DNA from: Myxococcota bacterium
GTDB taxonomy: Bacteria > Myxococcota_A > UBA796 > JAJRTE01
DNA: 64,000 bases
Assembly: GCA_024278455.1 (NCBI GenBank)
Contig: JAJRTE010000115.1
Span: 1-64,000 of the forward strand
Direction: 5' to 3'
Shown: positions 1 to 64,000 of the stretch, in pieces
Layout of the letters: each line of letters begins with the position of its first letter
Position numbering within the stretch: the first letter of the stretch is position 1
Translations under genes and position numbers: made by a program
Notes under the pieces: model-generated
Databases searched by the model: none
What the model was told of the DNA's origin: nothing
The model's input: only the letters and a program-made list of their open reading frames with translations

Positions 1-2
1 CC

Positions 3-191
3 TCCTTACCCGGCCCGACCCCTTCCCCAAGACCGCCGACTCCCGCTCCAGGAGACGATGACACCTCCCTACCCGGCCCGACCCCTTCCCCCAGACCGCC
101 GACTCCCGCTCCAGGGGACGATGACACCTCCTTACCCGGCCCGACCCCTTCCCCCAGACCGCCGACTCCCGCTCCAGGAGACGATGACACG
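3..191 (+). repeat. Three 63-bp tandem repeats in coding sequence
   Basis: Three near-identical 63-bp units begin near positions 1, 64 and 127 and differ at only a few bases. The period is 21 codons, in frame with the downstream FG-GAP protein, and encodes a Pro/Thr/Ser-rich linker with an acidic DDD end. More copies may lie to the left of the window. Copy number probably varies by slippage or recombination. Confidence 0.9.
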
Positions 192-2318
192 ACGATTCCG
201 GAGCCCACGCCGCAGCCCGGCCTGTGCACCGAAACGGCCGGCGGGACGCTGCCCACTGGGTCAGATGTCCTGGAGTATGCCCACGATTCGGGCGTCGCGT
301 TCGCTACTCTGTCCGACCTCGTGTTCAACACCTACATCGGCTACGATGGCGTCTACAACCTCAACCGCGAGGACACGTGGGAAGCTGTCCGCTTCGACCT
401 CGAGGCACCGGCAACGCTCTACGGCGCTCGAGTCGCCTGGGGCGACCTGGGCCGCGATGAGCTTCGCCCAGTCGAACTCGGCGTCTACCCCGATTTCGGA
501 AGCAACGGTTTCGACTTCTGGCAATGGGACCCGGTGTGGAGTGGCACGAGGTGCGTCCGGGCGGCCGACAATGGGCTGTGGGTCGATTATGTTTTCGATC
601 CGCCCATCGAGATCGACGAACCCGGCATCGTCTACCTGGCCCACCTGTGGGACTCGAGGACTGAGCCACACCTTTTCTTCGACGAGGGCGCCACCGGCGA
701 CTGCGCCCACTACGACGATTGCCACAGCGCGCTCGACTGGCCCCGCGTGGATTCGGACACCTACTACAACGGCCTCTCGACCCCTTTCTGGTACGACTTC
801 CTGGCCCGCTTGGTGCTGGTCTATCACGATACGGTTCCTCCGCAGGACAAGTGGTTCCAGGTCAACGACGCTCTCCACGCAGGTAGCATGGTGGCCTGGG
901 GCGACTATGACAACGACGGTGATGACGACCTGATGACCAACGGACCCACGTTATACCGGAACGAGGGCGACGGCACGTTCACCGAAGTCACGGTCGATGC
1001 TGGACTGGACGCGGTGGCTTTCTCGGGGGGTGTCTGGGGCGACTACGACAACGATGGGTGCCTGGACTACTTCGGCCAGAACTCGAGCTATACCGGCTGG
1101 GACGCGCTGTTGCACAACGACTGCGACGGTACGTTCACGGATGTCACCCTCGAGGCGGGCATCTCCGACATCCAGGACGCGGTGGATTGCGTGCCCGACG
1201 TCGACGAAGAACATGCGCCGACCGAGGCGGTGGCCTGGGTGGACATAGACGCTGACGGATTCCTGGACCTGTACATGGCCAACCACGAGTGCTGGGAGAC
1301 CGGCGAGCACTACCTGGACCGTATCTGGCACAACGAGGGCGACGGCACGTTCGTCGAGTGGGGCGCCGAACACGGGTTCAGCACGGAGCGCCTGGCCGGC
1401 CGCGGTCTCAACCCGGCCGATGCGGACCAGGACGGCCTGGTGGACATCTTCGTCTCCAACTACCGGCTCGAGCCGAACTTCTACTACCACAACCTGGGAG
1501 GCGGCATGGTGGAAGAGGTGGCCGCCAACCTGGGCATCGCCGGCGACCCCTATCGCGACGCTCCAGGAGTCGTCTACTACGGCCACACCATCGGCTCCAC
1601 CTGGTCCGACCTCGACAACGATGGAGACTGGGACCTCTTTTCGGCCAACCTCGCCCATCCGCGTTTCTACGCCTTCAGCGACAAGTCTATGCTCCTCGAG
1701 AACGAGGACGGCCTGCACTTCACCGACGTGGCGGACAAGGCGGGCATCGTGTACCGGGAGACCCACTCCAATCCCACGATTTTCGATTTCGACAACGACG
1801 GGCTCGAAGACATCTTCATCACCTGTGTCTACGACGGGCGTGCGTCGGACCTCTATCACAATCTCGGCGATCTCCACTTCGACCTGGTGAACTATGAATC
1901 CGGCGCGGTGGTCCGCAACGGATGGGGCAGCGCGGCGGCCGATTTCGATAACGACGGGGACATCGATCTGGTCGCCTACGATCTGTTCGAGAACCGTTCG
2001 GGAGCAACGGGCAACAACTGGCTGCAGGTCAGGGTCGTCGGGGGGCCCACGGCAAATCGCGCTGCCATCGGTGCGCAGGTCATCCTGGAAGCGGGCGGCC
2101 TCGTCATGCGGAGGCAGGTGAGCGGAGGCTCGGGGACCGGCTGCCAGGACTCGGCGACGCTCTCGTTCGGCCTCGGCGAGGCAGTTTCGGCCGACCGGAT
2201 GACGGTGGTCTTTCCCGGTGGTCGCCGCCTGGTCGTGGCGGGGCCGATCGCGGGCAACCGGCGATACTGGGTCGGAGAAGCGGGGCTCCTGGGGACCGGC
2301 TGGACCCCACCGGAATAG
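3..2318 (+). CDS. Secreted FG-GAP/VCBS repeat protein with ASPIC/UnbV C-terminus (5' partial)
   Basis: The reading frame is open from the left edge, so the true start and any signal peptide lie outside the window. The first ~63 residues are three copies of a 21-residue Pro-rich unit ending in GDDDT, a typical surface-protein linker. The middle holds about seven calcium-binding FG-GAP/VCBS loops, such as DYDNDGDDDL, DIDADGFLDLY, DLDNDGDWDLF and DFDNDGDIDLV, which together imply a beta-propeller. The last ~95 residues (NNWLQVRV through FPGGRR) match the ASPIC/UnbV domain that often closes such proteins in myxobacteria. It is probably a cell-surface or secreted adhesive protein; ligand unknown. 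The stop is TAG at 2316. Confidence 0.85.
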   Translation, partial: SLPGPTPSPRPPTPAPGDDDTSLPGPTPSPRPPTPAPGDDDTSLPGPTPSPRPPTPAPGDDDTTIPEPTPQPGLCTETAGGTLPTGSDVLEYAHDSGVAFATLSDLVFNTYIGYDGVYNLNREDTWEAVRFDLEAPATLYGARVAWGDLGRDELRPVELGVYPDFGSNGFDFWQWDPVWSGTRCVRAADNGLWVDYVFDPPIEIDEPGIVYLAHLWDSRTEPHLFFDEGATGDCAHYDDCHSALDWPRVDSDTYYNGLSTPFWYDFLARLVLVYHDTVPPQDKWFQVNDALHAGSMVAWGDYDNDGDDDLMTNGPTLYRNEGDGTFTEVTVDAGLDAVAFSGGVWGDYDNDGCLDYFGQNSSYTGWDALLHNDCDGTFTDVTLEAGISDIQDAVDCVPDVDEEHAPTEAVAWVDIDADGFLDLYMANHECWETGEHYLDRIWHNEGDGTFVEWGAEHGFSTERLAGRGLNPADADQDGLVDIFVSNYRLEPNFYYHNLGGGMVEEVAANLGIAGDPYRDAPGVVYYGHTIGSTWSDLDNDGDWDLFSANLAHPRFYAFSDKSMLLENEDGLHFTDVADKAGIVYRETHSNPTIFDFDNDGLEDIFITCVYDGRASDLYHNLGDLHFDLVNYESGAVVRNGWGSAAADFDNDGDIDLVAYDLFENRSGATGNNWLQVRVVGGPTANRAAIGAQVILEAGGLVMRRQVSGGSGTGCQDSATLSFGLGEAVSADRMTVVFPGGRRLVVAGPIAGNRRYWVGEAGLLGTGWTPPE

Positions 2319-2474
2319 TGGACCCGACCCATCCCCCGGGGCAAGGGAGAAAACTGTAGCGAAGGCCGCCCGGCCGCATTCATACAGGTGAAGTCGATGT
2401 TGCTATCGGCAACGACAGGGACCCGGTCCCATCAACCTGAAGGGCGGCCCAGTCTCGGCTGCCGGGAGGTGACG

Positions 2475-3623
2475 ATGTCCACCAGGCGATGCTTTGGCAC
2501 GCTCCTTTTCGCTTCTCTCTTCCTGCTGCTGGCCGGCCAGGACCAGTGCCCGCCACCACCGCTGACCTACACACCGCTCGAGCCCGAGGAGGGTGTCGCG
2601 GAGAACATCACCGTCGAGGTCTACTCCGATGGGTGGGGCAACCTGCTGCAAACCTCCGTGCTGCGCACCGAAGGCGGCTTTCTTTGCGACGTGCCCGAGG
2701 AGACCCCCTACTACGACCCGCCCCAGTACTACATCTACGCCTTCGCGGACGGGTTCTACACCGAAATCTACTATTGCACCAAGGGCGAAAAGGTCCTCAT
2801 CGACCTGGACGCGGTGGGCGACCATCCTGGCGGTCTCACCGGCGCATTCTTCGCGGCGCAAAGCTTCTTCTCCGACCATCCCCTGGGCGATACGACCATC
2901 GACGTGACCTACGAAGATGGACGCTCGACCACGGTCACCACCGACAGGCAGGGCCGCTTCGGCATGGGCGACCTCCCGCTCGGAGCCTACGTCTTCAGCT
3001 TCGAGTACCAGGATCAGTTGTTCAAGTTCCGTCTCCAAAACACGGAAGCCACCGACTACGTGGACACGGTCTTCTACGAACCCATGCAGGCGGCCAAGCC
3101 GGTCATCTACCTCTATCCCGAGACCACTACCACCGTCGACGTCCGCCTCGAGTTCCCGGAAGGTGGCCATGTCACCGAATCGATCCCGGACTACGGGACA
3201 GGCTGGCACGTGACCGTCGACCCGGATGGCCTCATCGACGGTACCTACCCCTACTTGTTCTATGAAGCCTCGTTGCCACCCCTGTTCCAGCTCGACGAAG
3301 GGTGGCTCCTGGAAGGCGACGACCTGGATGGCGGACTGCGCAACCTCCTGCTCGACATGGGATTCGCCGGACGCGAGATCGACGACTTCGTCGACTACTG
3401 GCTTCCCCGCCTCGAGGGCTGGCCATGGTACGCGGTCTACCCGCAGGATGCGGACGCACTCGTGACGCTGACCATCACACCAGCCCCTGACAACCTCCTC
3501 CGCGCAAGCCTCCTGTTCCGCGGCCTGATGGACCCCATCGACCTCGAGCAGCCCCCGGACCCCGCGCCGTTCGCCAGGGAGGGGTTTGCGGCAACAGAAT
3601 GGGGCGTCCTGGTGATCGAATGA
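2475..3623 (+). CDS. Secreted protein of the KPVIYLYPE type, function unknown
   Basis: 382 residues. I chose ATG 2475 because GGGAGGTGACG lies just upstream and the protein then begins with a clear signal peptide (MSTRRCFGTLLFASLFLLLAG). Residues ~140-195 look like a carboxypeptidase-regulatory beta-sandwich (TTIDVTYEDGRSTTV ... GRFGMGDLPLGAYVFSF). The second half starts with KPVIYLYPET and continues with DYGTGWHVTVDPDG and YPYLFYEASL, a conserved pattern I recognise from uncharacterised secreted bacterial proteins. It follows the FG-GAP gene in the same direction after a 156-nt gap. No enzymatic residues are evident; an extracytoplasmic structural role is only a guess. Confidence 0.75.
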   Translation: MSTRRCFGTLLFASLFLLLAGQDQCPPPPLTYTPLEPEEGVAENITVEVYSDGWGNLLQTSVLRTEGGFLCDVPEETPYYDPPQYYIYAFADGFYTEIYYCTKGEKVLIDLDAVGDHPGGLTGAFFAAQSFFSDHPLGDTTIDVTYEDGRSTTVTTDRQGRFGMGDLPLGAYVFSFEYQDQLFKFRLQNTEATDYVDTVFYEPMQAAKPVIYLYPETTTTVDVRLEFPEGGHVTESIPDYGTGWHVTVDPDGLIDGTYPYLFYEASLPPLFQLDEGWLLEGDDLDGGLRNLLLDMGFAGREIDDFVDYWLPRLEGWPWYAVYPQDADALVTLTITPAPDNLLRASLLFRGLMDPIDLEQPPDPAPFAREGFAATEWGVLVIE

Positions 3624-3754
3624 CATCTGCGCACGATCGACAACGCCCCGCACAGCGGCTTCACCTGTCCTTCTGAACCCACCCCTTCCGGCAGTCGCCC
3701 CCGTCGAACCCGTTGCCCGCGGCTCCGGTCGAACAGCACCCCGTCGCGCCCCCC

Positions 3755-6139
3755 TCAGCGACAAGTGACTCGAGACGTCTTGAAATCGGCCCAGCAACGC
3801 ACGAGCGTGCCGGCTTCGACCTGAACACGAGTCTCGAGCCTTTGGCCATCCGGGCCGAGAAAGACGAGCTGGTGGACACCTTCGGCGAGGGGATGTTCGC
3901 GAACCGGGAACGCCTCCAGGGCATGACCGTCCAGCACGATCGTGGATGCGGTGAGCGAGGCGGCGTTGAGCTTGCCGAATCGCCGATGGCGTGCCGCTCC
4001 TCCGGCTGGCTTCTTTTCCGCCGCCCCATAAGGCCCCGGCGAGGCAGCGGTCTCCTTCCCGCCATCCGTGGCGCCGCCGGGACGCGGCAAGCCTCCACCT
4101 TCCACCATCTGCCTCGATGTCCCCGTGCTTCCACGTGGCTCGCCCCGGCCCACGGGCGTTGCCGGTGACGCCACGGCAGGAGACGAGCGAAGGGCCGGTT
4201 CGGGCACCACGGACGCACCAACCCCGGCAGTATCCCCGCCTGCCTCCACCTGCGTGCTCGCCCTGGCCAAGGATTCCGTCGCGGGCTGCACGCCGGAGTC
4301 AACCGCCCCACCCTCTCCTGGCTGCCGTTGCAGGACTGACACCGACACCCAAACCGTGCCGCACAGCACGAGCGCGCCGATACCCAGGAGGAGGTGACGC
4401 CGTCGCATCTTGCGCACTGGGGCCAATTCCGACGCCGCCGGGACGGTGCCGTTCTCTCGTTCTACCGGCGCTCCCCGGAGCGATGGCAACTTCATCGTCA
4501 CCGCGTCCACCGTCGCCTCTTCGGTCGCGGCTCGCGGTCCCGGGTCGGGCCGGGGGCGCGTTTCCACCGCCCTCCCGGTGGGCTCCATGCCCGGTGCCGT
4601 GGGCTCGATGCCCGGTGCCGTGGGCTCCATGCCCGGTGCACCCGGACCCAGACTGGTGACATCTTCGCCTGGGGGCGTGGGTTCCGCGATCGACGCGCTG
4701 CCCGTCGCCACAGGCGTTGTGGGTTCGTCGTCCTTGCCTGGCTGGAGCGGGCGGCTCGCGTCCGCCTGGGCGTCGTTCCCCCGTGTGACCACGGTGACAT
4801 CCGTGTCGTGGGCAAGCAACGGCTCTTCGTGCTCGCCGGTCCCCCCGGGGGCGCTCGACTCGAGCCCATCATGGTCCACTGTGGAAGCGCCAGCACCCTC
4901 AGCGACGTGATCGCCGGTTTCACCATCAGGCCTTGGTTGTGCCCCTTCCGTCAGTGAGAACAGGGTGGTGGGAATCGTATCCGGGGCAGAACAATCCGGG
5001 TCCTCGAGGCGACTTCGCCCCTCATCCTCGCGGTCCCGGGGTTCGTGTCCCTTCGAAGAACAGGCAGTCCGGGACTCTTCCCCAAAGGCCTCGACAGGTC
5101 TCGGTGGGGACTTGCCGCGCTCGAGCAACACGGTGGGCGTCTGGGACGCTTTCGGCGAGCCGGCACGGGGACCGGCTTCGACCGCCACCGCCTGGTTCGT
5201 CCCTTCCCCCGAGGACCGCATGACCGACGCGATCCAGTCGCGCAGCGAGACGCGCTGGCCGAGCTGTTGCCGGATGCGAGTCAGGTGTCCAACCATCTCG
5301 GCTGCCGACTGGAACCTTTCGTCGGGAGCACGGGCCAGTGCCCTCTGCAAGAAGGCGACGAGGTCGCTCCTGGCTGGAGAATCGGGCAACGCATCCAGGC
5401 GATGGCCGACCTGGGCTTCCTGGGCCTGCCGGACGGCCGTTTCGGTCGTCCTTGCGTCGTAGAGCGGCTCCATGGCGATCAGTTCGAACAAGACCGAGCC
5501 CACCGCGAACAAGTCGGCCCTGTAGTCCAGCTCGAGGACACCCCAGGCCTGCTCCGGGGACATGTAGCGAACCGTCCCCTTCAGGGTACCGGCGACGAGC
5601 GTCCGGTCCAGGTTGCATTCCGCACGGGCGACACCGAAGTCTCCCAGCTTGACATGACCGAACCTGCTCACGAGGATGTTCGACGGCTTGAGGTCCCTGT
5701 GGACCATGTTCAGGCGCTCGTTCTGGTGGTCGACGGCGGCATGGGCGAAATCCAGGGCCTGGCAGACGCCGATGACGATCTGGAGTGCCACGTCCGGGGG
5801 AATGCTTTTGCCCTGGTCCCGGCACACGCGCAAGAGCGCCTGAACGGTCGGGCCGTCCACGAATTCCATGGCAAGGAAGACCCGCCCGCCGACCTCGCCG
5901 AAGTCCAGCGTCTGCACGATGTTGGGGTGGAGCAGGTAGCCCCCCAGCCTGGCTTCGTTGATGAAGAAGCGCGTGAACCGCTCCTGGGAGGCGAGATGGG
6001 CGTGGACTATCTTGAGGGCGACCTTCTTGGTAAACCCCCCGATACCTTCCTGGTGCGCGAGATAGACGGCCGCCATGCCGCCGTGGCCAAGCAGTCTTAC
6101 AAGCCGATATCGGCCAGCGAATGCGCTCTCCAAAGACAT
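3755..6139 (-). CDS. Membrane Ser/Thr protein kinase with extracytoplasmic PEGA-like tail
   Basis: 794 residues from ATG 6139; an upstream in-frame TTG at 6187 is an alternative. The kinase domain spans ~residues 9-280 and has every key element: glycine loop GHGGMAAVY, VALK lysine, HRDLKPSN catalytic loop, DFG metal site, and RYMSPEQ in the activation segment. It should therefore be active. A Pro/Thr/Glu-rich linker (~300-580) contains three MEPTAPG-type repeats. One transmembrane helix follows at ~580-604 (LLLGIGALVLCGTVWVSVSV), then a low-complexity periplasmic stretch and a small beta-rich end resembling PEGA domains. The architecture is the common Hanks-type receptor kinase of myxobacteria. 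The signal sensed is unknown. Confidence 0.92.
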   Translation of the reverse strand: MSLESAFAGRYRLVRLLGHGGMAAVYLAHQEGIGGFTKKVALKIVHAHLASQERFTRFFINEARLGGYLLHPNIVQTLDFGEVGGRVFLAMEFVDGPTVQALLRVCRDQGKSIPPDVALQIVIGVCQALDFAHAAVDHQNERLNMVHRDLKPSNILVSRFGHVKLGDFGVARAECNLDRTLVAGTLKGTVRYMSPEQAWGVLELDYRADLFAVGSVLFELIAMEPLYDARTTETAVRQAQEAQVGHRLDALPDSPARSDLVAFLQRALARAPDERFQSAAEMVGHLTRIRQQLGQRVSLRDWIASVMRSSGEGTNQAVAVEAGPRAGSPKASQTPTVLLERGKSPPRPVEAFGEESRTACSSKGHEPRDREDEGRSRLEDPDCSAPDTIPTTLFSLTEGAQPRPDGETGDHVAEGAGASTVDHDGLESSAPGGTGEHEEPLLAHDTDVTVVTRGNDAQADASRPLQPGKDDEPTTPVATGSASIAEPTPPGEDVTSLGPGAPGMEPTAPGIEPTAPGMEPTGRAVETRPRPDPGPRAATEEATVDAVTMKLPSLRGAPVERENGTVPAASELAPVRKMRRRHLLLGIGALVLCGTVWVSVSVLQRQPGEGGAVDSGVQPATESLARASTQVEAGGDTAGVGASVVPEPALRSSPAVASPATPVGRGEPRGSTGTSRQMVEGGGLPRPGGATDGGKETAASPGPYGAAEKKPAGGAARHRRFGKLNAASLTASTIVLDGHALEAFPVREHPLAEGVHQLVFLGPDGQRLETRVQVEAGTLVRCWADFKTSRVTCR
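4580..4641 (-). repeat. 21-bp tandem repeat within kinase linker
   Basis: Three copies of a 21-bp unit (plus strand GGGCTCCATGCCCGGTGCCGT) encode a 7-residue repeat, roughly APGMEPT, in the linker between kinase domain and membrane helix. They are in frame and differ by single bases. Confidence 0.8.
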
Positions 6140-6253
6140 CTCCGGTCCTGTGCCGCAAGTGCTCTGCTTTCGGAATCGCCTCCACAACCTCGACGCCGGT
6201 GCGATCTCTCGGCAACGACACCCAATCTTCTCACAAACAAGCGGGTTGCGCCA

Positions 6254-6271
6254 ACCGGTTTTCGAACCGGT
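6254..6271. other. 7-bp hairpin with TTCG loop between two leftward genes
   Basis: ACCGGTT, loop TTCG, AACCGGT forms a perfect stem between the aldo/keto-reductase-like gene and the kinase gene. There is no T-run on either side, so it is not a standard intrinsic terminator. It could be a processing or attenuation hairpin. Confidence 0.35.
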
Positions 6272-6326
6272 GACGCGCTCTGAAGTGGTCTCCCGGCAAT
6301 GTCACGACGGGCGTCCCCAGTCGCCC

Positions 6327-7118
6327 TCAGCCATGCACGTGGTCGCCGATCCGCCGGATACGAGCCATCTCCGCCTCGGACAGAGGGCCCGCATCCAGCG
6401 TGGGGAGCGCTTCCTGCCACTGCCGCTCGTTGGCCGGACCGGTCATGCAGGCGTCCACATTGGGGTTGGAAAGCGCAAACCGATAGCAGTCGGAGGCAGT
6501 GAGCGGGCGTTCGTCCTTGGGCATCTTACGTGCCTTGAGGAGCTGACCCCAACGGGTGGCGGTGTAGGTGATGATGCCAGGGCGGTCCTCACCGTGCAGG
6601 AAGGGGAACACGTCCTGCTCCGCGCCCCGGTGTGCGGCGTTGTAGCGAACCATGAACAGGTCGAACGGCTGGTCGTGCTTTCGAGCCAGGTCCCCGAAAA
6701 ACGGTCGATGGTGACCCGAAACGGCGAGAAAACGCACCTTGCCGCGCTCTTTCAGAGCCAGGGCCGCGTCGATGATTCGAGCCGGCGGGTACTGGTTGTA
6801 CCACCCGAGGAGGAGGATGTCCGCATGGTCGAGCTTGAGGGAATCGAGCCCGCGCTGGAAGAACAGGGGGAGCAGCTTGCCGGTCCGGTCGTACGATTGC
6901 AGCATGATGACCATCTTGTCACGCTCAGTCCTGGCCAGGTGGCGCAACGCTCGAGCGAACCGGATACGGCGAATAGACCCCCAGTAGAACAGGTTGATGC
7001 CGTGCTCGTGGTAGGCCCGCTCCACCGCACGGGCGGGCACGCCGTAGCTGGCGCTGAGGCCGAGGCGACTCACGGTCAAGCCGGTTCTTCCCAACGTGGC
7101 CGGCGCTCTGAAATCCAT
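6327..7118 (-). CDS. Aldo/keto reductase-like protein with altered active site
   Basis: 263 residues, shorter than usual family members (~300+). The start at ATG 7118 is set by GGAGGAGCAGC immediately upstream. The N-terminus LGRTGLTVSRLGLSASYG and the overall order of segments are typical of the NADPH-dependent AKR superfamily. The catalytic tetrad is not: where the family has a FDTA..YG-like motif this protein has INLFYWGS, the strand that normally ends in lysine reads VIMLQSY, and the strand that normally ends in histidine reads DILLLGWYN. It may be a divergent or non-catalytic AKR. It lies upstream of the kinase on the same strand and is divergent from nifJ. Confidence 0.75.
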   Translation of the reverse strand: MDFRAPATLGRTGLTVSRLGLSASYGVPARAVERAYHEHGINLFYWGSIRRIRFARALRHLARTERDKMVIMLQSYDRTGKLLPLFFQRGLDSLKLDHADILLLGWYNQYPPARIIDAALALKERGKVRFLAVSGHHRPFFGDLARKHDQPFDLFMVRYNAAHRGAEQDVFPFLHGEDRPGIITYTATRWGQLLKARKMPKDERPLTASDCYRFALSNPNVDACMTGPANERQWQEALPTLDAGPLSEAEMARIRRIGDHVHG

Positions 7119-7436
7119 GCTGCTCCTCCCGTGCCGGGGGCGGCCTGCCGCGGCTGAGTGCCCCACCCGCCGAACACGGCTTGCCGTGCCTCCGGCGGCG
7201 CGCATCGCGGTCGCCTGCCGGTGCGTTCCTCCATCTGGGACCTGTTCAGTATGGCGGCGAGCGGGCGACACGTCCAGACAAAAACCCGGTGGCGACTTCG
7301 CGGAACGGGTAACGGTTGCAGGGGTGGCGGTGATGTGCAATGACCTTGACAACGAGGCAGATACTCGGTAGTCAGCATGTTCGATCCATCTGCGACTACG
7401 CAACAGGAATGATATTCACCGGGGAGCGAAGAGACA
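7119..7436. other. Intergenic region between divergent AKR-like gene and nifJ
   Basis: 318 bases without a convincing gene. It holds the AKR ribosome-binding site at the left and a possible nifJ promoter around 7346-7374. Nothing else is recognisable. Confidence 0.6.
7346..7374 (+). promoter_or_regulatory. Possible sigma-70 promoter for nifJ
   Basis: TTGACA, 17-nt spacer, TAGTCA. The -35 is consensus but the -10 is poor (three of six), so this is tentative. It would give a leader of about 55 nt. Confidence 0.3.
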
Positions 7437-10400
7437 ATGCGCAAGAAGGTCATGATCGATGGGAACGAGGCGGCAGCCTATGTCGCCTATCGGACCAACG
7501 AAGTCATCGCCATCTATCCCATCACGCCGTCCTCGAACATGGGCGAGTGGTCGGACGAATGGGCGGCCAAGGGAATCGAGAACATCTGGGGCAACGTCCC
7601 CCTGGTCCAGGAGATGCAGTCGGAGGCCGGCGCTGCGGCCGCCGTTCACGGCGCACTCCAGGCGGGGTCGCTGACCACCACCTTCACCGCGAGCCAGGGG
7701 CTGCTGCTCATGATTCCGACCATGTTCAAGGTGGCCGGAGAGCTGACCGGAACCGTGTTCCACATCTCGGCCCGCTCGATCGCGTGTCAGGCCCTGTCCA
7801 TCTTCGGTGACCACAGCGACATCATGGCCACCCGGTCTACCGGCTTTGGCATCCTGCTTTCGAATTCGGTGCAGGAAGTGATGGACAACGCCTTGATTGC
7901 ACAGGCCGCCGCGCTCGAGGCCAGGATCCCGTTCATCCATGCGTTCGACGGGTTCCGCTCCTCCCACGAGGTGGCCAAGATCGAGCAGTTGAGCGACGAC
8001 GACATGCGAGCCATGATCGACGACGATCTGGTTCGTGCCCACCGCCTCCGCGCCATGTCTCCGGACCGGCCTTTCGTTCGTGGAACTTCCCAGAATCCGG
8101 ATGTCTACTTCCAGGGTCGCGAGACGGTGAACCGGTTCTATCAACGAGCACCGGAGATCGTCCAGAAGGCCATGGACCACTTCGCGTCCATCGCCGGGCG
8201 GCAGTACCACCTGTTCGACTATGTGGGTGCGCCTGACGCTGAACGGGTCATCATCCTGATGGGTTCGGGCGCCGAGACAGCAGAGGAGACGGTCAACGCG
8301 CTGGTCGAGCGAGGCGAAAAGGTCGGTGCGGTCAAGGTCCGCCTGTATCGGCCGTTCTCCCCGGCCCATTTCCTGCGCGCGCTGCCCGAGACCACGAAGG
8401 TGATCGGGGTCCTGGACCGGACCAAGGAGCCCGGAGCCGACGGCGAACCCCTCTACAAGGACGTGACCACCGCGCTGAGCGAGGCCTTCATGGACGGGTC
8501 GCTAGCGTTGCCATCCCTGCCTCGAGTCACCGGCGGGCGGTATGGGCTCTCCTCGAAGGAGTTCACCCCGGCCATGGTCAAGGGAGTCTTCGACGAACTC
8601 GCGAAAGAAAAACCGAAAAACCACTTCACGATCGGTATCCACGACGACGTGACCCACTCGAGCCTCGAATACGATCCCTCGTTCAGCCTCGACAAGGGGG
8701 AAGGGGTCCGAGCGATGTTCTGGGGCCTCGGCGCGGACGGCACCGTCGGCGCCAACAAGAACTCCATCAAGATCATCGGCGAGAGCACCAGCTACTTCGC
8801 CCAGGGATACTTCGTCTACGACTCCAAGAAGTCCAACGCGCTCACCATTTCCCACTTGAGGTTCGGCCCGAAGCCCATCCAGCGGCCGTACCTCATCGAG
8901 CACGCCAACTTCGTCGCCGTCCACCAGTTCAACCACATCTACCGGTACCCGGTGCTCGACAACGCCGAAGTCGGCGGCACCTTCCTTCTGAACAGCCCGT
9001 TCGGCGCCAACGAGGTATGGGACCAGCTCCCAAGGCCCCTCCAGGAAGCCATCATCGCCAAGAAGATGTCGTTTTACGTCATCGACGCCTACACGGTCGC
9101 TCGAGAAACCGGCATGGGAACCCGTATCAACACCATCATGCAGACCGGGTTCTTCGCCATCAGCGGCGTGCTGCCCAAGGACGAAGCCATCGCCAAGATC
9201 AAGGCAGCCATCGAGAAGAGCTACAGCCGCTACGGGGAGTCGGTCGTTCGCAAGAACTTCGCCGCCGTCGACGCAGCCGTGGACCGGCTCGCCAGGGTCG
9301 AGGTCCCGGACCAGGCGGCGAGCACGTTCGAACTGCCCCCCCCGGTACCCGAAGATGCACCCGAGTTCGTCAGAAACGTGACCGGCATGATCATCGCCGG
9401 CAAGGGCGACCAGATCCCTGTCAGCTTGATGCCCTGCGATGGCACTTTCCCGAGTGCAACGACCAGGTACGAGAAGGCGAACATCGCCCAGGACGTGCCC
9501 GTGTGGGACGAGGACCTCTGCATCCAGTGCGGAAAATGCGTCCTCGTCTGTCCCCACGCATCGATCCGGGCCAAGATCTACGACGAGACCCTGCTCGCCG
9601 GCGCACCGTCCACGTTCAAGGCCGTCGCGCCGCGCTGGAAGGAGTTCAAGGGCAAGGGGTTCAGGTATTCCCTCCAGGTCGCCGTGGAAGACTGTACCGG
9701 GTGTGCCATTTGCGTGGCCGCCTGTCCGGTCGCAGACAAGAAAGTGGAGGGGCGAAAGGCGCTCAATATGGCACCTCAGCGCCCGCTGCGGGAGCCCGAA
9801 CGCGCCAACTGGGACTTCTTCCTCGGGCTGCCCGACGATACCGCGCTGCGACACAACCTCAAGCTGTCCAACGTGAAGAACGTCCAGTTGCTTCGCCCAC
9901 TCTTCGAGTTCTCAGGGGCCTGCATCGGGTGCGGCGAGACCCCATACGTCCGGCTGCTCACCCAGCTCTTCGGCGACCGGGCCATCATCGGGAACGCCAC
10001 CGGGTGCTCGAGCATCTACGGCGGTAACCTCCCAACGACCCCCTACTGTACCGACGCCAACGGCCGGGGTCCGTCATGGAACAACTCCTTGTTCGAGGAT
10101 ACGGCGGAATTCGCGTTCGGCATGCGCCTGTCTCTCGACCGGCAGCTCGCCTACGCCAAGGTGCTCCTGGCGAGGCTCGCAGGCGACCTCGGCCAGGACC
10201 TCGTCGACGCCCTCTTGTCCGCCGACCAGTCCGACCTCGCCGGACTCGATGCACAACGGTCTCGCGTCGCCCTGCTCAAGCAGAAGCTCGCCCGCCGGGA
10301 CGACTCGGACGCCAAGGACCTGGTGGCAGTCTCCGACAGCCTCGTCCGCAAGAGCGTCTGGGGCGTAGGTGGCGACGGGTGGGCCTACGATATCGGGTAC

Positions 10401-10991
10401 GGAGGCCTCGACCACGTCCTCGCCCAGCAGCAGAATGTCAACTTGCTGGTGCTGGACACCGAGGTCTACTCGAACACCGGGGGTCAGTCGTCCAAGGCGA
10501 CGCCTCGAGGCGCCATGGCCAAGTTCGCTTACAAAGGCAAGCCGGTACCCAAGAAGGACCTGGGGGCCATCGCCATGACCTATGGCCACATCTACGTGGC
10601 GTCGGTGTGCCTGGGGGCGAACGACACGCAGGTCCTGAGGGCCTTTCTGGAGGCCGAGGCCTACGAAGGGCCGTCGCTGGTCATCTGCTATTCGCCTTGC
10701 ATCGCCCACGGCTACGACCTTGGCAACGCCCTCGAGCAGGGCAAGCGAGCGGTCAAGGCGGGCCACTGGCCCCTGTACCGGTACAATCCCGCTCTGGCGG
10801 CCGAGGGCAAGAATCCCCTCAAGCTGGACAGCAAGGCCCCGGACCTCGCGCTCAAAGAGTATATGTACCAGGAGGCGCGATTCCGGGCGGTGCGCCAGGC
10901 CGACCCGGAATGGGCGGAAAAGCTCCTCGATCTTGCTGAAGAAGACGTCCGGAGACGTTGGGAGAAGTACGACTACCTCGCAAAGATGTGA
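7437..10991 (+). CDS. nifJ: Pyruvate:ferredoxin (flavodoxin) oxidoreductase, single-chain
   Basis: 1184 residues, the normal length of the fused homodimeric enzyme. It decarboxylates pyruvate to acetyl-CoA and CO2 and reduces ferredoxin or flavodoxin. Visible elements in order: pyruvate-binding YPITPSS (~27-33), the CoA/TPP core domains, a two-cluster ferredoxin domain with CIQCGKCVLVCP (~694) and CTGCAICVAACPV (~751), then the [4Fe-4S] and TPP domain with CIGCGE (~831), GNATGCSSIYGG, GDGWAYDIGYGG (~980) and NTGGQSSKATPRG (~1013). All cluster cysteines are present. The start ATG follows GGGGAGCGAAGAGACA. An MFS gene follows 164 nt downstream. It indicates an anaerobic or micro-oxic side to metabolism. 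Confidence 0.97.
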   Translation: MRKKVMIDGNEAAAYVAYRTNEVIAIYPITPSSNMGEWSDEWAAKGIENIWGNVPLVQEMQSEAGAAAAVHGALQAGSLTTTFTASQGLLLMIPTMFKVAGELTGTVFHISARSIACQALSIFGDHSDIMATRSTGFGILLSNSVQEVMDNALIAQAAALEARIPFIHAFDGFRSSHEVAKIEQLSDDDMRAMIDDDLVRAHRLRAMSPDRPFVRGTSQNPDVYFQGRETVNRFYQRAPEIVQKAMDHFASIAGRQYHLFDYVGAPDAERVIILMGSGAETAEETVNALVERGEKVGAVKVRLYRPFSPAHFLRALPETTKVIGVLDRTKEPGADGEPLYKDVTTALSEAFMDGSLALPSLPRVTGGRYGLSSKEFTPAMVKGVFDELAKEKPKNHFTIGIHDDVTHSSLEYDPSFSLDKGEGVRAMFWGLGADGTVGANKNSIKIIGESTSYFAQGYFVYDSKKSNALTISHLRFGPKPIQRPYLIEHANFVAVHQFNHIYRYPVLDNAEVGGTFLLNSPFGANEVWDQLPRPLQEAIIAKKMSFYVIDAYTVARETGMGTRINTIMQTGFFAISGVLPKDEAIAKIKAAIEKSYSRYGESVVRKNFAAVDAAVDRLARVEVPDQAASTFELPPPVPEDAPEFVRNVTGMIIAGKGDQIPVSLMPCDGTFPSATTRYEKANIAQDVPVWDEDLCIQCGKCVLVCPHASIRAKIYDETLLAGAPSTFKAVAPRWKEFKGKGFRYSLQVAVEDCTGCAICVAACPVADKKVEGRKALNMAPQRPLREPERANWDFFLGLPDDTALRHNLKLSNVKNVQLLRPLFEFSGACIGCGETPYVRLLTQLFGDRAIIGNATGCSSIYGGNLPTTPYCTDANGRGPSWNNSLFEDTAEFAFGMRLSLDRQLAYAKVLLARLAGDLGQDLVDALLSADQSDLAGLDAQRSRVALLKQKLARRDDSDAKDLVAVSDSLVRKSVWGVGGDGWAYDIGYGGLDHVLAQQQNVNLLVLDTEVYSNTGGQSSKATPRGAMAKFAYKGKPVPKKDLGAIAMTYGHIYVASVCLGANDTQVLRAFLEAEAYEGPSLVICYSPCIAHGYDLGNALEQGKRAVKAGHWPLYRYNPALAAEGKNPLKLDSKAPDLALKEYMYQEARFRAVRQADPEWAEKLLDLAEEDVRRRWEKYDYLAKM

Positions 10992-11155
10992 TCTGCACCT
11001 GAGCGGGAGCAGGGACATCGCCGATGGGCAGGCTGCGCCCCCCGTGGTCGGGCGCCGGCACCGTATCCGCCACCCCGCCGGTTGCATCGAGATGGTGTGG
11101 CGGCCGCGGCGCCGATCAGTCGCGTAGGTCTGCAGACCTGCCCGGAAGGGGACTC

Positions 11156-12478
11156 ATGGCGCGCACTTCCCACCTGGTTCTGTTCCTGCTTCTGCTGATG
11201 ATGGTCTGCCTGAACGCGGACCAGATGGTGATGTCCCCGAATATCGCCGAAATCAAGAGGGAATTCGGTATCGAGGATTCGGCCATCGGGGCAATCCAAG
11301 GTGCGTTCACGATCGTGGGGGCACTGATCAGCCTGGTTTGGGGCTACATGGCCGACCGGTTCAGCCGCAAGCGGCTGCTGCTGTTCGGTGTGCTGGTCGG
11401 CGAAATCCCCTGCTTCCTGTCCGCCTTCGTGCAGAGCTATCCCCAGTTGTTCGTGGCTCGAGCCCTGACCGGGATCGGGGTGGGCGCGGTGTTCCCGGTG
11501 GTGTTTTCCTTTGCCGGCGATGCCTATGGTGAACTCCAGCGGGGCAAGATCAACGCCTTCCTGTCCACGGCGCTTTCCATAGGAGGCATTGCCGGCATGG
11601 TGGTGGCCGGCTTCATGGGTGCCGCCTACGGATGGCGCACCCCGTTCATGGTGGTGTCTCTACCCAACGTGCTCCTGGTCATCCTTTTCATGTGGATCGC
11701 CCGTGAACCTGCTCGAGGCGCGGCCGAAGCCGGGGTCGGCGAGTTGGTGGAACAAGGAGCGGTATATCACGCCCAGGTGTCGCTGGCGGACTACTTGGAC
11801 CTGTTCCGGATTCGCACCAATCTCACGCTTTTTCTCCAGGGGGTGCTGGGCACGATACCCTGGGGGGCCATCCCCTACTACCTGGTCTACTTCCTGGAGG
11901 GGTCTCGAGGCTTGACCAAGGAGAGCGCGACCCTGGTGTTCATCTTCTTCGGGGCGGGCGCGGTCACGGGCATCTTCACCGGCGGACTACTCGGCGGGGT
12001 CCTCTACCGGCGAAAACCCGGTTACATGCCGCTCCTGTGCAGCGCCACCACCGCGATCGGCACCCTGTTCGTCCTCGTCACGCTCAACATTCCGCCAACC
12101 GGCCCGGCGAACGGCCTGGTCGTGCTCGCCGCCCTGGGTTTCGTGGCTTCCGGCACCGCCTCCATGACGGGGCCGAACGTCAAGACCATGCTGATGAACG
12201 TGAACGACCCGGAGAACCGGGGCCGGATATTCTCGATCTTCAACCTGACGGATTCCCTCGGAACGGGCATGGGGCAGTTCCTCGGCGGAGTGCTCTCCAC
12301 CATGCTGGGATCCATCGGCGCGGCAATGAATATCTCGGCCCTTTTCTGGCTACCGTGCTCAGCCATCCTCCTGGTGGCCGTGTTCGCACTCCCCAGGGAT
12401 GCCGAACGCCTTCGCAGACGCATGCTCGAGAGCGCGGAGGCCATGCGAAGGGAAGCGGGTATTTCCGACACGAGCTGA
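11156..12478 (+). CDS. MFS transporter, 12 transmembrane segments
   Basis: 440 residues. ATG 11156 follows GGAAGGGG and gives a protein starting at the first membrane helix (HLVLFLLLLMMVCL). The loop after helix 2 carries the MFS signature GYMADRFSRKRLLLFG, and helix 4 has RALTGIGVGAVFP. Overall it resembles Spinster-like and other organic-anion MFS carriers. The substrate is not evident; being 164 nt after pyruvate:ferredoxin oxidoreductase in the same direction makes an organic acid plausible, but that is inference. Confidence 0.88.
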   Translation: MARTSHLVLFLLLLMMVCLNADQMVMSPNIAEIKREFGIEDSAIGAIQGAFTIVGALISLVWGYMADRFSRKRLLLFGVLVGEIPCFLSAFVQSYPQLFVARALTGIGVGAVFPVVFSFAGDAYGELQRGKINAFLSTALSIGGIAGMVVAGFMGAAYGWRTPFMVVSLPNVLLVILFMWIAREPARGAAEAGVGELVEQGAVYHAQVSLADYLDLFRIRTNLTLFLQGVLGTIPWGAIPYYLVYFLEGSRGLTKESATLVFIFFGAGAVTGIFTGGLLGGVLYRRKPGYMPLLCSATTAIGTLFVLVTLNIPPTGPANGLVVLAALGFVASGTASMTGPNVKTMLMNVNDPENRGRIFSIFNLTDSLGTGMGQFLGGVLSTMLGSIGAAMNISALFWLPCSAILLVAVFALPRDAERLRRRMLESAEAMRREAGISDTS

Positions 12479-12567
12479 TGAACCGGCGAAGCTGACGGGA
12501 CTGCCCCTTCCCAGCCGTACCGTTCTTACCACGCACCTTCGGTGTGAGGAGACGGGCGCGCCCCGAG

Positions 12568-13701
12568 TCAGTCTGCCTCGGTCTCGTCGCCGACAAGAGA
12601 TGATACGTTCGGAGGAGTCGTCCCGTAGCGTCCATTCCTGGCCACAACGGCCTCCATGACCAGCGCGGTGACCTCGTCGACCACCTCCTCGAGAGGTCGT
12701 TCTGGACGGGCCTGGACCGACCGTGGCCGAATCGCACGGTTGCTGGGCTCGTTGTTTTGGTCGAGATACAGTTCGTGATGCGCCTGCAATGCCCGCTGGA
12801 ATTCCTCGGGGTAGTCGTAGGGACTGAAAAACTGGTTCTCGCCCGGACGACGCAACGTGGCCCGCTCAGCGGCAAGCACGGGGTCAGACTCGATGACGAT
12901 GATCAGGTCGGGGACGATCAAGAAGTTGGCTACCGCCTGCACAATGGTCGGGTCCTTGACACCCTCCAGACGCTGGTAGACCCTGGGTGCCAGGTAGAAA
13001 AACGGCGTGATCACCAGGTCGCCGCGCTCGAGCGCCGGTTTGATCTGGTTCTCCTGCCGCTGCAGGCGCTCGCAGGCGAACAACAACGTCCTCTCGAACG
13101 CGCGACTGTAGTCCCTTCCAGGTCCTCCCTGTTTCAACTCCACGAACCTTTCGAACATGAAAGTCCAGATGGTGTTGCCGTGCTGGTACCAGCAGTGCAC
13201 GGCCCGGTAAGGGCACGACCGGTCCCGGTTCAACCGCTTCAGGAGCCGATCGGTCACCTGGGCCATCAGCACGCCATCAATACCCTCCAGCGACACGAGG
13301 AAACCTCGCCCCGACGTGAGCCTACGCCAGAACTCGATAACCTTGTCGTCCGACCAGTCGAGCAGCCGCTTACCCACGTCGAACAAGGCGTTTCGTTCTC
13401 GACTGGGAAGCGAATCATACATGTCGATCCACATGTTTCGTTCGGACTCATCGGGCTGATAGTGCCTGTCACGGAAAAAGGCCTCGACAGGGCGGTTCAG
13501 CTCCCGCGCAAGATGCGCGAGAAGGGTCGCGTTGAAGTTGTAACGGCCACCCTCGAGAGACTTCAGGTGCGCGGGGCTGATGTTGAGCCGCTGTGCCAGT
13601 TCGACGAGGCTGAACCGGGCGTCCTCTCTGAATTGCGCAACCTTGCGACCGATGTAGAGGTTCGTCTGTTGGTCTTCCGGTGTTTTCTTCGTTCTCGGCA
13701 T
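12568..13701 (-). CDS. XRE-type HTH regulator fused to a degenerate thymidylate-kinase-like domain
   Basis: 377 residues from ATG 13701 (GGAGCATTAC upstream). Residues ~12-70 form a Cro/CI helix-turn-helix (FSLVELAQRLNISPAHLKSLE). After a linker, residues ~140-345 follow the fold order of thymidylate kinases: a first strand FLVSLEGIDG, a central strand where the family has DRxxxSxxAYQ, and PDLIIVIESDPVLAAER where the family has PDLTLYLDVDP.ALER. The active site is lost: GIDGVLMAQ replaces the P-loop GIDGSGKTT, and the DR of the catalytic motif has become TP (VITPFFYLAPRVYQ). It is therefore probably a nucleotide-sensing or allosteric domain rather than a kinase. The reading frame continues open upstream, so an N-terminally extended form is possible. 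Confidence 0.8.
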   Translation of the reverse strand: MPRTKKTPEDQQTNLYIGRKVAQFREDARFSLVELAQRLNISPAHLKSLEGGRYNFNATLLAHLARELNRPVEAFFRDRHYQPDESERNMWIDMYDSLPSRERNALFDVGKRLLDWSDDKVIEFWRRLTSGRGFLVSLEGIDGVLMAQVTDRLLKRLNRDRSCPYRAVHCWYQHGNTIWTFMFERFVELKQGGPGRDYSRAFERTLLFACERLQRQENQIKPALERGDLVITPFFYLAPRVYQRLEGVKDPTIVQAVANFLIVPDLIIVIESDPVLAAERATLRRPGENQFFSPYDYPEEFQRALQAHHELYLDQNNEPSNRAIRPRSVQARPERPLEEVVDEVTALVMEAVVARNGRYGTTPPNVSSLVGDETEAD

Positions 13702-13740
13702 GTAATGCTCCGCTCCGGCGTGGTCTGTAGGGCACCCCTC

Positions 13741-13780
13741 GGGCCCACGCAAACGAGGTTCGACGTATCCCACATCGACC
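13741..13780 (-). promoter_or_regulatory. Leader block shared with the DUF4388 gene (copy A)
   Basis: A 40-nt block in the 5' leader of the XRE-fusion gene matches 45800-45839 at 24 of 40 positions without gaps, including TACGT and GGGCCC cores. Read in the XRE frame it encodes VDVGYVEPRLRGP; the other copy encodes INVRYVEPSVMGP. Function unknown. Confidence 0.35.
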
Positions 13781-13939
13781 CACCCGCGAACACGAGGGCG
13801 TGCCCGTTCTGAACGTTGTCGCTCGTCATCCAGGCTTGACGGGGACAGGAAACGTGCGACCCAGACCCGGGGCTCCCTCACCACAGGCCCCGCAACCGAC
13901 GTCTCCCGGTTCCCGTCTGAAATGGCCGAAAGCCGGACA

Positions 13940-13968
13940 ACCATAGCCTGTCGGGCCGGCGGTGTCAA
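13940..13968 (-). promoter_or_regulatory. Sigma-70-type promoter for the XRE-fusion gene
   Basis: On the minus strand: TTGACA, 17-nt spacer, TATGGT. Predicted transcription start is near 13933, giving a leader of about 230 nt that contains the block at 13741-13780. Confidence 0.5.
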
Positions 13969-14732
13969 TGTGCCATGGACAGGACTGGCGTACAGGTCAC
14001 CGTGAAAATGGGGACGGTCCTCGCCCTCCGACTCCCGAACGCGGGAGGGAGCACCTCCACACCGTTGCTTGCATCCCAAAACCGGTCGCCATCTTGCGAA
14101 GCCTGGAACTGCCATCCATGACTGCTATCTGTTCATGACTGCGCCACAGGAGACTATCGTCCAGCTTCTGCTTCCACGCCCGGGGAGTCGTCCCGACGAC
14201 AGTGATGTCGAATCGCCATGCTGGCTAGCCGCGGTGGAAGCTGGAGATCTCCCGCACCTTACCTGTGACCGAACTCTACAAGATGTGTCTCCGGAATCCT
14301 CACCATTTCGTAAGCCCCGGGCGCGTCGCGGATGTGGATGCTACAGTGGTCTATTCCTTGTTGACTGAAGGACTTGTCCACGAGCGGTCCGCCGTCCCGG
14401 CACGCCCGTGCCGGCGATCACGACAACGAAGGGCCCGGACTTTCTGAGGACCTATCATCCTGGCACCTGGCTTCCTCCTTGCACTGCAAACAAGCGGCGG
14501 CGAAACCGGCTTTCGGTGACCCTTGGGCAGTGGCAGCAGGCGCCGGGACGTCATGGAGTAGCGGCGGGCTCGGCGGTGCGACGAGGTTTGAGAAAAAAGG
14601 TAAGGGAAGGCGACGACATAGTTGGTACGGGGTCGAGACCCAACAACGGGGTCCCCGATGAGGTGCATTCGGACGTTGTGCGAACATGGGACGGCTGGGG
14701 CACCTGGTCCTGCACGAGGCCGGCGGGCCTGG
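13969..14732. other. Non-coding or decayed stretch
   Basis: About 760 bases in which I find no convincing gene on either strand. Open frames here have no ribosome-binding sites or recognisable protein motifs. It borders gene fragments on the right, so it may be decayed sequence. No CTCGAG hexamer occurs from about 14.1 to 15.2 kb, unlike the flanks. Confidence 0.5.
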
Positions 14733-15092
14733 ATGACCCGTGCGCGAGCGTGGCACGCGATCGCTGGACCGTGCGTTCTTGGCACCGTCTTCGGGACGCA
14801 TGGTGCAACCGCCTCTGAGCGGATGAGGGTCCATATTCCCTCGTTCCAGGTGGGCGCCGGCTGGTACGCGCTCCCCAATCCGGTGCCCTTCTCGAATGTC
14901 GGTGTCGAGTTCGGAGTGGAATGCGCCGCGTACCGTGGAGCGTTCGCGGGCATCTTCCAGGTTGGGAACCAGTTTTCCACCCTGTATGAGCGGCACTACC
15001 GGTACGGATTCATGGCCGGGTACGATTCAGATCCTGCACGATATCGATTGTTGGCTATTGAACGGCGTCACTGTGCATTGGTACTCCAATGA
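14733..15092 (+). pseudogene. 5' fragment of an outer-membrane beta-barrel-like gene
   Basis: The frame encodes a plausible signal peptide (MTRARAWHAIAGPCVLGTVF...GATA) followed by alternating aromatic/small residues typical of a beta-barrel start: FQVGAGWYALPNPVPF, NVGVEFGVEC, FAGIFQVGNQFS, YRYGFMAGYD. After about residue 95 the pattern collapses and the frame stops at 15092, far too short for a barrel. I read it as the front end of a gene cut by a deletion whose right side is the TPR fragment beginning near 15079. No strong ribosome-binding site is visible. Confidence 0.5.
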
Positions 15093-15840
15093 CGTGGTGC
15101 GAAGTGCCTCTTCGGCGCTCAAAGATCTGGCAAGGAACAAGGGAAGTCCATGGGTCGCCGAACGTATCTACTCTCTATTGGCCGATGTGTTCCTGGACAA
15201 CGACGACCTGGTGGCTGCGGCCGGCTTTCTACAAAAGCAGAGGCAGATGTACCGGCACCTGAAGGATGTCTCCGGCGAGTTGCAAACGACACTCGAGCTG
15301 GCAGACCTGCGGAGGCTCCAAGGGCTCCCCGAGCAGGCGATCGTCATCATCGAACAGAGGCTCGCATTGGCCCGCGCGACAGGGAACCGGCTGATGGAGG
15401 CACGGCTGCTGGTCGAACGGAGCGAATCGAACCTCTCGCTGGCCGACTATGACAGAACCACAGCGGACGCCAGCACTGCCTTGCGGCTGCTCGATGCAGG
15501 GCAGGCATGGTGGCTCGAGATTCGGGCACATTCCGCACGCTACTGGGCACTGATCCATTCCGGACGTGCCGCGGCGGGAGAGCGAGAACTTCGATCGGTC
15601 CGAGATATCGGTGTTCGCGAACGTGACCTTCCGGATCAACCATTTGAACTCAGGAAACTCGGCGAGGCGTTGGCCCGAATGGGGTTGACAGGGGACGCCC
15701 GGGTCGTCTATCGCGATGGAATTCGCGGAGTGGATTTCGACCAGGCACCCGGAGAATACCGGCGGTTGAGGAAGAATGCGTCGTTGTCTTCTCGAGTTCC
15801 GGAGCCCCTCCCCCGGCTCATCCGCCGCCCTGCTAGGTGA
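15079..15840 (+). pseudogene. 3' fragment of a TPR-repeat protein
   Basis: From about 15079 the +1 frame reads as helical repeat sequence (ASSALKDLARNKGSPWVAERIYSLL, LADLRRLQGLPEQAIVIIEQRL, LLDAGQAWWLEIRAHSARYW) of the type found at the C-termini of large myxobacterial kinases and regulators. No start codon with a ribosome-binding site precedes it, and the same frame upstream is nonsense that overlaps the barrel-like fragment. It is most likely the tail of a larger gene left after deletion. The stop is at 15838. A short intact TPR protein with an unusual start cannot be excluded. Confidence 0.5.
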
Positions 15841-16135
15841 CGATGAGGGTCGGGGGCTCGGCGCCGTCGGAGGCGTAGAAGTCCCAGCCATCGGGTCCGG
15901 CCGGGATCATGACCCAGCCGGCGTTGGCCTGGTTCGGATCCGAGGACTCGAGCCAGGTTTCCAGACTCCTGGTCACGTCCACGTAGCCGACACTGGTCGC
16001 CACGGACCAGGTGTACACATCCTCCTCTGCCGCCGCCTCGATGCAGTCGGTCTGTACGCCGTCACCCCCGAACGAGTCCCGGTTGTCGTGGTCGGACCAG
16101 GGGACGAGGAGCCGGTGGAGGGCAGTAGGTATCCG
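15833..16135 (-). pseudogene. C-terminal fragment of a DNRLRE-type carbohydrate-binding domain
   Basis: Read leftward from an in-frame stop at 16136-16138, the frame encodes RLLVPWSDHDNRDSFGGDG, then YTWSVATSVGYVDVTRSLETW, and ends GWDFYASDGAEPPTLIVT. This is the conserved end of DNRLRE domains (VPW, DVT..LQ.W, GW.f.s.e, P.L.V). The rest of the domain and any start are missing, so it is a remnant. Its stop overlaps the end of the TPR fragment by 8 nt. Confidence 0.6.
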
Positions 16136-16138
16136 TTA

Positions 16139-16575
16139 TCTGCGGCGCAGGCCCAAGGCCAGCCGAAACAGCTACATGAGGCGAAGAAATCCCCTCACCA
16201 GGATCCGTGCTCCCCGTCGGACCAGCACCAGAGTCAGATGGCTCCTCACCCGGTGGTCGTTCACACAGCCGGACTCGCGCGCAAGCCTTCCCCTCATCTT
16301 GACCGGAAAGAGGGGGGACAGGAGGCGGGCACTCTCGATACACTACCTCTTGCTCATCGACTGCTGCTTTCGTCTGTTGTCTTCGGCTTTCGGCGGGAGC
16401 AGACCGTTGGCCAGGTTTCAGTTGGCAGAACTCTCGGGAGGCTCATTGTCCAAAGGTGGATGAGGATGACCCAGGATACGGCAACGCTCGGAAGGATGCC
16501 AACAGCGAAGGTCGAGCATGATTGCGTGATGCCAGGAGGAATCAAGGTGGCGAGGACCAACGGGGAGGCATTCGG
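16139..16575. other. Non-coding stretch upstream of the AAA ATPase
   Basis: About 435 bases with no supportable gene, no clear promoter and no repeat. It separates the DNRLRE remnant from the AAA ATPase gene and looks like decayed sequence. Confidence 0.5.
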
Positions 16576-17832
16576 ATGTTGAAAACGTTCCGCGTACAGG
16601 GTTTCAAGTCCCTGAAAAGCGTCGATGGTCTGGAACTCGCCCCCCTCACGGTCTTCTTCGGGCCGAACGCAGCGGGAAAGAGCAACCTGCTCGACGCTTT
16701 TCTGCTCCTGTCTCGTCTTGCAACATCTCAGACCTTGGCGGACACTATCACCAAACCCGTCAGAGGCCTGCCTCTCGAGCTTTTCGCATTCCCCCCCGGT
16801 GGACTCCCGGACCTGGTGAAACAAGGCACTGCACGATTCTCATTGGAGGCCGAAATCCAGCCGCCATCTTCGAATGACAGGCTGCGCTATCGGTGCGAGA
16901 TTGCCATCAAGCCGGCTTCAGGCTCCCTGAGTGTCGAGGATGAATACCTGGCGAAGTTGACGTCCAAAGGCAACCCCAGAGGCAATCCTGCAATAGAGAA
17001 AAAGGACGACATCCTCTTCGTCCGCCGAAAAAGCAAGCCTGCTCATCCATGGCAAGAAGCTGTCGGACTCAATCATACGCTCCTTTCGAACCACCGATAC
17101 TCCGGCAGGGAATACGCGACCATCGAAAACACGCGAAACGAACGCTCTTCCTATCGATCATACTACCTGGATCCGCGAGTCGCCATGCGCTATTCTCAGG
17201 CGCCGCGCGCGGTGGACGACATCGGCCCCCTGGGTGAGTACATGGCTCCCTTTCTCCACAGGCTCAAGGCGGAGAATACACGTATCTTCCATGCAGTACG
17301 CCGGACGCTATGTACATTGATTCCTTCCGTGAAAGATCTCATCATCGAGCTTGACGAAAGACGTGGGATCGTCAACATCGAAATAGTCCAGAATGGGACA
17401 CCATTCTCTGCCAGGGTGGTGTCGGAAGGGACCCTGCGCGTGCTGGCCCTGGTGTCGGTGACCATGAACCCGTGGGGAGGCTCCCTCGTAGCGTTCGAGG
17501 AACCTGAAAACGGCGTCCATCCCCGTCGTCTCGAGCTGATAACGGATCTGTTCAAGTGGATGGCGTTCGGCGAGGGAAACGTGCACCAAAACCAGGTTAT
17601 TCTCACAACCCACTCCCCGGCCTTCTGCGCGTCCCTGGTCAGGCTCTCACAAGAGCATCCAGAACAAATCAAAATGTACCGGACCGTTCGCAGGGGAGTC
17701 CACACCGCCTTTGAGCCATTCAGCACAACCGGACCTCTGCTTGCCGATGCCGAAATCCGGGCGGTCTTGACAGGACAGGAAGAAGACGGTGTTTTCGAAG
17801 GCCTGATGCTCAGGGGTTTACTGGATGGCTGA
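16576..17832 (+). CDS. AAA/ABC-type ATPase of the RecF-like AAA_15/AAA_21 group
   Basis: 418 residues from ATG 16576 (GGGGAGGCATTCGG upstream). Walker A GPNAAGKS is at residues 29-36, the ABC signature appears as VSEGTLRVLAL, Walker B as LVAFEEPENGVHP, and the switch histidine as ILTTHSPAF. All ATPase elements are therefore intact. The order FRVQGFKSLKSVD...L.VFFGPNAAGKSNLLDAF is the classic N-terminus of single-protein SMC-like ATPases that accompany nucleases or DUF4276 proteins in mobile defence-type modules. Its base composition is visibly less GC-rich than the neighbours, which suggests transfer. A start codon overlaps its stop (17825), but that partner frame is short. Confidence 0.88.
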   Translation: MLKTFRVQGFKSLKSVDGLELAPLTVFFGPNAAGKSNLLDAFLLLSRLATSQTLADTITKPVRGLPLELFAFPPGGLPDLVKQGTARFSLEAEIQPPSSNDRLRYRCEIAIKPASGSLSVEDEYLAKLTSKGNPRGNPAIEKKDDILFVRRKSKPAHPWQEAVGLNHTLLSNHRYSGREYATIENTRNERSSYRSYYLDPRVAMRYSQAPRAVDDIGPLGEYMAPFLHRLKAENTRIFHAVRRTLCTLIPSVKDLIIELDERRGIVNIEIVQNGTPFSARVVSEGTLRVLALVSVTMNPWGGSLVAFEEPENGVHPRRLELITDLFKWMAFGEGNVHQNQVILTTHSPAFCASLVRLSQEHPEQIKMYRTVRRGVHTAFEPFSTTGPLLADAEIRAVLTGQEEDGVFEGLMLRGLLDG

Positions 17833-17962
17833 GACGGTACGTATCGATTGCGTCTCATCGAGGTGGAGCGGAGAGGTCGCCCCGCCCCCCACCAGGGTTC
17901 ACCCGTTCAACGCCTGGAAGACCGGCCTGGTCCGCTTTCCCAACAGCCGCCAGTGGCGATAG
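17825..17962 (+). pseudogene. Possible truncated partner of the AAA ATPase
   Basis: An ATG at 17825 overlaps the ATPase stop codon, the arrangement expected of a translationally coupled second gene. The frame begins MAETVRIDCV, which resembles the start of DUF4276 proteins that normally follow such ATPases. It then loses similarity and stops after 45 codons, overlapping the 3' end of the opposite FGGY kinase gene. I infer that most of the partner was deleted. The similarity is only ~10 residues, so chance is possible. Confidence 0.35.
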
Positions 17963-19545
17963 AGCCGGTCATACCGGCGCTGGTGCTCAGGAATCGGTTC
18001 AACGACGCGCTCGTATTCGACAGTCGCTGCCGAATCGTCGATGGCACGGATGCCCAGCCTGTCCAACGCGAGAAACGCTGCTCCGCGAAGCGTCACCCCG
18101 GTAGGGTCGGCAACGACCTGGATGGGAACGCCGAGAATGTCGGCGTGGATCTGTGCCCACGTCCGGCAGCGCGCCCCGCCCCCGGCGAGCCGGATCCGGC
18201 CGAAAGGCTGCTTCACGATGGCCGCTGCCGCCTCGAGGGTCCAGCGGGTGTTGAACACCAACCCCTCGAGGATGGCACGGGCCAAGTGATGGCGTCCCGT
18301 GTCGAGCGACACGTTGAAAAACGCGCCCCTCGCGCTCGAGCCTTCAGCCGGGGCGAGTGCGCCGGTCAACCAGGGGAGAAACAGCACCCCCCCCGCCCCG
18401 GGGCCTGATCGGGCGGCGGCCCGGTCGAATCGCTGGTAGGCGTCACCGGGAAAAGTCCCCGGCGGCTCGAAAGCGGTCCCCTGTTTCGCCCGCTCCGCCT
18501 CCTCGAGCAGGAAATCATCCTCGGCGTAGACCAGGCGCTTCAGGAAGAACTCGAGGCACTTTCCCCCGGCCCCTTGCTCGGCGAGCAGGAGGTGTTTGCC
18601 GGGTAACGGGCTCGGCATGGTGGCGATCATGTGCAACGGATCGGTCCGCTTGTGCGGAAGGTGACAGGTCAAGACCTGGGAAGTGCCGACATAGACCACG
18701 CCGGCGAAGTGGTCGACCGCCCCGGCGCCGATGGCCGAACAACTCGTATCGTTCGCCCCGGCGACTACTCGAGTGCCTGGAGCAAGGCCGAATTCCGCGG
18801 CAACACCGGGATCGACGGGGCCTACCACGGCGTCGTTGGGCAGCAGGTCCGGCAGCTTCTCCCTGGCCACCCCCGTGAGCCTCAACAATGGCTCGGCGTA
18901 GTCGGTGCTGCTCCAGGAGCGGTTGTCGACCAGCAACGCCGGAACCATGGAGTGCTGGGTCGCCGTGCACCGGCCAGTCAGCCGAAACGTCAGGAAATCC
19001 ACCGGCTCGAGGAACTTGTGTGCCTCCCGGTAGATGTCCGGACGCTCGTGCCTGATGAACAGGATGTGCCCGAGGGCATCCACGCCCGATTGGGTCGGCG
19101 CCAGGCCGGTCAACCTCAGCCACTTCAGGGTACGCCGGAGGCCGTAGCCCTGGATCGAGGGAAAACCCCGCACGAGCGCCTGGGTGTAAGGAGCGCCACG
19201 ACCGTCCAGCCAATGGATGGCACGCATCAACGGCCGGCACCGGTCGTCCACGGCAACGGTGACCGACCACTGGGACGTGCACCCGACCCCGGCGATAGAC
19301 TGCGCTTCGACGCCGGACTCCGCAATGGCGGCTCGAGAAGCTTCCGCGGCCGCCTCCCACCATCGATCGGGGTCCTGCTCCACGCCGCCGCCGGGAACCA
19401 TCTCGAGAGGCACTGGCCGAAACGCCTCGGCAAGGATGGCGCCGCTCTCCGACACCACCCCCGCCTTGGGTCCCCCGCTCCCCAGGTCGATGGCAAGCAC
19501 GCAACGGCCGGTACCGCCGCCACCGGGGTGAGATGGTGCTGTCAC
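17899..19545 (-). CDS. FGGY-family carbohydrate kinase (xylulokinase-like)
   Basis: 548 residues. I chose GTG 19545 because AGGAGGAAAATGCC precedes it; the ATG inside that stretch is out of frame. The N-terminal phosphate-binding loop reads LAIDLGSGGPKAG, and the second lobe has ANDTSCSAIGAGAV and the C-terminal GGGARCRTWAQIHADILG motif of FGGY kinases. Length fits xylulokinase and relatives, but the substrate cannot be assigned. It ends the leftward cluster after the CNB-methyltransferase (63-nt gap), so it may be co-transcribed with it. Confidence 0.87.
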   Translation of the reverse strand: MTAPSHPGGGGTGRCVLAIDLGSGGPKAGVVSESGAILAEAFRPVPLEMVPGGGVEQDPDRWWEAAAEASRAAIAESGVEAQSIAGVGCTSQWSVTVAVDDRCRPLMRAIHWLDGRGAPYTQALVRGFPSIQGYGLRRTLKWLRLTGLAPTQSGVDALGHILFIRHERPDIYREAHKFLEPVDFLTFRLTGRCTATQHSMVPALLVDNRSWSSTDYAEPLLRLTGVAREKLPDLLPNDAVVGPVDPGVAAEFGLAPGTRVVAGANDTSCSAIGAGAVDHFAGVVYVGTSQVLTCHLPHKRTDPLHMIATMPSPLPGKHLLLAEQGAGGKCLEFFLKRLVYAEDDFLLEEAERAKQGTAFEPPGTFPGDAYQRFDRAAARSGPGAGGVLFLPWLTGALAPAEGSSARGAFFNVSLDTGRHHLARAILEGLVFNTRWTLEAAAAIVKQPFGRIRLAGGGARCRTWAQIHADILGVPIQVVADPTGVTLRGAAFLALDRLGIRAIDDSAATVEYERVVEPIPEHQRRYDRLYRHWRLLGKRTRPVFQALNG

Positions 19546-19608
19546 GGCATTTTCCTCCTGCAAACCATCGATACTAGGCCGTCCCCGCCACCCTGGACAG
19601 GCCCTCGG

Positions 19609-21048
19609 TCATGATTCGCGAATACACTCCGCGAACAAATTGATCCCCTGCTCCTCGTAGGTGATGTTCGTGGCCCCCCGGCCAAACCTGGATGCCTCGA
19701 ACAGCCGATCCATGTCCTGCTCGGAACGGTGCACGAGGTTCCACTCGAGCACATGTTCCATCAGCGCCTTGGTCGGATTGCTCGGATGGAAATTGCCCAG
19801 AATGACCCGCCCTCCGGGAGCGAGGACCGTGTAGATATAGTCCAATAACTTGATGACGAGTTGGTCACCGAAGTAATCGATGAGACCGATACTGTAGATG
19901 AGGTGCTGGGGGTCGATGTCCAGGGTCCGCCGCCCGACAGCCAAGTATATCAAGTTTTCTGGAACCAGCCGGATATGCCGGCTGATATGACGTTCCGTGG
20001 CCGTGTTGGACACGAAGGAAAGCGCTTTCGTGTCCATGTCCACCAGCGTGACCTCGAGGCGCGAAGGTTCCGTCAGTCGTTCGTAGACGTCGAAAACCTC
20101 CCGCGCCGGCCCGCACGCCAGGCTGGTGACTCGAGCGGGTCTGCCGTCGACCTGCTCGAGCGTCCGCACAATCTCGCGCGCGAGTAGCCCCCGCCGATTC
20201 CGGACCGCCTGCGCGGCAGGCTCCGCCAGGAAACAGTCGTCCAGCAACGGCCCGACATGGCCCGTGCCGTCCCCAGAGTTGCGATAGATCAATTCGATGG
20301 AAAAGAAATCCCCTGCATATCCCCGCGGCTTGGCATAGAACCGCCGCGCACACTCGGTCATCTGCAAGTAGGGCATGAGTTCCCGTTGCACCATTTGCCC
20401 GATAAGCGTGCGGGCCACTTCGCTGAGGTCCGAACCGCCACCCACCGTCTCGTTCAGCTTGCGTGTAAACGCCTGGAACTGCTTCCGGATTTCTCGCTCG
20501 AGTTCCGCGACCCGCGCCACGTCCTTCTTGATGGTCGCCTTGTCGAACTGGAGCATGGCTTCCTTGAACACATCCAGAAACTCCCGGATCTGGCTGAAAT
20601 GCTCCCCCTGGCTCGCCGCACGCTCCTGGGACTGCCGGCTCAGGTATCCCATGGTCCGGCGAAGGCGTCTCGAGACTATCGCGGCCAGCGAACGGTACAT
20701 GCTCGCCGCAGCCACGGGATCCGCCTCGAGAAAGGCCCTCAGGGTCGCGTGCCGGAGGGCCAGGACACGGGAATCCTCGGCGGCGACCACGGAGGCCGAT
20801 GCCTCGTGAGGATCTATGAAACTCATCTCCCCGACAATTTCGCCGTGCCCAAGAATCGCGAGCGGGCCGGGAACCGAACGGGTCTGGATGTGAAACAGCC
20901 CTTCGAGAATGAAGTACAGGGTTTCGATCGGGGTGCCTTCCTCGACAAGGACCCGGCCCTCTGGTACCGTCTCTTCGACGCCCAGTTCGAAAAGCCTCTG
21001 GCTCTGCTCGTTGGTCAGTGCGCCGAGCAATTCTGCAAGTTTGTTCAT
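19609..21048 (-). CDS. Cyclic-nucleotide-binding domain fused to SAM methyltransferase (PhcB-like)
   Basis: 479 residues from ATG 21048 (AGGTGAAAGTTTC upstream). Residues ~5-130 form a CNB/CAP-like barrel (ETLYFILEGLFHIQTR, LGHGEIVGEMSFIDPHEASAS). A helical linker (~150-215) leads to a methyltransferase domain with KPRGYAGDFFSIELIY (~238), LAEPAAQAVRNRR, the SAM-binding loop SLACGPAREVF (~304), the acidic strand end VTLVDMD and LAPGGRVILGNF. GYAGD followed by AVRNRR is the pattern of proteins annotated as 3-hydroxypalmitate methyl ester (extracellular factor) synthases of the PhcB type, so a fatty-acyl or similar carboxyl substrate is plausible but unproven. The same domain pair recurs, degenerate, at the end of the adjacent cyclase. 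Confidence 0.82.
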   Translation of the reverse strand: MNKLAELLGALTNEQSQRLFELGVEETVPEGRVLVEEGTPIETLYFILEGLFHIQTRSVPGPLAILGHGEIVGEMSFIDPHEASASVVAAEDSRVLALRHATLRAFLEADPVAAASMYRSLAAIVSRRLRRTMGYLSRQSQERAASQGEHFSQIREFLDVFKEAMLQFDKATIKKDVARVAELEREIRKQFQAFTRKLNETVGGGSDLSEVARTLIGQMVQRELMPYLQMTECARRFYAKPRGYAGDFFSIELIYRNSGDGTGHVGPLLDDCFLAEPAAQAVRNRRGLLAREIVRTLEQVDGRPARVTSLACGPAREVFDVYERLTEPSRLEVTLVDMDTKALSFVSNTATERHISRHIRLVPENLIYLAVGRRTLDIDPQHLIYSIGLIDYFGDQLVIKLLDYIYTVLAPGGRVILGNFHPSNPTKALMEHVLEWNLVHRSEQDMDRLFEASRFGRGATNITYEEQGINLFAECIRES

Positions 21049-21239
21049 GAAACTTTCACCTCGCAAGAAACATGAATCGAGTCACGTCAGGCCAACCAGG
21101 ATAACACAACACGCTGGGCAGTGGCAGCTCGAGATGTCCGGCGCGGCCCGTGCTCCGTGTCAACGCAATACCCGCCACTGTCCATTCTCTTCAGCCCGCC
21201 GTGCACCGCCGGCCGTGTAACACGGCGCAAAACCAGCGC

Positions 21240-24191
21240 TCATACCTCGCGCCAGGTCTCGATGAACGAGCACCCTCCCGTCCCGGACGATGGAAGGTGC
21301 ACCACGTTTGCACCGAAACTGGTCTTCTGAATGATGCCCGTAATGACATCCTCCTCCAGGCTGCGGATAGGACAGTTCAGGATATACTCCATGAAGACCT
21401 GGAATGTCTCCGGCAACAAGAACTGGCCGAGGAGCAGGGTACCGCCTGGAGCAAGAAGCGAGTAGACCTCCTCGAGGAAGTCGACCAGCGTCGATTCGTC
21501 CTGTTCACCCGAGACGTGCTGCACAATGATCATATCTTGGGGCACGAGCCGCAACCGGGTACGCAGCACCCGGCTTCCGCCAGCGACCTCGGCCCTGACA
21601 AACGTGAACTGGCGTCTCACACCGGCAACGTCGGCCTTCTGCCCCGCGGCGGAAAGGTTCGCGAGGTTGTCATCCACCACGGTCAAACGCATGTTGGACG
21701 GGTGCTCGAGTGCCTCGAGCGCCATGAAGAGTTCCGGTGCGGAATGGGTGGCGAAGCTGGCAACACGCCAGAGGGGCTTGTCCGGTCGAAAGGACTGCAC
21801 GACGTGATCGGCGATGGTACGGGCACTCTGTCGAATCACCCTGGCCAGCGGCGTCTCCATGAACCACTCATCGATCAACCGTCCCAGGGGATCGTTGCTG
21901 AGCGCTGTCCTGTTCAGGACCGCGTGGACCACGGCATGGGTCAACCGGCTCCGCTGGTAGCAGTCGCGGACCAGTTCGCTCCGCATGAGAAAACGGGACA
22001 CCTCCCGCTGGGAGAGCCAGGCTCGAGCCGCGAGGTCTTCATGTGTCGCCTCCGGGTCCCCGGCGAAGGCCTCCACGAGCTTGTCACAGGCCGCCGACAC
22101 CTTCTTCCTGGCGTGGCGGGCGGTCTCCTCGTCTGCGTCCAGGAGCGGGTGGAGGTGAATCTGGAGGCCTCGGAGGGCTTGCAGGAGGTCCACGGGCAAC
22201 TCCGACGTGTCGGCGGAGTCCGGAAACGGCCGGGGGGGAGTCGGCGGCAGCACGGACCCCTCGGTGCCGATGGAAAACAGCCGGGCGTTGGCTATGCGCA
22301 CACGCTTGGCCAACACCAGCGCGAAAGAATGAAACAGGCGAGCCCCGATCCCGGGCAAATCCTTGTGCATCCTCTGGAGGCGGTTCAGGTCGAACCGCAG
22401 CACCGACCCCTCCTCCAGCGCGACCACCGTGGCACTGGCCGGCTCCATGCTCACGAACGACAGCTCCCCGATGATCTCCCCGGGGCCGAGCAGAGCCACT
22501 TCGATATCCACGTCGTTCCGGTTGATCCGGACGCCGAACAGCCCCTTGACCACGAGAAACAGGACACTCAGGTCCTGGCCCTCCTGGATAAGGACCTGCC
22601 CCTCCTGGACCGGCACGTGGTCCGCCACTTCCAGCAGCCGCTCCCGATCCTCGGGAATGAGCATGGCGAACGTGCTGAGCGGATCGAACTCGTCCGGGAG
22701 TATGTGGGGCGGGGCGGCTCGAGCGCGCACCGCACGTGGCTTCCGGGCAGCCCCATTCTCCTCCGTCCATCGCTCCAACTCCTCGAAGAAGCGGTCGTTC
22801 GGCTTGCGACCCGCCGCGTCCGCGGAGTATTCGGGGCGGAGCCGGGTGACCCGGGTCATCGCCACCGGTCCCTTCCCCCGGACGGGGATATAGCCCCGGT
22901 CCTCTCCTTCGAAAAAGCGCTGCGCCTTGCGGTAGATGTCGGCTGCCATGTTCAGGCTGGCCGGCTGGCCCGTGGATTGCATTCGGCTCGCCATGTTGAC
23001 GGTATCGCCCCAAAGGTCGTATGTAAACTTCTTGTTACCGATCACGCCGGCCACCACCGGCCCGGTGTGTATGCCCAGCCGCATGCGCCATCCGCTGCCG
23101 TCCGGAGCACGCAAGTCACCCGACTCGATCGCATCGAGCATCTCGAGACCGGTGAGAATACAGGCCACGAGATGGTCCTTGCTGTCACCGAGCACGCCCC
23201 CAGCGCACATGTAGGCGTCTCCGATGGTCTTGAGTTTCTCCAGTCCCCTCCGGGTGATGATTTCGTCGAATCGCGAGAAGGCCCTGTCCAATCCCTCAAC
23301 CAGGTCGGTAGGGTCCACCCGGCTGGACATGCTGGTGAATCCCACGAAGTCGGAAAAAAGGATGGTGCAGGAGGGAATGTGCCGGGCCTGGACCCGCCCG
23401 TGCGCCTTGAGTTCGTCGGCGACTTCCTTGGGAAGAATGTTGAGCAGCAGCCGCTCGCTCCGGGCTTTCTCGAGTTCGATCTCCCTGCGCTGCAGAAACT
23501 CCACCACCCTGAGCCGCTGGGCGTTGGCATTGATGATGAGGCCGATGAGAAACGTGGATCCCAGAAAGAAGTTCGCGTTGGTGACCAACTCCGGTGCCAC
23601 CAAGGGGTCGAAGACAAACATCAACACGTTGAGCTGTCCAATGATGGCCGTCAACAGCAGGGCCATCTCCCATATCGGCAAGGGAAACGCGGTCGAGGCC
23701 GCCAGGATGACCAGGTTCATGCCGGCGTAGTAGGGCGTGTCCATACCCCCGGCGATGAGGATGAGTCCATCGAGGCCCCCGGCGTAGATGGCCGCGAAAA
23801 CCCAGGCCAGGAGGCGGGAACGCCTGGGCAACGTGCCCCTCTTGCCGGTGATGAACAGGGTCACGATGAGAACGAGTCCGGCCCCCGTGGTCACCGCGCG
23901 GACCGCCGCCAACTGCGGCACCTTCTCGGGATACAGCACGACGTCCAGGATGAGAAACAGGGGGAAGAGAATCGCGCCCAGGATGGACAGGATCCACAGG
24001 CTGTTCGCCGTGGTGATCCGAAGATCGTCCCTGAGTTCCTCGGCGTAGGCCTCGGGAACGGCCAGCCCGGCAAAATGCCGAATCCGCTCTACCCAGGACT
24101 CCCCTTCCCAGCCAGGCACCGATACCCCTCGGGCGCGCAACGGGTCCTCGTGCACCGATGCGCCTGGCGTTCTTTCCTCGGAGAGGGCCAT
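21240..24191 (-). CDS. Membrane class III adenylate cyclase fused to CNB domain and degenerate methyltransferase
   Basis: 983 residues from ATG 24191 (a TTG three codons upstream is an alternative). Residues ~50-230 hold about six transmembrane helices. The cyclase domain follows with metal site FSDFVGFT (~279), LEKLKTIGDAYM and YDLWGDTVNMASRM. The Lys and Asp at the purine-binding positions point to ATP rather than GTP. A CNB domain (~504-625) has ILIQEG-type and LGPGEIIGELSFVSMEPASAT motifs. The last ~240 residues align with the methyltransferase of the next gene (PLGRLIDEWFMETPLARVIR against HVGPLLDDCFLAEPAAQAVR), but GYAGD is missing and the SAM loop reads SFATHSAPELF. The domain is probably inactive and may be regulatory. 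It likely makes cAMP read by itself and its neighbour. Confidence 0.9.
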   Translation of the reverse strand: MALSEERTPGASVHEDPLRARGVSVPGWEGESWVERIRHFAGLAVPEAYAEELRDDLRITTANSLWILSILGAILFPLFLILDVVLYPEKVPQLAAVRAVTTGAGLVLIVTLFITGKRGTLPRRSRLLAWVFAAIYAGGLDGLILIAGGMDTPYYAGMNLVILAASTAFPLPIWEMALLLTAIIGQLNVLMFVFDPLVAPELVTNANFFLGSTFLIGLIINANAQRLRVVEFLQRREIELEKARSERLLLNILPKEVADELKAHGRVQARHIPSCTILFSDFVGFTSMSSRVDPTDLVEGLDRAFSRFDEIITRRGLEKLKTIGDAYMCAGGVLGDSKDHLVACILTGLEMLDAIESGDLRAPDGSGWRMRLGIHTGPVVAGVIGNKKFTYDLWGDTVNMASRMQSTGQPASLNMAADIYRKAQRFFEGEDRGYIPVRGKGPVAMTRVTRLRPEYSADAAGRKPNDRFFEELERWTEENGAARKPRAVRARAAPPHILPDEFDPLSTFAMLIPEDRERLLEVADHVPVQEGQVLIQEGQDLSVLFLVVKGLFGVRINRNDVDIEVALLGPGEIIGELSFVSMEPASATVVALEEGSVLRFDLNRLQRMHKDLPGIGARLFHSFALVLAKRVRIANARLFSIGTEGSVLPPTPPRPFPDSADTSELPVDLLQALRGLQIHLHPLLDADEETARHARKKVSAACDKLVEAFAGDPEATHEDLAARAWLSQREVSRFLMRSELVRDCYQRSRLTHAVVHAVLNRTALSNDPLGRLIDEWFMETPLARVIRQSARTIADHVVQSFRPDKPLWRVASFATHSAPELFMALEALEHPSNMRLTVVDDNLANLSAAGQKADVAGVRRQFTFVRAEVAGGSRVLRTRLRLVPQDMIIVQHVSGEQDESTLVDFLEEVYSLLAPGGTLLLGQFLLPETFQVFMEYILNCPIRSLEEDVITGIIQKTSFGANVVHLPSSGTGGCSFIETWREV

Positions 24192-24349
24192 GTCTTCCAA
24201 CTCGATCCGTGCCGTTCCAATGCCGCAACGAGACCCCGACGGCTCAACACCTGGTCAGAATCCCGACACCGACACATCTTAGCAGCTTACGCCCCCCCGG
24301 GGAACGACGTTTTTTTCATTCTGGACGGAACTACCCCATCCCATCAATA

Positions 24350-25009
24350 CTATCGCCGAACGGCCGCTCGAACCAGGAGTGCAGAAACCACCACCGAAAC
24401 ACCCATCCACAGGACGCCCCAGAACACCGGGGGCAAAAAAAGCACCTGCGACATCTGGTAGGCGTCGGACCCGGGAACCGTGCGCGATACCAGGTCCTCC
24501 TTGATGTCGAGTACGGCATAGAGACAACTCGTCAAGCCAAGAAACTTCAGCATGAAATCGTTGATTCGAGGCGACAGGAACTTGCCCGCTCCCACCAACA
24601 CCAGACCAAACGCCACGCCAAAAACCATCCCGAACAGGTTGCGCACGAAGAGCGCCACGAGGGCCAGCGTCGCCACACCGATGGCGATGGCGATGAGTTT
24701 GTCGTGCCGGGACCGGGCAGCGCCAACCAGGATCAAACCACCAAACAGCATGCTGCCCAGATAGCCTGCCGGCAGCACGACCAGCCGCATGCCGCCGGAC
24801 GACCAGCAGGCTCCGCCCAGGTTGGAACTGATTTCGATGTGGTCGATCCGCCCGCCGGTGAGAATGGCAGCCATGCCATGACCCAGTTCGTGCAGCAGCA
24901 CCACGAACAGCTTCACGGGATACAGGAAGGCGTAGTCCCAGAACACCAGGGCCACGATGAACATGGCCACCAGCGTGATCAGGCTCTTCCAGTCGGTTCG
25001 TCCCGCCAT
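24350..25009 (-). CDS. M50B-like membrane metalloprotease
   Basis: 219 residues, mostly hydrophobic with about five to six membrane segments. HELGHG (~residues 41-46) sits in a membrane helix as in site-2 proteases, and the C-terminal half is similarly hydrophobic. The size fits the short M50B-like group rather than RseP, and no PDZ domain is present. ATG 25009 is the first start after the upstream gene. It lies 158 nt upstream of the cyclase on the same strand, so co-transcription is possible. Substrate unknown. Confidence 0.8.
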   Translation of the reverse strand: MAGRTDWKSLITLVAMFIVALVFWDYAFLYPVKLFVVLLHELGHGMAAILTGGRIDHIEISSNLGGACWSSGGMRLVVLPAGYLGSMLFGGLILVGAARSRHDKLIAIAIGVATLALVALFVRNLFGMVFGVAFGLVLVGAGKFLSPRINDFMLKFLGLTSCLYAVLDIKEDLVSRTVPGSDAYQMSQVLFLPPVFWGVLWMGVSVVVSALLVRAAVRR

Positions 25010-25132
25010 GTCGAATCCTGGGGGCTATGGTACGCCACGGCCGCCTCGCCGCCGGCAAGCGCCTCGAGCGACAATCGGACGCGAGTATAGCGCGCGCCCG
25101 TCGTGCAAGCCATCGGAAAAGTGACCATCGGA

Positions 25133-26146
25133 CTACTTCCCACCACTCCGCTTTCTCTTACGATCGATCACAATTGTCCTGATGAACTTCTTCTTCCCAG
25201 CCCTGACAATGATCGTGAAAGGGCCTCGAGTCTCGCCGCTATCGGTCTTGACCACCAGTTTGCGCCGTCCCTTCGCGACGGGGTAACCCCTGAGCGGTGT
25301 ACGCTCGGACAGCTTGACTCCGTCGATATAGACATCGGCGGGCGGAACGGTCTTGAGATAGAGATATCCTACCGCCATGTTGACGAGCGGCCTCGATGGT
25401 GCCTGGCTCGCCGCCCGGTCACCGTCTTCCCCGTTCCGTGCTTCCGAAACGTCCGTGCCTCTCGGAGCCTCTTCGATCGGTCGTGGGTCCCCGCTCGCGG
25501 CCGCACCGAGCGCAGTCGATTCCACCGCTCCTGTCGAACTCGTCCCGGGCGCCCCACCCGTGCCATCCCCGGTGGCGACAACTGTGTCCAGGAGGGACGA
25601 GATGCCCTTGCCGGCATCTCGTGCCGTGTCCCCGGGCTGATCGTCCAACGTGCCCAAGCGCGTCCTGGCATACGCGACCAGGGCTTTCCCGGCCGGCTGC
25701 TTGAGTCCCCAACCGGCGGCCGCGGCCACCACGCCGGCGACAAGAAGAAACACCAGCCGGCGAACACGCCTCGCGCGGCGGTAGGCGGCCAAATCTTCCG
25801 CTGGGGACGGGAGAGCCTCTTGGCCGAATGCAGGTGCGATCTCCGCCAGCCGATCCCAGGACTCCGGGTCCTCTCTGTTGGGCTCCGGTCGCGCTCGAGG
25901 ATGTGCGTCCGATTCATCCACCGGCCAACTGATGATTCCGGGTCCATGGGCCTCCCGCGGGGCGGGTCCCGGGGCGCTGCCTTCCGAATCCGGCGGAAGG
26001 CCGGCCTCGCCGGTCGCGGGAGACATGCTCGAGGCGCCAGCGCCAGGCCGGCCGGTTTCGGGAACGCGGCCTGCGTGACGTTCAGCTTCCGCTTCCTCTG
26101 AAAGGATACCGGTGGGCTTTTCTCGCCCGGACACGCTGTCCGGCAT
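25133..26146 (-). CDS. Single-pass membrane protein with PEGA-like C-terminus
   Basis: 337 residues from ATG 26146 (GGAGGACCGCGGAT upstream). The N-terminal ~125 residues are acidic, Pro/Glu-rich and presumably cytoplasmic. One membrane helix follows at about residues 140-160 (LVFLLVAGVVAAAAGWGL), then a Gly/Ser/Thr-rich spacer. The last ~75 residues (YLYLKTVPPADVYIDGVKL ... GRRKLVVKT) match the PEGA pattern, a small beta-fold found on the extracytoplasmic side of kinases and related proteins. It resembles the kinase at 3755-6139 without the kinase domain. Function unknown. Confidence 0.72.
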   Translation of the reverse strand: MPDSVSGREKPTGILSEEAEAERHAGRVPETGRPGAGASSMSPATGEAGLPPDSEGSAPGPAPREAHGPGIISWPVDESDAHPRARPEPNREDPESWDRLAEIAPAFGQEALPSPAEDLAAYRRARRVRRLVFLLVAGVVAAAAGWGLKQPAGKALVAYARTRLGTLDDQPGDTARDAGKGISSLLDTVVATGDGTGGAPGTSSTGAVESTALGAAASGDPRPIEEAPRGTDVSEARNGEDGDRAASQAPSRPLVNMAVGYLYLKTVPPADVYIDGVKLSERTPLRGYPVAKGRRKLVVKTDSGETRGPFTIIVRAGKKKFIRTIVIDRKRKRSGGK

Positions 26147-26453
26147 ATCCGCGGTCCTCCTGCTTCCGGCCATGGCTCCACGCACGAGGCACGATTCCCC
26201 TTCGCGCGGGGGCTGCCTCAGCGGCTCGATCCGGCACTCGGGCCGACGCTGATGGGGCAGCACGGCGCCGAACCCAAGGATAGCACAAACCCCGGGCCGT
26301 GGAGAACCGAATGCCTCCTGGTGAGGGCTGTCCCGGACTCGTCGTGCGGGCGGAGGTTGGGGGAGAAAGGCGCTATCCGGGACGGTGCTCGAGGACGCCG
26401 GTATCCGGCTCACCGTGGCCCGGAGCGCCCGGGCGTTCGATGCAGTCTACAGG
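26147..26453. other. Intergenic region, 307 bases
   Basis: Between two leftward genes. It contains the ribosome-binding site of the PEGA protein gene. I see no gene, strong promoter or terminator. Confidence 0.55.
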
Positions 26454-28991
26454 TCAGTTCCTTCCGTAGGTCCTGTCGAGGAACGCCTGGACCTCCAGGG
26501 CCTCGTCATCGATTTCGTCCTCCGGGTCGTCCTCGCCGGAGACGCCGCGAGACCCGAACATGGGAGGCGGCTCGGTCCCCTTGATGTACTTCCACAGGAC
26601 ACGCCCGAGTCCAACCGCCCGGTCCGGACCACTGAAGTCCATGCGGGCCGACTCGGCGGCCCCGACCGTCTCCGGAACATTGTAGGTGTCCGGAATCTGT
26701 CTGGGGAGCGCCTCGTACGGCGTGAAGTCCGGTACCGCCGTGAAGCAGTCGTACATCGGCGTGGCCTGGGCGTCATACTGAGTGAGCGGGGGCATACCCA
26801 GGATGAGTTCGATGGTGCGCAACACCGACGCGATGGAATAGTGGACGCTGGATACATGTCCCCGCTTCGCCCACGGGCTTACCACGAGTGCGGGAGAACG
26901 GTGGGCTTCGACGTGGTCCGCGCCGTCCTGCGGGTCGTCCTCGAAGATGAAGATGGCGGTCGACGCCCAGTATTCGCTGTTGGAGATACCTTCGACGACC
27001 AGCCCGACGCCATAGTCGTTGTCGGACACCATCGATTCCGGGCTCAGCCTCCAGGCCTCCGTGCCGTGGGTATGGTCGTCGGGCAACGAGAGATAGGTGA
27101 AGGAAGGCATGACCCCCTTCTGGATCTGGCGGACGACGTACTTGGCCTTGCGCTCGTCGGGGACGCTCAGATTGAAGAAGATCCCCGGATAGTTGAAGTC
27201 GATGTTGTGCATCGTGGTGAACTCGAGCCCCACGGCCTCCCCGTAGTTGACCCAGTCGATGCCCGCGCGCAGCAGGGCGTCGAAGATGTAGCGGGTCTCC
27301 GGGTCGCTCCCGCCGCCGATTCCGGTGGCGAGCAGGATACCCTCGGCGTTGATCCGCTCCGAAAAGTCGTTGACGAACGCGGCCGTCGCCCACAAGTGGC
27401 CCTGGTCACTATCCTCCGAGTCGGTGTAGAAGTTGTCGAGCAAGGTGAATTGCCGGGCAAGTTCGTGGGTGTTCGGCGTGACCTGTTCCCCGAAAAGCAC
27501 CATGCCGGGGTCCCCGTCTCCCACCTCGAGATCCCCGAGATAGGCGTCGTAGGTCTTGTTTTCGCGCAGAATGAGCACCACGTGCTTGATGGGGGTGACT
27601 CCTCCAGGAGGAGGTATGGGGAACATCTTGCCGTCGCAATCGATTTCGTGGAGACGCATGGGGCGCGTGTTGTTCAGGGCGACCTGGACGTATCCCTCGA
27701 AAAGCTGCGCCGGGCTGAGCTGCGTCGGGACGAACGAGACCGTGCCTGGCATGAGATCGCTCGCCTCGACCCCGTTCGGTGTCGGGCCCGCCCCCTCCCC
27801 CTTCCCGTTCGCCACCAGGAGCGTGTTGCCATCCGGCGTCAAGGTCACCGCCGTGGGATACCAATCGGTGGGAATCGCCCCCATAAAGCCAAGATCCCAG
27901 GCGTCATAGACCTCGACCGCGTTGTCGCCCGCATTGGCCACGTACAGCTTCGAACCATCCAGGGAGAGCGCCAGCGAGTTGGGAGACACACCCCGCAAAC
28001 CGTCGGCAGCGCTCCCCACCTGCACGAGCCGCTCGAGCCGGCCGGTGGATGTGTCGTACATCTCCACCGTGTCGTGATCCGCCGCCGCGACATACAGGAA
28101 GTTCTCTCCCGGGGACAGCAGCAGCCCGGACGGATTCTTCCCGGTCTCGATGACCGAACTGACCCGGTTCCTCGCCAGATCGATGACCGAAACGCCGGCC
28201 TCCCGCCACTGGGACACGTAGGCCCTCGCCCCATCCGATGTCACGACTACCTGGTACGGCGTGCGGTCGGTGCCGATGGTCGCAATCTCCTCGCCCGTTT
28301 CGACGTCCAGCACCTCGATCTCATCGGAAAAGGTCGCGGCGACCAGGAGACGGGTCCCGTCCGGCGTCAACGCAAGCCCGGTCGGCAACCTCCCCACGTC
28401 CCAAGTCGCCTCGAGCGCCAGGCCCGGCTCGCCGGTACGCAGCACGTGAACCTGGTCGGACGTGCCGGCGGCCACGTAGAGGGTCTCACCGGCGGCATCC
28501 AGGGCTAGACCGTGGAAAACGTGGCTCAACTTGATAGACGCCACCACCCGGCGCTGGAGGATGTCCACCTGCTCGATGACGTCGGGACCGTCACCCCCGG
28601 ACGACGTGTAGGCGTATCGCCCGTCCGGCGACACCACCACGTTGAACGGGAAGATACCAACGAACACCTGGTCGCCCCAGGGCGTCACCGCTCGCCCGTT
28701 GGGCAGGATGACCTCACCCTCCATCGGGCCGGTCGCGATGGCGTAGGCCTCGTCAGTTGGATCCCCCGGCTCGAGGCACGGCCCCGGCGTCGGGTCCTGC
28801 TGCGTCGCCAGGGCGTAGGCCGCCACCGCTCCTCCGGCAAACGACCCCGTTTCGGACCCGCCTGCATCACACGCCCCCATCGTCGCGATGAGGCCGGCGC
28901 CCAGCAGGCCAGAGGCGCAGGCAACGACCACACCTCCTGTTCGTGTTCGCGGGCTGCCACGCCCGCTCGTCGACGGCAATGTCTGTTTCAT
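26454..28991 (-). CDS. Lipoprotein with YVTN-type beta-propeller and phosphoesterase domain
   Basis: 845 residues from ATG 28991 (GGAGGAACC upstream). The signal peptide ends in a lipobox (LIATMGAC), so the protein is a lipoprotein. Residues ~90-430 are a seven-bladed type propeller with repeated motifs such as VVSPDGRYAYTSSGG, LTPDGTRLLVAAT and LSLDGSKLYVANAG. From ~450 onward the sequence is of the phosphoesterase/acid phosphatase family: HVVLILRENKTYDAYLG, TLLDNFYTDSEDSDQGH, AIFIFEDDPQDGADHVEAHR and SALVVSPWAKRG-like segments. This combination is known from secreted phosphoesterases of unknown substrate. The metal-binding Glu/Asn and DDP...DHV..HR residues appear intact. Confidence 0.87.
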   Translation of the reverse strand: MKQTLPSTSGRGSPRTRTGGVVVACASGLLGAGLIATMGACDAGGSETGSFAGGAVAAYALATQQDPTPGPCLEPGDPTDEAYAIATGPMEGEVILPNGRAVTPWGDQVFVGIFPFNVVVSPDGRYAYTSSGGDGPDVIEQVDILQRRVVASIKLSHVFHGLALDAAGETLYVAAGTSDQVHVLRTGEPGLALEATWDVGRLPTGLALTPDGTRLLVAATFSDEIEVLDVETGEEIATIGTDRTPYQVVVTSDGARAYVSQWREAGVSVIDLARNRVSSVIETGKNPSGLLLSPGENFLYVAAADHDTVEMYDTSTGRLERLVQVGSAADGLRGVSPNSLALSLDGSKLYVANAGDNAVEVYDAWDLGFMGAIPTDWYPTAVTLTPDGNTLLVANGKGEGAGPTPNGVEASDLMPGTVSFVPTQLSPAQLFEGYVQVALNNTRPMRLHEIDCDGKMFPIPPPGGVTPIKHVVLILRENKTYDAYLGDLEVGDGDPGMVLFGEQVTPNTHELARQFTLLDNFYTDSEDSDQGHLWATAAFVNDFSERINAEGILLATGIGGGSDPETRYIFDALLRAGIDWVNYGEAVGLEFTTMHNIDFNYPGIFFNLSVPDERKAKYVVRQIQKGVMPSFTYLSLPDDHTHGTEAWRLSPESMVSDNDYGVGLVVEGISNSEYWASTAIFIFEDDPQDGADHVEAHRSPALVVSPWAKRGHVSSVHYSIASVLRTIELILGMPPLTQYDAQATPMYDCFTAVPDFTPYEALPRQIPDTYNVPETVGAAESARMDFSGPDRAVGLGRVLWKYIKGTEPPPMFGSRGVSGEDDPEDEIDDEALEVQAFLDRTYGRN

Positions 28992-29257
28992 GGTTCCTCC
29001 CAGGATGCCCGGCGTTTTTGACAACCGGGTCGCGGTGGTCACCACCCACACGTGCACCCGCGAAATACTTCGCCGGTCGCCGGTGATGTCCAATCCCGTG
29101 GCCCCCTCGATCTTGATCCTTATCGTAGGTGGTTCCCCGGACCATGTAAATCAGAACGGCCAGACGGGAACGCCGGGCGCCGGGCAGGCTGTCCAGGGGC
29201 TGCGAGAAGCCCCCGGGCGTGCCGGTCGGGATAGCGTCCGAACCACACTTGATATCA

Positions 29258-29272
29258 TGCATTTGAAATGCA
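29258..29272. promoter_or_regulatory. 15-bp palindrome, operator-like
   Basis: TGCATTT G AAATGCA is a perfect inverted repeat, AT-rich in a GC-rich region. It sits 24 nt upstream of the ATG at 29296, just downstream of a possible -35 (TTGATA at 29249). This is the expected place for an autoregulatory operator. Confidence 0.4.
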
Positions 29273-29295
29273 CGATTTCCACCAAGGAGGTCGCC

Positions 29296-29391
29296 ATGAA
29301 GCAGTAGGCTCCCGGCCTATTGCCTTACATCAAAGAGCAGATCGGCGCCGACCGGCACAAGTACGGGCAATGCCTATGTGCCCCCCCTCGT
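29296..29391 (+). pseudogene. Vestigial gene with in-frame amber stop at codon 4
   Basis: AAGGAGG (29284-29290) precedes ATG 29296 at ideal spacing, but the frame reads M-K-Q-stop. Past the TAG it continues sensibly as APGLLPYIKEQIGADRHKYGQ before degenerating and running into the 3' end of the opposite lipoprotein gene. It looks like the front of a small gene, perhaps a regulator or antitoxin, that has been lost. It could also be a three-codon mini-ORF. Confidence 0.35.
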
Positions 29392-30504
29392 TCAACGCAG
29401 GATAATGTCCAGAGACAGCCAATCCATCCCGCCCCGCCGGTCACGCACAACCAGAAAAAGCACCGGCTCCTGGTCGTGGACGTCGTCTGACGCCGGAGCG
29501 GTCCACAGGTTGCCGGATTCGACGAACGTGCCTCCGCCGTAGAGGCACCCCATCTCCGGATCCGGCTCCGTGTAGGCCTCCTCGAACGAGCCGTCCGTGG
29601 CATACCAGGAATGGTAGACCGCCTCGCAACGGGTCTCGACCGTCCCGTTCGACGCCTGGTAGGCATAGTGCTCGATGGATCCGCTGGAAAGAACGGGGAT
29701 CAGCTCCACCGCCGTCTCGAACGGGACTTCGACGCTGTCTCCGTCCCGGTGGAGCACGCCGTCGACCAGGATGCCCTCGAGGCCGGGGTTCACGTTGCGT
29801 TCCGATGGGTCTGCCCCGGAGACTCGAGCCCGTTTGATGGCCACCGCCGATTGATCCGGGGGAAGCACGTACGCCAGGGTGTCCGGTGATAGTGAGGTGC
29901 CCCCCCCTTCGCCGCTGTCCGCGCCCTCCTGGACCTGCTCGAAGCAAACCCCGGATTCGCACACCAGGATGGTAAGCTGGGCATTGGCCCCTTCCTCCGC
30001 CTCGGCCTCGGACAGGCCGGCCAGCACGCTGCCCGAAAAGGTGAGCGGAGGGAAATCGCTGCCGTCGACCTCGAGAACGCCGTCCACCGGCGTGCCGGTG
30101 CCGCCACGAACGCAGCATGTTCTGAATTCGCATGCAATACAGCACGACAAGAAGTCCGCCCCGGAACAGGTGTCGTCCTGGCAGAGCTGGTCGCACATAC
30201 GCGTGCAAGTCTCCTCCTGGCACGAGGAGGCACCCGGACCGGCGTACCGTTCGGTGATGTCATCGTACTCGACGCATCCTCCCGTGGCGTCGGATGGGGT
30301 GCACAGGGTGACCATCCAGTCGAGATCGCGGCCCTCTCCGGCCGGGTCCGTGACGAGGAGTCGGAAGGTGGCGGTCTCCCCCGGGCCGACTTCCGGAGGG
30401 TCCAGGGCGACGGCGAGCACGCGGAGGTTGGTCACGGCGGTGACCGGGGTCAAATCCGGGCTGCACGACGAGCCGAGAACGGCCAGGACCGGTAGCAGAA
30501 GCAT
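29392..30504 (-). CDS. Cys-rich lipoprotein coupled to TonB receptor
   Basis: 370 residues from ATG 30504. The N-terminus MLLLPVLAVLGSSC is a short lipoprotein signal peptide with lipobox GSSC. Its start lies one base after the TonB-receptor stop codon, so the two are translationally coupled. Residues ~94-131 hold ten cysteines in 37 residues with C-x3-C-x3-C and paired CC spacing, which suggests disulfide or metal binding. The rest is beta-rich, with a Big/Ig-like feel (LRVLAVALDPPEVGPGETATF). It may be the surface lipoprotein partner of the receptor. I do not recognise a named family. Confidence 0.7.
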   Translation of the reverse strand: MLLLPVLAVLGSSCSPDLTPVTAVTNLRVLAVALDPPEVGPGETATFRLLVTDPAGEGRDLDWMVTLCTPSDATGGCVEYDDITERYAGPGASSCQEETCTRMCDQLCQDDTCSGADFLSCCIACEFRTCCVRGGTGTPVDGVLEVDGSDFPPLTFSGSVLAGLSEAEAEEGANAQLTILVCESGVCFEQVQEGADSGEGGGTSLSPDTLAYVLPPDQSAVAIKRARVSGADPSERNVNPGLEGILVDGVLHRDGDSVEVPFETAVELIPVLSSGSIEHYAYQASNGTVETRCEAVYHSWYATDGSFEEAYTEPDPEMGCLYGGGTFVESGNLWTAPASDDVHDQEPVLFLVVRDRRGGMDWLSLDIILR

Positions 30505-30505
30505 G

Positions 30506-33046
30506 CTAGAAGGCCGCCTTGACGCCCAGGTTGGGGAAGATGGGCAGTCCGCAGACATAGGCCTCCTCCTTGTAGTCGAAATTGTGGGCAATCGCCTCTG
30601 GGTTGCACTTGTTGTAGACGTTGATCACCTCGAGGTAGGTGTTCAGTTCCAGGTGGCGGAACGAGAATTTCTTGTCCACCCGCAGGGTCAAGTCGTCGAA
30701 CGACGGGAGCCGCGACTGGTTGACCTCTCCGTAGGCCTGGGGAAGGGGGTCGTAGTCGTTGCTGTCCACATCGTACACCGCGCCTTCCACCGGGGTGTAG
30801 GGTGTCCCTGTCGAGTACCGGAACCGCGCGCCTAGGGTCCAGCCTCGAGGGAGGTCGTAGCTGGCCACGACGGTGAGGATGTGGGTCTGGTCGTAGTCGA
30901 ACGGATACCAGCACGGCCCCTGGAAATCCGGGTCGGCGCACTGCTCTTCGGTTGCGGGCTCGAGCCCGTCCAGCCGCTCGGCCTTCAGGAGAGTGTAGCT
31001 CACCCAGCCGAAAAAGTCGTTGGCGGGGTCGTGCCGGAACAGGAGTTCGATCCCCCGGTTTCGACCTCGGCCCTCGTTGGTGAAGTCGGGTCGGCCGTCC
31101 ACCGCTCCCGGCGTGGAGGGTATGATGATCAGCCGCCGGAGATCGCTGTAGAATCCCGTGACCTCGAGGTTGAGAAACGAGGTGAAACGCTGCTCGATGC
31201 CCAGCGACGCCTGGATTGCGTAGGGCGTCTCGATGTCGGTCTGGCCGCCGAAATCGCTGTCGATGGCGAACGGGGGCGGGATGTCGCCGTAGCGGCCGAG
31301 GCTTGTCTTGAAGGTCGTGCGGCGCCACGGTTTCACCGCGACCGAGAGCCTGGGGTCGACCCACAGGGTGCTGTACTGGCCGGGAAACAGGAGCGGGTCC
31401 ACGCGGATGCCCCCCACCAGCTTCAGCCAGCGCGCCGGGTCGTATTCCCCCTCGACGAACACGCCTGGGGCCATGTACCAGCCTTGTACCAGCACGGTCG
31501 TGGCCTCGGTTTCGCCCAGGGGATCGAGCGTCACGGTGGTGTAGGGATCGAAGGGCATTTCCAGGTCGATCCGGTACTGGCCGACAAACCCATCCAGCCC
31601 GGCGCGCAGGATGAGCCCCGGAAACCCGGGGACACCGAACCGCAGGTCCTCCCGCACGACGAGCCCCAGGTTGGTCGCGGCGATCTGCATGCCGCCGAAG
31701 GTGTAGTTCTGGAGGCCTGGACCGAACGACATCGTCAGCTCGCTGATGACGTCCCGGCCCGAGTGCCGCCATCGGGCCAGTACCTTGTAGAAGCTGTTGT
31801 CGGCGCCCGCCTCGCTGTCGCCCCGCAGGCCCGGGGGCACCGAGGCGGGGGGCTGGGCGACCATGCGGATCACGTCCTTGGCGCCGAAGGCCAGGATGTG
31901 CAGGAAGTCCCGAGCGCCGATCCTCTGGTTGTATGCCGCCTGGAAATCGGTGTACATCGGCGCCTGGATGAATCCCACGTCCACGGGTGCGTCTCGAGCC
32001 CGCTCGACGGCTTCGATACCGCTCTGCAGCACCAGGTCGATGTAGCCCCGCCGGAAGGAGAAGTACATGCCCGCGCCGGGCTTGATCGGAACCTCGAGCA
32101 TGACCAGCGTGTTCAGGAGGTCGACGCCGAGGTATCCCCCCCACTCGTAGGGGACGTTCTCGGTCGTCGTGATGTCCACCACGCCGCCGTAGGTGCGCCC
32201 GTACCGAACGTTGTAGTTGCCTGGCAGGAACGTGACCTGGTCGAGCATGTCCGTGTTGACCACGGTGTGCAGCCCCAGGAAGTGGAAGATCATCGGAACC
32301 CGGATCCCGTCGATGTAGTAGCCCGTGTCCTGTGGCTCGGTCCCCCGGACGATCAACAGGCCCAGGGGATTCCGCGCGACGCCCGGCAGATTCTGCACCG
32401 TCCTGACCGCGTCGTTGAACGAACCGGGGACGTGCTGGAGTTCCTTGACCGTGAGCACGTGTTCCACGGGACGCGGAGCGGTCACCTTGGTGACGACCAC
32501 ATCGACCGGTTCTTCTTCGAAGACCTTGTCCCGCCCGGCGTTGAGGAAAATCGTAGGACGAAGCGTCTCGTCGTAGAGCCGTACCTTGACCGCGGAGGCC
32601 GCGTACCCATCCGCGTCGATGGCCAGGATGTAGGTCCTGGGGACGAGCGGGGGGAGAACGAACGCCCCCGAACCGTCTGTGCGCACCTCGATACCCTCCC
32701 CTTGCACGCGGATGACGGCGCCAGGGACGGGGGCCTTGGTGGTCGCGTCCCGCACGTAGCCTCGTACCACGATCCGCTTGAACCCGGCGGGTGGGGAGAC
32801 GGCCGCGTCCTGCCCAGCGACAGGGGCATCCCCGGCAATCACCGGCCCGGCCCGGCTCCCTGCGACAACCATGGCAAGACCGCAAGCCACGGCGGCAAGA
32901 CGGCCGGATCCGCCGCGCCGCCCCGGCTTCGCGGGGTGCTGGAATGACCACGGGGCCGCACCTCCAGCGCCGACGCTGCACACGTTCGGCGAATTCCGCT
33001 GCCCCGGATCGCCCGACCCGGTGTCATGGCGGGTGTCAGGTATCAT
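30506..33046 (-). CDS. TonB-dependent outer-membrane receptor with carboxypeptidase-regulatory N-domain
   Basis: 846 residues from ATG 33046; the exact start is uncertain because no strong ribosome-binding site is visible. A hydrophobic signal segment (LAAVACGLAMVVAG) is followed by a CarboxypepD_reg-like domain (VRGYVRDATTKAPVPGAVIRV ... SGAFVLPPLVPRTYIL). The plug domain comes next (VLTVKELQHVPGSFNDAVRT, GLLIVRGTEPQDTGYYIDG, VRYGRTYGGVVDI). A long beta-barrel ends with phenylalanine (LPIFPNLGVKAAF), the outer-membrane insertion signal. It imports an unknown substrate using TonB energy. It is transcribed leftward with the Cys-rich lipoprotein and divergent from the acyl-CoA dehydrogenase. 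Confidence 0.9.
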   Translation of the reverse strand: MIPDTRHDTGSGDPGQRNSPNVCSVGAGGAAPWSFQHPAKPGRRGGSGRLAAVACGLAMVVAGSRAGPVIAGDAPVAGQDAAVSPPAGFKRIVVRGYVRDATTKAPVPGAVIRVQGEGIEVRTDGSGAFVLPPLVPRTYILAIDADGYAASAVKVRLYDETLRPTIFLNAGRDKVFEEEPVDVVVTKVTAPRPVEHVLTVKELQHVPGSFNDAVRTVQNLPGVARNPLGLLIVRGTEPQDTGYYIDGIRVPMIFHFLGLHTVVNTDMLDQVTFLPGNYNVRYGRTYGGVVDITTTENVPYEWGGYLGVDLLNTLVMLEVPIKPGAGMYFSFRRGYIDLVLQSGIEAVERARDAPVDVGFIQAPMYTDFQAAYNQRIGARDFLHILAFGAKDVIRMVAQPPASVPPGLRGDSEAGADNSFYKVLARWRHSGRDVISELTMSFGPGLQNYTFGGMQIAATNLGLVVREDLRFGVPGFPGLILRAGLDGFVGQYRIDLEMPFDPYTTVTLDPLGETEATTVLVQGWYMAPGVFVEGEYDPARWLKLVGGIRVDPLLFPGQYSTLWVDPRLSVAVKPWRRTTFKTSLGRYGDIPPPFAIDSDFGGQTDIETPYAIQASLGIEQRFTSFLNLEVTGFYSDLRRLIIIPSTPGAVDGRPDFTNEGRGRNRGIELLFRHDPANDFFGWVSYTLLKAERLDGLEPATEEQCADPDFQGPCWYPFDYDQTHILTVVASYDLPRGWTLGARFRYSTGTPYTPVEGAVYDVDSNDYDPLPQAYGEVNQSRLPSFDDLTLRVDKKFSFRHLELNTYLEVINVYNKCNPEAIAHNFDYKEEAYVCGLPIFPNLGVKAAF

Positions 33047-33154
33047 CCTGGTAGCATAGCCGTGGCGCGGGTGGTCGTCAAACTGCCGAAACCACCTCGA
33101 GCCCGCCGGTGAGCCCCTTGCCCGCGCCCCCGCCCCAGGTTCCCCAGTTTGGTG

Positions 33155-33183
33155 TGGTGAGTCGCCCGATTCAAGGATATACT
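33155..33183 (+). promoter_or_regulatory. Possible promoter for acyl-CoA dehydrogenase gene
   Basis: TGGTGA, 17-nt spacer, TATACT. The -10 is good and the -35 is weak. A start near 33190 would give a leader of about 90 nt. Confidence 0.35.
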
Positions 33184-33278
33184 CGAACCGGTTCATGCAA
33201 AGAGACAGTCCCCAACCGATTCTGGACGCCGGGCGGGTTCCGGAGCCGTCCAGCAGGCACACACGAAGGAGGTAGCAG

Positions 33279-34499
33279 ATGGCGTTTTTCGTCGACGACC
33301 AGGCCGACGCCCTTTGGAAGCTGCACCATGCCGACCCGGACCACGAGATGTACCTGTCGTTCCTCCAGGGCCCGATCAACGACTTCCTCACCCGGGAGGT
33401 CGCGCCTCGAGCCGCCGCCAACGACGCGGAAGAGGTCTTCGACGTGGATCTCTTCCGGACGCTCGGGGAACTGGGATTCATGGCGCTGTCCTTCCCGGCG
33501 GAGTATGGCGGGGCCGAGGCCTGCTTCAGCTTCTACAACGCCGGCCTCGAGAGCCTCGCCAAGGCCGATGCCGGATTCGCCCTCGGCGTCGGTATTCACG
33601 GCACGATGGCCGAAGGCATCTCGAGATATGGCAGCGAAGCGCTCCGGAACAAGTATGTCAACGACCTGATATCGGGCAAACTCCTCGGGGCGTTCGCCCT
33701 CTCGGAGGCAGGCAGTGGAAGCGATGCGAAGTCGATGAAGACCTCCTGGCGACGCGACCCGGAGACCGGTGGCTACCTGCTCGATGGCACCAAGTACTGG
33801 ATCACCAACGGCATGTCCGCGGACCTTTTCTTCGTGATGGCTCGAGGGGAGGATGGACGTATCAGCGCGTTCGTCGTGGAGAAGGGGTGGAAAGGCACGT
33901 TCGAGACCAACAAGATCCAGGACAAGATGGGCGTTCGGAGTTCGAACACCGCCGAGTTGATATTCGAAGACTATCACGTCCCGGCCGACTGTCTCGTCGG
34001 CGAGGAGGGACGAGGATTCAACTACGCCATGCACATGCTCAACAGTGGCCGGATCACCATCGCTTCATGGTCGGTCGGCATAGCCACCGGTGCGCTCGAG
34101 AAGCTGCTCAAATACGCCCATGAACGGGAGATGTTCGGCAAGCTCCTGAAAGACCTCGACAACGTCAAGCGCGAGTGTGCGGAGATGGCGGTGGAGATCG
34201 CCGCGAGCCGCGGCCTCGCCTATGACGCGGCTTTCTTCAAGACCCAGGGGCGGGATATCATCAAGAAGGCGGCGATGGCCAAGTTCAAGGCCAGCGAGGT
34301 GGCGGTCCGGGTCAGCGAACGGGCCATCCAACTCGCCGGCGGGTACGGCTACGTGCAGGATTCGCGCATCGAGCGCCACCTCCGCGACGCCCTCCTCGCA
34401 CGTATCGGCGAAGGAGCCAACGAAGTGCTCTCCTGCGTCGTGATTCCCCGATCCCTCTACAAGGAGTTCGAACGGCAGGGCCCGCCGCCCCTGTGGTAG
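33279..34499 (+). CDS. Acyl-CoA dehydrogenase
   Basis: 406 residues. AAGGAGGTAGCAG before ATG 33279 fixes the start. The flavoenzyme fold is clear: FAD/substrate loop ALSEAGSGSDAKSMKT, WITNGMSADLFFVMAR, the middle beta-domain, RQ-side segment NSGRITIASWSVGIATGALE, and QLAGGYGYVQDSRIERHLRDA. The C-terminal catalytic base region reads IGEGANEV where many family members have YEGT or a similar Glu-containing loop, so the Glu is retained. It oxidises acyl-CoA to enoyl-CoA, passing electrons to ETF. Chain length cannot be judged. No other beta-oxidation genes are adjacent. Confidence 0.92.
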   Translation: MAFFVDDQADALWKLHHADPDHEMYLSFLQGPINDFLTREVAPRAAANDAEEVFDVDLFRTLGELGFMALSFPAEYGGAEACFSFYNAGLESLAKADAGFALGVGIHGTMAEGISRYGSEALRNKYVNDLISGKLLGAFALSEAGSGSDAKSMKTSWRRDPETGGYLLDGTKYWITNGMSADLFFVMARGEDGRISAFVVEKGWKGTFETNKIQDKMGVRSSNTAELIFEDYHVPADCLVGEEGRGFNYAMHMLNSGRITIASWSVGIATGALEKLLKYAHEREMFGKLLKDLDNVKRECAEMAVEIAASRGLAYDAAFFKTQGRDIIKKAAMAKFKASEVAVRVSERAIQLAGGYGYVQDSRIERHLRDALLARIGEGANEVLSCVVIPRSLYKEFERQGPPPLW

Positions 34500-34605
34500 A
34501 ATCCTTCCAGGCTCCGGCCGGAATGGCCCGGCCGGCAAGCAGATGGCGCCCGCATCCCGGTCTCGAGCGGAACAGGGACGCGGCTGCCACGACCCTGGAG
34601 CGCTC

Positions 34606-35655
34606 ATGATCGACCGATGGATCGCCGGTATCGCCCTGCTCGCCGCCGGCACCGCAGCCTGCAACGAAGTCGCCATCGAAGACTACAACACCCCGGCCGT
34701 CGATCGGTCCGGCGCCGTCGCGGGGAGAGTCTGCGCCGCGTCGGGGGACGGGTGGGTCGAGAACGCCCACGTCTACACCAATGTGTACGATACATCCGGC
34801 GTCATCACCGGCATTCGGGAGACCTACACCGACCGCGACGGGTACTTCGTGCTCACCGGCGTTCCCGAATCCACCTTGGTGACGATCTACATCCAGAAAG
34901 GGACCTACCAGACCAGCATCGAAACCCAGGTGGCGGCGGGGAAGTTGACCACCCTGCCCGACCCCACCTGTCATGACCCGCTCTCCATCAGTACCATGGT
35001 CGTGCTCGGCGAATACGACACCTTCTCCCGCATGCTCGACGAGGTGGGCATGACCGCTTACACCCAGGTCGACGGCACCGAGTTCGACCCCTTGCACGCC
35101 TTCCTGTCCGACACGAACGCCATGCTGGGCTTCGATATGATCTGTATCAACGGAGGCATCGTCGAGGAGGGCATCATCGACGACCCGGACATCTTGACCA
35201 ACGTCGCCACATTCGTCGACGCCGGGGGAATCCTTTTCGTGACCGACTGGTCCTACGACCTCGTGGAAAGGAGTTTCCCTGACGCGATCGATTTCCTGGG
35301 GGACGATTCGGTGGCCGGTGCCGCGGAGCGCGGAGTCGCCGAGGTCGTTTCGGACGCCCTTGTCATGGACCAGAGCATGGCCGCCTACCTCCAGGCGGAC
35401 AAGGTCGAAATCCGGTATGACTTGGCCTACTGGCCCCTGCTCGACGAAGCCGCGGCACAGGTGGTGATCCACATCACCGGCAACGTCCACTACACCGAAG
35501 AAAACGACACCACGCCGATGGCCTACCCCGGTGCACCGTTGCTGGTGTCCTTTTCCGAAGGGTACGGGACGGTCATCTTCTCCACCTTCCGCGAAGAGGC
35601 CAACCTGACCAGCGACATGGCCGCGGTCTTCCAGTACATGCTCTACTACCTCTAG
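34606..35655 (+). CDS. Lipoprotein with carboxypeptidase-regulatory-like domain
   Basis: 349 residues from ATG 34606 (CTGGAGCGCTC upstream). The signal peptide MIDRWIAGIALLAAGTAAC has a lipobox ending in Cys. Residues ~35-115 look like a CarboxypepD_reg beta-sandwich (GRVCAASGDGWVENAHVY, DRDGYFVLTGVPESTLVTI). The C-terminal ~220 residues include FDMICINGGIVEEGI, FVDAGGILFVTDWSYDLVE and FSEGYGTVIFSTFREE, reminiscent of ThuA/glutamine-amidotransferase-like folds that detect large lumenal loops, but no catalytic Cys is obvious. Function unknown. Confidence 0.7.
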   Translation: MIDRWIAGIALLAAGTAACNEVAIEDYNTPAVDRSGAVAGRVCAASGDGWVENAHVYTNVYDTSGVITGIRETYTDRDGYFVLTGVPESTLVTIYIQKGTYQTSIETQVAAGKLTTLPDPTCHDPLSISTMVVLGEYDTFSRMLDEVGMTAYTQVDGTEFDPLHAFLSDTNAMLGFDMICINGGIVEEGIIDDPDILTNVATFVDAGGILFVTDWSYDLVERSFPDAIDFLGDDSVAGAAERGVAEVVSDALVMDQSMAAYLQADKVEIRYDLAYWPLLDEAAAQVVIHITGNVHYTEENDTTPMAYPGAPLLVSFSEGYGTVIFSTFREEANLTSDMAAVFQYMLYYL

Positions 35656-35722
35656 AACAAACCATCTCCCGGTGACGCGCCTGCCGTTCGATGGCCGCCG
35701 CCGGGCTCCGGGGTGAACCACC

Positions 35723-38683
35723 ATGCACAATCCCGACCCGAAAACCGCGACCGTCCCCCCCCCGTTCCGCCCCACGGCGCCCGCACTCCGCGCCTGGTGG
35801 ACGCGCCTGCTCCTCCCCGCCGCGTGCCTGTTGCTCGCAGCGGCCAGCACTGCCGAGCCATCCGGCCAGGAGGACCGGCCGAGCGGCACCGTGACCCGGA
35901 CAGCAAGCCAGCCGGACGGCATCGATCGAAGCAGCCAGCCGGCCAGGCCCAGCGTACCTTCCACCGGCACCAAGGACGCCCCGAAGAAACCGCCCTACGA
36001 CCTCGTTGCGGCAAAACTCGTGCACCGCACCATCAGCCTGCTCGATGCACGGTACCTCCACCCGGAGGACCTCGATGCTCCCGCCCTCTTCGCAGCCGGC
36101 GTCGCAGGCCTGGCCCGCAAGGCCCCGGACGCCCTCTGGGTCGAACCTGACGGCGACCTCCCCGGCGCACTGCTCGTCGGCCAGCGCACCCTGCTCCTCG
36201 ACCCCACCACCATCGGCACCCTGGATGACATCTCCGCACGCTTCTCGAGCGTGTTCGCGTTCTATCTCCAATCCAGGCAACTCGAGATGGACGATATCGA
36301 ACTCGAATATGCCGCCATCGATGGCATGCTCGACAGCCTCGACCGGCCGACCCGGCTCCTGGTGGACAGGCGGCTCGACGCTTTCAATCTTCGCAGCCGC
36401 GGGACCCTTTCGGGCATCGGATGCCGTATCGGGCGCCGGCAGGACGAGGCCACGGTCGTGGAGGTGCTCGAGGGTGGTCCGGCCATGGAAGCTGGCCTAC
36501 GAGAAGGAGACAGGATCCTGCGCGTCGATGGAGAGTCCACGGTGAACATGCCCATCCAGGACCTCGTCCAACGCATACGCGGCCCGGTCGGAAGCCCCGT
36601 CACGCTCGACATCCGCCGCGGCACGCACCCGCCGCGGCACCTGGCCTTCACCATGATCCGGCGCAAGATCCTCCTCGAGAACGTCGAAGTCCTGCTGCTG
36701 CCCAACCACGTGGGATACCTGCGGATAACCAATTTCAACGACCAGACCTTGCACAACTTCCGCGAACGGCTCCCCCGCCTCGGCGACCTCCGACAGCTCA
36801 AGGGCCTCGTCGTCGACCTTCGGGGCAACGGCGGCGGCAGCCTCAAGCAGTCCGCGTTCATGGTGAATGAGTTCGTGCGCGAGGGCACCATCGTGCGTAC
36901 CGAAGGCCGTCCTGACAAGGCACTTCGCGGACTCGTCCGGCGGATCGACGCCGATTCCCACAGCGTCCTCGAGGGCGTGCCCATCGCCGTGCTCGTCGAC
37001 CGGCGCACAGCGTCCGGCGCCGAGATCCTGGCCGGCGCCCTCAAGTACATGGACCGCGCGACTGTCATCGGCCGCCGAACTTTCGGCAAAGGCACCGTGC
37101 AGAAAGTCTACCGTCTCCAGCCCAAGGCCTCGGTCAAGCTCACGGTCGCACGCTACGTGCTCCCCGGCGGACACATCATCCAGTCCGCCGGCGTCCAGCC
37201 CGACATCCTGCTCGTGCCCTTGATCGCCAGCGAGGACCAGATCCGATTCCGGGAACCCGACGAGCGGGACGGTGACGAAGGCAAGAACGCCGACACGCCT
37301 GCCGCCCCTTCCACCGAACCCGGCGCCAGCCAAACGCCTCGAGCCACGCCGCAGGCAGAAGACGATGGAGCACCCCGGCGGACGGTAGCCTACTTCCGGA
37401 GCCTCGTCCCCGACCTGGAAAGACCAAAGGCAGAGTCGCGTTGGCTGGATTTCGAAATCCGGTTCGCCGCACGACTGCTGGCCAAAGCAGGCGCCGGCAC
37501 CCGTACCAGGACGCTGGAAGCGGCACTCCCGGTCTCGGACGCCCTGTCAGAAGATGAACACGACACGATCGTCGCCGCCCTGGCTACCAGGGGCCTCGAC
37601 TGGTCCAGAAGCGTCGGACCCCCGGCCCGCCGCACCGCCCCGCCACAGCTCGTCGTCGAAGGTCCGGTCCCCGCATCCATCATGCTGCGCGTCGACAGCG
37701 AAAACGGCCATGCCGTGGCAGGCGCCGATGCGCAACTCGAAGTCGCCCTGACCAATACGAGCAACAGGCCGCTGAGCAGGGTCAGGGTACTCAGCGACTG
37801 TCCCGACTCCCTTTTCGACGGTCTCGAGTTCCTTTTCGGCCGGATCGAGCCGGGTGAGACCAGGACATGGAGGGTGGTGAAGACCATTCCGGCCGGCACC
37901 ACGCCCGGACTGCGCGTCATCGAATTTCGCTTTCTATCCGATCGATTCGATGTCGTCGGCGCGGGGAACGGGGAGATTTTCGTCGAAGGGCGGCCAGGCC
38001 CCCGTCTCGACCTGGAGGTTACGTACCGGGACGTGGCCGGCGGGGATGCCGGGGGGCACCTCGATGGCCGTGTCGCGCCGGGAGAGCGTGTCGAGATCCA
38101 CGTGCGTGTACGCAACCTGGGAGAAGGGACTTCCGGCCAGATCCAGGTGAGTCTCAAGAATCCTCTCCGCAAAGAGGTGGAGTTGGTGGATGCTCGAGCC
38201 ATCCTGGACCCGATGGCCCCGGGGGAGGAGGCCGGGGCGACGCTCAGCTTCGACCTCAAGGAAGCCGAGAGAAGCCTCGACGAACCCGTGAAGGTGCCGC
38301 TTGTCGTACGGGATCGGGCCCACCATGTCCGCCTGGAACGCGAGCTGGATTTCGGCGAGCCATGGACGGCAGCGGTCACCATCGTGCAGCCCCGAGTGGT
38401 GCTCGAGACCTCCGTGCCGAAGGAACCGTGGGGACATCTCTTTTTCCGGCTCGCCGGACAAGCTGGCAGTCCGGACGGAATCAAAGTAGTCACGTTCTAC
38501 CGCGGAAATCGCAAGATCGACATCCGCCTGCCCAACGATCCGGCCGGCGGACCGGTCACCAGTCTGCATTTCAAAACCAGGCTGCCCCTCGAGCCTGGCC
38601 CGAACAGGCTGACGGTCGTGTGCGAAAGTGCCAGCGGCCTGACATCGAGGCAACAGGTCTGGGTGACTGCCCGAGAACCTTGA
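35723..38683 (+). CDS. S41-family carboxyl-terminal processing protease with PDZ and beta-rich C-terminal extension
   Basis: 986 residues, about twice the usual CtpA length. A hydrophobic signal segment lies at ~23-45. Residues ~80-210 form the N-terminal helical part, ~215-300 the PDZ domain (GTLSGIGCRIG, VLEGGPAMEAGLREGDRILRVDGES). The protease core has GYLRITNFND, LVVDLRGNGGGSL, the nucleophile serine in RTASGAEI (~431) and the general-base lysine in FGKGTVQ (~455), so it should be active. Residues ~640-986 are CARDB/NEW3-like beta-sandwich repeats (ALTNTSNRPLSRVRVLSD, VHVRNLGEGTSGQIQVSL). It acts in the periplasm. A peptidoglycan M23 peptidase gene follows. Confidence 0.9.
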   Translation: MHNPDPKTATVPPPFRPTAPALRAWWTRLLLPAACLLLAAASTAEPSGQEDRPSGTVTRTASQPDGIDRSSQPARPSVPSTGTKDAPKKPPYDLVAAKLVHRTISLLDARYLHPEDLDAPALFAAGVAGLARKAPDALWVEPDGDLPGALLVGQRTLLLDPTTIGTLDDISARFSSVFAFYLQSRQLEMDDIELEYAAIDGMLDSLDRPTRLLVDRRLDAFNLRSRGTLSGIGCRIGRRQDEATVVEVLEGGPAMEAGLREGDRILRVDGESTVNMPIQDLVQRIRGPVGSPVTLDIRRGTHPPRHLAFTMIRRKILLENVEVLLLPNHVGYLRITNFNDQTLHNFRERLPRLGDLRQLKGLVVDLRGNGGGSLKQSAFMVNEFVREGTIVRTEGRPDKALRGLVRRIDADSHSVLEGVPIAVLVDRRTASGAEILAGALKYMDRATVIGRRTFGKGTVQKVYRLQPKASVKLTVARYVLPGGHIIQSAGVQPDILLVPLIASEDQIRFREPDERDGDEGKNADTPAAPSTEPGASQTPRATPQAEDDGAPRRTVAYFRSLVPDLERPKAESRWLDFEIRFAARLLAKAGAGTRTRTLEAALPVSDALSEDEHDTIVAALATRGLDWSRSVGPPARRTAPPQLVVEGPVPASIMLRVDSENGHAVAGADAQLEVALTNTSNRPLSRVRVLSDCPDSLFDGLEFLFGRIEPGETRTWRVVKTIPAGTTPGLRVIEFRFLSDRFDVVGAGNGEIFVEGRPGPRLDLEVTYRDVAGGDAGGHLDGRVAPGERVEIHVRVRNLGEGTSGQIQVSLKNPLRKEVELVDARAILDPMAPGEEAGATLSFDLKEAERSLDEPVKVPLVVRDRAHHVRLERELDFGEPWTAAVTIVQPRVVLETSVPKEPWGHLFFRLAGQAGSPDGIKVVTFYRGNRKIDIRLPNDPAGGPVTSLHFKTRLPLEPGPNRLTVVCESASGLTSRQQVWVTAREP

Positions 38684-38922
38684 GGAGCGAGGAGGGCGAG
38701 ATTATGCCTGGACTTTCCCGGGCTGCGCGGGTACCATGGCTGGGTTCACGGCAGCCGCGTGTGCGGAGCCGGGCACGAACGCCGGCCCCGGTGGTTTCGG
38801 GGAAGCGCTCCCGCGCTCGAGACCACCGGTCGTAGGGCCGGCCCTTACGTCACCGCCGGGTGGTCGGGGTGTTTTCTGACCTGCCGGCTCGGCGGTCCAG
38901 AATCATCGGGAATGGGTTGCGA

Positions 38923-40008
38923 ATGGCTGAACCGCGGCTGTTTCTCCAGAACAGGACCCTCGCCCAGACCGCCGGGCGCGTGGTGTTGATCTGCTCGCTC
39001 TTGTTGAACGTCTATTTCCTGTTCATCCACGATCGGCTCGAGCCGGAGCAGCAGACACCCGGTCCGGTAGTGGTGCAAGGCGTCACCATCACCGAAGGGA
39101 ATCCGGAGGATGCGGCGCAGGAGGAGGCCCAGGATCAGGCGAAGGAGGAAGCCAAGGCTGTGCGGACCGGTGCTTCGAACACGGTTGCCGACACGGCAGG
39201 ACAGGTACTGGACCCGGAATCCGGCGTGCGGTTTCTCGATCTGAGGGTCGAGCGCAACGTGGCCTACACGTTCAACGACACGCTTGGGAGCGACATCGGC
39301 GACCTGGTGTCGGCCTTCTTTTCACGTGTGTTCATGTGGAACCTGGATCTGCGAAGCGACATTCGAAAAGGGGACCGGATCAAGTTGGCCTATCGTGTGA
39401 TAACCGACGATCGCACGGTGGATATCCGAGCCGCCACGTACAAGAGCCTGAAGCACCGGCAGACATTCGAGGCCTACTGGTTCAAGCCCGCGGCGTGGCG
39501 ATACGGTGCGTTTTTCGACCAGAACGGCGTCGAACTCGCCTTGACCCTCGAGAACAGCCCTATCCAGCAGTACGAGCAAATCACATCCCTGCTCAACGAC
39601 AGGCTCCGGCACCACGGCATCGACTTCAAGGCACCCATCGGAACGCCGGTGACATCCCCGTACAAGGGCAAGGTGACTCGAATCAACTGGCGCTCGATCA
39701 ATGGGAACTGCATCGAAATCAAGTATGCCGAATCGGGATTGCTTGCCCGCTTCTTGCACCTGAGCCGGGTGGAAGCGGGTATCCGGCCTGGCAAGTCCGT
39801 GGCGGCCGGGGCCAAGATAGCTGAAAGCGGCAACACGGGACGGAGCACCGCGCCGCACCTGCACTATGAACTGGCCAGGCCGAACGGGCGGATCGTGGAT
39901 CCTCTCTCCTTCCACAAGACGTTCCATCGCTCGGTCCCACCGGCCTCCATGCCGGAATTCGAACGCATGCGGGACCACTGGCAAGAGCTGTTCAAAAAGC
40001 GGTCGTGA
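38923..40008 (+). CDS. M23-family peptidoglycan endopeptidase, membrane-anchored
   Basis: 361 residues from ATG 38923; TTG 38917 is also possible. A single N-terminal membrane anchor (TAGRVVLICSLLLNVYFLFI) precedes an Ala/Glu/Gln-rich linker. The C-terminal LytM domain has both zinc motifs: HHGIDF (~230) and HLHYEL (~311), with GTPVTSPYKGKV and GNTGRSTAPHLHYE around them, so it should be catalytic. It cleaves peptide cross-links or stems in the wall. Its stop overlaps the GTG start of the YfhO-type gene (GTGA overlap), giving translational coupling. Confidence 0.9.
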   Translation: MAEPRLFLQNRTLAQTAGRVVLICSLLLNVYFLFIHDRLEPEQQTPGPVVVQGVTITEGNPEDAAQEEAQDQAKEEAKAVRTGASNTVADTAGQVLDPESGVRFLDLRVERNVAYTFNDTLGSDIGDLVSAFFSRVFMWNLDLRSDIRKGDRIKLAYRVITDDRTVDIRAATYKSLKHRQTFEAYWFKPAAWRYGAFFDQNGVELALTLENSPIQQYEQITSLLNDRLRHHGIDFKAPIGTPVTSPYKGKVTRINWRSINGNCIEIKYAESGLLARFLHLSRVEAGIRPGKSVAAGAKIAESGNTGRSTAPHLHYELARPNGRIVDPLSFHKTFHRSVPPASMPEFERMRDHWQELFKKRS

Positions 40009-42530
40009 GTGTGAAGGCAGGCACGACGGGACGGGCCGGACGAGGGCAGAGATGGCTCGAGGCCACGCTGATTCTGCTCGTGGCTATCGTGCCGTGGCTT
40101 CCCTACCTGGCCGGTTCCGTGGTGCTCTATTTCGGAGACACGTTCTACTACTTCTATCCCTTGCGCCATACCCTGGCCGCCGCGCTCCATGGCGGCTACT
40201 TTCCCGACTGGGAATCCTCTGTACTGAGCGGCAACCCGTTCTGCGCCAATCCCCAGGGCAACTGCTACTATCCACTGTCGGTGTGGTACCTGCTCGAGGA
40301 TTTCTTCTCGGCCTACCACTGGGCACTGGTCTCCCATTTCGTCATCGGTGGGGCTGGCGTCTTCGTGTGGCTCCGCAGGAGGGGCCACGCCGGATACGCC
40401 TGCCTGGTCGCCGTAGCCATATTCGTCCTTGGAGGCCCGACGCTCTCCATGGTCAATCGACTCGACAAGCTCCAGAGCCTGTGCTGGTGGCCGTGGGTCA
40501 TGGTGGGCTGGGAGATGCTGGCGAGCCGCCATCGGTGGGGAGTCGCATGCCTCGCCGGGGCGCTCGCCATGCAGTTCACCGCCGGCGGTGTCGAGGTCTG
40601 GGCGTTCGCCATCGGGGCGGGGGCGGTGTGGGTCATGGCGGCAAATCCCGGCGCGAGCCGCTCCGCGACGGGGCTCGCGGCGCTGGCTGCGCTGGGGCTC
40701 TCCCTCATGCTGACCGCCCCCCAGTGGGCACCGTTCCTCGAGCTGCTCCACTGGTCGACGCGCTCCGGCGGCGTCTCGTTCGCAAAAGCCTCGGCGATGT
40801 CCCTGTCACTACCGGACCTGTTGGGATTCATCCAGCCGCACCTTTTCTTCGACCCCGAATCCCTGGCGTACAGGCCCGTCCCGGGCGGTCCGACCGTACC
40901 GCACTATTTCTACGGCATCTACGTGGGCTGGCTCGCACTACCCGCCATCGCCACCGCCCTGCCGCTCGCCCTCCGGCGTGAACCGCATTCCGGCGAGGTC
41001 CGCGCTGCAGTGCTCCTCGCCGCAGCAGGCCTGTTCATGGCGCTCGGCAGCCACAACCCGTTGTACGAGCGGTTGTATGCCTGGCTACCGCCTCTCCGGG
41101 CCGTTCGATTCCCGGAGAAGTTCTTCAGCCTGTCCGCATTCTTTCTCCTCCCCCTGGTGGCTACCGGGCTCGGGCGATGGCGCCGGACCAAACACTGGAT
41201 GTGGGCCGGCGGAGCAGGTGCAGCGGTCGCCCTCCTCGCCTCGGTCTCACCCGGAACCCTGGCATCGATTGGCTCTTTTTTCGCACAGACCCTTGCGGGC
41301 GGGACTCCCGGGGCATGGAAAAGCCACCTGCTGAACCTGCGACCGGAGATCCTGCGCCAGGGGGTGTTCCTGGCCGGCGCGGCAGCCACAGGGTACATCG
41401 CTGTCCGAACACCTGGAAGCAGGCTGGCAGCAGCCGGCATGGTCGCCGCAGTCGCCATGGACCTGTGGTCCGGGAACTGGACGCTCAACCCGCCGATGAA
41501 CCGCACAACACTGGACCGGCCGCCCGACCTGGCCACTCCCTTGATCCGTTCGCTGTCGCCGCCTCGAGTCCACATCCTCCCGCTCTACGAACCGGGCCCC
41601 CTGGTGTTCCCTCCGGGGCTGGGGCCGGAGCAATCCTACGCCTGGCTCTGGCAGCTCCTGTATCCCAACACCGGCCTGCTTTCGGGCGTGGCCTACGCCG
41701 ACGGGGCCAGGGCACTGCGTCTCGAGCACACGACACGCTTTTTCGCCGCCATGAAGGGTGCACCCATCGAGACCCAGCTTCGACTGGCCCGCATCGCCGG
41801 CGTAAACGCCCTGGTCACGGCGAGAGCCGCCGGCACCGCCGACCTGCGCCGAATCCTCGAGCCCGACGACGCCGGGGACTCTCCCGGCCGACCGGACGAC
41901 CCGCCCGCTGCGCTCACCTTGCTCTCCGGATCCGACCGGGCGCGTGTCGAAGCCTGGCGAGTGGACGACACAGCCCCGCCGGCCTACCTGGTCGCTCGCT
42001 GCGCATGGTTCCCCCATCGACAGGGCGCTCTGTCGGCCGTCCTTTCCGGCGACCTGAATCCTGGGAACCAAGTCGCCCTGGTGAAGGATACAGGTCCAGG
42101 CGTCCAGCACGAGGCGATCCCGGCCTGCTCACCGCGAACCGGCAGCAGCGGCTCCCTGGCCGGCGCGAGCGCCCGGCCCAGCGGCAGGGCAAGGACCGAA
42201 TTCCGCGCGGTCTCCATCGAGGCCAGCGACGGGGGCAAACGCAAGGCCGCACGCCAGGTGGACGCCGGCGAGGGGGCGGTCCTGGTTATCCCGGAGGCAT
42301 GGTACCCGGGCTGGCACGCTCGAGTCGACGGGAAGGAGGTCCCGGTGATGCTGGCCAACGGGTATCAGCAAGCGATCTCCCTTGCCGCAGGCCGGCACGA
42401 CGTGATCCTCGAGTTCCGCCCCGAAGGGAGAACATGGCAGCTCGGGGGAACGTTCTGCGGCCTAGTGCTGGCCCTGGCCTCGGCATGGATGCCGGGCGTG
42501 CTCGGACGAACAAAGAAGTCGAATCGTTGA
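40005..42530 (+). CDS. YfhO-family polytopic membrane protein
   Basis: 841 residues from GTG 40005, overlapping the M23 stop by 4 nt. About a dozen membrane helices occupy the first ~560 residues. A periplasmic loop after the first helix (LYFGDTFYYFYPLRHTLAAA) and QGNCYYPLSVWYLLEDFF fit the GT-C-like fold of YfhO proteins. The C-terminal soluble domain includes LVIPEAWYPGWHARVDGKEV and AGRHDVILEFRP, the most conserved YfhO feature. YfhO proteins are thought to modify lipoteichoic acid or other envelope glycans. The role here is inferred from family only. Confidence 0.87.
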   Translation: MSVKAGTTGRAGRGQRWLEATLILLVAIVPWLPYLAGSVVLYFGDTFYYFYPLRHTLAAALHGGYFPDWESSVLSGNPFCANPQGNCYYPLSVWYLLEDFFSAYHWALVSHFVIGGAGVFVWLRRRGHAGYACLVAVAIFVLGGPTLSMVNRLDKLQSLCWWPWVMVGWEMLASRHRWGVACLAGALAMQFTAGGVEVWAFAIGAGAVWVMAANPGASRSATGLAALAALGLSLMLTAPQWAPFLELLHWSTRSGGVSFAKASAMSLSLPDLLGFIQPHLFFDPESLAYRPVPGGPTVPHYFYGIYVGWLALPAIATALPLALRREPHSGEVRAAVLLAAAGLFMALGSHNPLYERLYAWLPPLRAVRFPEKFFSLSAFFLLPLVATGLGRWRRTKHWMWAGGAGAAVALLASVSPGTLASIGSFFAQTLAGGTPGAWKSHLLNLRPEILRQGVFLAGAAATGYIAVRTPGSRLAAAGMVAAVAMDLWSGNWTLNPPMNRTTLDRPPDLATPLIRSLSPPRVHILPLYEPGPLVFPPGLGPEQSYAWLWQLLYPNTGLLSGVAYADGARALRLEHTTRFFAAMKGAPIETQLRLARIAGVNALVTARAAGTADLRRILEPDDAGDSPGRPDDPPAALTLLSGSDRARVEAWRVDDTAPPAYLVARCAWFPHRQGALSAVLSGDLNPGNQVALVKDTGPGVQHEAIPACSPRTGSSGSLAGASARPSGRARTEFRAVSIEASDGGKRKAARQVDAGEGAVLVIPEAWYPGWHARVDGKEVPVMLANGYQQAISLAAGRHDVILEFRPEGRTWQLGGTFCGLVLALASAWMPGVLGRTKKSNR

Positions 42531-42642
42531 CTCGGGTGGGCGTTGCCGGCCCGTTCGTCCCCCGCTTTCCGCGGGCACAGCCAGCGGCACCTGCGTCTCG
42601 CTCCTCCCACGCCTCCCGGCCGGCGCTGCCGGGCCGCCATGT

Positions 42643-43362
42643 TCAGGGGACAGGGCGAAAAACCCGGAGTAACCCTCCCATATCTCCAAGGAGAACGTCC
42701 GGGTGTTCCCCGGACAGGGCACCGGCGCTGGAATAGCCGCCGAGCACAGCGCAGGTCATGACCCCCGCCGCCTTCCCTGCCTGGACATCCACCGGGGAGT
42801 CCCCGACCATGACCGCTCGCGCCCGGGGCAGGCGGTACCGGTCGAGAAGCTGCACGATGGGTGCCGGGTCCGGCTTCTTTCGCGCGAAACTGTCACCTCC
42901 ATAGATCCCCTCGAAGTGCCCGGCCAGCGACAGCGCGTCGAGGACGCCTCGAGCAAGCGCTTCCGGCTTGTTGGAGACCACGAACTTGGGAACGGCATGG
43001 AAGTGAGCAAGGACCTCGGGGACACCGCGTCGAGGGCGCGTGCGGCGGGCGAGGTTGGCGCGATAGTGGGAAATGAAGATGGACACTGCCCGCTCGACGC
43101 GGGCCGCACACGGGTCGGTCTCGTCCAGCGCGGGGGCGAGAATCGCGGCCGCTCCCTGTCCCAACCGGGCTTTGACCTCCTCGAGGGTCAACGGGGGCGC
43201 GCCTTCGGCCCGGAGCGCGACGTTGATGGCGTCCGCGATGTCCGGCAGGGAATGCACGAGGGTCCCATCGAGATCGAAGAGGAGCGCCTCCACCAGGTGG
43301 CCGGTGGTCCCGACAGGACGGTCTGGGGCGCGCGAGCGGGTCGAGAGGGCAGACCGGGACAT
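42643..43362 (-). CDS. HAD-superfamily phosphatase (phosphoglycolate phosphatase-like)
   Basis: 239 residues from ATG 43362 (AGGAGGTGCTCGTCACCC upstream). Motif I is LLFDLDGTLV (~Asp 28-30), motif II VVSNKP, motif III the KKPDP lysine, and motif IV VMVGDSPVDV, all intact. A helical cap lies between motifs I and II, as in the Gph/PGPase branch. Substrate is not certain; phosphoglycolate is the family default. It is convergent with the YfhO-type gene and lies 37 nt downstream of the DUF4388 gene, so it may be read through from it. Confidence 0.88.
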   Translation of the reverse strand: MSRSALSTRSRAPDRPVGTTGHLVEALLFDLDGTLVHSLPDIADAINVALRAEGAPPLTLEEVKARLGQGAAAILAPALDETDPCAARVERAVSIFISHYRANLARRTRPRRGVPEVLAHFHAVPKFVVSNKPEALARGVLDALSLAGHFEGIYGGDSFARKKPDPAPIVQLLDRYRLPRARAVMVGDSPVDVQAGKAAGVMTCAVLGGYSSAGALSGEHPDVLLGDMGGLLRVFRPVP

Positions 43363-43399
43363 GGGTGACGAGCACCTCCTGGAGAGGAACGGAAGCAAA

Positions 43400-45742
43400 T
43401 CACGTGCCTGGGCACCGTTCCTGGAACAGCCGGTCACGCAGCGGCATGACAACCTCCATGAGGGCGTCCTGCTCGGCACGGTCCAGGACGAGATGGATGT
43501 CGCGAATGAGAAAGTAGAAGACTTCGTTCAGCGAGGCGTCGAACACTTCGGCCGGGTGGTGCGTCCCGTAGGTCAGCAGATTTTCGACCATTGTGCTCGA
43601 GTCCAGCCTGCCGTCCGGATCGAACTGCACATCGATGAACAGCTCGGGAAAGCTGCTGTTGCCCGGCATGAAGAACGATTCGAACACTTGCCGGGTCTGC
43701 TCGTCGCCCAGCTTTTTCCGGAAGTGCGAGGCGATGGTCGCGAAAACGTCGTTGAAAACCGCGCCGTGCTGCACCAGCCAGCGCCTGGCACCGGGGTCCA
43801 GGTGGCCGGACGAAGCTGGCTCGGGGGTTGCTGAACCAGGTTGCTCTTCCCGCAAGGCGGGGGGGGCGCCGAGAGCCGCGCGGGCGCCCGGCTTCTTGAA
43901 CATGCCCGTGATGCTGTCGAGGATCGCCTGTTGTTCGTCGCTGATCCGGTCCTGGGATACGTCCCCGACAGGCCTGGGCACCGTTCCGGAAAGAATCGCC
44001 GGCGTATCCATCAACGGCTCTTCGCGGACCTCGTCGAGGCCGTCTTCTATCACGATCTCGTCATCGGAGAGGTCGGAGAGGACCGGGGGTTTGCTGAACA
44101 AAGGCTGCTCGGCGAGAAGTTCCGGGCGTTCTCGGGAAACGTCGTCCAACCCGGAGTCTTCTCGAGCGGCGGCTTCGATACCCTGCTCGGCGGCCTCCTC
44201 GAGGTTCTCGACCCGGGAAGAGCCCTCCATCGACGCGATGTGCCGAGCGAGAACATCGTACTCCTCGTCGTCGAGTTCTTCCTCGATCGTGACCTCGGCC
44301 ACGTCGGGGTGTTCGGGAAACCCATGCCGGAGCGGCGTGCCTGGTGGCGCGTGCGCGGCTTCCGTGCTGGCCGAGGCCGGGCTGCCGGGAATCACCTCCG
44401 CACCGCCGCCTCGACCCGGCAACGGTGTGTCCAACAAGGTCTCCTGGAACTCGATGTCATCGGTGGCGATGTGGAGCAGTGCTTCCGCGTCGGAGGCAGC
44501 GTACCCCGGGTCGTCCTCGCCGACTTCGCCCTCGCCATCCTTGCTGAAGATCTCGCTGAGGCCGTCTCCTTCGCTATCCATTTCGATGGGGAATTCGTCG
44601 AGATCGTCCACGACGACCTGCTCGACCAGGTCCGCATCGCTCGATGTCGCGGGGCCGGCTTCCGCTCCGTGCGCTGGGGATACCTCCTCGAGCACCTCGT
44701 CCGACTCATGGTCATCGTCCTCGGCGGCCAGGGTTTCGACCACATCGTAGGGAGGGTGGGCATGCACGATGTCGTGGGGCTCGACATGACTCAGGTCGAC
44801 GCGGTCGAGCACGGACTGGGCGGAGAAGAACAGGCCCGCCTCGATGTCCTCCGAGCCGGATCTGCCGACGCGGACGACCGTTTTCGCATTCAGGACCAGA
44901 TGGTCATCCGGCTCGCGCGGAACAGGCGCGGGGAGCTTTTCCCGCTGTTCGGAGCGGGGGTTCGCTTCGGTTTCCGGTTCCTCCTTGCGCTCGTGGCGCA
45001 CTCCGATTGCCTCGATGACACCCTGTGCCAACAGCAGGCGAAGGGTGCGGGCCGTCGCCATCCTCTCGAACGGGCTGAGGTGGAAGATCTCCGCGGCCGT
45101 TCGCTTCCCATCGACATAGCGAAGAAGCTCTTCCTGTTCCCTGCGCTCCGGCACGAAGTCCGGCCGCACGATCTCGTACACCCGGTCATTGGCCTCGAGG
45201 TCGCGGGTGAATCGAGACAGGTCGGCCAGGAGTCGCTCGCCGTCGTCGATCAGTTCGTCGGAATCGTGGAAAAGCTGGAGGTTCTCGGCGAATATGGTTT
45301 CTTGCGGGGAAAAGTCGTATTCCGCCCCCTCGAGGAGGAAGACCGTGTTGAGGATTTCGCGGAACTGGGCCTTGAGGTAGTCCTGCCGCTCCTGGGAGGA
45401 AAGAAACCCCTTCTCCACGAGGAGTTCACCCAACTGCTGCTCGGCGGTGGCGATCTCGAGGACCTCCTCGAGCTGCTCGAGGGTGATCTTGTTCAGCCGG
45501 TAGAGGAAGGCGCCGAAACGCAGATCCTGGGCGTCGGAGCTGGCAGCTACGATGTCCCCTTCCAGGAAGTACAACCTGTAGCAGACCGCGTTGGAACAGC
45601 GAAAGGTGAGAATGCCGGTGCGCTTGCGTGCACGGTGCGCCCTGAGAAGCCGCGCGATGCCCACGTCTTGCAGGCGCCCCTCGTCCGGTGCCGGCAGGGG
45701 CGACTGCCTGTTGCTGGTCGCGGTGGAAGACCGAGAGCGCAA
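43400..45742 (-). CDS. DUF4388 (PATAN-type) protein with long acidic linker
   Basis: 780 residues. The only start that fits is TTG 45742: an in-frame stop lies just upstream, GGGGAG is 9 nt before it, and the next ATG is deep inside the domain. Residues ~20-250 are DUF4388-like (GRLQDVGIARLLRAHRARKR, YRLYFLEGDIVAASS, LLVEKGFLSSQERQDYLKAQ, RREQEELLRYVDGKRT). Residues ~270-640 are acidic, low-complexity and probably disordered. The last ~110 residues (ARRWLVQHGAVFNDVFATIASHF onward) form an uncharacterised helical domain. DUF4388 proteins of myxobacteria are linked to signalling and gliding regulation. It is preceded by a strong promoter and a small upstream ORF. Confidence 0.82.
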   Translation of the reverse strand: MRSRSSTATSNRQSPLPAPDEGRLQDVGIARLLRAHRARKRTGILTFRCSNAVCYRLYFLEGDIVAASSDAQDLRFGAFLYRLNKITLEQLEEVLEIATAEQQLGELLVEKGFLSSQERQDYLKAQFREILNTVFLLEGAEYDFSPQETIFAENLQLFHDSDELIDDGERLLADLSRFTRDLEANDRVYEIVRPDFVPERREQEELLRYVDGKRTAAEIFHLSPFERMATARTLRLLLAQGVIEAIGVRHERKEEPETEANPRSEQREKLPAPVPREPDDHLVLNAKTVVRVGRSGSEDIEAGLFFSAQSVLDRVDLSHVEPHDIVHAHPPYDVVETLAAEDDDHESDEVLEEVSPAHGAEAGPATSSDADLVEQVVVDDLDEFPIEMDSEGDGLSEIFSKDGEGEVGEDDPGYAASDAEALLHIATDDIEFQETLLDTPLPGRGGGAEVIPGSPASASTEAAHAPPGTPLRHGFPEHPDVAEVTIEEELDDEEYDVLARHIASMEGSSRVENLEEAAEQGIEAAAREDSGLDDVSRERPELLAEQPLFSKPPVLSDLSDDEIVIEDGLDEVREEPLMDTPAILSGTVPRPVGDVSQDRISDEQQAILDSITGMFKKPGARAALGAPPALREEQPGSATPEPASSGHLDPGARRWLVQHGAVFNDVFATIASHFRKKLGDEQTRQVFESFFMPGNSSFPELFIDVQFDPDGRLDSSTMVENLLTYGTHHPAEVFDASLNEVFYFLIRDIHLVLDRAEQDALMEVVMPLRDRLFQERCPGT

Positions 45743-45748
45743 ACGTCG

Positions 45749-45931
45749 CTACTCCCCACGGCTGCTTGCGAAGCCGTGCACAGGGTGCGTGGAGGCAAGG
45801 GGCCCCATCACGGATGGCTCCACGTACCTGACGTTGATCAGGAAGCCGCTCTTCACACCAGGGCCGGATGCCCAGTACGACGCGCCGGACACGGCGGCGC
45901 GACTTCCAAATGCCCCTTCTTGCGGGCACAC
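45749..45931 (-). CDS. Possible 60-residue upstream ORF in the DUF4388 leader
   Basis: A GTG-started frame begins about 10 nt after the predicted transcription start and ends TAG at 45749. The GGGGAG that would serve the DUF4388 TTG start lies inside its last two codons, so the two could be translationally coupled. The peptide contains INVRYVEPSVMGP, similar to VDVGYVEPRLRGP encoded in the leader of the XRE-fusion gene. It has no ribosome-binding site of its own and may be leaderless, or not translated at all. Confidence 0.3.
   Translation of the reverse strand: MCPQEGAFGSRAAVSGASYWASGPGVKSGFLINVRYVEPSVMGPLASTHPVHGFASSRGE
45800..45839 (-). promoter_or_regulatory. Leader block shared with the XRE-fusion gene (copy B)
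   Basis: Ungapped match to 13741-13780 at 24 of 40 positions. It lies about 60 nt before the DUF4388 start and roughly 100-140 nt after the predicted transcription start. Several differences fall at third codon positions of the YVEP frame, which hints that the peptide rather than the RNA may be conserved. Confidence 0.35.
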
Positions 45932-45947
45932 ACGTATGGATTATGCC

Positions 45948-45976
45948 ATTATAGCGACTGGCATCCAGGATGTCCA
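45948..45976 (-). promoter_or_regulatory. Strong sigma-70-type promoter for the DUF4388 gene
   Basis: On the minus strand: TGGACA, 17-nt spacer, TATAAT. This is the best promoter match in the window. The predicted start near 45941 gives a leader of about 200 nt. Confidence 0.7.
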
Positions 45977-46125
45977 TGTTCTTTGGGGTTGCGAGTCCAG
46001 GCGTGCATTCCAGGCTATCCGGTTGGAATGTCAGGCGAAATGACCGCCCAGGAGCTGGCGGAGACGCCCGGCGGGGGCGAACGTCCCCGCTGCGGTCCCC
46101 GCCGGTGAACGGCAGGGACGCCCCG

Positions 46126-46809
46126 CTACTCACTTTGCGGCAGCGTGGCGGCTCGAGCCGGCGTGAACTCCAGCCATTCGGGCGTGGAAACCTCCAGGTA
46201 GGACCGCGACCCCGACCGCCAGGGTGGCCGGGGCTGATGGAGTCCAAGCAGGGACCGGTTTCCACCCGAGATGAAGAACGTGGCGGGATAGCAACGCACC
46301 GGCGGAACCGAGGCACGGTACCCGGACGGCGCAACGAATTCCGCCACCGGCGAAGGGGCCGGCTCGAGTCCCGCCACCGTCGCCGGGGCTCCGGGCAGGA
46401 CCCCGACGTCGCCGGCAGCCGGCCCGGACGCTCGATGGGACGGTCCCAACTCCGGCACCAGGAACAGAACGAACCAGCTCGCGGCGGCCCCGACCAGGAC
46501 CCCGGACACCCAACTGAGCGGCGAGGAGCGCGGGCGCGTCCCCTCGTGCATGCCGCCACCCCCCTCCCACCCGGCGCACGACAGCCGTCGGATACGCGCT
46601 TCCAGCACGCTGTCCAGCTCGACATGCATCGTCTCCAACAACCGCTCCGGCAGAGGAGGAACCGGCGGAAGCGGCAGGGTGACCTTGCTCACGATACGGG
46701 CACAACGACCGCAGGATCTCACGTGGTCCTGCACTTCCCGCTCATCGCACGCCGGCAGCCGGCCATCCAAGAGCAAGGGCAGCAGGGCTCGCACGCGACC
46801 ACAGCGCAT
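46126..46809 (-). CDS. Anti-sigma factor with N-terminal zinc-binding domain
   Basis: 227 residues. It starts 6 nt after the stop of the ECF sigma gene, with GGAG overlapping the sigma gene's last codons. The N-terminus has CDEREVQDHVRSCGRCARIV, the His-x3-Cys-x2-Cys of zf-HC2 anti-sigma domains. A single membrane helix lies at ~100-120 (LSWVSGVLVGAAASWFVLFLV). The ~100-residue C-terminal part is extracytoplasmic. It should hold the upstream sigma factor at the membrane until a signal arrives. The signal is unknown. Confidence 0.82.
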   Translation of the reverse strand: MRCGRVRALLPLLLDGRLPACDEREVQDHVRSCGRCARIVSKVTLPLPPVPPLPERLLETMHVELDSVLEARIRRLSCAGWEGGGGMHEGTRPRSSPLSWVSGVLVGAAASWFVLFLVPELGPSHRASGPAAGDVGVLPGAPATVAGLEPAPSPVAEFVAPSGYRASVPPVRCYPATFFISGGNRSLLGLHQPRPPWRSGSRSYLEVSTPEWLEFTPARAATLPQSE

Positions 46810-46815
46810 ATCTGG

Positions 46816-47403
46816 CTACTCCGATTTCATGCAGGCTTGCAGCTTGTCTCTCGCCCGCGACAGCCTGGACATCACCGTCCCCAGCTTGCACCCCATGACT
46901 TGCGCTATCTCGACATAGCTCAGATCGTCATAGTACTTGAGAAGCAGGATCGACCGGTGCTTCTCGGGAACGTGCTCGAGGGCGTCCATGATAGATGCGC
47001 GCGTTTCCGCGCATATTATCTCGTCCAACGGCAAAGGAGGCTCGTTGCCAGGGCGCGGGACGGCTTTCAAGATGCCACGTCGGCGCCTCTTGTCCCGGCT
47101 CATATTGTAGCACAGGTTCGTGATGACTCGAAACAGCCACGGCTTGATCTTGAACGCCGGCTCGAACAGGGCGGGCTCGAGATAGGCCTTCATGAGGGTC
47201 TCCTGGGTCGCCTCGAATGCTTCCTCCGGATCCCTCAGCATGTAGAGCGCGTGCCGAAACAGGCGATCCCGGTATTCGCGGACAAGCAACTCGAAAGCTC
47301 GCCGGCGGTTCCGCTGGGCCAGGGCCTTCATCGCCGCTTCCGGCGATTCCACGGCGCCCCCGGTTTCGAACTCTGAGACCTTCGCGGCTCGAGGCTTGCT
47401 CAT
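46816..47403 (-). CDS. ECF-type RNA polymerase sigma factor
   Basis: 195 residues from ATG 47403 (AAGGACGG upstream). Region 2 reads AFELLVREYRDRLFRHALYMLRD, with FEATQETLMKAYL and KIKPWLFRVITNLCYNMSRDK for -10 recognition. Region 4 reads VPEKHRSILLLKYYDDLSY, EIAQVMGCKLGTVMSRLSRAR, a standard HTH for the -35. It forms a sigma/anti-sigma pair with the next gene. It follows rpoZ by ~210 nt on the same strand. Confidence 0.93.
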   Translation of the reverse strand: MSKPRAAKVSEFETGGAVESPEAAMKALAQRNRRRAFELLVREYRDRLFRHALYMLRDPEEAFEATQETLMKAYLEPALFEPAFKIKPWLFRVITNLCYNMSRDKRRRRGILKAVPRPGNEPPLPLDEIICAETRASIMDALEHVPEKHRSILLLKYYDDLSYVEIAQVMGCKLGTVMSRLSRARDKLQACMKSE

Positions 47404-47613
47404 GGCAGCAACCGTCCTTTCCGCCCACGGGTGACGGGAGCCGACGCTTCCGGGGCATCGAGGCGACCACACCTGTCCCCGGTCGTCGTCTCGGCGTTTC
47501 CGACCTGGCATCCTGATTGACGAAACGAAGGCCGGCCCTATTCTATTTCGGCGAGCAGCTTGGCAGGTGACGACAGGTGGGCACGGCGAACGTCACGGAC
47601 GGGCAGGCCCCCC

Positions 47614-48000
47614 TCAGCCGTCGAATGCATCCGGGAATTCGGCGCGAAACTTCTCGAGTTCGGCGTCGTCGAGTTCCTCGGCACCGTCGTTGGGATCCAA
47701 AGGGAGCACGGGCGAGGAGGCCGCTTCCGCCGGCTCCTGCTCTCGCCGCGACGCTGCGGCCTTCTTCGCCTCCTCGGCAGCAGCCTCGGCGGGCGTTTGC
47801 TCCGGATCGCGCTCATAGTAGGCGATCTTCCCCGCCGCGATCTCTCGAAGGGCCGTGACGACTTCCTTGTTATCGACCGCTGCATCCAGTTGTGGCCTGG
47901 CGCCCCTCATGAGCTGCTTGGTACGTGCCGCAGTGATAAGGACCAGGGAAAAGCGGTTCTCGACATTCCTCAGACAATCTTCGACTGTTATCCGCGCCAT
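47614..48000 (-). CDS. rpoZ: RNA polymerase omega subunit
   Basis: 128 residues from ATG 48000 (GTGGAGCATGA upstream). The conserved start [10 protein letters not shown], then [20 protein letters not shown] and [15 protein letters not shown], are diagnostic of omega. Omega helps assemble RNA polymerase and is part of the ppGpp site in proteobacteria. After ~residue 65 there is a long Ala/Glu/Asp-rich tail, longer than in E. coli omega. It is divergent from groES and heads the leftward run rpoZ, sigma, anti-sigma. Confidence 0.95.
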
Positions 48001-48051
48001 TCATGCTCCACGAAACGCCGGGAGTTCATTCTCACGATCGCAAACGAATGA

Positions 48052-48079
48052 AGTGTATTCATCGACGCCAAATTGTCAA
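48052..48079 (-). promoter_or_regulatory. Sigma-70-type promoter for rpoZ
   Basis: On the minus strand: consensus TTGACA, 16-nt spacer, TACACT. Predicted start near 48045, leader about 45 nt. Confidence 0.6.
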
Positions 48080-48086
48080 GACAATT
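48071..48086. promoter_or_regulatory. Palindrome overlapping the rpoZ -35
   Basis: AATTGT CAAG ACAATT is a perfect 6-bp inverted repeat that covers the -35 element of the rpoZ promoter. It is a plausible operator for a dimeric repressor, or simply a by-product of the -35 sequence. Confidence 0.35.
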
Positions 48087-48147
48087 GACGCCCCGAAACC
48101 TCGTCATGGCAATGAGGCCTGGAGCAAAAAAAGTGGAGGAGGGGGGG

Positions 48148-48175
48148 TTGACTTTGACTTGGCCGAACCTACACT
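48148..48175 (+). promoter_or_regulatory. Sigma-70-type promoter for groESL
   Basis: TTGACT, 16-nt spacer, TACACT. It mirrors the rpoZ promoter in spacer and -10. Predicted start near 48182, leader about 155 nt. I find no good sigma-32 box. Confidence 0.5.
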
Positions 48176-48274
48176 TGATTCGCTTGAACGAAGCCCTGAC
48201 TGCGGCTGGGGGCGAGTTGCACTCTGCATCGCCCCGGTGAGGCAGACAGCGAGGGCGAATCCCTTATCAACGAC

Positions 48275-48307
48275 AGTCTCATGGCACACGCTCGCTGTGC
48301 CAAGACT
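48275..48307 (+). promoter_or_regulatory. Inverted repeat in groES leader
   Basis: AGTCT-ca-TGGCACA, 7-nt loop, TGTGCCA-AGACT. The arms are 12 bp with a 2-nt bulge, ending 18 nt before the groES ribosome-binding site. It is not the CIRCE consensus (TTAGCACTC-N9-GAGTGCTAA), though the GCAC/GTGC core is similar. It could be a repressor operator or a leader hairpin affecting translation. Confidence 0.5.
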
Positions 48308-48337
48308 GGCCATTCACGTAGCACAAGGAGGTTGTCC

Positions 48338-48628
48338 ATGAAGATTCGTCCGCTTCACGATCGAGTGCTGGTAAAGCGATCCGAGGGCGAAGAGAAGACG
48401 AAGAGCGGGTTGTACATCCCCACGACGGCCAAGGAAAAGCCGGCGAAGGGCGAGGTCGTGGCCGTGGGCCCGGGGAAGCTCGACGACAAGGGCGAGCGGA
48501 CACCGCTCCAAGTCGAGGTGGGAGACACGGTGCTCTTCGGCAAGTATGCCGGAACGGACATCAAGGTGGACGGTGTGGAACACCTCATCCTCCGGGAGGA
48601 CGAAATCCTGGGGGTCGTCGAGAAGTAG
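48338..48628 (+). CDS. groES: Co-chaperonin GroES
   Basis: 96 residues from ATG 48338 (AAGGAGGTTGTCC upstream). [14 protein letters not shown], the mobile-loop region [24 protein letters not shown] and the end [13 protein letters not shown] are all standard. It caps GroEL. groEL follows after 95 nt in the same direction. Confidence 0.98.
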
Positions 48629-48639
48629 TTCGGGGATGA

Positions 48640-50391
<1,752 letters not shown>

Positions 50392-50424
50392 CCGCCGTCC
50401 CGCTCTCCCAACAGCGCAAACGTC

Positions 50425-50463
50425 AGCCCCGGGATCGGACAGGATCCCGGGGCTATTGTTTTT
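50425..50463 (+). terminator. Intrinsic terminator after groEL
   Basis: AGCCCCGGGATC, 6-nt loop, GATCCCGGGGCT is a perfect 12-bp stem, followed by ATTGTTTTT. It ends the groESL transcript. The stem also lies downstream of the leftward TPR gene, but there is no T-run on that side. Confidence 0.92.
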
Positions 50464-50478
50464 GCGAACGCCGGGCTC

Positions 50479-51114
50479 CTATTCCTCGCGAACCGGCTCG
50501 TGGGCATCCAGGAGTCCCCGAATGCGAGGGTCCTCACGAGCAGCCTCCCACCGGGGGTCCGCCTCGACCACAGCGGCAAGATCGGGATCACGAGACAGCG
50601 CCTGCTCGAGCAGCCTCCCGGCCAGGCGGATATCGCCCCGAAGAACGGCCACCGTGGCCAGACCATGGGCCGCCCGGGGATCCTTCTCCTCGATCGCCTG
50701 GTACTGCCGGTACTTCTTCTCCGCCAGCCTGAGCTGACCCTGATCCAGGTACAGGTTCCCCATGAGCAGCAACGTGTCGGTCAACCTTGGATCCAGCCGG
50801 TACGCACTCGCCAGTTCCGCCAACGCTCGAGCAGCCTCCCCCGCCAAGTAGTACGACCATCCCAACAGGTACCGGGCCGAGGCCCGGTTCGGATCGAATC
50901 GGATGGATGTGTCGAGCAGGATGGTGCACGCCTCCGCCGGTCCGAAACGCGACAGGCACGCCTGCGCCTCTCGTTCGTATCGTCGCGCCTCGTACCGGGA
51001 CACCGGAGGCAGGGGCGTCACTGCCCCTAGCGAAGCCGGCCCGACCAGCGCGACAAGAACGATGCCCACGACCACGACCCGGCGCCGGTGGTGACGAACC
51101 TCCTTCCTGTTCAT
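50479..51114 (-). CDS. Exported TPR protein
   Basis: 211 residues from ATG 51114. A signal peptide (VVVVGIVLVALVGPASLGA) precedes TPR units at ~70-185 (ASARYLLGWSYYLAGEAARAL, TDTLLLMGNLYLDQGQLRLA, RAAHGLATVAVLRGDIRLA). It is probably a periplasmic scaffold. No partner is evident; it is divergent from the metallophosphatase-like gene. Confidence 0.78.
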   Translation of the reverse strand: MNRKEVRHHRRRVVVVGIVLVALVGPASLGAVTPLPPVSRYEARRYEREAQACLSRFGPAEACTILLDTSIRFDPNRASARYLLGWSYYLAGEAARALAELASAYRLDPRLTDTLLLMGNLYLDQGQLRLAEKKYRQYQAIEEKDPRAAHGLATVAVLRGDIRLAGRLLEQALSRDPDLAAVVEADPRWEAAREDPRIRGLLDAHEPVREE

Positions 51115-51396
51115 GCCCTCACTCTATCACCGGCACCTCGCCGTGTCCACTCGTGCCGGTGCCACTGGAGTCGACCGCCGTCGCCTGCCATTCGTGGCCA
51201 GCCAGGCGCATCGCGGCGAGGGAACCACCAAATGCAGCCGCTTCCGAGCACGACGGTTTACACGATTCGGTGCATCTGCCACACTGAGGAGACGCAAGAC
51301 GATTCCGACCCGCCGGCACTGAGGCCGGGATCGCCCCCGGTGACACCGAAAGGCATGCTCGGCGCCGGGAAGAGGAGCACACGAAAGAGGAGATCG

Positions 51397-52590
51397 ATGC
51401 ACTACCGGTTCGCGCTGTCCGTTGCCGTCGGCCTTTTGTTCTTCTGTACCGCAACTCGAGCCGGGGAAGAAACGCCGATCCCGCTCACCATCCTGTTCGC
51501 TGGAGATGCTGAAGGAGAGTACGCACCCTGCGGATGCCCGGGGAGCCCGATGGGCGGTTTCGCCCGGCGCGCCACGGTGCTGAGACAGGTGCGGGCCGAG
51601 GGGCAACCTGTGCTGATGCTGGACACCGGCAACGCCTTGCTCCGGGGGTCCCTGGTTCGCATCCAGCCCGACGAAACCACGAAACGCCACGCAGCGTTCA
51701 TGGCCGACCTGCTGGCAGCGGCGGGTACCCAGGCCATCGCGGTGGGACCCAGAGACCTCTGGGCGGCAACCGCAGACGGCTTGCGGAAACTCGACCGCAA
51801 GTCAGGCGTCGCCTGGCTCAGCGCCAACATCATCGGTCCCGACGGTGACCCCCTGTTTCCATCCCATGTACGCCTCCGTGCAGGGAACCTGCGCGTCGCC
51901 GTCGTCGGCTTGACGCAGCCACAACCAGCAGTGGTCGCGGGCAGCGGGGTCACATTCATGGACCCGATCGCTGCCGCCCGCGCCGTGGTGGGCAGCCTTC
52001 GCCCCGAGTCGGATCTTATTGTAGTTCTATGCAACTTGCTGTTCGAGCACCAGGAGGCACTCCGGGACATACCCGGAATCGACATCATCCTGGCAGGCAC
52101 TCCGGAGGTCGGTGTGCCGGACGTGTCGGACGACCGGGCGCCTTGTGTCGTCCGCGTGCATGGACTCGGGCGCACACTGGGCCGGGTCGATCTGCGAATC
52201 GTCCTGCGAGGCGGATCGCCCCCCGTCCGTTCGCTTCGGCTCGAGCAGCGATTCCGGCGGCTTACCGGAATCAGGGACGAACTCGAGACGCTCAAGACGG
52301 TTATTGTGGAGGAGGAGGGCCGGCTGGACGCGGAGCGCTACGAGCGGGAAGGGGCATTCCTGAGGGGCAAGCTCGAGGTTCTCGAGGGGGAGATTCGGGC
52401 GGAGGGAGCGGCGGGCAGTGTCTTTGCATACCAGGAACTGGCCCTTGTCGAGAGCGTTCCGCCCGATCCGAAGGTTCAGCGTCGTATCGAGGCCTACGAA
52501 CGGACATCGGCCGGGAGGGGGAGCGGACCACGACCCGGCGGAGTCAAGGAATCTCCCGCAGGAACCGCTCGACCTCCTCCTTCTCGATGA
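51397..52590 (+). CDS. Exported metallophosphatase/5'-nucleotidase-like protein
   Basis: 397 residues from ATG 51397 (AAAGAGGAGATCG upstream). The signal peptide is MHYRFALSVAVGLLFFCTATRA. The mature protein begins LTILFAGDAEGEYAPCGCPG, then PMGGFARRATVLRQVR, VLMLDTGNAL, AIAVGPRDLW, VAVVGLTQP and GIDIILAGTP, the order of blocks in the UshA/calcineurin-like group. The usual metal ligands are altered (GDAEGE for a DxHG-type motif, LCNLLFEHQE late). The CGCP..P.GGFARR segment is seen in periplasmic relatives tied to redox proteins. Substrate unknown. Its last 47 nt overlap the opposite TPR gene. Confidence 0.72.
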   Translation: MHYRFALSVAVGLLFFCTATRAGEETPIPLTILFAGDAEGEYAPCGCPGSPMGGFARRATVLRQVRAEGQPVLMLDTGNALLRGSLVRIQPDETTKRHAAFMADLLAAAGTQAIAVGPRDLWAATADGLRKLDRKSGVAWLSANIIGPDGDPLFPSHVRLRAGNLRVAVVGLTQPQPAVVAGSGVTFMDPIAAARAVVGSLRPESDLIVVLCNLLFEHQEALRDIPGIDIILAGTPEVGVPDVSDDRAPCVVRVHGLGRTLGRVDLRIVLRGGSPPVRSLRLEQRFRRLTGIRDELETLKTVIVEEEGRLDAERYEREGAFLRGKLEVLEGEIRAEGAAGSVFAYQELALVESVPPDPKVQRRIEAYERTSAGRGSGPRPGGVKESPAGTARPPPSR

Positions 52591-54649
52591 CGCCCATGCT
52601 CAAGTCGAGGCAGAGATTGCAGATGTGAATGCCGGAGCGTGCATAGAATGCGTCGGCTTCGAACACCGACCGGAGACAGAAGCTGCACCGGACGTCCCGC
52701 TGTACGGGAGCCCTGAGGAGGCTGCGTTCCCGCCAGATGTCCCTTACGCAGTCGGTGCAGATCATGAGCCTGCTGCCAGCGAGCATGCGTCCGACCTCGC
52801 GGTGCCCCCGGCCGCACACCGAGCAGCGGTTCAACGGTGGACTCGTGGGCCGGGGTTTTCCCCTCGACCCGGGCAGTTGCATGCGCGCACGGTCCTGCAG
52901 GTCGCTCAGGCGGATTATTTTGTGCAGACTGGCGTGCTTCTCCTTGCCGATACGTATCAGTTCTCGCACCTGCTCCCGTTCGGCCCCATGCAATTCGGCA
53001 CATTCCCGCTCCAGCAGGTCGATGGCGCGTTCATTGCCGTAGTTGACCAGGGCGACAGCGGCCGAGAGCCGAATCGGGCGTTCTGGCCGGTGGAGAGCGT
53101 CGAGCAGGAAAGCTTCCACCTCGGGCGTGCCCTTTGTGGCGAGGGCGCGGAGCAGGTATCCCTGGAACTCGCTGAACTCCGATCGAATCTGCTCGATCGC
53201 GTGCTTGTAGGCACCGATATCGTCCTTGACCTCGAGGCGAGCGAGGGCTGCGCGTTTGAGGCGTTCGTCCTCGGCCTTGAAGGCGTCCATCAGCAAGTCG
53301 TCCGGGAGGTAGCGGCTGAGCATGAGGATGGTGCGGCCGAGTTCGCGAGAGAAGTGGAGTTCAGGCTCCTGGAGTTGCCGGGTCACCTCTTCGAGCTTGG
53401 CGGTCCGGCCCAGATAGACGAGTTCTTCCCAGAACTGGAACCGGAGCGAGTCGGTCTTGACTTCCTTGAGTAGGTCCAGGAGGGTCGTGAACGCGCGCGG
53501 CCCGACTTCGCGGATCTGGGCCACGAGGACATCGATACGCCGGCGTTGCGTGCCCTTGTACCCCTGGTAGTAGAACCGACCTCCGTCGTACCCTTCGCAC
53601 CTCTCGAAAGTCTGGGTCGCCACGCGGAGCTGCTCGAGCAGCCACGCATGGTCGTTGCTGGCATGGTGGGCCTTCACCAGCTCCACGTAGGCGGGGATGT
53701 AGTCGGGGGCGACATCGATGACCCTTTCGAACACCTCACGCGCCTTCTGGGGATCCCCCTCGTCGAGATGGGTGCAACCGATGGTAAACAGGGCAAGAAC
53801 GTTGCCCGATTCGATCTCGAGCGCTTTCTGACACGCCTCTCGTGCCTTGGCGTAGTTGCCCAGCTCGAGCTGCGCGAGGCCGATCTTGGCGTATGCAAGG
53901 GCGCTGTTCGGCTCGTATTTCAGGTAGTTGCGATAGTTCTGGACGGCGAGGTTGTACTTGCCGAGCGCATAGTGGGTGAGGCCGAGGTAGTAGTGTGCCA
54001 GGGGGGCGTACCGTTCGTTGCGCGTGAGGCGCGTGAAGAACTTCCGGGCGTGCGGGAATTGCCGAGTGTGCAGGAACAGTTCGCCGAGTTCCTTCTGCAT
54101 GTTGCCGACGAAGTTCTCGAACGGCTCGAGGCGCAGGGCGGTGACGAGGTGGTAGATGGCCTTTTCGAGTAGCGGTTGCGAGCGATGGAGGCCGGTCTCC
54201 TTGGCCTCCTGGTAGTAGGCCCTGCCCAGGTTGTAGTGCGCCTGCCAGAGATCGGGAGCCAGGTCCGCGGCTCGCTCGAAACATTCCCTGGCTTTCTGGT
54301 AGTCCCCTCGCCGCTTTTCCAGGTTGCCGAGCCCGACGATGGCCAGCGCATTCCTGGAATCCAGCTCGAGCGCCCGTCGATACGCCTCACCGGCCGCTTC
54401 ATACTCTTTGCAACCATACAGGGCGTTGGCCAGCAACGTGCACGCCTCGGACGTGGCGTGCCCGCTGTCGATGGCCTCGGACACCCGTGCAATCGCTCTT
54501 TCGAACCATTCGTCCCCCTTCCCGAGGTAGTATCCCTTCTGAAAATAGACTTCGGCAAGACGCAGAGACAGAATGGGGTCGAGTCGATCCTTTTCGCGGG
54601 CGAGTTCGAGCTTCCTTATCTTCCAATCGAGCTTCTGTTCCAGGTTCAT
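52544..54649 (-). CDS. TPR/HEAT protein with two C-terminal ClpX-type zinc fingers
   Basis: 701 residues from ATG 54649. Residues ~30-320 are about eight TPR units (SEACTLLANALYGCKEYEAA, ALAIVGLGNLEKRRGDYQKA, HYYLGLTHYALGKYNLAVQN). Residues ~360-570 are HEAT-like helical repeats (LGRTILMLSRYLPDDLLMDA, PIRLSAAVALVNYGNERAID). Two CX2C...CX2C fingers follow at ~606-632 (CSVCGRGHREV...ICTDCV) and ~651-677 (CSFCLRSVFEA...ICNLCL), like the ClpX N-terminal zinc domain. ClpX-type fingers dimerise and bind adaptor or substrate proteins, so this may be an adaptor. I know no named family with this order. Confidence 0.8.
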   Translation of the reverse strand: MNLEQKLDWKIRKLELAREKDRLDPILSLRLAEVYFQKGYYLGKGDEWFERAIARVSEAIDSGHATSEACTLLANALYGCKEYEAAGEAYRRALELDSRNALAIVGLGNLEKRRGDYQKARECFERAADLAPDLWQAHYNLGRAYYQEAKETGLHRSQPLLEKAIYHLVTALRLEPFENFVGNMQKELGELFLHTRQFPHARKFFTRLTRNERYAPLAHYYLGLTHYALGKYNLAVQNYRNYLKYEPNSALAYAKIGLAQLELGNYAKAREACQKALEIESGNVLALFTIGCTHLDEGDPQKAREVFERVIDVAPDYIPAYVELVKAHHASNDHAWLLEQLRVATQTFERCEGYDGGRFYYQGYKGTQRRRIDVLVAQIREVGPRAFTTLLDLLKEVKTDSLRFQFWEELVYLGRTAKLEEVTRQLQEPELHFSRELGRTILMLSRYLPDDLLMDAFKAEDERLKRAALARLEVKDDIGAYKHAIEQIRSEFSEFQGYLLRALATKGTPEVEAFLLDALHRPERPIRLSAAVALVNYGNERAIDLLERECAELHGAEREQVRELIRIGKEKHASLHKIIRLSDLQDRARMQLPGSRGKPRPTSPPLNRCSVCGRGHREVGRMLAGSRLMICTDCVRDIWRERSLLRAPVQRDVRCSFCLRSVFEADAFYARSGIHICNLCLDLSMGVIEKEEVERFLREIP

Positions 54650-54736
54650 TGCTGCGACGAATCCTCGTTGGGGTGACTCCAGTTAGCCGCACGCGGGAGT
54701 GGCTGTCAAGAGGTTTCGCCGGATGCGCGATTCCCG

Positions 54737-54766
54737 TTGACAGCCGGATTCCGTCCCATGTACATT
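54737..54766 (+). promoter_or_regulatory. Sigma-70-type promoter for the Flp pilin genes
   Basis: TTGACA, 18-nt spacer, TACATT, about 45 nt before the first pilin start. Confidence 0.55.
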
Positions 54767-54818
54767 GCAATAGAGGGCGTGTGTGCCGTGGGTCGACAAG
54801 TCACACCAGGAGGCTGAG

Positions 54819-55061
54819 ATGCGCCGTGCGCCAGGACGAACGAGGAAGAACCTGCGGGAGCAGCGGGGCCAGACGGCAACCGAATACCTGATGGTCGTCT
54901 CGGTCATCGTCATTGCCCTGGCAGCCGTATCCTACGAGGGCTTCTTCGCCCAGGGCGGACCGATCGAACAGGGTCTCCAAGACCTGCTCGGTCAGAATCA
55001 AACGACGAGCAACAACATTCCCAACCAGGTGAGGCGGGGCTATATCAGCTCCAATCCGTGA
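54819..55061 (+). CDS. Flp-type pilin (first of a pair)
   Basis: 80 residues from ATG 54819 (CCAGGAGGCTGAG upstream). A basic N-terminus ends in Gly, followed by QTATEYLMVVSVIVIALAAV: Glu at +5 and Tyr at +6 after the Gly, the Flp prepilin peptidase motif, then one membrane helix. The mature pilin would be about 52 residues, typical of Flp/Tad. The second copy follows after 15 nt. Confidence 0.8.
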   Translation: MRRAPGRTRKNLREQRGQTATEYLMVVSVIVIALAAVSYEGFFAQGGPIEQGLQDLLGQNQTTSNNIPNQVRRGYISSNP

Positions 55062-55076
55062 TTGGCGGGAGGAACC

Positions 55077-55301
55077 ATGCGACGGCTACGCAAGTGGATT
55101 CGAAAACTGGTGAGAAGCGAGCGAGGCCAGGCTGCCACCGAGTACGCTCTCGTCATTTCGGTGATGGTCGTCGCCGCGGTGGGGGCCAGCAGGCCGTTCG
55201 TCAGCGACCACGGCCCGTTCCAGACCGCCATGAAACAGCTCAGCCGGAACATCGGAAGCGCCATCGCAAGCGCCAATAGCCCGTTGCTCCCTCGCCGCTA
55301 G
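55077..55301 (+). CDS. Flp-type pilin (second of a pair)
   Basis: 74 residues from ATG 55077 (GGGAGGAACC upstream). Basic leader ending RSERG, then QAATEYALVISVMVVAAVGA, with the same Gly(-1)/Glu(+5)/Tyr(+6) arrangement. It differs enough from the first copy to suggest an old duplication or a minor pilin. No tad secretion genes are nearby, so assembly machinery must be encoded elsewhere. Confidence 0.78.
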   Translation: MRRLRKWIRKLVRSERGQAATEYALVISVMVVAAVGASRPFVSDHGPFQTAMKQLSRNIGSAIASANSPLLPRR

Positions 55302-55708
55302 GGACAGCCCTCGTCTCGTTTATCCCCGCTGGCTCGACCCGAGTCGTGCCGGCCGGAGCCGCCCGCGCAGTGGCACGCCAGCACCCGGTGCCCACCCCTT
55401 GCCGCCGAACCACACTGAACCAGGCCGCCAGAACACACGGCGGCCGTGACGCTGCCCCCTGCACGCCATCTCGCGCACCACGGCCTCGCACGCTGCACTT
55501 CGGCCCGGCGTGGTCCGGCTCCTCGCGACGCCAGCCCGAATCTCCTCTCATGACCCTTGCATTTCTCTGCCAAGCTGCTATCTTGTCTTCCCCAGGATCG
55601 AGCGGCCGCCCGCCCGGATCACAACACAAGTTTTCGTCTCGTGGAGGGAGGATGACCCCCGGCTCGAGTCGCGGGCCACGTACCCCCACACTTCACCGTG
55701 AGGTATCT
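55302..55708. other. Intergenic region upstream of the RdgC-like gene
   Basis: 407 bases with no supportable gene. The frame of the RdgC-like gene is open upstream but reads as low-complexity. A promoter is predicted at 55557-55584. Confidence 0.55.
55557..55584 (+). promoter_or_regulatory. Possible promoter for the RdgC-like gene
   Basis: TTGCAT, 16-nt spacer, TATCTT, giving a leader of about 120 nt. Both elements match at four or five of six positions. Confidence 0.4.
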
Positions 55709-57067
55709 ATGGGATTGCTGACCGGAAGTTCGAGCTTCCGACGTTTCCGCACCGTCCAGTCGCTGCCCCCCGACTTCCGGGACACCTTCGTCGATGGGGT
55801 CAACCGATACGCTTTCCGCGAAAACCTCGGCCACCGCGCCAAGGAACCTCTCGTGGGTTGGGTCAATATCTTCGACCCCGGCGACGCGGATTTCACCCTC
55901 AACTCCTTGCTCTACGACCACTACATCACGTTGTCGATGCGCGCGGACAAGAAAACCGTCAACGCACGGTTGTTGCAGATACTGCTCGAGAGAAGGTATC
56001 GCGAGGTCATGAACGAACGCCACGTCGACAGGCTCGGCAAGCAGCACCGCGCTGAAATCAAGGAAGCCCTCGAGGAAGAACTGCTGTCGAAAGCCCTCCC
56101 GGCCGTCAATACCTACGATGTCGCCTGGGACATCAACACCGGGGAAGTGTTCGTCTTCGCCACCAGCGACGCCGTCATCGACTACGTCCACGGCCTGCTC
56201 CATGACACGTTCGGACTCATCATCCATCCGGAACGGATGGTGGACTGGCTCGCCGAGCGCTGGGACTGGGACACCATCGAGGCGCGCGTGGATGCCTGGA
56301 TCCCGGGCGGGGTTGCGGAGCGGAAGGTGCCGGATGACGTGGACGGCTGGCACACGGGGAATCCGCTCAAGGGGCGAGAATACCGACTCGGCGCCGAGTT
56401 CCTCACCTGGCTCTGGCACGAAAGTGAAGCGCACGACGGCTACTTCAGGCTTACCGAGCCCTCCTTGGCGCCGGTGGCAGCGGAGAACGTCGACGAAGCG
56501 GCAGACAACGGCGGCGAGGCTGCGGAGAGCGGCGGAAAGGCACCCGAATCCGCTCCCGGCACCACACCCGGCGGCAGTCTCGAGCCGGTTGTACCCCCTC
56601 CCGCGGAGGCCCGGGGATCGCTCGGAACGGGAACGGTCGACACCGGCAAGGACGAGGAAATCACCCTGTGGTTGGACAACAAGGTCATCTTTCGGGAACT
56701 CGACGACGGAGATGTCCCTGGTGTGACCACCATGGTGGGCGAATCGCCTTCGGCGTCTCCAGAAGCCAAGCTCACTTTCCGGTCCGGCAAGCAGCCCGTG
56801 GAGGCCCGCGTCGGGTTTCAACGCGGCATGCACCAGTGGTACCTCACCATCGCCCTCGGACCCATCGGGATCGAGCTGAAGAACCTCAAGCTCCCGGTCG
56901 AGGTCAAGGAGGGCGATGAGGAAAGGGTCTACGAACGCATGTATCTGCTCGAGGTCCTCACCACCACGATGAAGACTCTCTTCCGCCAGTTCTTCGCGAA
57001 TAGGACGAGCGCCGATTGGCCGGGCAGGTTCGAGGACTGGCTCGGCCAGGAAACCCCACCAGTCTGA
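55709..57067 (+). CDS. RdgC-like recombination-associated protein, enlarged
   Basis: 452 residues from ATG 55709 (GAGG 7 nt upstream); classical RdgC is about 300. The N-terminal half has the RdgC order: a first beta strand (FRTVQSLPPDFRD), VGWVNIF, the helix EIKEALEEELLSKALPAV, then WDINTGEVFVFATS and LHDTFGL. REYRLGAEFLTWLWHESE is typical of related proteins in this lineage. A ~60-residue Glu/Gly/Pro-rich insert (~252-315) precedes a C-terminal beta domain. RdgC forms a ring on DNA and restrains RecA. The insert is unusual, and the function here is inferred from the family. Confidence 0.72.
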   Translation: MGLLTGSSSFRRFRTVQSLPPDFRDTFVDGVNRYAFRENLGHRAKEPLVGWVNIFDPGDADFTLNSLLYDHYITLSMRADKKTVNARLLQILLERRYREVMNERHVDRLGKQHRAEIKEALEEELLSKALPAVNTYDVAWDINTGEVFVFATSDAVIDYVHGLLHDTFGLIIHPERMVDWLAERWDWDTIEARVDAWIPGGVAERKVPDDVDGWHTGNPLKGREYRLGAEFLTWLWHESEAHDGYFRLTEPSLAPVAAENVDEAADNGGEAAESGGKAPESAPGTTPGGSLEPVVPPPAEARGSLGTGTVDTGKDEEITLWLDNKVIFRELDDGDVPGVTTMVGESPSASPEAKLTFRSGKQPVEARVGFQRGMHQWYLTIALGPIGIELKNLKLPVEVKEGDEERVYERMYLLEVLTTTMKTLFRQFFANRTSADWPGRFEDWLGQETPPV

Positions 57068-57323
57068 TCGGCGTCCCGCACCCGGCGTCTTCCGCTTTTT
57101 CCCCACCAGAAAGCCCCCTGCAATGGACGAAAAGGTGCATTGGGCTCAAGATCGCGGGCAGTCCTGCCGACTTCCTGGTTGGGCCTGCTCGAGGCAGGTG
57201 CCGGCCCGGTGGCGGCAGCAGGGGTCGGCGGAAGCGGCGTTGCGGTGGACGCGGGTCGCACCAGCTTGACAACAGGATGCGTGGATTGGGAATCGACCCT
57301 GACGCCCTCGAGGAGTGAATGCC

Positions 57324-58058
57324 ATGGGTACTGGCGAACGTCGAGCATCGAAGCGGTATGAGTTCAGCTTGCCGGCGACATTTCGGGATGGCCAGAAAGA
57401 GATCGAAGGAACGGTGACGAGCGTCGGGAGGCACGGTGTGTTCATTCATACCGAGACCCCACGACGACAGGGAGAGCTGTTCCAGCTCAACCTCACCGTG
57501 CCGTCGCTCGATGGTGGGGAAGCTCGTAACGTCCGCGTCATGGCAGTGGCTGCATGGGCCATCCGGGACCCGCAGGCTTCCGAGGCGGGCAGGCTTCCGG
57601 GAATGGGGGTCAAGTTCTTCATGATGGCCGCCGAAGAGAAATGCAAGTGGGACCACTTCTACCTGTCGTTGCAAAGACGCGATGTGCCGGAGCAGGACTG
57701 GCGCCGCGTGATCTGCACGCTGGGAGGCCCGATGAAGTTCTACGTGAGGCCTCGAGACTTCCTGCAGCTCTTTCGATTTCAGAAGCATTCCATGGCCAGC
57801 GGCAGGTATTTCCTGCGTTCCCCCTTGCTTGTCGATGAGGGGAAGCATGTCCAGGTCATCCTGATCCATCCCGAATCCAAAGAGGAGTTTCCCTTGACCG
57901 GCAAGGTGATGAGCCTTCAGGCCGACGGTCCCGAGGCGCTGAGAGGCATGCGCATCGCGTGGTGCAACGTGCTGCACTCCACCCACCAGGACTTCCAACG
58001 GTTCGTGATCGACGGCGTCCATCCCATCGAAGAGGTAGACCTTCGCCTCGCGAGCTGA
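57324..58058 (+). CDS. PilZ-domain protein, probably two PilZ modules
   Basis: 244 residues; ATG 57324 follows GAGGAG by 8 nt. Residues ~5-115 are a PilZ domain: RRASKRYEFSLPATF supplies the RxxxR arm of the c-di-GMP site, TSVGRHGVFIHT replaces the usual D/NxSxxG, and LPGMGVKFF closes the barrel as in the myxobacterial subfamily. The second half (MKFYVRPRDFLQLFRFQ, GKVMSLQADGPEALRGMRI) looks like a degenerate second PilZ. c-di-GMP binding is plausible for the first module only. Confidence 0.8.
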   Translation: MGTGERRASKRYEFSLPATFRDGQKEIEGTVTSVGRHGVFIHTETPRRQGELFQLNLTVPSLDGGEARNVRVMAVAAWAIRDPQASEAGRLPGMGVKFFMMAAEEKCKWDHFYLSLQRRDVPEQDWRRVICTLGGPMKFYVRPRDFLQLFRFQKHSMASGRYFLRSPLLVDEGKHVQVILIHPESKEEFPLTGKVMSLQADGPEALRGMRIAWCNVLHSTHQDFQRFVIDGVHPIEEVDLRLAS

Positions 58059-58067
58059 AGACGCCGG

Positions 58068-58091
58068 GCCGGCTCGCATCGAAGAGCCGGC
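58068..58091 (+). other. Hairpin after the PilZ gene
   Basis: GCCGGCTC, 8-nt loop, GAGCCGGC forms an 8-bp perfect stem 10 nt after the PilZ stop. No T-run follows, so it is at best a weak or factor-dependent terminator. Confidence 0.4.
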
Positions 58092-58235
58092 CGGCTCGCC
58101 CCATTGCGTACCCCTCGACACTCCTGGTATCATGGTGCCGTCAGATTCGCACCGTGCTCGAGGCGACAGGCGACTCGCCACGTACCGCGAGAACGGCACA
58201 CTCCTGCGGTTCTTGGCCGGATGAGGCGACAGCCG

Positions 58236-59681
58236 ATGGGCGATGGCAGGAAGGATGAAAAAGCCGTGGGCACACCGCTGTTGCGAACCACCTTCGCGGT
58301 CGCGACACTCCTCTGCGTCACCGCGTGCGGGAACGGTGCGGGGGGGACGACAGACGATACCGGTGGTCCCCCGCTTCCCTCCGGCTCTCCGCTCGACGGG
58401 GAGGCCACATCGACACCGGCCGGAAGCCCGGCGAACACCCCGGCCTTGACACCTGCTCCGACCCTGTTCGCCTCCCCCACACCTGCACCAGGATCCCCGG
58501 CCGCGACGCCGACACCGCCGGGAAGCCCGGCGGACACCCCGGATGTGACACCATTCCCGACCCGGGAACCCGCCTCGCCCACACCGGCTCCAGGATCACC
58601 GACCGCCGCACCTCCCCCCCCCGAAGAGGTCTATTGCCCCGAAAACATGCAAGGTATCACGACCAGCCAGGGCGACCTGTTGGTCTGTGTCGACGCCTAC
58701 GAAGTGACCGTGAGCGGCGAACTGGGCAGCCATGACCAGCTCTGCGACGGGGCGATACCGACCGAGGCGACGACAGCCTCCGTGGCCGGTGTCGAGCCCA
58801 CCATCCTCATCTCCTATGACCAGGCCGTCGCGGCCTGCGCGCAGACGCCGATGCTGGATCGCGAGGGCAACCTCGTGGGCTACAAGCATCTCATCACATC
58901 AGACACCTGGCGGGACGCCTGCGACGGCGTCGTCGGCGACGGTGGGACCATGTTTCCCTACGGCAATGTGTTCGACGAAGACGCTTGCGCAACGCTCGAC
59001 GCCAATGGCCAGCAAACGGTGGATGGACCGGTACCGACCGGCAGCTACCCGGCGTGCGTGAGTGCGTTCGGCGTCTACGACCTCACCGGGAACGTCTGGG
59101 AATGGGCGGACACCGGCATGCGGATGGACATCGACGCCTGGTTCGACCTCGCCACAGCGTCCGGCATGGGGATGTACGCAGACGACGACGATCTGCTCGC
59201 CACCTACCTGCGCCACGACATCACTGTCCTCTACATCCAGCTCGTGGGCCTGCAACCGGAAGACCTCTACATCGATAGCGACGGCTACTTGAAGCTGCCC
59301 GCGGACCGCATCGACTACATGACCGACGAGTTCGGCCACGGGCCTCGAGGCTACCTCATGCAGGTGCATGGGGACTACCAGGACGCCACATCCTGCGCCG
59401 AGTGCTTCCTCCCGGTGGAGGTGGTCCCGCTCGATCTCGCCGACGATACCCAACCTTTTCTGCTCGCGGTCTCGAGGGAGTCGGACGGGGCGCCGGTGGC
59501 GGACAAGCGGGGAGGCTCTTTCTACTCGGTAGAGGAGCCGACGTGCATGACCAGCCAGCTCGTGCACTTTCACGACACCCACGGCACGATCGGGTTCCGC
59601 TGCGCGTGCGATCCCATTTCCGACCGGAGTCATGTCCAGGCGAGGACGCGAGCCGGTAGCCGCGACCGGGCACGGCGGTAG
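58236..59681 (+). CDS. FGE/sulfatase-modifying-type lipoprotein with Pro-rich linker
   Basis: 481 residues from ATG 58236; GTG 58266, closer to the signal peptide, is an alternative. The signal sequence TTFAVATLLCVTAC has a lipobox. Residues ~35-130 are a Pro/Thr/Ser linker with PTPAPGSP motifs, like the repeats of the first gene. The rest is the formylglycine-generating-enzyme fold: LVCVDAYEVTV, CDGVVGDGGTMFPYGN, SAFGVYDLTGNVWEWAD and a late GFRCACD. In FGE-like proteins GNVWEW and GFR are the hallmark. Copper-binding active-site cysteines of true FGEs are not evident, so a non-catalytic adhesive or binding role is more likely. Confidence 0.8.
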   Translation: MGDGRKDEKAVGTPLLRTTFAVATLLCVTACGNGAGGTTDDTGGPPLPSGSPLDGEATSTPAGSPANTPALTPAPTLFASPTPAPGSPAATPTPPGSPADTPDVTPFPTREPASPTPAPGSPTAAPPPPEEVYCPENMQGITTSQGDLLVCVDAYEVTVSGELGSHDQLCDGAIPTEATTASVAGVEPTILISYDQAVAACAQTPMLDREGNLVGYKHLITSDTWRDACDGVVGDGGTMFPYGNVFDEDACATLDANGQQTVDGPVPTGSYPACVSAFGVYDLTGNVWEWADTGMRMDIDAWFDLATASGMGMYADDDDLLATYLRHDITVLYIQLVGLQPEDLYIDSDGYLKLPADRIDYMTDEFGHGPRGYLMQVHGDYQDATSCAECFLPVEVVPLDLADDTQPFLLAVSRESDGAPVADKRGGSFYSVEEPTCMTSQLVHFHDTHGTIGFRCACDPISDRSHVQARTRAGSRDRARR

Positions 59682-59690
59682 CGCTAGTCG

Positions 59691-59720
59691 AAAAAGGGCG
59701 CGGCGGCAAGCCGCGCGCCC
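59691..59720 (-). terminator. Intrinsic terminator for the leftward EamA/transglycosylase operon
   Basis: Read leftward: a GC-rich imperfect stem (GGGCGCGCGGC / GCCGCGCCC) with a 5-nt loop, followed by TTTTT. It lies about 65 nt past the EamA stop. The other side has no T-run, so it serves the minus strand. Confidence 0.7.
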
Positions 59721-59782
59721 GTGCGCCGCGTCCCGGCAGCGTCCCCCCGGTCACACGCGGAGATACCCCGCTCTCCTCGAGG

Positions 59783-60652
59783 TCACCGTGACCGATTTCG
59801 TTGCCACCACTCGTACCCGGCAACCGCCCCGATGATGACACCTCCCCCCACGAGCAACCGCACCAGGTCGGCCTTCTCTCCGAAGACCACCAGGGCGACG
59901 CCGACCGCCAGTGGGACCTTCAGGTTGTTCATGGCAGCCAGCGTGCCGGCCCTGCTTCTCGCCGCGCCGGCGTTCCACAGGAAAAAGGCCACGCCCGAAG
60001 GCAGGAGGCCGAGGTAGAGCAGTACGCCTAACTGCGTGCCCGACAGGCGGACCATGCCGGCATCCACCGTGACCAGCGCCGCGCTGCCTGCCACGACGAG
60101 TCCGCCAAGATAGAGCCACCCGAACACGGAGGCGTCCGGCACGCGCGATCCACCGCCCCGCACCCGGATCATCACGCGCCGGTACCAGACCTGTCCCGCG
60201 GCGAAACAGGCGTTGGATACCTGGATCAGAAGCACGCCCAGGGCGGCACCTTCCGTGTCCGGGGCACGGTACACGATGATTCCCGCCCCTGCCACCGCCA
60301 GGGTCGCCGCACCCGCCGCTCCCAGGTGGAACCGCCGCTCGAGCGCGTCGTGCACCAACGTCACGTAGAGGGGGGTCAGCACGGTGAGCAAAGCCACCTC
60401 GTGGCCGGCCAGGTAGCGATAGGCATGGATGTAGGCAACGTACATCACCCCGTACTGGAGCGCGCCGATTCCCACCAGCGTCGCCACCGGCACCTGGGCC
60501 GCGCGCTTGCGTCGCAACAGTGGCACGAACAAGAGAGCGCTGAGGAGCAGCCGGACGGTGGCGACCAAGTTCGCATCGACCCCGGCCAGGTAGCGCTTGA
60601 TCAGCCCGAACGAAAAGGCCCACAAGAGGGAAGCGATGAGCAGGTGTATCAT
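59783..60652 (-). CDS. EamA/DMT-family transporter
   Basis: 289 residues with about ten membrane helices in two EamA repeats. Start ATG 60652 lies 6 nt after the stop of the transglycosylase gene, so they form an operon. Typical segments are LLLSALLFVPLLR, GIGALQYGVMYVAYIHAYRY, VALLTVLTPLYVTLVHD and FFLWNAGAARS. DMT carriers export or import metabolites such as amino acids. The substrate is unknown. Confidence 0.87.
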   Translation of the reverse strand: MIHLLIASLLWAFSFGLIKRYLAGVDANLVATVRLLLSALLFVPLLRRKRAAQVPVATLVGIGALQYGVMYVAYIHAYRYLAGHEVALLTVLTPLYVTLVHDALERRFHLGAAGAATLAVAGAGIIVYRAPDTEGAALGVLLIQVSNACFAAGQVWYRRVMIRVRGGGSRVPDASVFGWLYLGGLVVAGSAALVTVDAGMVRLSGTQLGVLLYLGLLPSGVAFFLWNAGAARSRAGTLAAMNNLKVPLAVGVALVVFGEKADLVRLLVGGGVIIGAVAGYEWWQRNRSR

Positions 60653-60658
60653 GGGATG

Positions 60659-63193
60659 TCAACGCATGGCGGTGCGGCTCGATGGCCTCGCTTTCCGTTC
60701 ACCCGAGAGATAACTGCCGTAGGTGGCCAGGTAGCCCCCCAGGTTGCGCACGACCTTTCTGACATAATCTCTGGTCTCCCTGTAGGGTATCTCTTCCACG
60801 AACATGTCGTCATCGAGACCCCGGCGTTGCCGCTTCGTCCAACGGGCGACCGCCTCCGGGCCAGCGTTGTACGACGCCAGCGCCCGCACCAGGCTGTCGT
60901 CGAACCGCTCGAGCATGGCGCGAAGGTACGCCGTGCCAAGCCTGAGGTTGAAGTCCGGTTCATCGAGGAAGCGGGTGCGAAAGTGGCGGATCTTCAGCCA
61001 ACCACAGATCTCCCGCCCGGTGTACGGCATGATCTGCATGAGCCCTCGAGCGCCCGCGGGACTTCGGATGACCGGCCTGAAGGTGCTCTCCTGCAATATC
61101 ACCGCCGCGACCAGGGCGGGCTCGAGGCCCCGCTCGAGGGAGCGCTTCACGATGGCCTGCCGATAGGGGAAAGGGTAGGCGAGAGCAAGAAGCGTATCCG
61201 GAATCTCGGCGTCGCCGTCGACCGTGCGGACATAGCGATGCGCGTACCAGTTGCCGTAGTACATCGAACCCATGGCAAAACGGAGTGCGGCGGCGATCCA
61301 GAGCACCTGCGCCGGCGCATCCGCCTGCCGTGTGGCCTCGAGAAGCTCGAGCCGGGCTTCGGTCTGAAGCCCCATCAACCAGAGTTCCTTGGCGCGCTCG
61401 AGCAACACCCGGGGCCCGGCAGCGTCGATTTCGCCCACCCGATCGGCGAAGCCGGGAAACAGCAGGTCGATACCCAATTCGGCGGGCGAATCGCCGGGGT
61501 ACGGGCCGTCCTGGCGCGGCGGCGGCACCGGCGCTCTCTTCCGGACGACCGGGAACCCCTCATCGAGCCGCCAGGCGGCCATCACGCCGTAGTATGTGCC
61601 CCGGAACCGGTAGCGCACATCGTCCAGGACCGCCGCGGCGCGCTCCGGTTGCTGGAACGCCTCGAGCGTCCTCGCGAGCCAGTAGCGGGCCTGCGCCTCC
61701 TCCTCGCTTCCCACTTCGACCGCGCGCAGCCGCTCGAGCAGCACCCGGCGGGCACGAATGGGGTCGTTCTGCCGGACATGGGCCCAGACGAGGCGCCAGT
61801 GGGCGTCTCGAGCGGCCTCCGTACCTGGGAAACGGGCCATGACGCCCCGGTAGTAGCCTTCGGCGCGCCTCGAGTCACCGTCATTGGCAGACATGGCCGC
61901 GAGAATGAGGTAGGCACGCACCCCATCCGGGCCCGGGCCAGCCGCCACGAACCGCTCGAGCAGGGCTCTGCGCGCTTCCCGCTTGCCCTTGCGTGCCAGG
62001 GTCTTCTGCCACAGCGCCACGGTTTCCCACGCGGGACGCCCCGCCGCGACCTCCTCCTTCAGCACAGCCTCCAGCAGCGGCTCGGCCTCCTCCATGCGGT
62101 CCAGCTTCAGCAACGCCTTGCCCTTCAGCCGCAAAAGGGTGCGCCGGCACCACGGTATGTCACATGCCTCGAGACCCGCGTCGAGTTCCTCGAGCAGGCT
62201 TTCCTGGACCCGGCGACGGCTGACGCGCCGGGAAAGGTCTTCGCACGTCACTTCCCAGTCCACCGCCTTCTCCTGCGACGTCAGGCCAGGGGCGATCCGG
62301 TCCGCCGACGCTGTCGCGCGGCGGGCGATGACCTCCGGCGCGGACTCGGCGGACAGACGATAGTAGCGGTAGGCGTCGTCGGGCCGGCCGGCCAGCTCGC
62401 ACGCTCGACCCAGGTGGTAGAGCACTTCCCCGGGGCCCGGTGAAAAGCGCGCCGACCAGGCCACCGACAGCGCGGCCTCCGCCTCTTCGGCCCGGCCGAG
62501 GCTCAACAAGGCGCGCCCGCGGAGATAGGCGGACCACCCGGCCTGGACCGAACCAGGCTCCGCGTCCATGCGGTCGGCCAGGTCCAGAACCGCCGGCGCG
62601 GCGACAGCGGCCGGCCCGTGGAGACCTCCTCGACCGAGAAGAATCCTGCCAAGGTCTCTCAACACGTAGGGACGAAGAGCGGGATACGTCTCGAGAAGCG
62701 GGGTGAGCAGCCACTCGGCCTGGTCGAGCTTGCCATGGTCCAGCGCTTCCCGGGCGCCCAGGAACTGCTCCCTCAGCGCCTCCTTCTCCGCGGAACGCTC
62801 TGGGTCCCCCGGCGGAGGAAACGCCCAAGGCCTGGGGTCCTCGAGGCGCTCGATCGACACGGACGGACGAACAGGTCCGCGCGCCACGACGATCGCCGGC
62901 CGGGCGACATCACCGAGGGAAGCCACGCCGTCAGCGAAGCCAGGGGCCGCTGCCCGGACACGGGGTGCACCGGCAAGGAGGAAGTGCCCGAGCACGAACC
63001 CCAGCACAATGGTGCCCACGTTGCCGGGCAGCCGTCTTGGCAACGGCGCATGGCCCGCCCCCGGCGACAGGGCGTTGGCCGGCGGAAACAGGTTCGAAAC
63101 AGGCTGCCCCGTGCCGCGCTCCCGGCACCGGCTCGGCGGGAAGGCCGGAATCTGCCGGCAGCGACTCCCAGCAGCGCGAGACGTGATCCACAT
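60659..63193 (-). CDS. Soluble lytic murein transglycosylase (Slt70-like)
   Basis: 844 residues from ATG 63193 (GGAGACCCCGG upstream). An export signal lies at ~55-85 (NVGTIVLGFVLGHFLLAGA). Residues ~130-640 are superhelical repeats, the U/L-domain ring of Slt70. The catalytic domain is at ~690-820: ILQESTFRPVIRSPAGARGLMQ with catalytic Glu at ~700, RLGTAYLRAMLERFDDSLV, YNAGPEAVARW and EIPYRETRDYVRKV. It cleaves MurNAc-GlcNAc bonds in the periplasm. Co-transcribed with the EamA gene. Confidence 0.9.
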   Translation of the reverse strand: MWITSRAAGSRCRQIPAFPPSRCRERGTGQPVSNLFPPANALSPGAGHAPLPRRLPGNVGTIVLGFVLGHFLLAGAPRVRAAAPGFADGVASLGDVARPAIVVARGPVRPSVSIERLEDPRPWAFPPPGDPERSAEKEALREQFLGAREALDHGKLDQAEWLLTPLLETYPALRPYVLRDLGRILLGRGGLHGPAAVAAPAVLDLADRMDAEPGSVQAGWSAYLRGRALLSLGRAEEAEAALSVAWSARFSPGPGEVLYHLGRACELAGRPDDAYRYYRLSAESAPEVIARRATASADRIAPGLTSQEKAVDWEVTCEDLSRRVSRRRVQESLLEELDAGLEACDIPWCRRTLLRLKGKALLKLDRMEEAEPLLEAVLKEEVAAGRPAWETVALWQKTLARKGKREARRALLERFVAAGPGPDGVRAYLILAAMSANDGDSRRAEGYYRGVMARFPGTEAARDAHWRLVWAHVRQNDPIRARRVLLERLRAVEVGSEEEAQARYWLARTLEAFQQPERAAAVLDDVRYRFRGTYYGVMAAWRLDEGFPVVRKRAPVPPPRQDGPYPGDSPAELGIDLLFPGFADRVGEIDAAGPRVLLERAKELWLMGLQTEARLELLEATRQADAPAQVLWIAAALRFAMGSMYYGNWYAHRYVRTVDGDAEIPDTLLALAYPFPYRQAIVKRSLERGLEPALVAAVILQESTFRPVIRSPAGARGLMQIMPYTGREICGWLKIRHFRTRFLDEPDFNLRLGTAYLRAMLERFDDSLVRALASYNAGPEAVARWTKRQRRGLDDDMFVEEIPYRETRDYVRKVVRNLGGYLATYGSYLSGERKARPSSRTAMR

Positions 63194-63438
63194 CCGGGGT
63201 CTCCGCTCCCGTTCCCACGGGCACGATAGGCTCGATGGTACCTGGCGAAGGCGCCGCCGGGCCGCCGGACGGGTCGCGACTCCGGGCACCTGGAGGTTCA
63301 GTGTATCACACCAGCCGCGGGCAACACCAGCCCGGCTCGCGCTGGATACCACGTGGCCGGCCAATCGCGAGCAACGGCACGCGCCCGGTACCGGGACAAG
63401 ACCGCGTCCGATCGGGCACGCGGGACGACCAGCAGGGG

Positions 63439-64000
63439 TCAATCCACAGGGGAACCGAAGTAGACCTCGAGAGCCTGGCCGCCCTGGGGACCCCGCCAGT
63501 TGGCACTCCGCGACGCGATGACCGGGGTGTCCCCGGTGAATGCGAGCGCGGTGAACATGCCGTCGAGCTGCGCGCCGTCGTGGTGGACCGCATCGATGTT
63601 CCAGCCCGTGCTCTCCCGCAAGGCGAACATCAGCCCGTCATTCTCCGGCTCGCACGTGGCGTCGAAAGCGCCGCCACACTGGTAGAAGCTGACCGCCAGG
63701 CGCCCCTCGAGGTCCATGGCCATGGACGGGTACCCGCCCGACCGCCCCGTGCTCACGATGTATTCCCGGTCCCAGTCTTCCCCGGCGTCCCGCGAATGGA
63801 GCAGCACGAGATCCAGCAACACCGAGGTGTGTTCGGCGCGGATCGCGTACATGAGCAGGTAGATATCCTGCGCGTCGATGATCATCTGCAGCGGCGCGCC
63901 CGCTATCCAATTCTCCCACGGATCGATCTCACGGGCGACCCACTCGGAACGGGTCTTGTCGAACCGCGCGAACCACGCACCCACGGCGCCGCCGGTGTCG
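63439..64000 (-). CDS. BNR/Asp-box repeat protein (5' partial)
   Basis: The frame is open to the right edge, so the start is outside. The visible ~187 residues include LLHSRDAGEDWDREYIVS, a BNR Asp-box (S-x-D-x-G-x-x-W), and repeated beta motifs (YPSMAMDLEGRLAVSFYQ, FTALAFTGDTPVIAS), suggesting a sialidase-like beta-propeller. It is probably a secreted or surface protein. Nothing shows a catalytic site in the visible part. Confidence 0.65.
   Translation of the reverse strand, partial: DTGGAVGAWFARFDKTRSEWVAREIDPWENWIAGAPLQMIIDAQDIYLLMYAIRAEHTSVLLDLVLLHSRDAGEDWDREYIVSTGRSGGYPSMAMDLEGRLAVSFYQCGGAFDATCEPENDGLMFALRESTGWNIDAVHHDGAQLDGMFTALAFTGDTPVIASRSANWRGPQGGQALEVYFGSPVD

Follow-up and report, generated by a model that had tools for sequence, protein, structure and literature searches.

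A methyltransferase gene beside a six-helix class III adenylate cyclase: a possible quorum-type lipid signal synthase and receptor in a Myxococcota bacterium

Introduction

In the phcBSRQ quorum-sensing system of Ralstonia/Burkholderiales, a SAM-methyltransferase of the GYAGD/LACGPA type (PhcB) is encoded beside a membrane sensor (PhcS) whose output is a histidine kinase, with response regulators nearby. What the large membrane anchors of adenylate cyclases do has long been a puzzle. A quorum-sensor chimera reported in 2016 and work on lipid ligands from 2024–2025 are said to argue that these anchors are receptors; to our knowledge, the natural ligands of the bacterial anchors are mostly unknown. 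The chimera, CqsS-AC (CqsS-Rv1625c), was activated by the lipophilic autoinducer CAI-1, and a survey of the same year found only local matches of 20–25% between CqsS-type domains and adenylate cyclase anchors (PMC4821796). In the bacterial class III cyclase Rv1625c, fatty acids and lipids act through the membrane domain (PMC12505454).

Here we describe two adjoining genes, A and B, in a window of 64,000 nucleotides (the whole stretch of DNA analysed, contig JAJRTE010000115.1 of a Myxococcota bacterium). A first-pass annotation had read them as a local cAMP relay in which cAMP made by B binds to the CNB domains of both proteins and switches methylation. We propose instead that the product of A is a signal synthase, and we hold with moderate confidence that A and B form a PhcB/PhcS-like pair of signal synthase and receptor, in which a class III adenylate cyclase takes the place of the receptor's histidine kinase. 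Our literature search found no paper on the CNB-methyltransferase family of A or on a natural synthase-plus-cyclase pair.

Results

The two genes are neighbours on the minus strand, as annotated (Table 1), but a single operon is unproven because 191 bp separates them. They are flanked by an FGGY kinase and an M50B protease, which had been suggested to belong to the same unit; neither has a homologue beside any A orthologue, which led us to reject the suggestion. Response regulators are absent beside the pair, unlike in the PhcB/PhcS arrangement.

Table 1. Positions of genes A and B and of their domains in the window
Feature	Position	Strand	Residues	Description or basis
Gene A (P0001)	19609..21048	minus	479 aa	ATG start; CNB and intact class I SAM-methyltransferase
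CNB domain of A	20722..20973	minus	26-109	Pfam cNMP_binding, 1.7e-17
Methyltransferase domain of A	19612..20412	minus	~213-479	Pfam Methyltransf_20, 2.5e-9; motif positions
Gene B (P0002)	21240..24191	minus	983 aa	6TM receptor-like domain, class III adenylate cyclase, CNB, predicted pseudo-methyltransferase
6TM receptor-like domain of B	23457..24062	minus	~45-245	Sensor profile, 1.6e-31
Class III cyclase catalytic domain of B	22860..23390	minus		Pfam Guanylate_cyc, 1.7e-49; residue positions
CNB domain of B	22365..22610	minus	528-609	Pfam cNMP_binding, 1e-15
Predicted pseudo-methyltransferase tail of B	21243..22037	minus	~719-983	Alignment and motif loss

The methyltransferase of A carries KPRGYAGD at residues 240–247, SLACGPA at 309, GLIDYF at 388 and GNFHP at 418, and is thus an intact member of the GYAGD/LACGPA superfamily. 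The earlier description of these motifs as complete therefore stands, and that of a PhcB-type enzyme is supported insofar as superfamily members elsewhere occupy phcBSRQ-like operons. The AlphaFold2 model of A has a mean pLDDT of 92, and its Foldseek matches are CRP-type CNBs and SAM-methyltransferases. Apart from B, A is the sole protein in this 7 Mb genome that matches A over its methyltransferase.

Protein B was correctly described as a membrane cyclase of the adenylate type. Its six helices precede a catalytic domain that contains two metal Asp residues (D281 and D325), the adenine-type pair K321 and D392, and the transition-state residues N399 and R403, roles that we take over from established knowledge of class III cyclases. 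This complete set is canonical and is the pattern expected of an active adenylate cyclase. The reported homology between the two C-terminal regions also held, with an alignment of A and B at 26% identity over 487 residues (E=2e-36) that spans both the CNB and the methyltransferase regions. The B tail used as query recovers CNB-methyltransferases from other genomes, down to 2e-29 and 5e-36, so this homology is not due to chance. The expectation that both C-termini would match one methyltransferase profile was borne out for A but not for the B tail, which alone matched no Pfam methyltransferase family. In the B tail GYAGD is missing, motif I (the glycine-rich loop, SLACGPA in A) has become SFATHSAPE from residue 812, and GLIDYF has become HVSGEQ. 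Because these motifs are lost or broken, we read the tail as a catalytically dead pseudo-methyltransferase, so that the locus has one intact methyltransferase and not two working ones. A recent tandem duplication of A was considered as the source of the tail but was not supported: in our tree the B tail is a very long branch outside the A-orthologue clade, a placement whose alternative is not rejected (p-AU 0.245). Among 71 genomes of the class, we found no cyclase-CNB-methyltransferase fusion other than B.

The strongest clue to the role of the pair is the N-terminal receptor-like domain of B, which the first-pass annotation did not mention. In BLAST comparisons with neighbourhood genes, this domain matches the N-termini of proteins that immediately adjoin stand-alone methyltransferases. 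We built a profile from 20 membrane domains of such methyltransferase-adjacent partner proteins, with B excluded, and ran it on 1291 proteins. It recovered B (Table 1) and a cyclase of a second genome, G001 (1.3e-30), and nearly all of the remaining matches are methyltransferase-adjacent. A sensor-domain neighbour is present at 37 of the 51 other intact methyltransferases of the superfamily, just as B adjoins A. All six family invariants (D83, R98, Y154, G157, L160 and F209) are found in B, which holds the only copy of the domain in its genome. The similarity of B to the sensor-kinase domains is full-length and significant, compared with the local matches of the 2016 survey. Structural comparison of the membrane domain (AlphaFold2 mean pLDDT 87) placed PAO1-ImcA and the anchors of mammalian AC8, AC9 and AC5 nearest in Foldseek (TM 0.56–0.60, probability 1.00), a likeness to the mammalian anchors that is only suggestive because the E-values are weak (0.005–0.5). 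A search of PDB sequences with the sensor profile gave no useful match.

The outputs attached to this sensor domain vary. At L158 it is joined to a histidine kinase, encoded in an operon whose order, methyltransferase/HK/RR-HK/RR, resembles that of phcBSRQ, in L135 and L187 to a hybrid kinase, and in L161 (7518-10267), L165 and L177 to a SpoIIE phosphatase, preceded by the methyltransferase; in the window, the output is an adenylate cyclase. We draw the likeness of A and B to PhcB and PhcS through gene order and through domain homology to such look-alikes (the phcBSRQ-like operons of Hydrogenophaga); the sensor-kinase domains of the phcBSRQ-like operons L158, L169, L185 and L186 are homologous to the membrane domain of B. 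In addition to the 37 methyltransferases counted above, two intact ones are followed by a six-helix class III cyclase, 18 bp downstream at L149 (7761-10679) and 3 bp downstream at L167 (6709-9618). The membrane domain of the L167 cyclase matches the sensor profile (E=1.4e-5); that of the L149 cyclase showed no significant similarity to the family. Together, these arrangements suggest a single synthase-receptor core that exchanges kinase, phosphatase and cyclase outputs.

Several further features of this family were observed. The L149 and L167 cyclases both end in a zinc-ribbon-like motif. At L071, L073 and L074 a PilZ-like domain is fused to the superfamily methyltransferase (at L074 the PilZ Pfam score, 1.8e-4, falls narrowly short of the cut-off), and the hybrid histidine kinase upstream bears the same sensor domain. 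The N-terminus of A is a CNB, as against the PilZ or PilZ-like N-terminus of several other putative synthases. In genus g16 (L182-L184), sensor-domain proteins of ~870 aa have no methyltransferase beside them and follow a protein of ~930 aa.

A scan of genome contigs returned ~30 relatives of A at 36–56% identity, most of them full length, from Planctomycetota, Acidobacteriota, Bacteroidota, Ignavibacteria, Gemmatimonadota, Pseudomonadota, Verrucomicrobiota and Plesiocystis pacifica. The CNB-methyltransferase orthologues L101-L130 resemble A over their full length (36–50% identity), with the same motifs, but a B-like neighbour is found only beside A. Class III cyclases nevertheless recur within two genes of an A orthologue (L104, L106, L107, L108, L111, L112 and L194), so that the predicted adjacency in relatives holds for the two families and not for the exact A-B pair, which occurs only in this genome. 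These cyclases differ in architecture from B, carrying FHA, GAF-FHA, HAMP, CHASE2 or no added domain, a variety that argues against a single inherited arrangement. Of the 23 genomes whose class III cyclases were counted, 6 have such a neighbour against 0.08 expected from the cyclase counts at ~900 genes per Mb; the Poisson probability of 2.6e-10 is indicative only, since these genomes, several of them from Planctomycetota, do not form a fully independent sample. In G385 and G388 the adjoining cyclase is the sole class III cyclase of the genome. Kinases (Ser/Thr or histidine) are neighbours at L101, L123 and L102.

The recurrent cyclases, together with the adenylate-type residues of B, speak for the cAMP relay; the CNB domains speak against it. 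CRP and PKA bind the cyclic phosphate through an Arg of the phosphate-binding cassette. The cassettes of A, GEMSFIDPHEASASV, and B, GELSFVSMEPASATV, retain the Glu and have Ala at the Arg position (A83 and A585), and so depart from the cAMP-binding CRP/PKA type. The Arg is also absent in nearly all of ~24 full-length A orthologues, where readable cassettes nearly always show a non-Arg residue, such as Ala or Pro, at this position (consensus PASATV), whereas three other CNB proteins of the same genome have the canonical PRSATV/PRSAS. In PKA this Arg neutralises the cyclic phosphate, and the Arg-less PKA of trypanosomes binds nucleosides (PMC10959531). Moreover, the neighbour cyclases L104, L106, L107 and L111 lack the adenine-type Lys. 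Judged from the residues, classical binding of cAMP by the conserved A-type CNB is thus unlikely, and the claim that both CNBs bind cAMP is not supported. The relay as a whole is doubtful and not the leading reading, and we consider it unlikely.

The same observations could instead indicate that the CNB is a conserved, rewired second-messenger receptor for another small molecule (a cyclic nucleotide or a nucleoside) that the neighbouring cyclases make or tune. The strong conservation of the rest of the cassette (GExSFLExxPASATVxAxE), the recurrence of cyclases without the adenine-type Lys and the trypanosome precedent would fit such a receptor. However, B has canonical adenylate residues, and the trypanosome signature, a Glu at the position of PKA A202, is absent from A, which has Ser76 there. 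We regard this explanation as improbable.

Equally improbable, in our estimation, is a chance neighbourhood, in which the sensor-cyclase is an orphan and the methyltransferase, unrelated to it, belongs to secondary metabolism. The A-B pair is not conserved as such, and related methyltransferase domains are found inside or beside PKS genes, L125 among them. In addition, the G001 sensor-cyclase is 61% identical to that of B, lacks the CNB-methyltransferase tail and comes from a genome in which no methyltransferase was detectable, so sensor-cyclases can also occur alone. Against chance, the tail of B is homologous to A itself, the single sensor domain and the single A-type methyltransferase of a 7 Mb genome adjoin each other, and the same two families are paired in dozens of other genomes.

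The adjacency of class III cyclase and CNB genes also recalls Pycsar (PycC with a CNB effector), and the pair gave domain-level matches to the PADLOC PycC and PycTIR models; a CNB-patatin gene stands in the L111 operon. However, these matches are confined to generic cyclase and CNB domains. Where Pycsar has a killing effector, A has a conserved methyltransferase, which is no known killing domain, and the linked sensor family pairs with kinases and phosphatases too. We therefore rejected membership in Pycsar, and an anti-phage system of this kind seems highly improbable. The L111 genes (1404-5528) stand in a row that resembles an operon and encode a cyclase-FHA, a CNB-patatin phospholipase and a CNB-methyltransferase.

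Discussion

Our results favour a model in which A and B are a signal synthase and its receptor. This reading draws on a sensor profile that finds B although built without it, on the frequency with which superfamily methyltransferases adjoin the sensor domain, on the variety of outputs, cyclases at L149 and L167 included, and on the meeting of the genome's only sensor domain with its only A-type methyltransferase apart from B. The excess of class III cyclases flanking A orthologues points the same way, as do the CqsS-AC chimera and Rv1625c, in which lipophilic ligands act through the membrane domain. Several observations weaken it. Beyond the restriction of the exact pair to this genome and the solitary G001 sensor-cyclase, no sensor-domain neighbour was found for the closest orthologues of A, the distant L133 being the exception; the gap of 191 bp leaves a single operon unproven, and both the substrate and the ligand are conjectural. 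In four genomes an A orthologue coexists with a separate methyltransferase-sensor pair (L185-L188), which indicates that A-type and PhcB-type methyltransferases do not always form a single system.

In the synthase-receptor model, the substrate of A would be a lipid-like acid, perhaps a 3-hydroxy fatty acid, whose methylation would yield a membrane-permeable signal. The six-helix domain of B would bind this signal and change the activity of the cyclase, so that the signal level would be converted into cAMP and read by other receptors of the cell. The CNB of A may have a regulatory role, its ligand probably being bound otherwise than in the classical cAMP mode, and the CNB and dead methyltransferase of B may be a regulatory or docking domain that pairs B with A or senses SAM or the product. 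The sequences show the domain make-up, the membrane-domain homology, the state of the motifs, the absence of the cassette Arg and the recurrent pairing in relatives; the substrate, diffusion, ligand binding, direction of regulation and role of the tail are our inferences.

Thus, the locus may be a natural quorum-type system: one gene would encode a lipid signal synthase, and its neighbour a class III adenylate cyclase that receives the signal through its six-helix anchor. We consider this proposal plausible and put it forward tentatively. As in the CqsS-Rv1625c chimera and the hypothesis that cyclase anchors are receptors (PMC4821796, PMC11606603, PMC12505454), a 6TM receptor-type domain directly joins a homodimeric class III cyclase in B. 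In contrast to the chimera, the fusion is natural, and the neighbouring gene encodes a candidate ligand synthase. The anchor of this natural class III cyclase shows clear homology to sensor domains linked genetically to signal-making methyltransferases, a methyltransferase of this kind adjoins it, and the pair makes the question of cyclase-anchor ligands testable. If the model is correct, the ligand of a cyclase could be predicted from a neighbouring gene, and bacterial autoinducer sensors would be linked directly to adenylate cyclase anchors. Such a system could reveal what the membrane parts of adenylate cyclases sense.

Two further groups of related proteins were noted. Class-wide proteins with the same two-domain layout as A (L049-L066, L078-L083; ~25–30% identity) occur in most genomes and were dropped as A orthologues: they keep the CNB Arg, have lost the methyltransferase motifs and sit in a different neighbourhood, an FHA-ABC transporter operon with a lipoprotein and a small secreted protein. 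An Enterobacter ludwigii plasmid (NZ_CP134637.1 46665-47540) carries the same methyltransferase domain, at 36% identity, inside a protein annotated as a type I polyketide synthase, and at L125 a PKS gene adjoins the CNB-methyltransferase.
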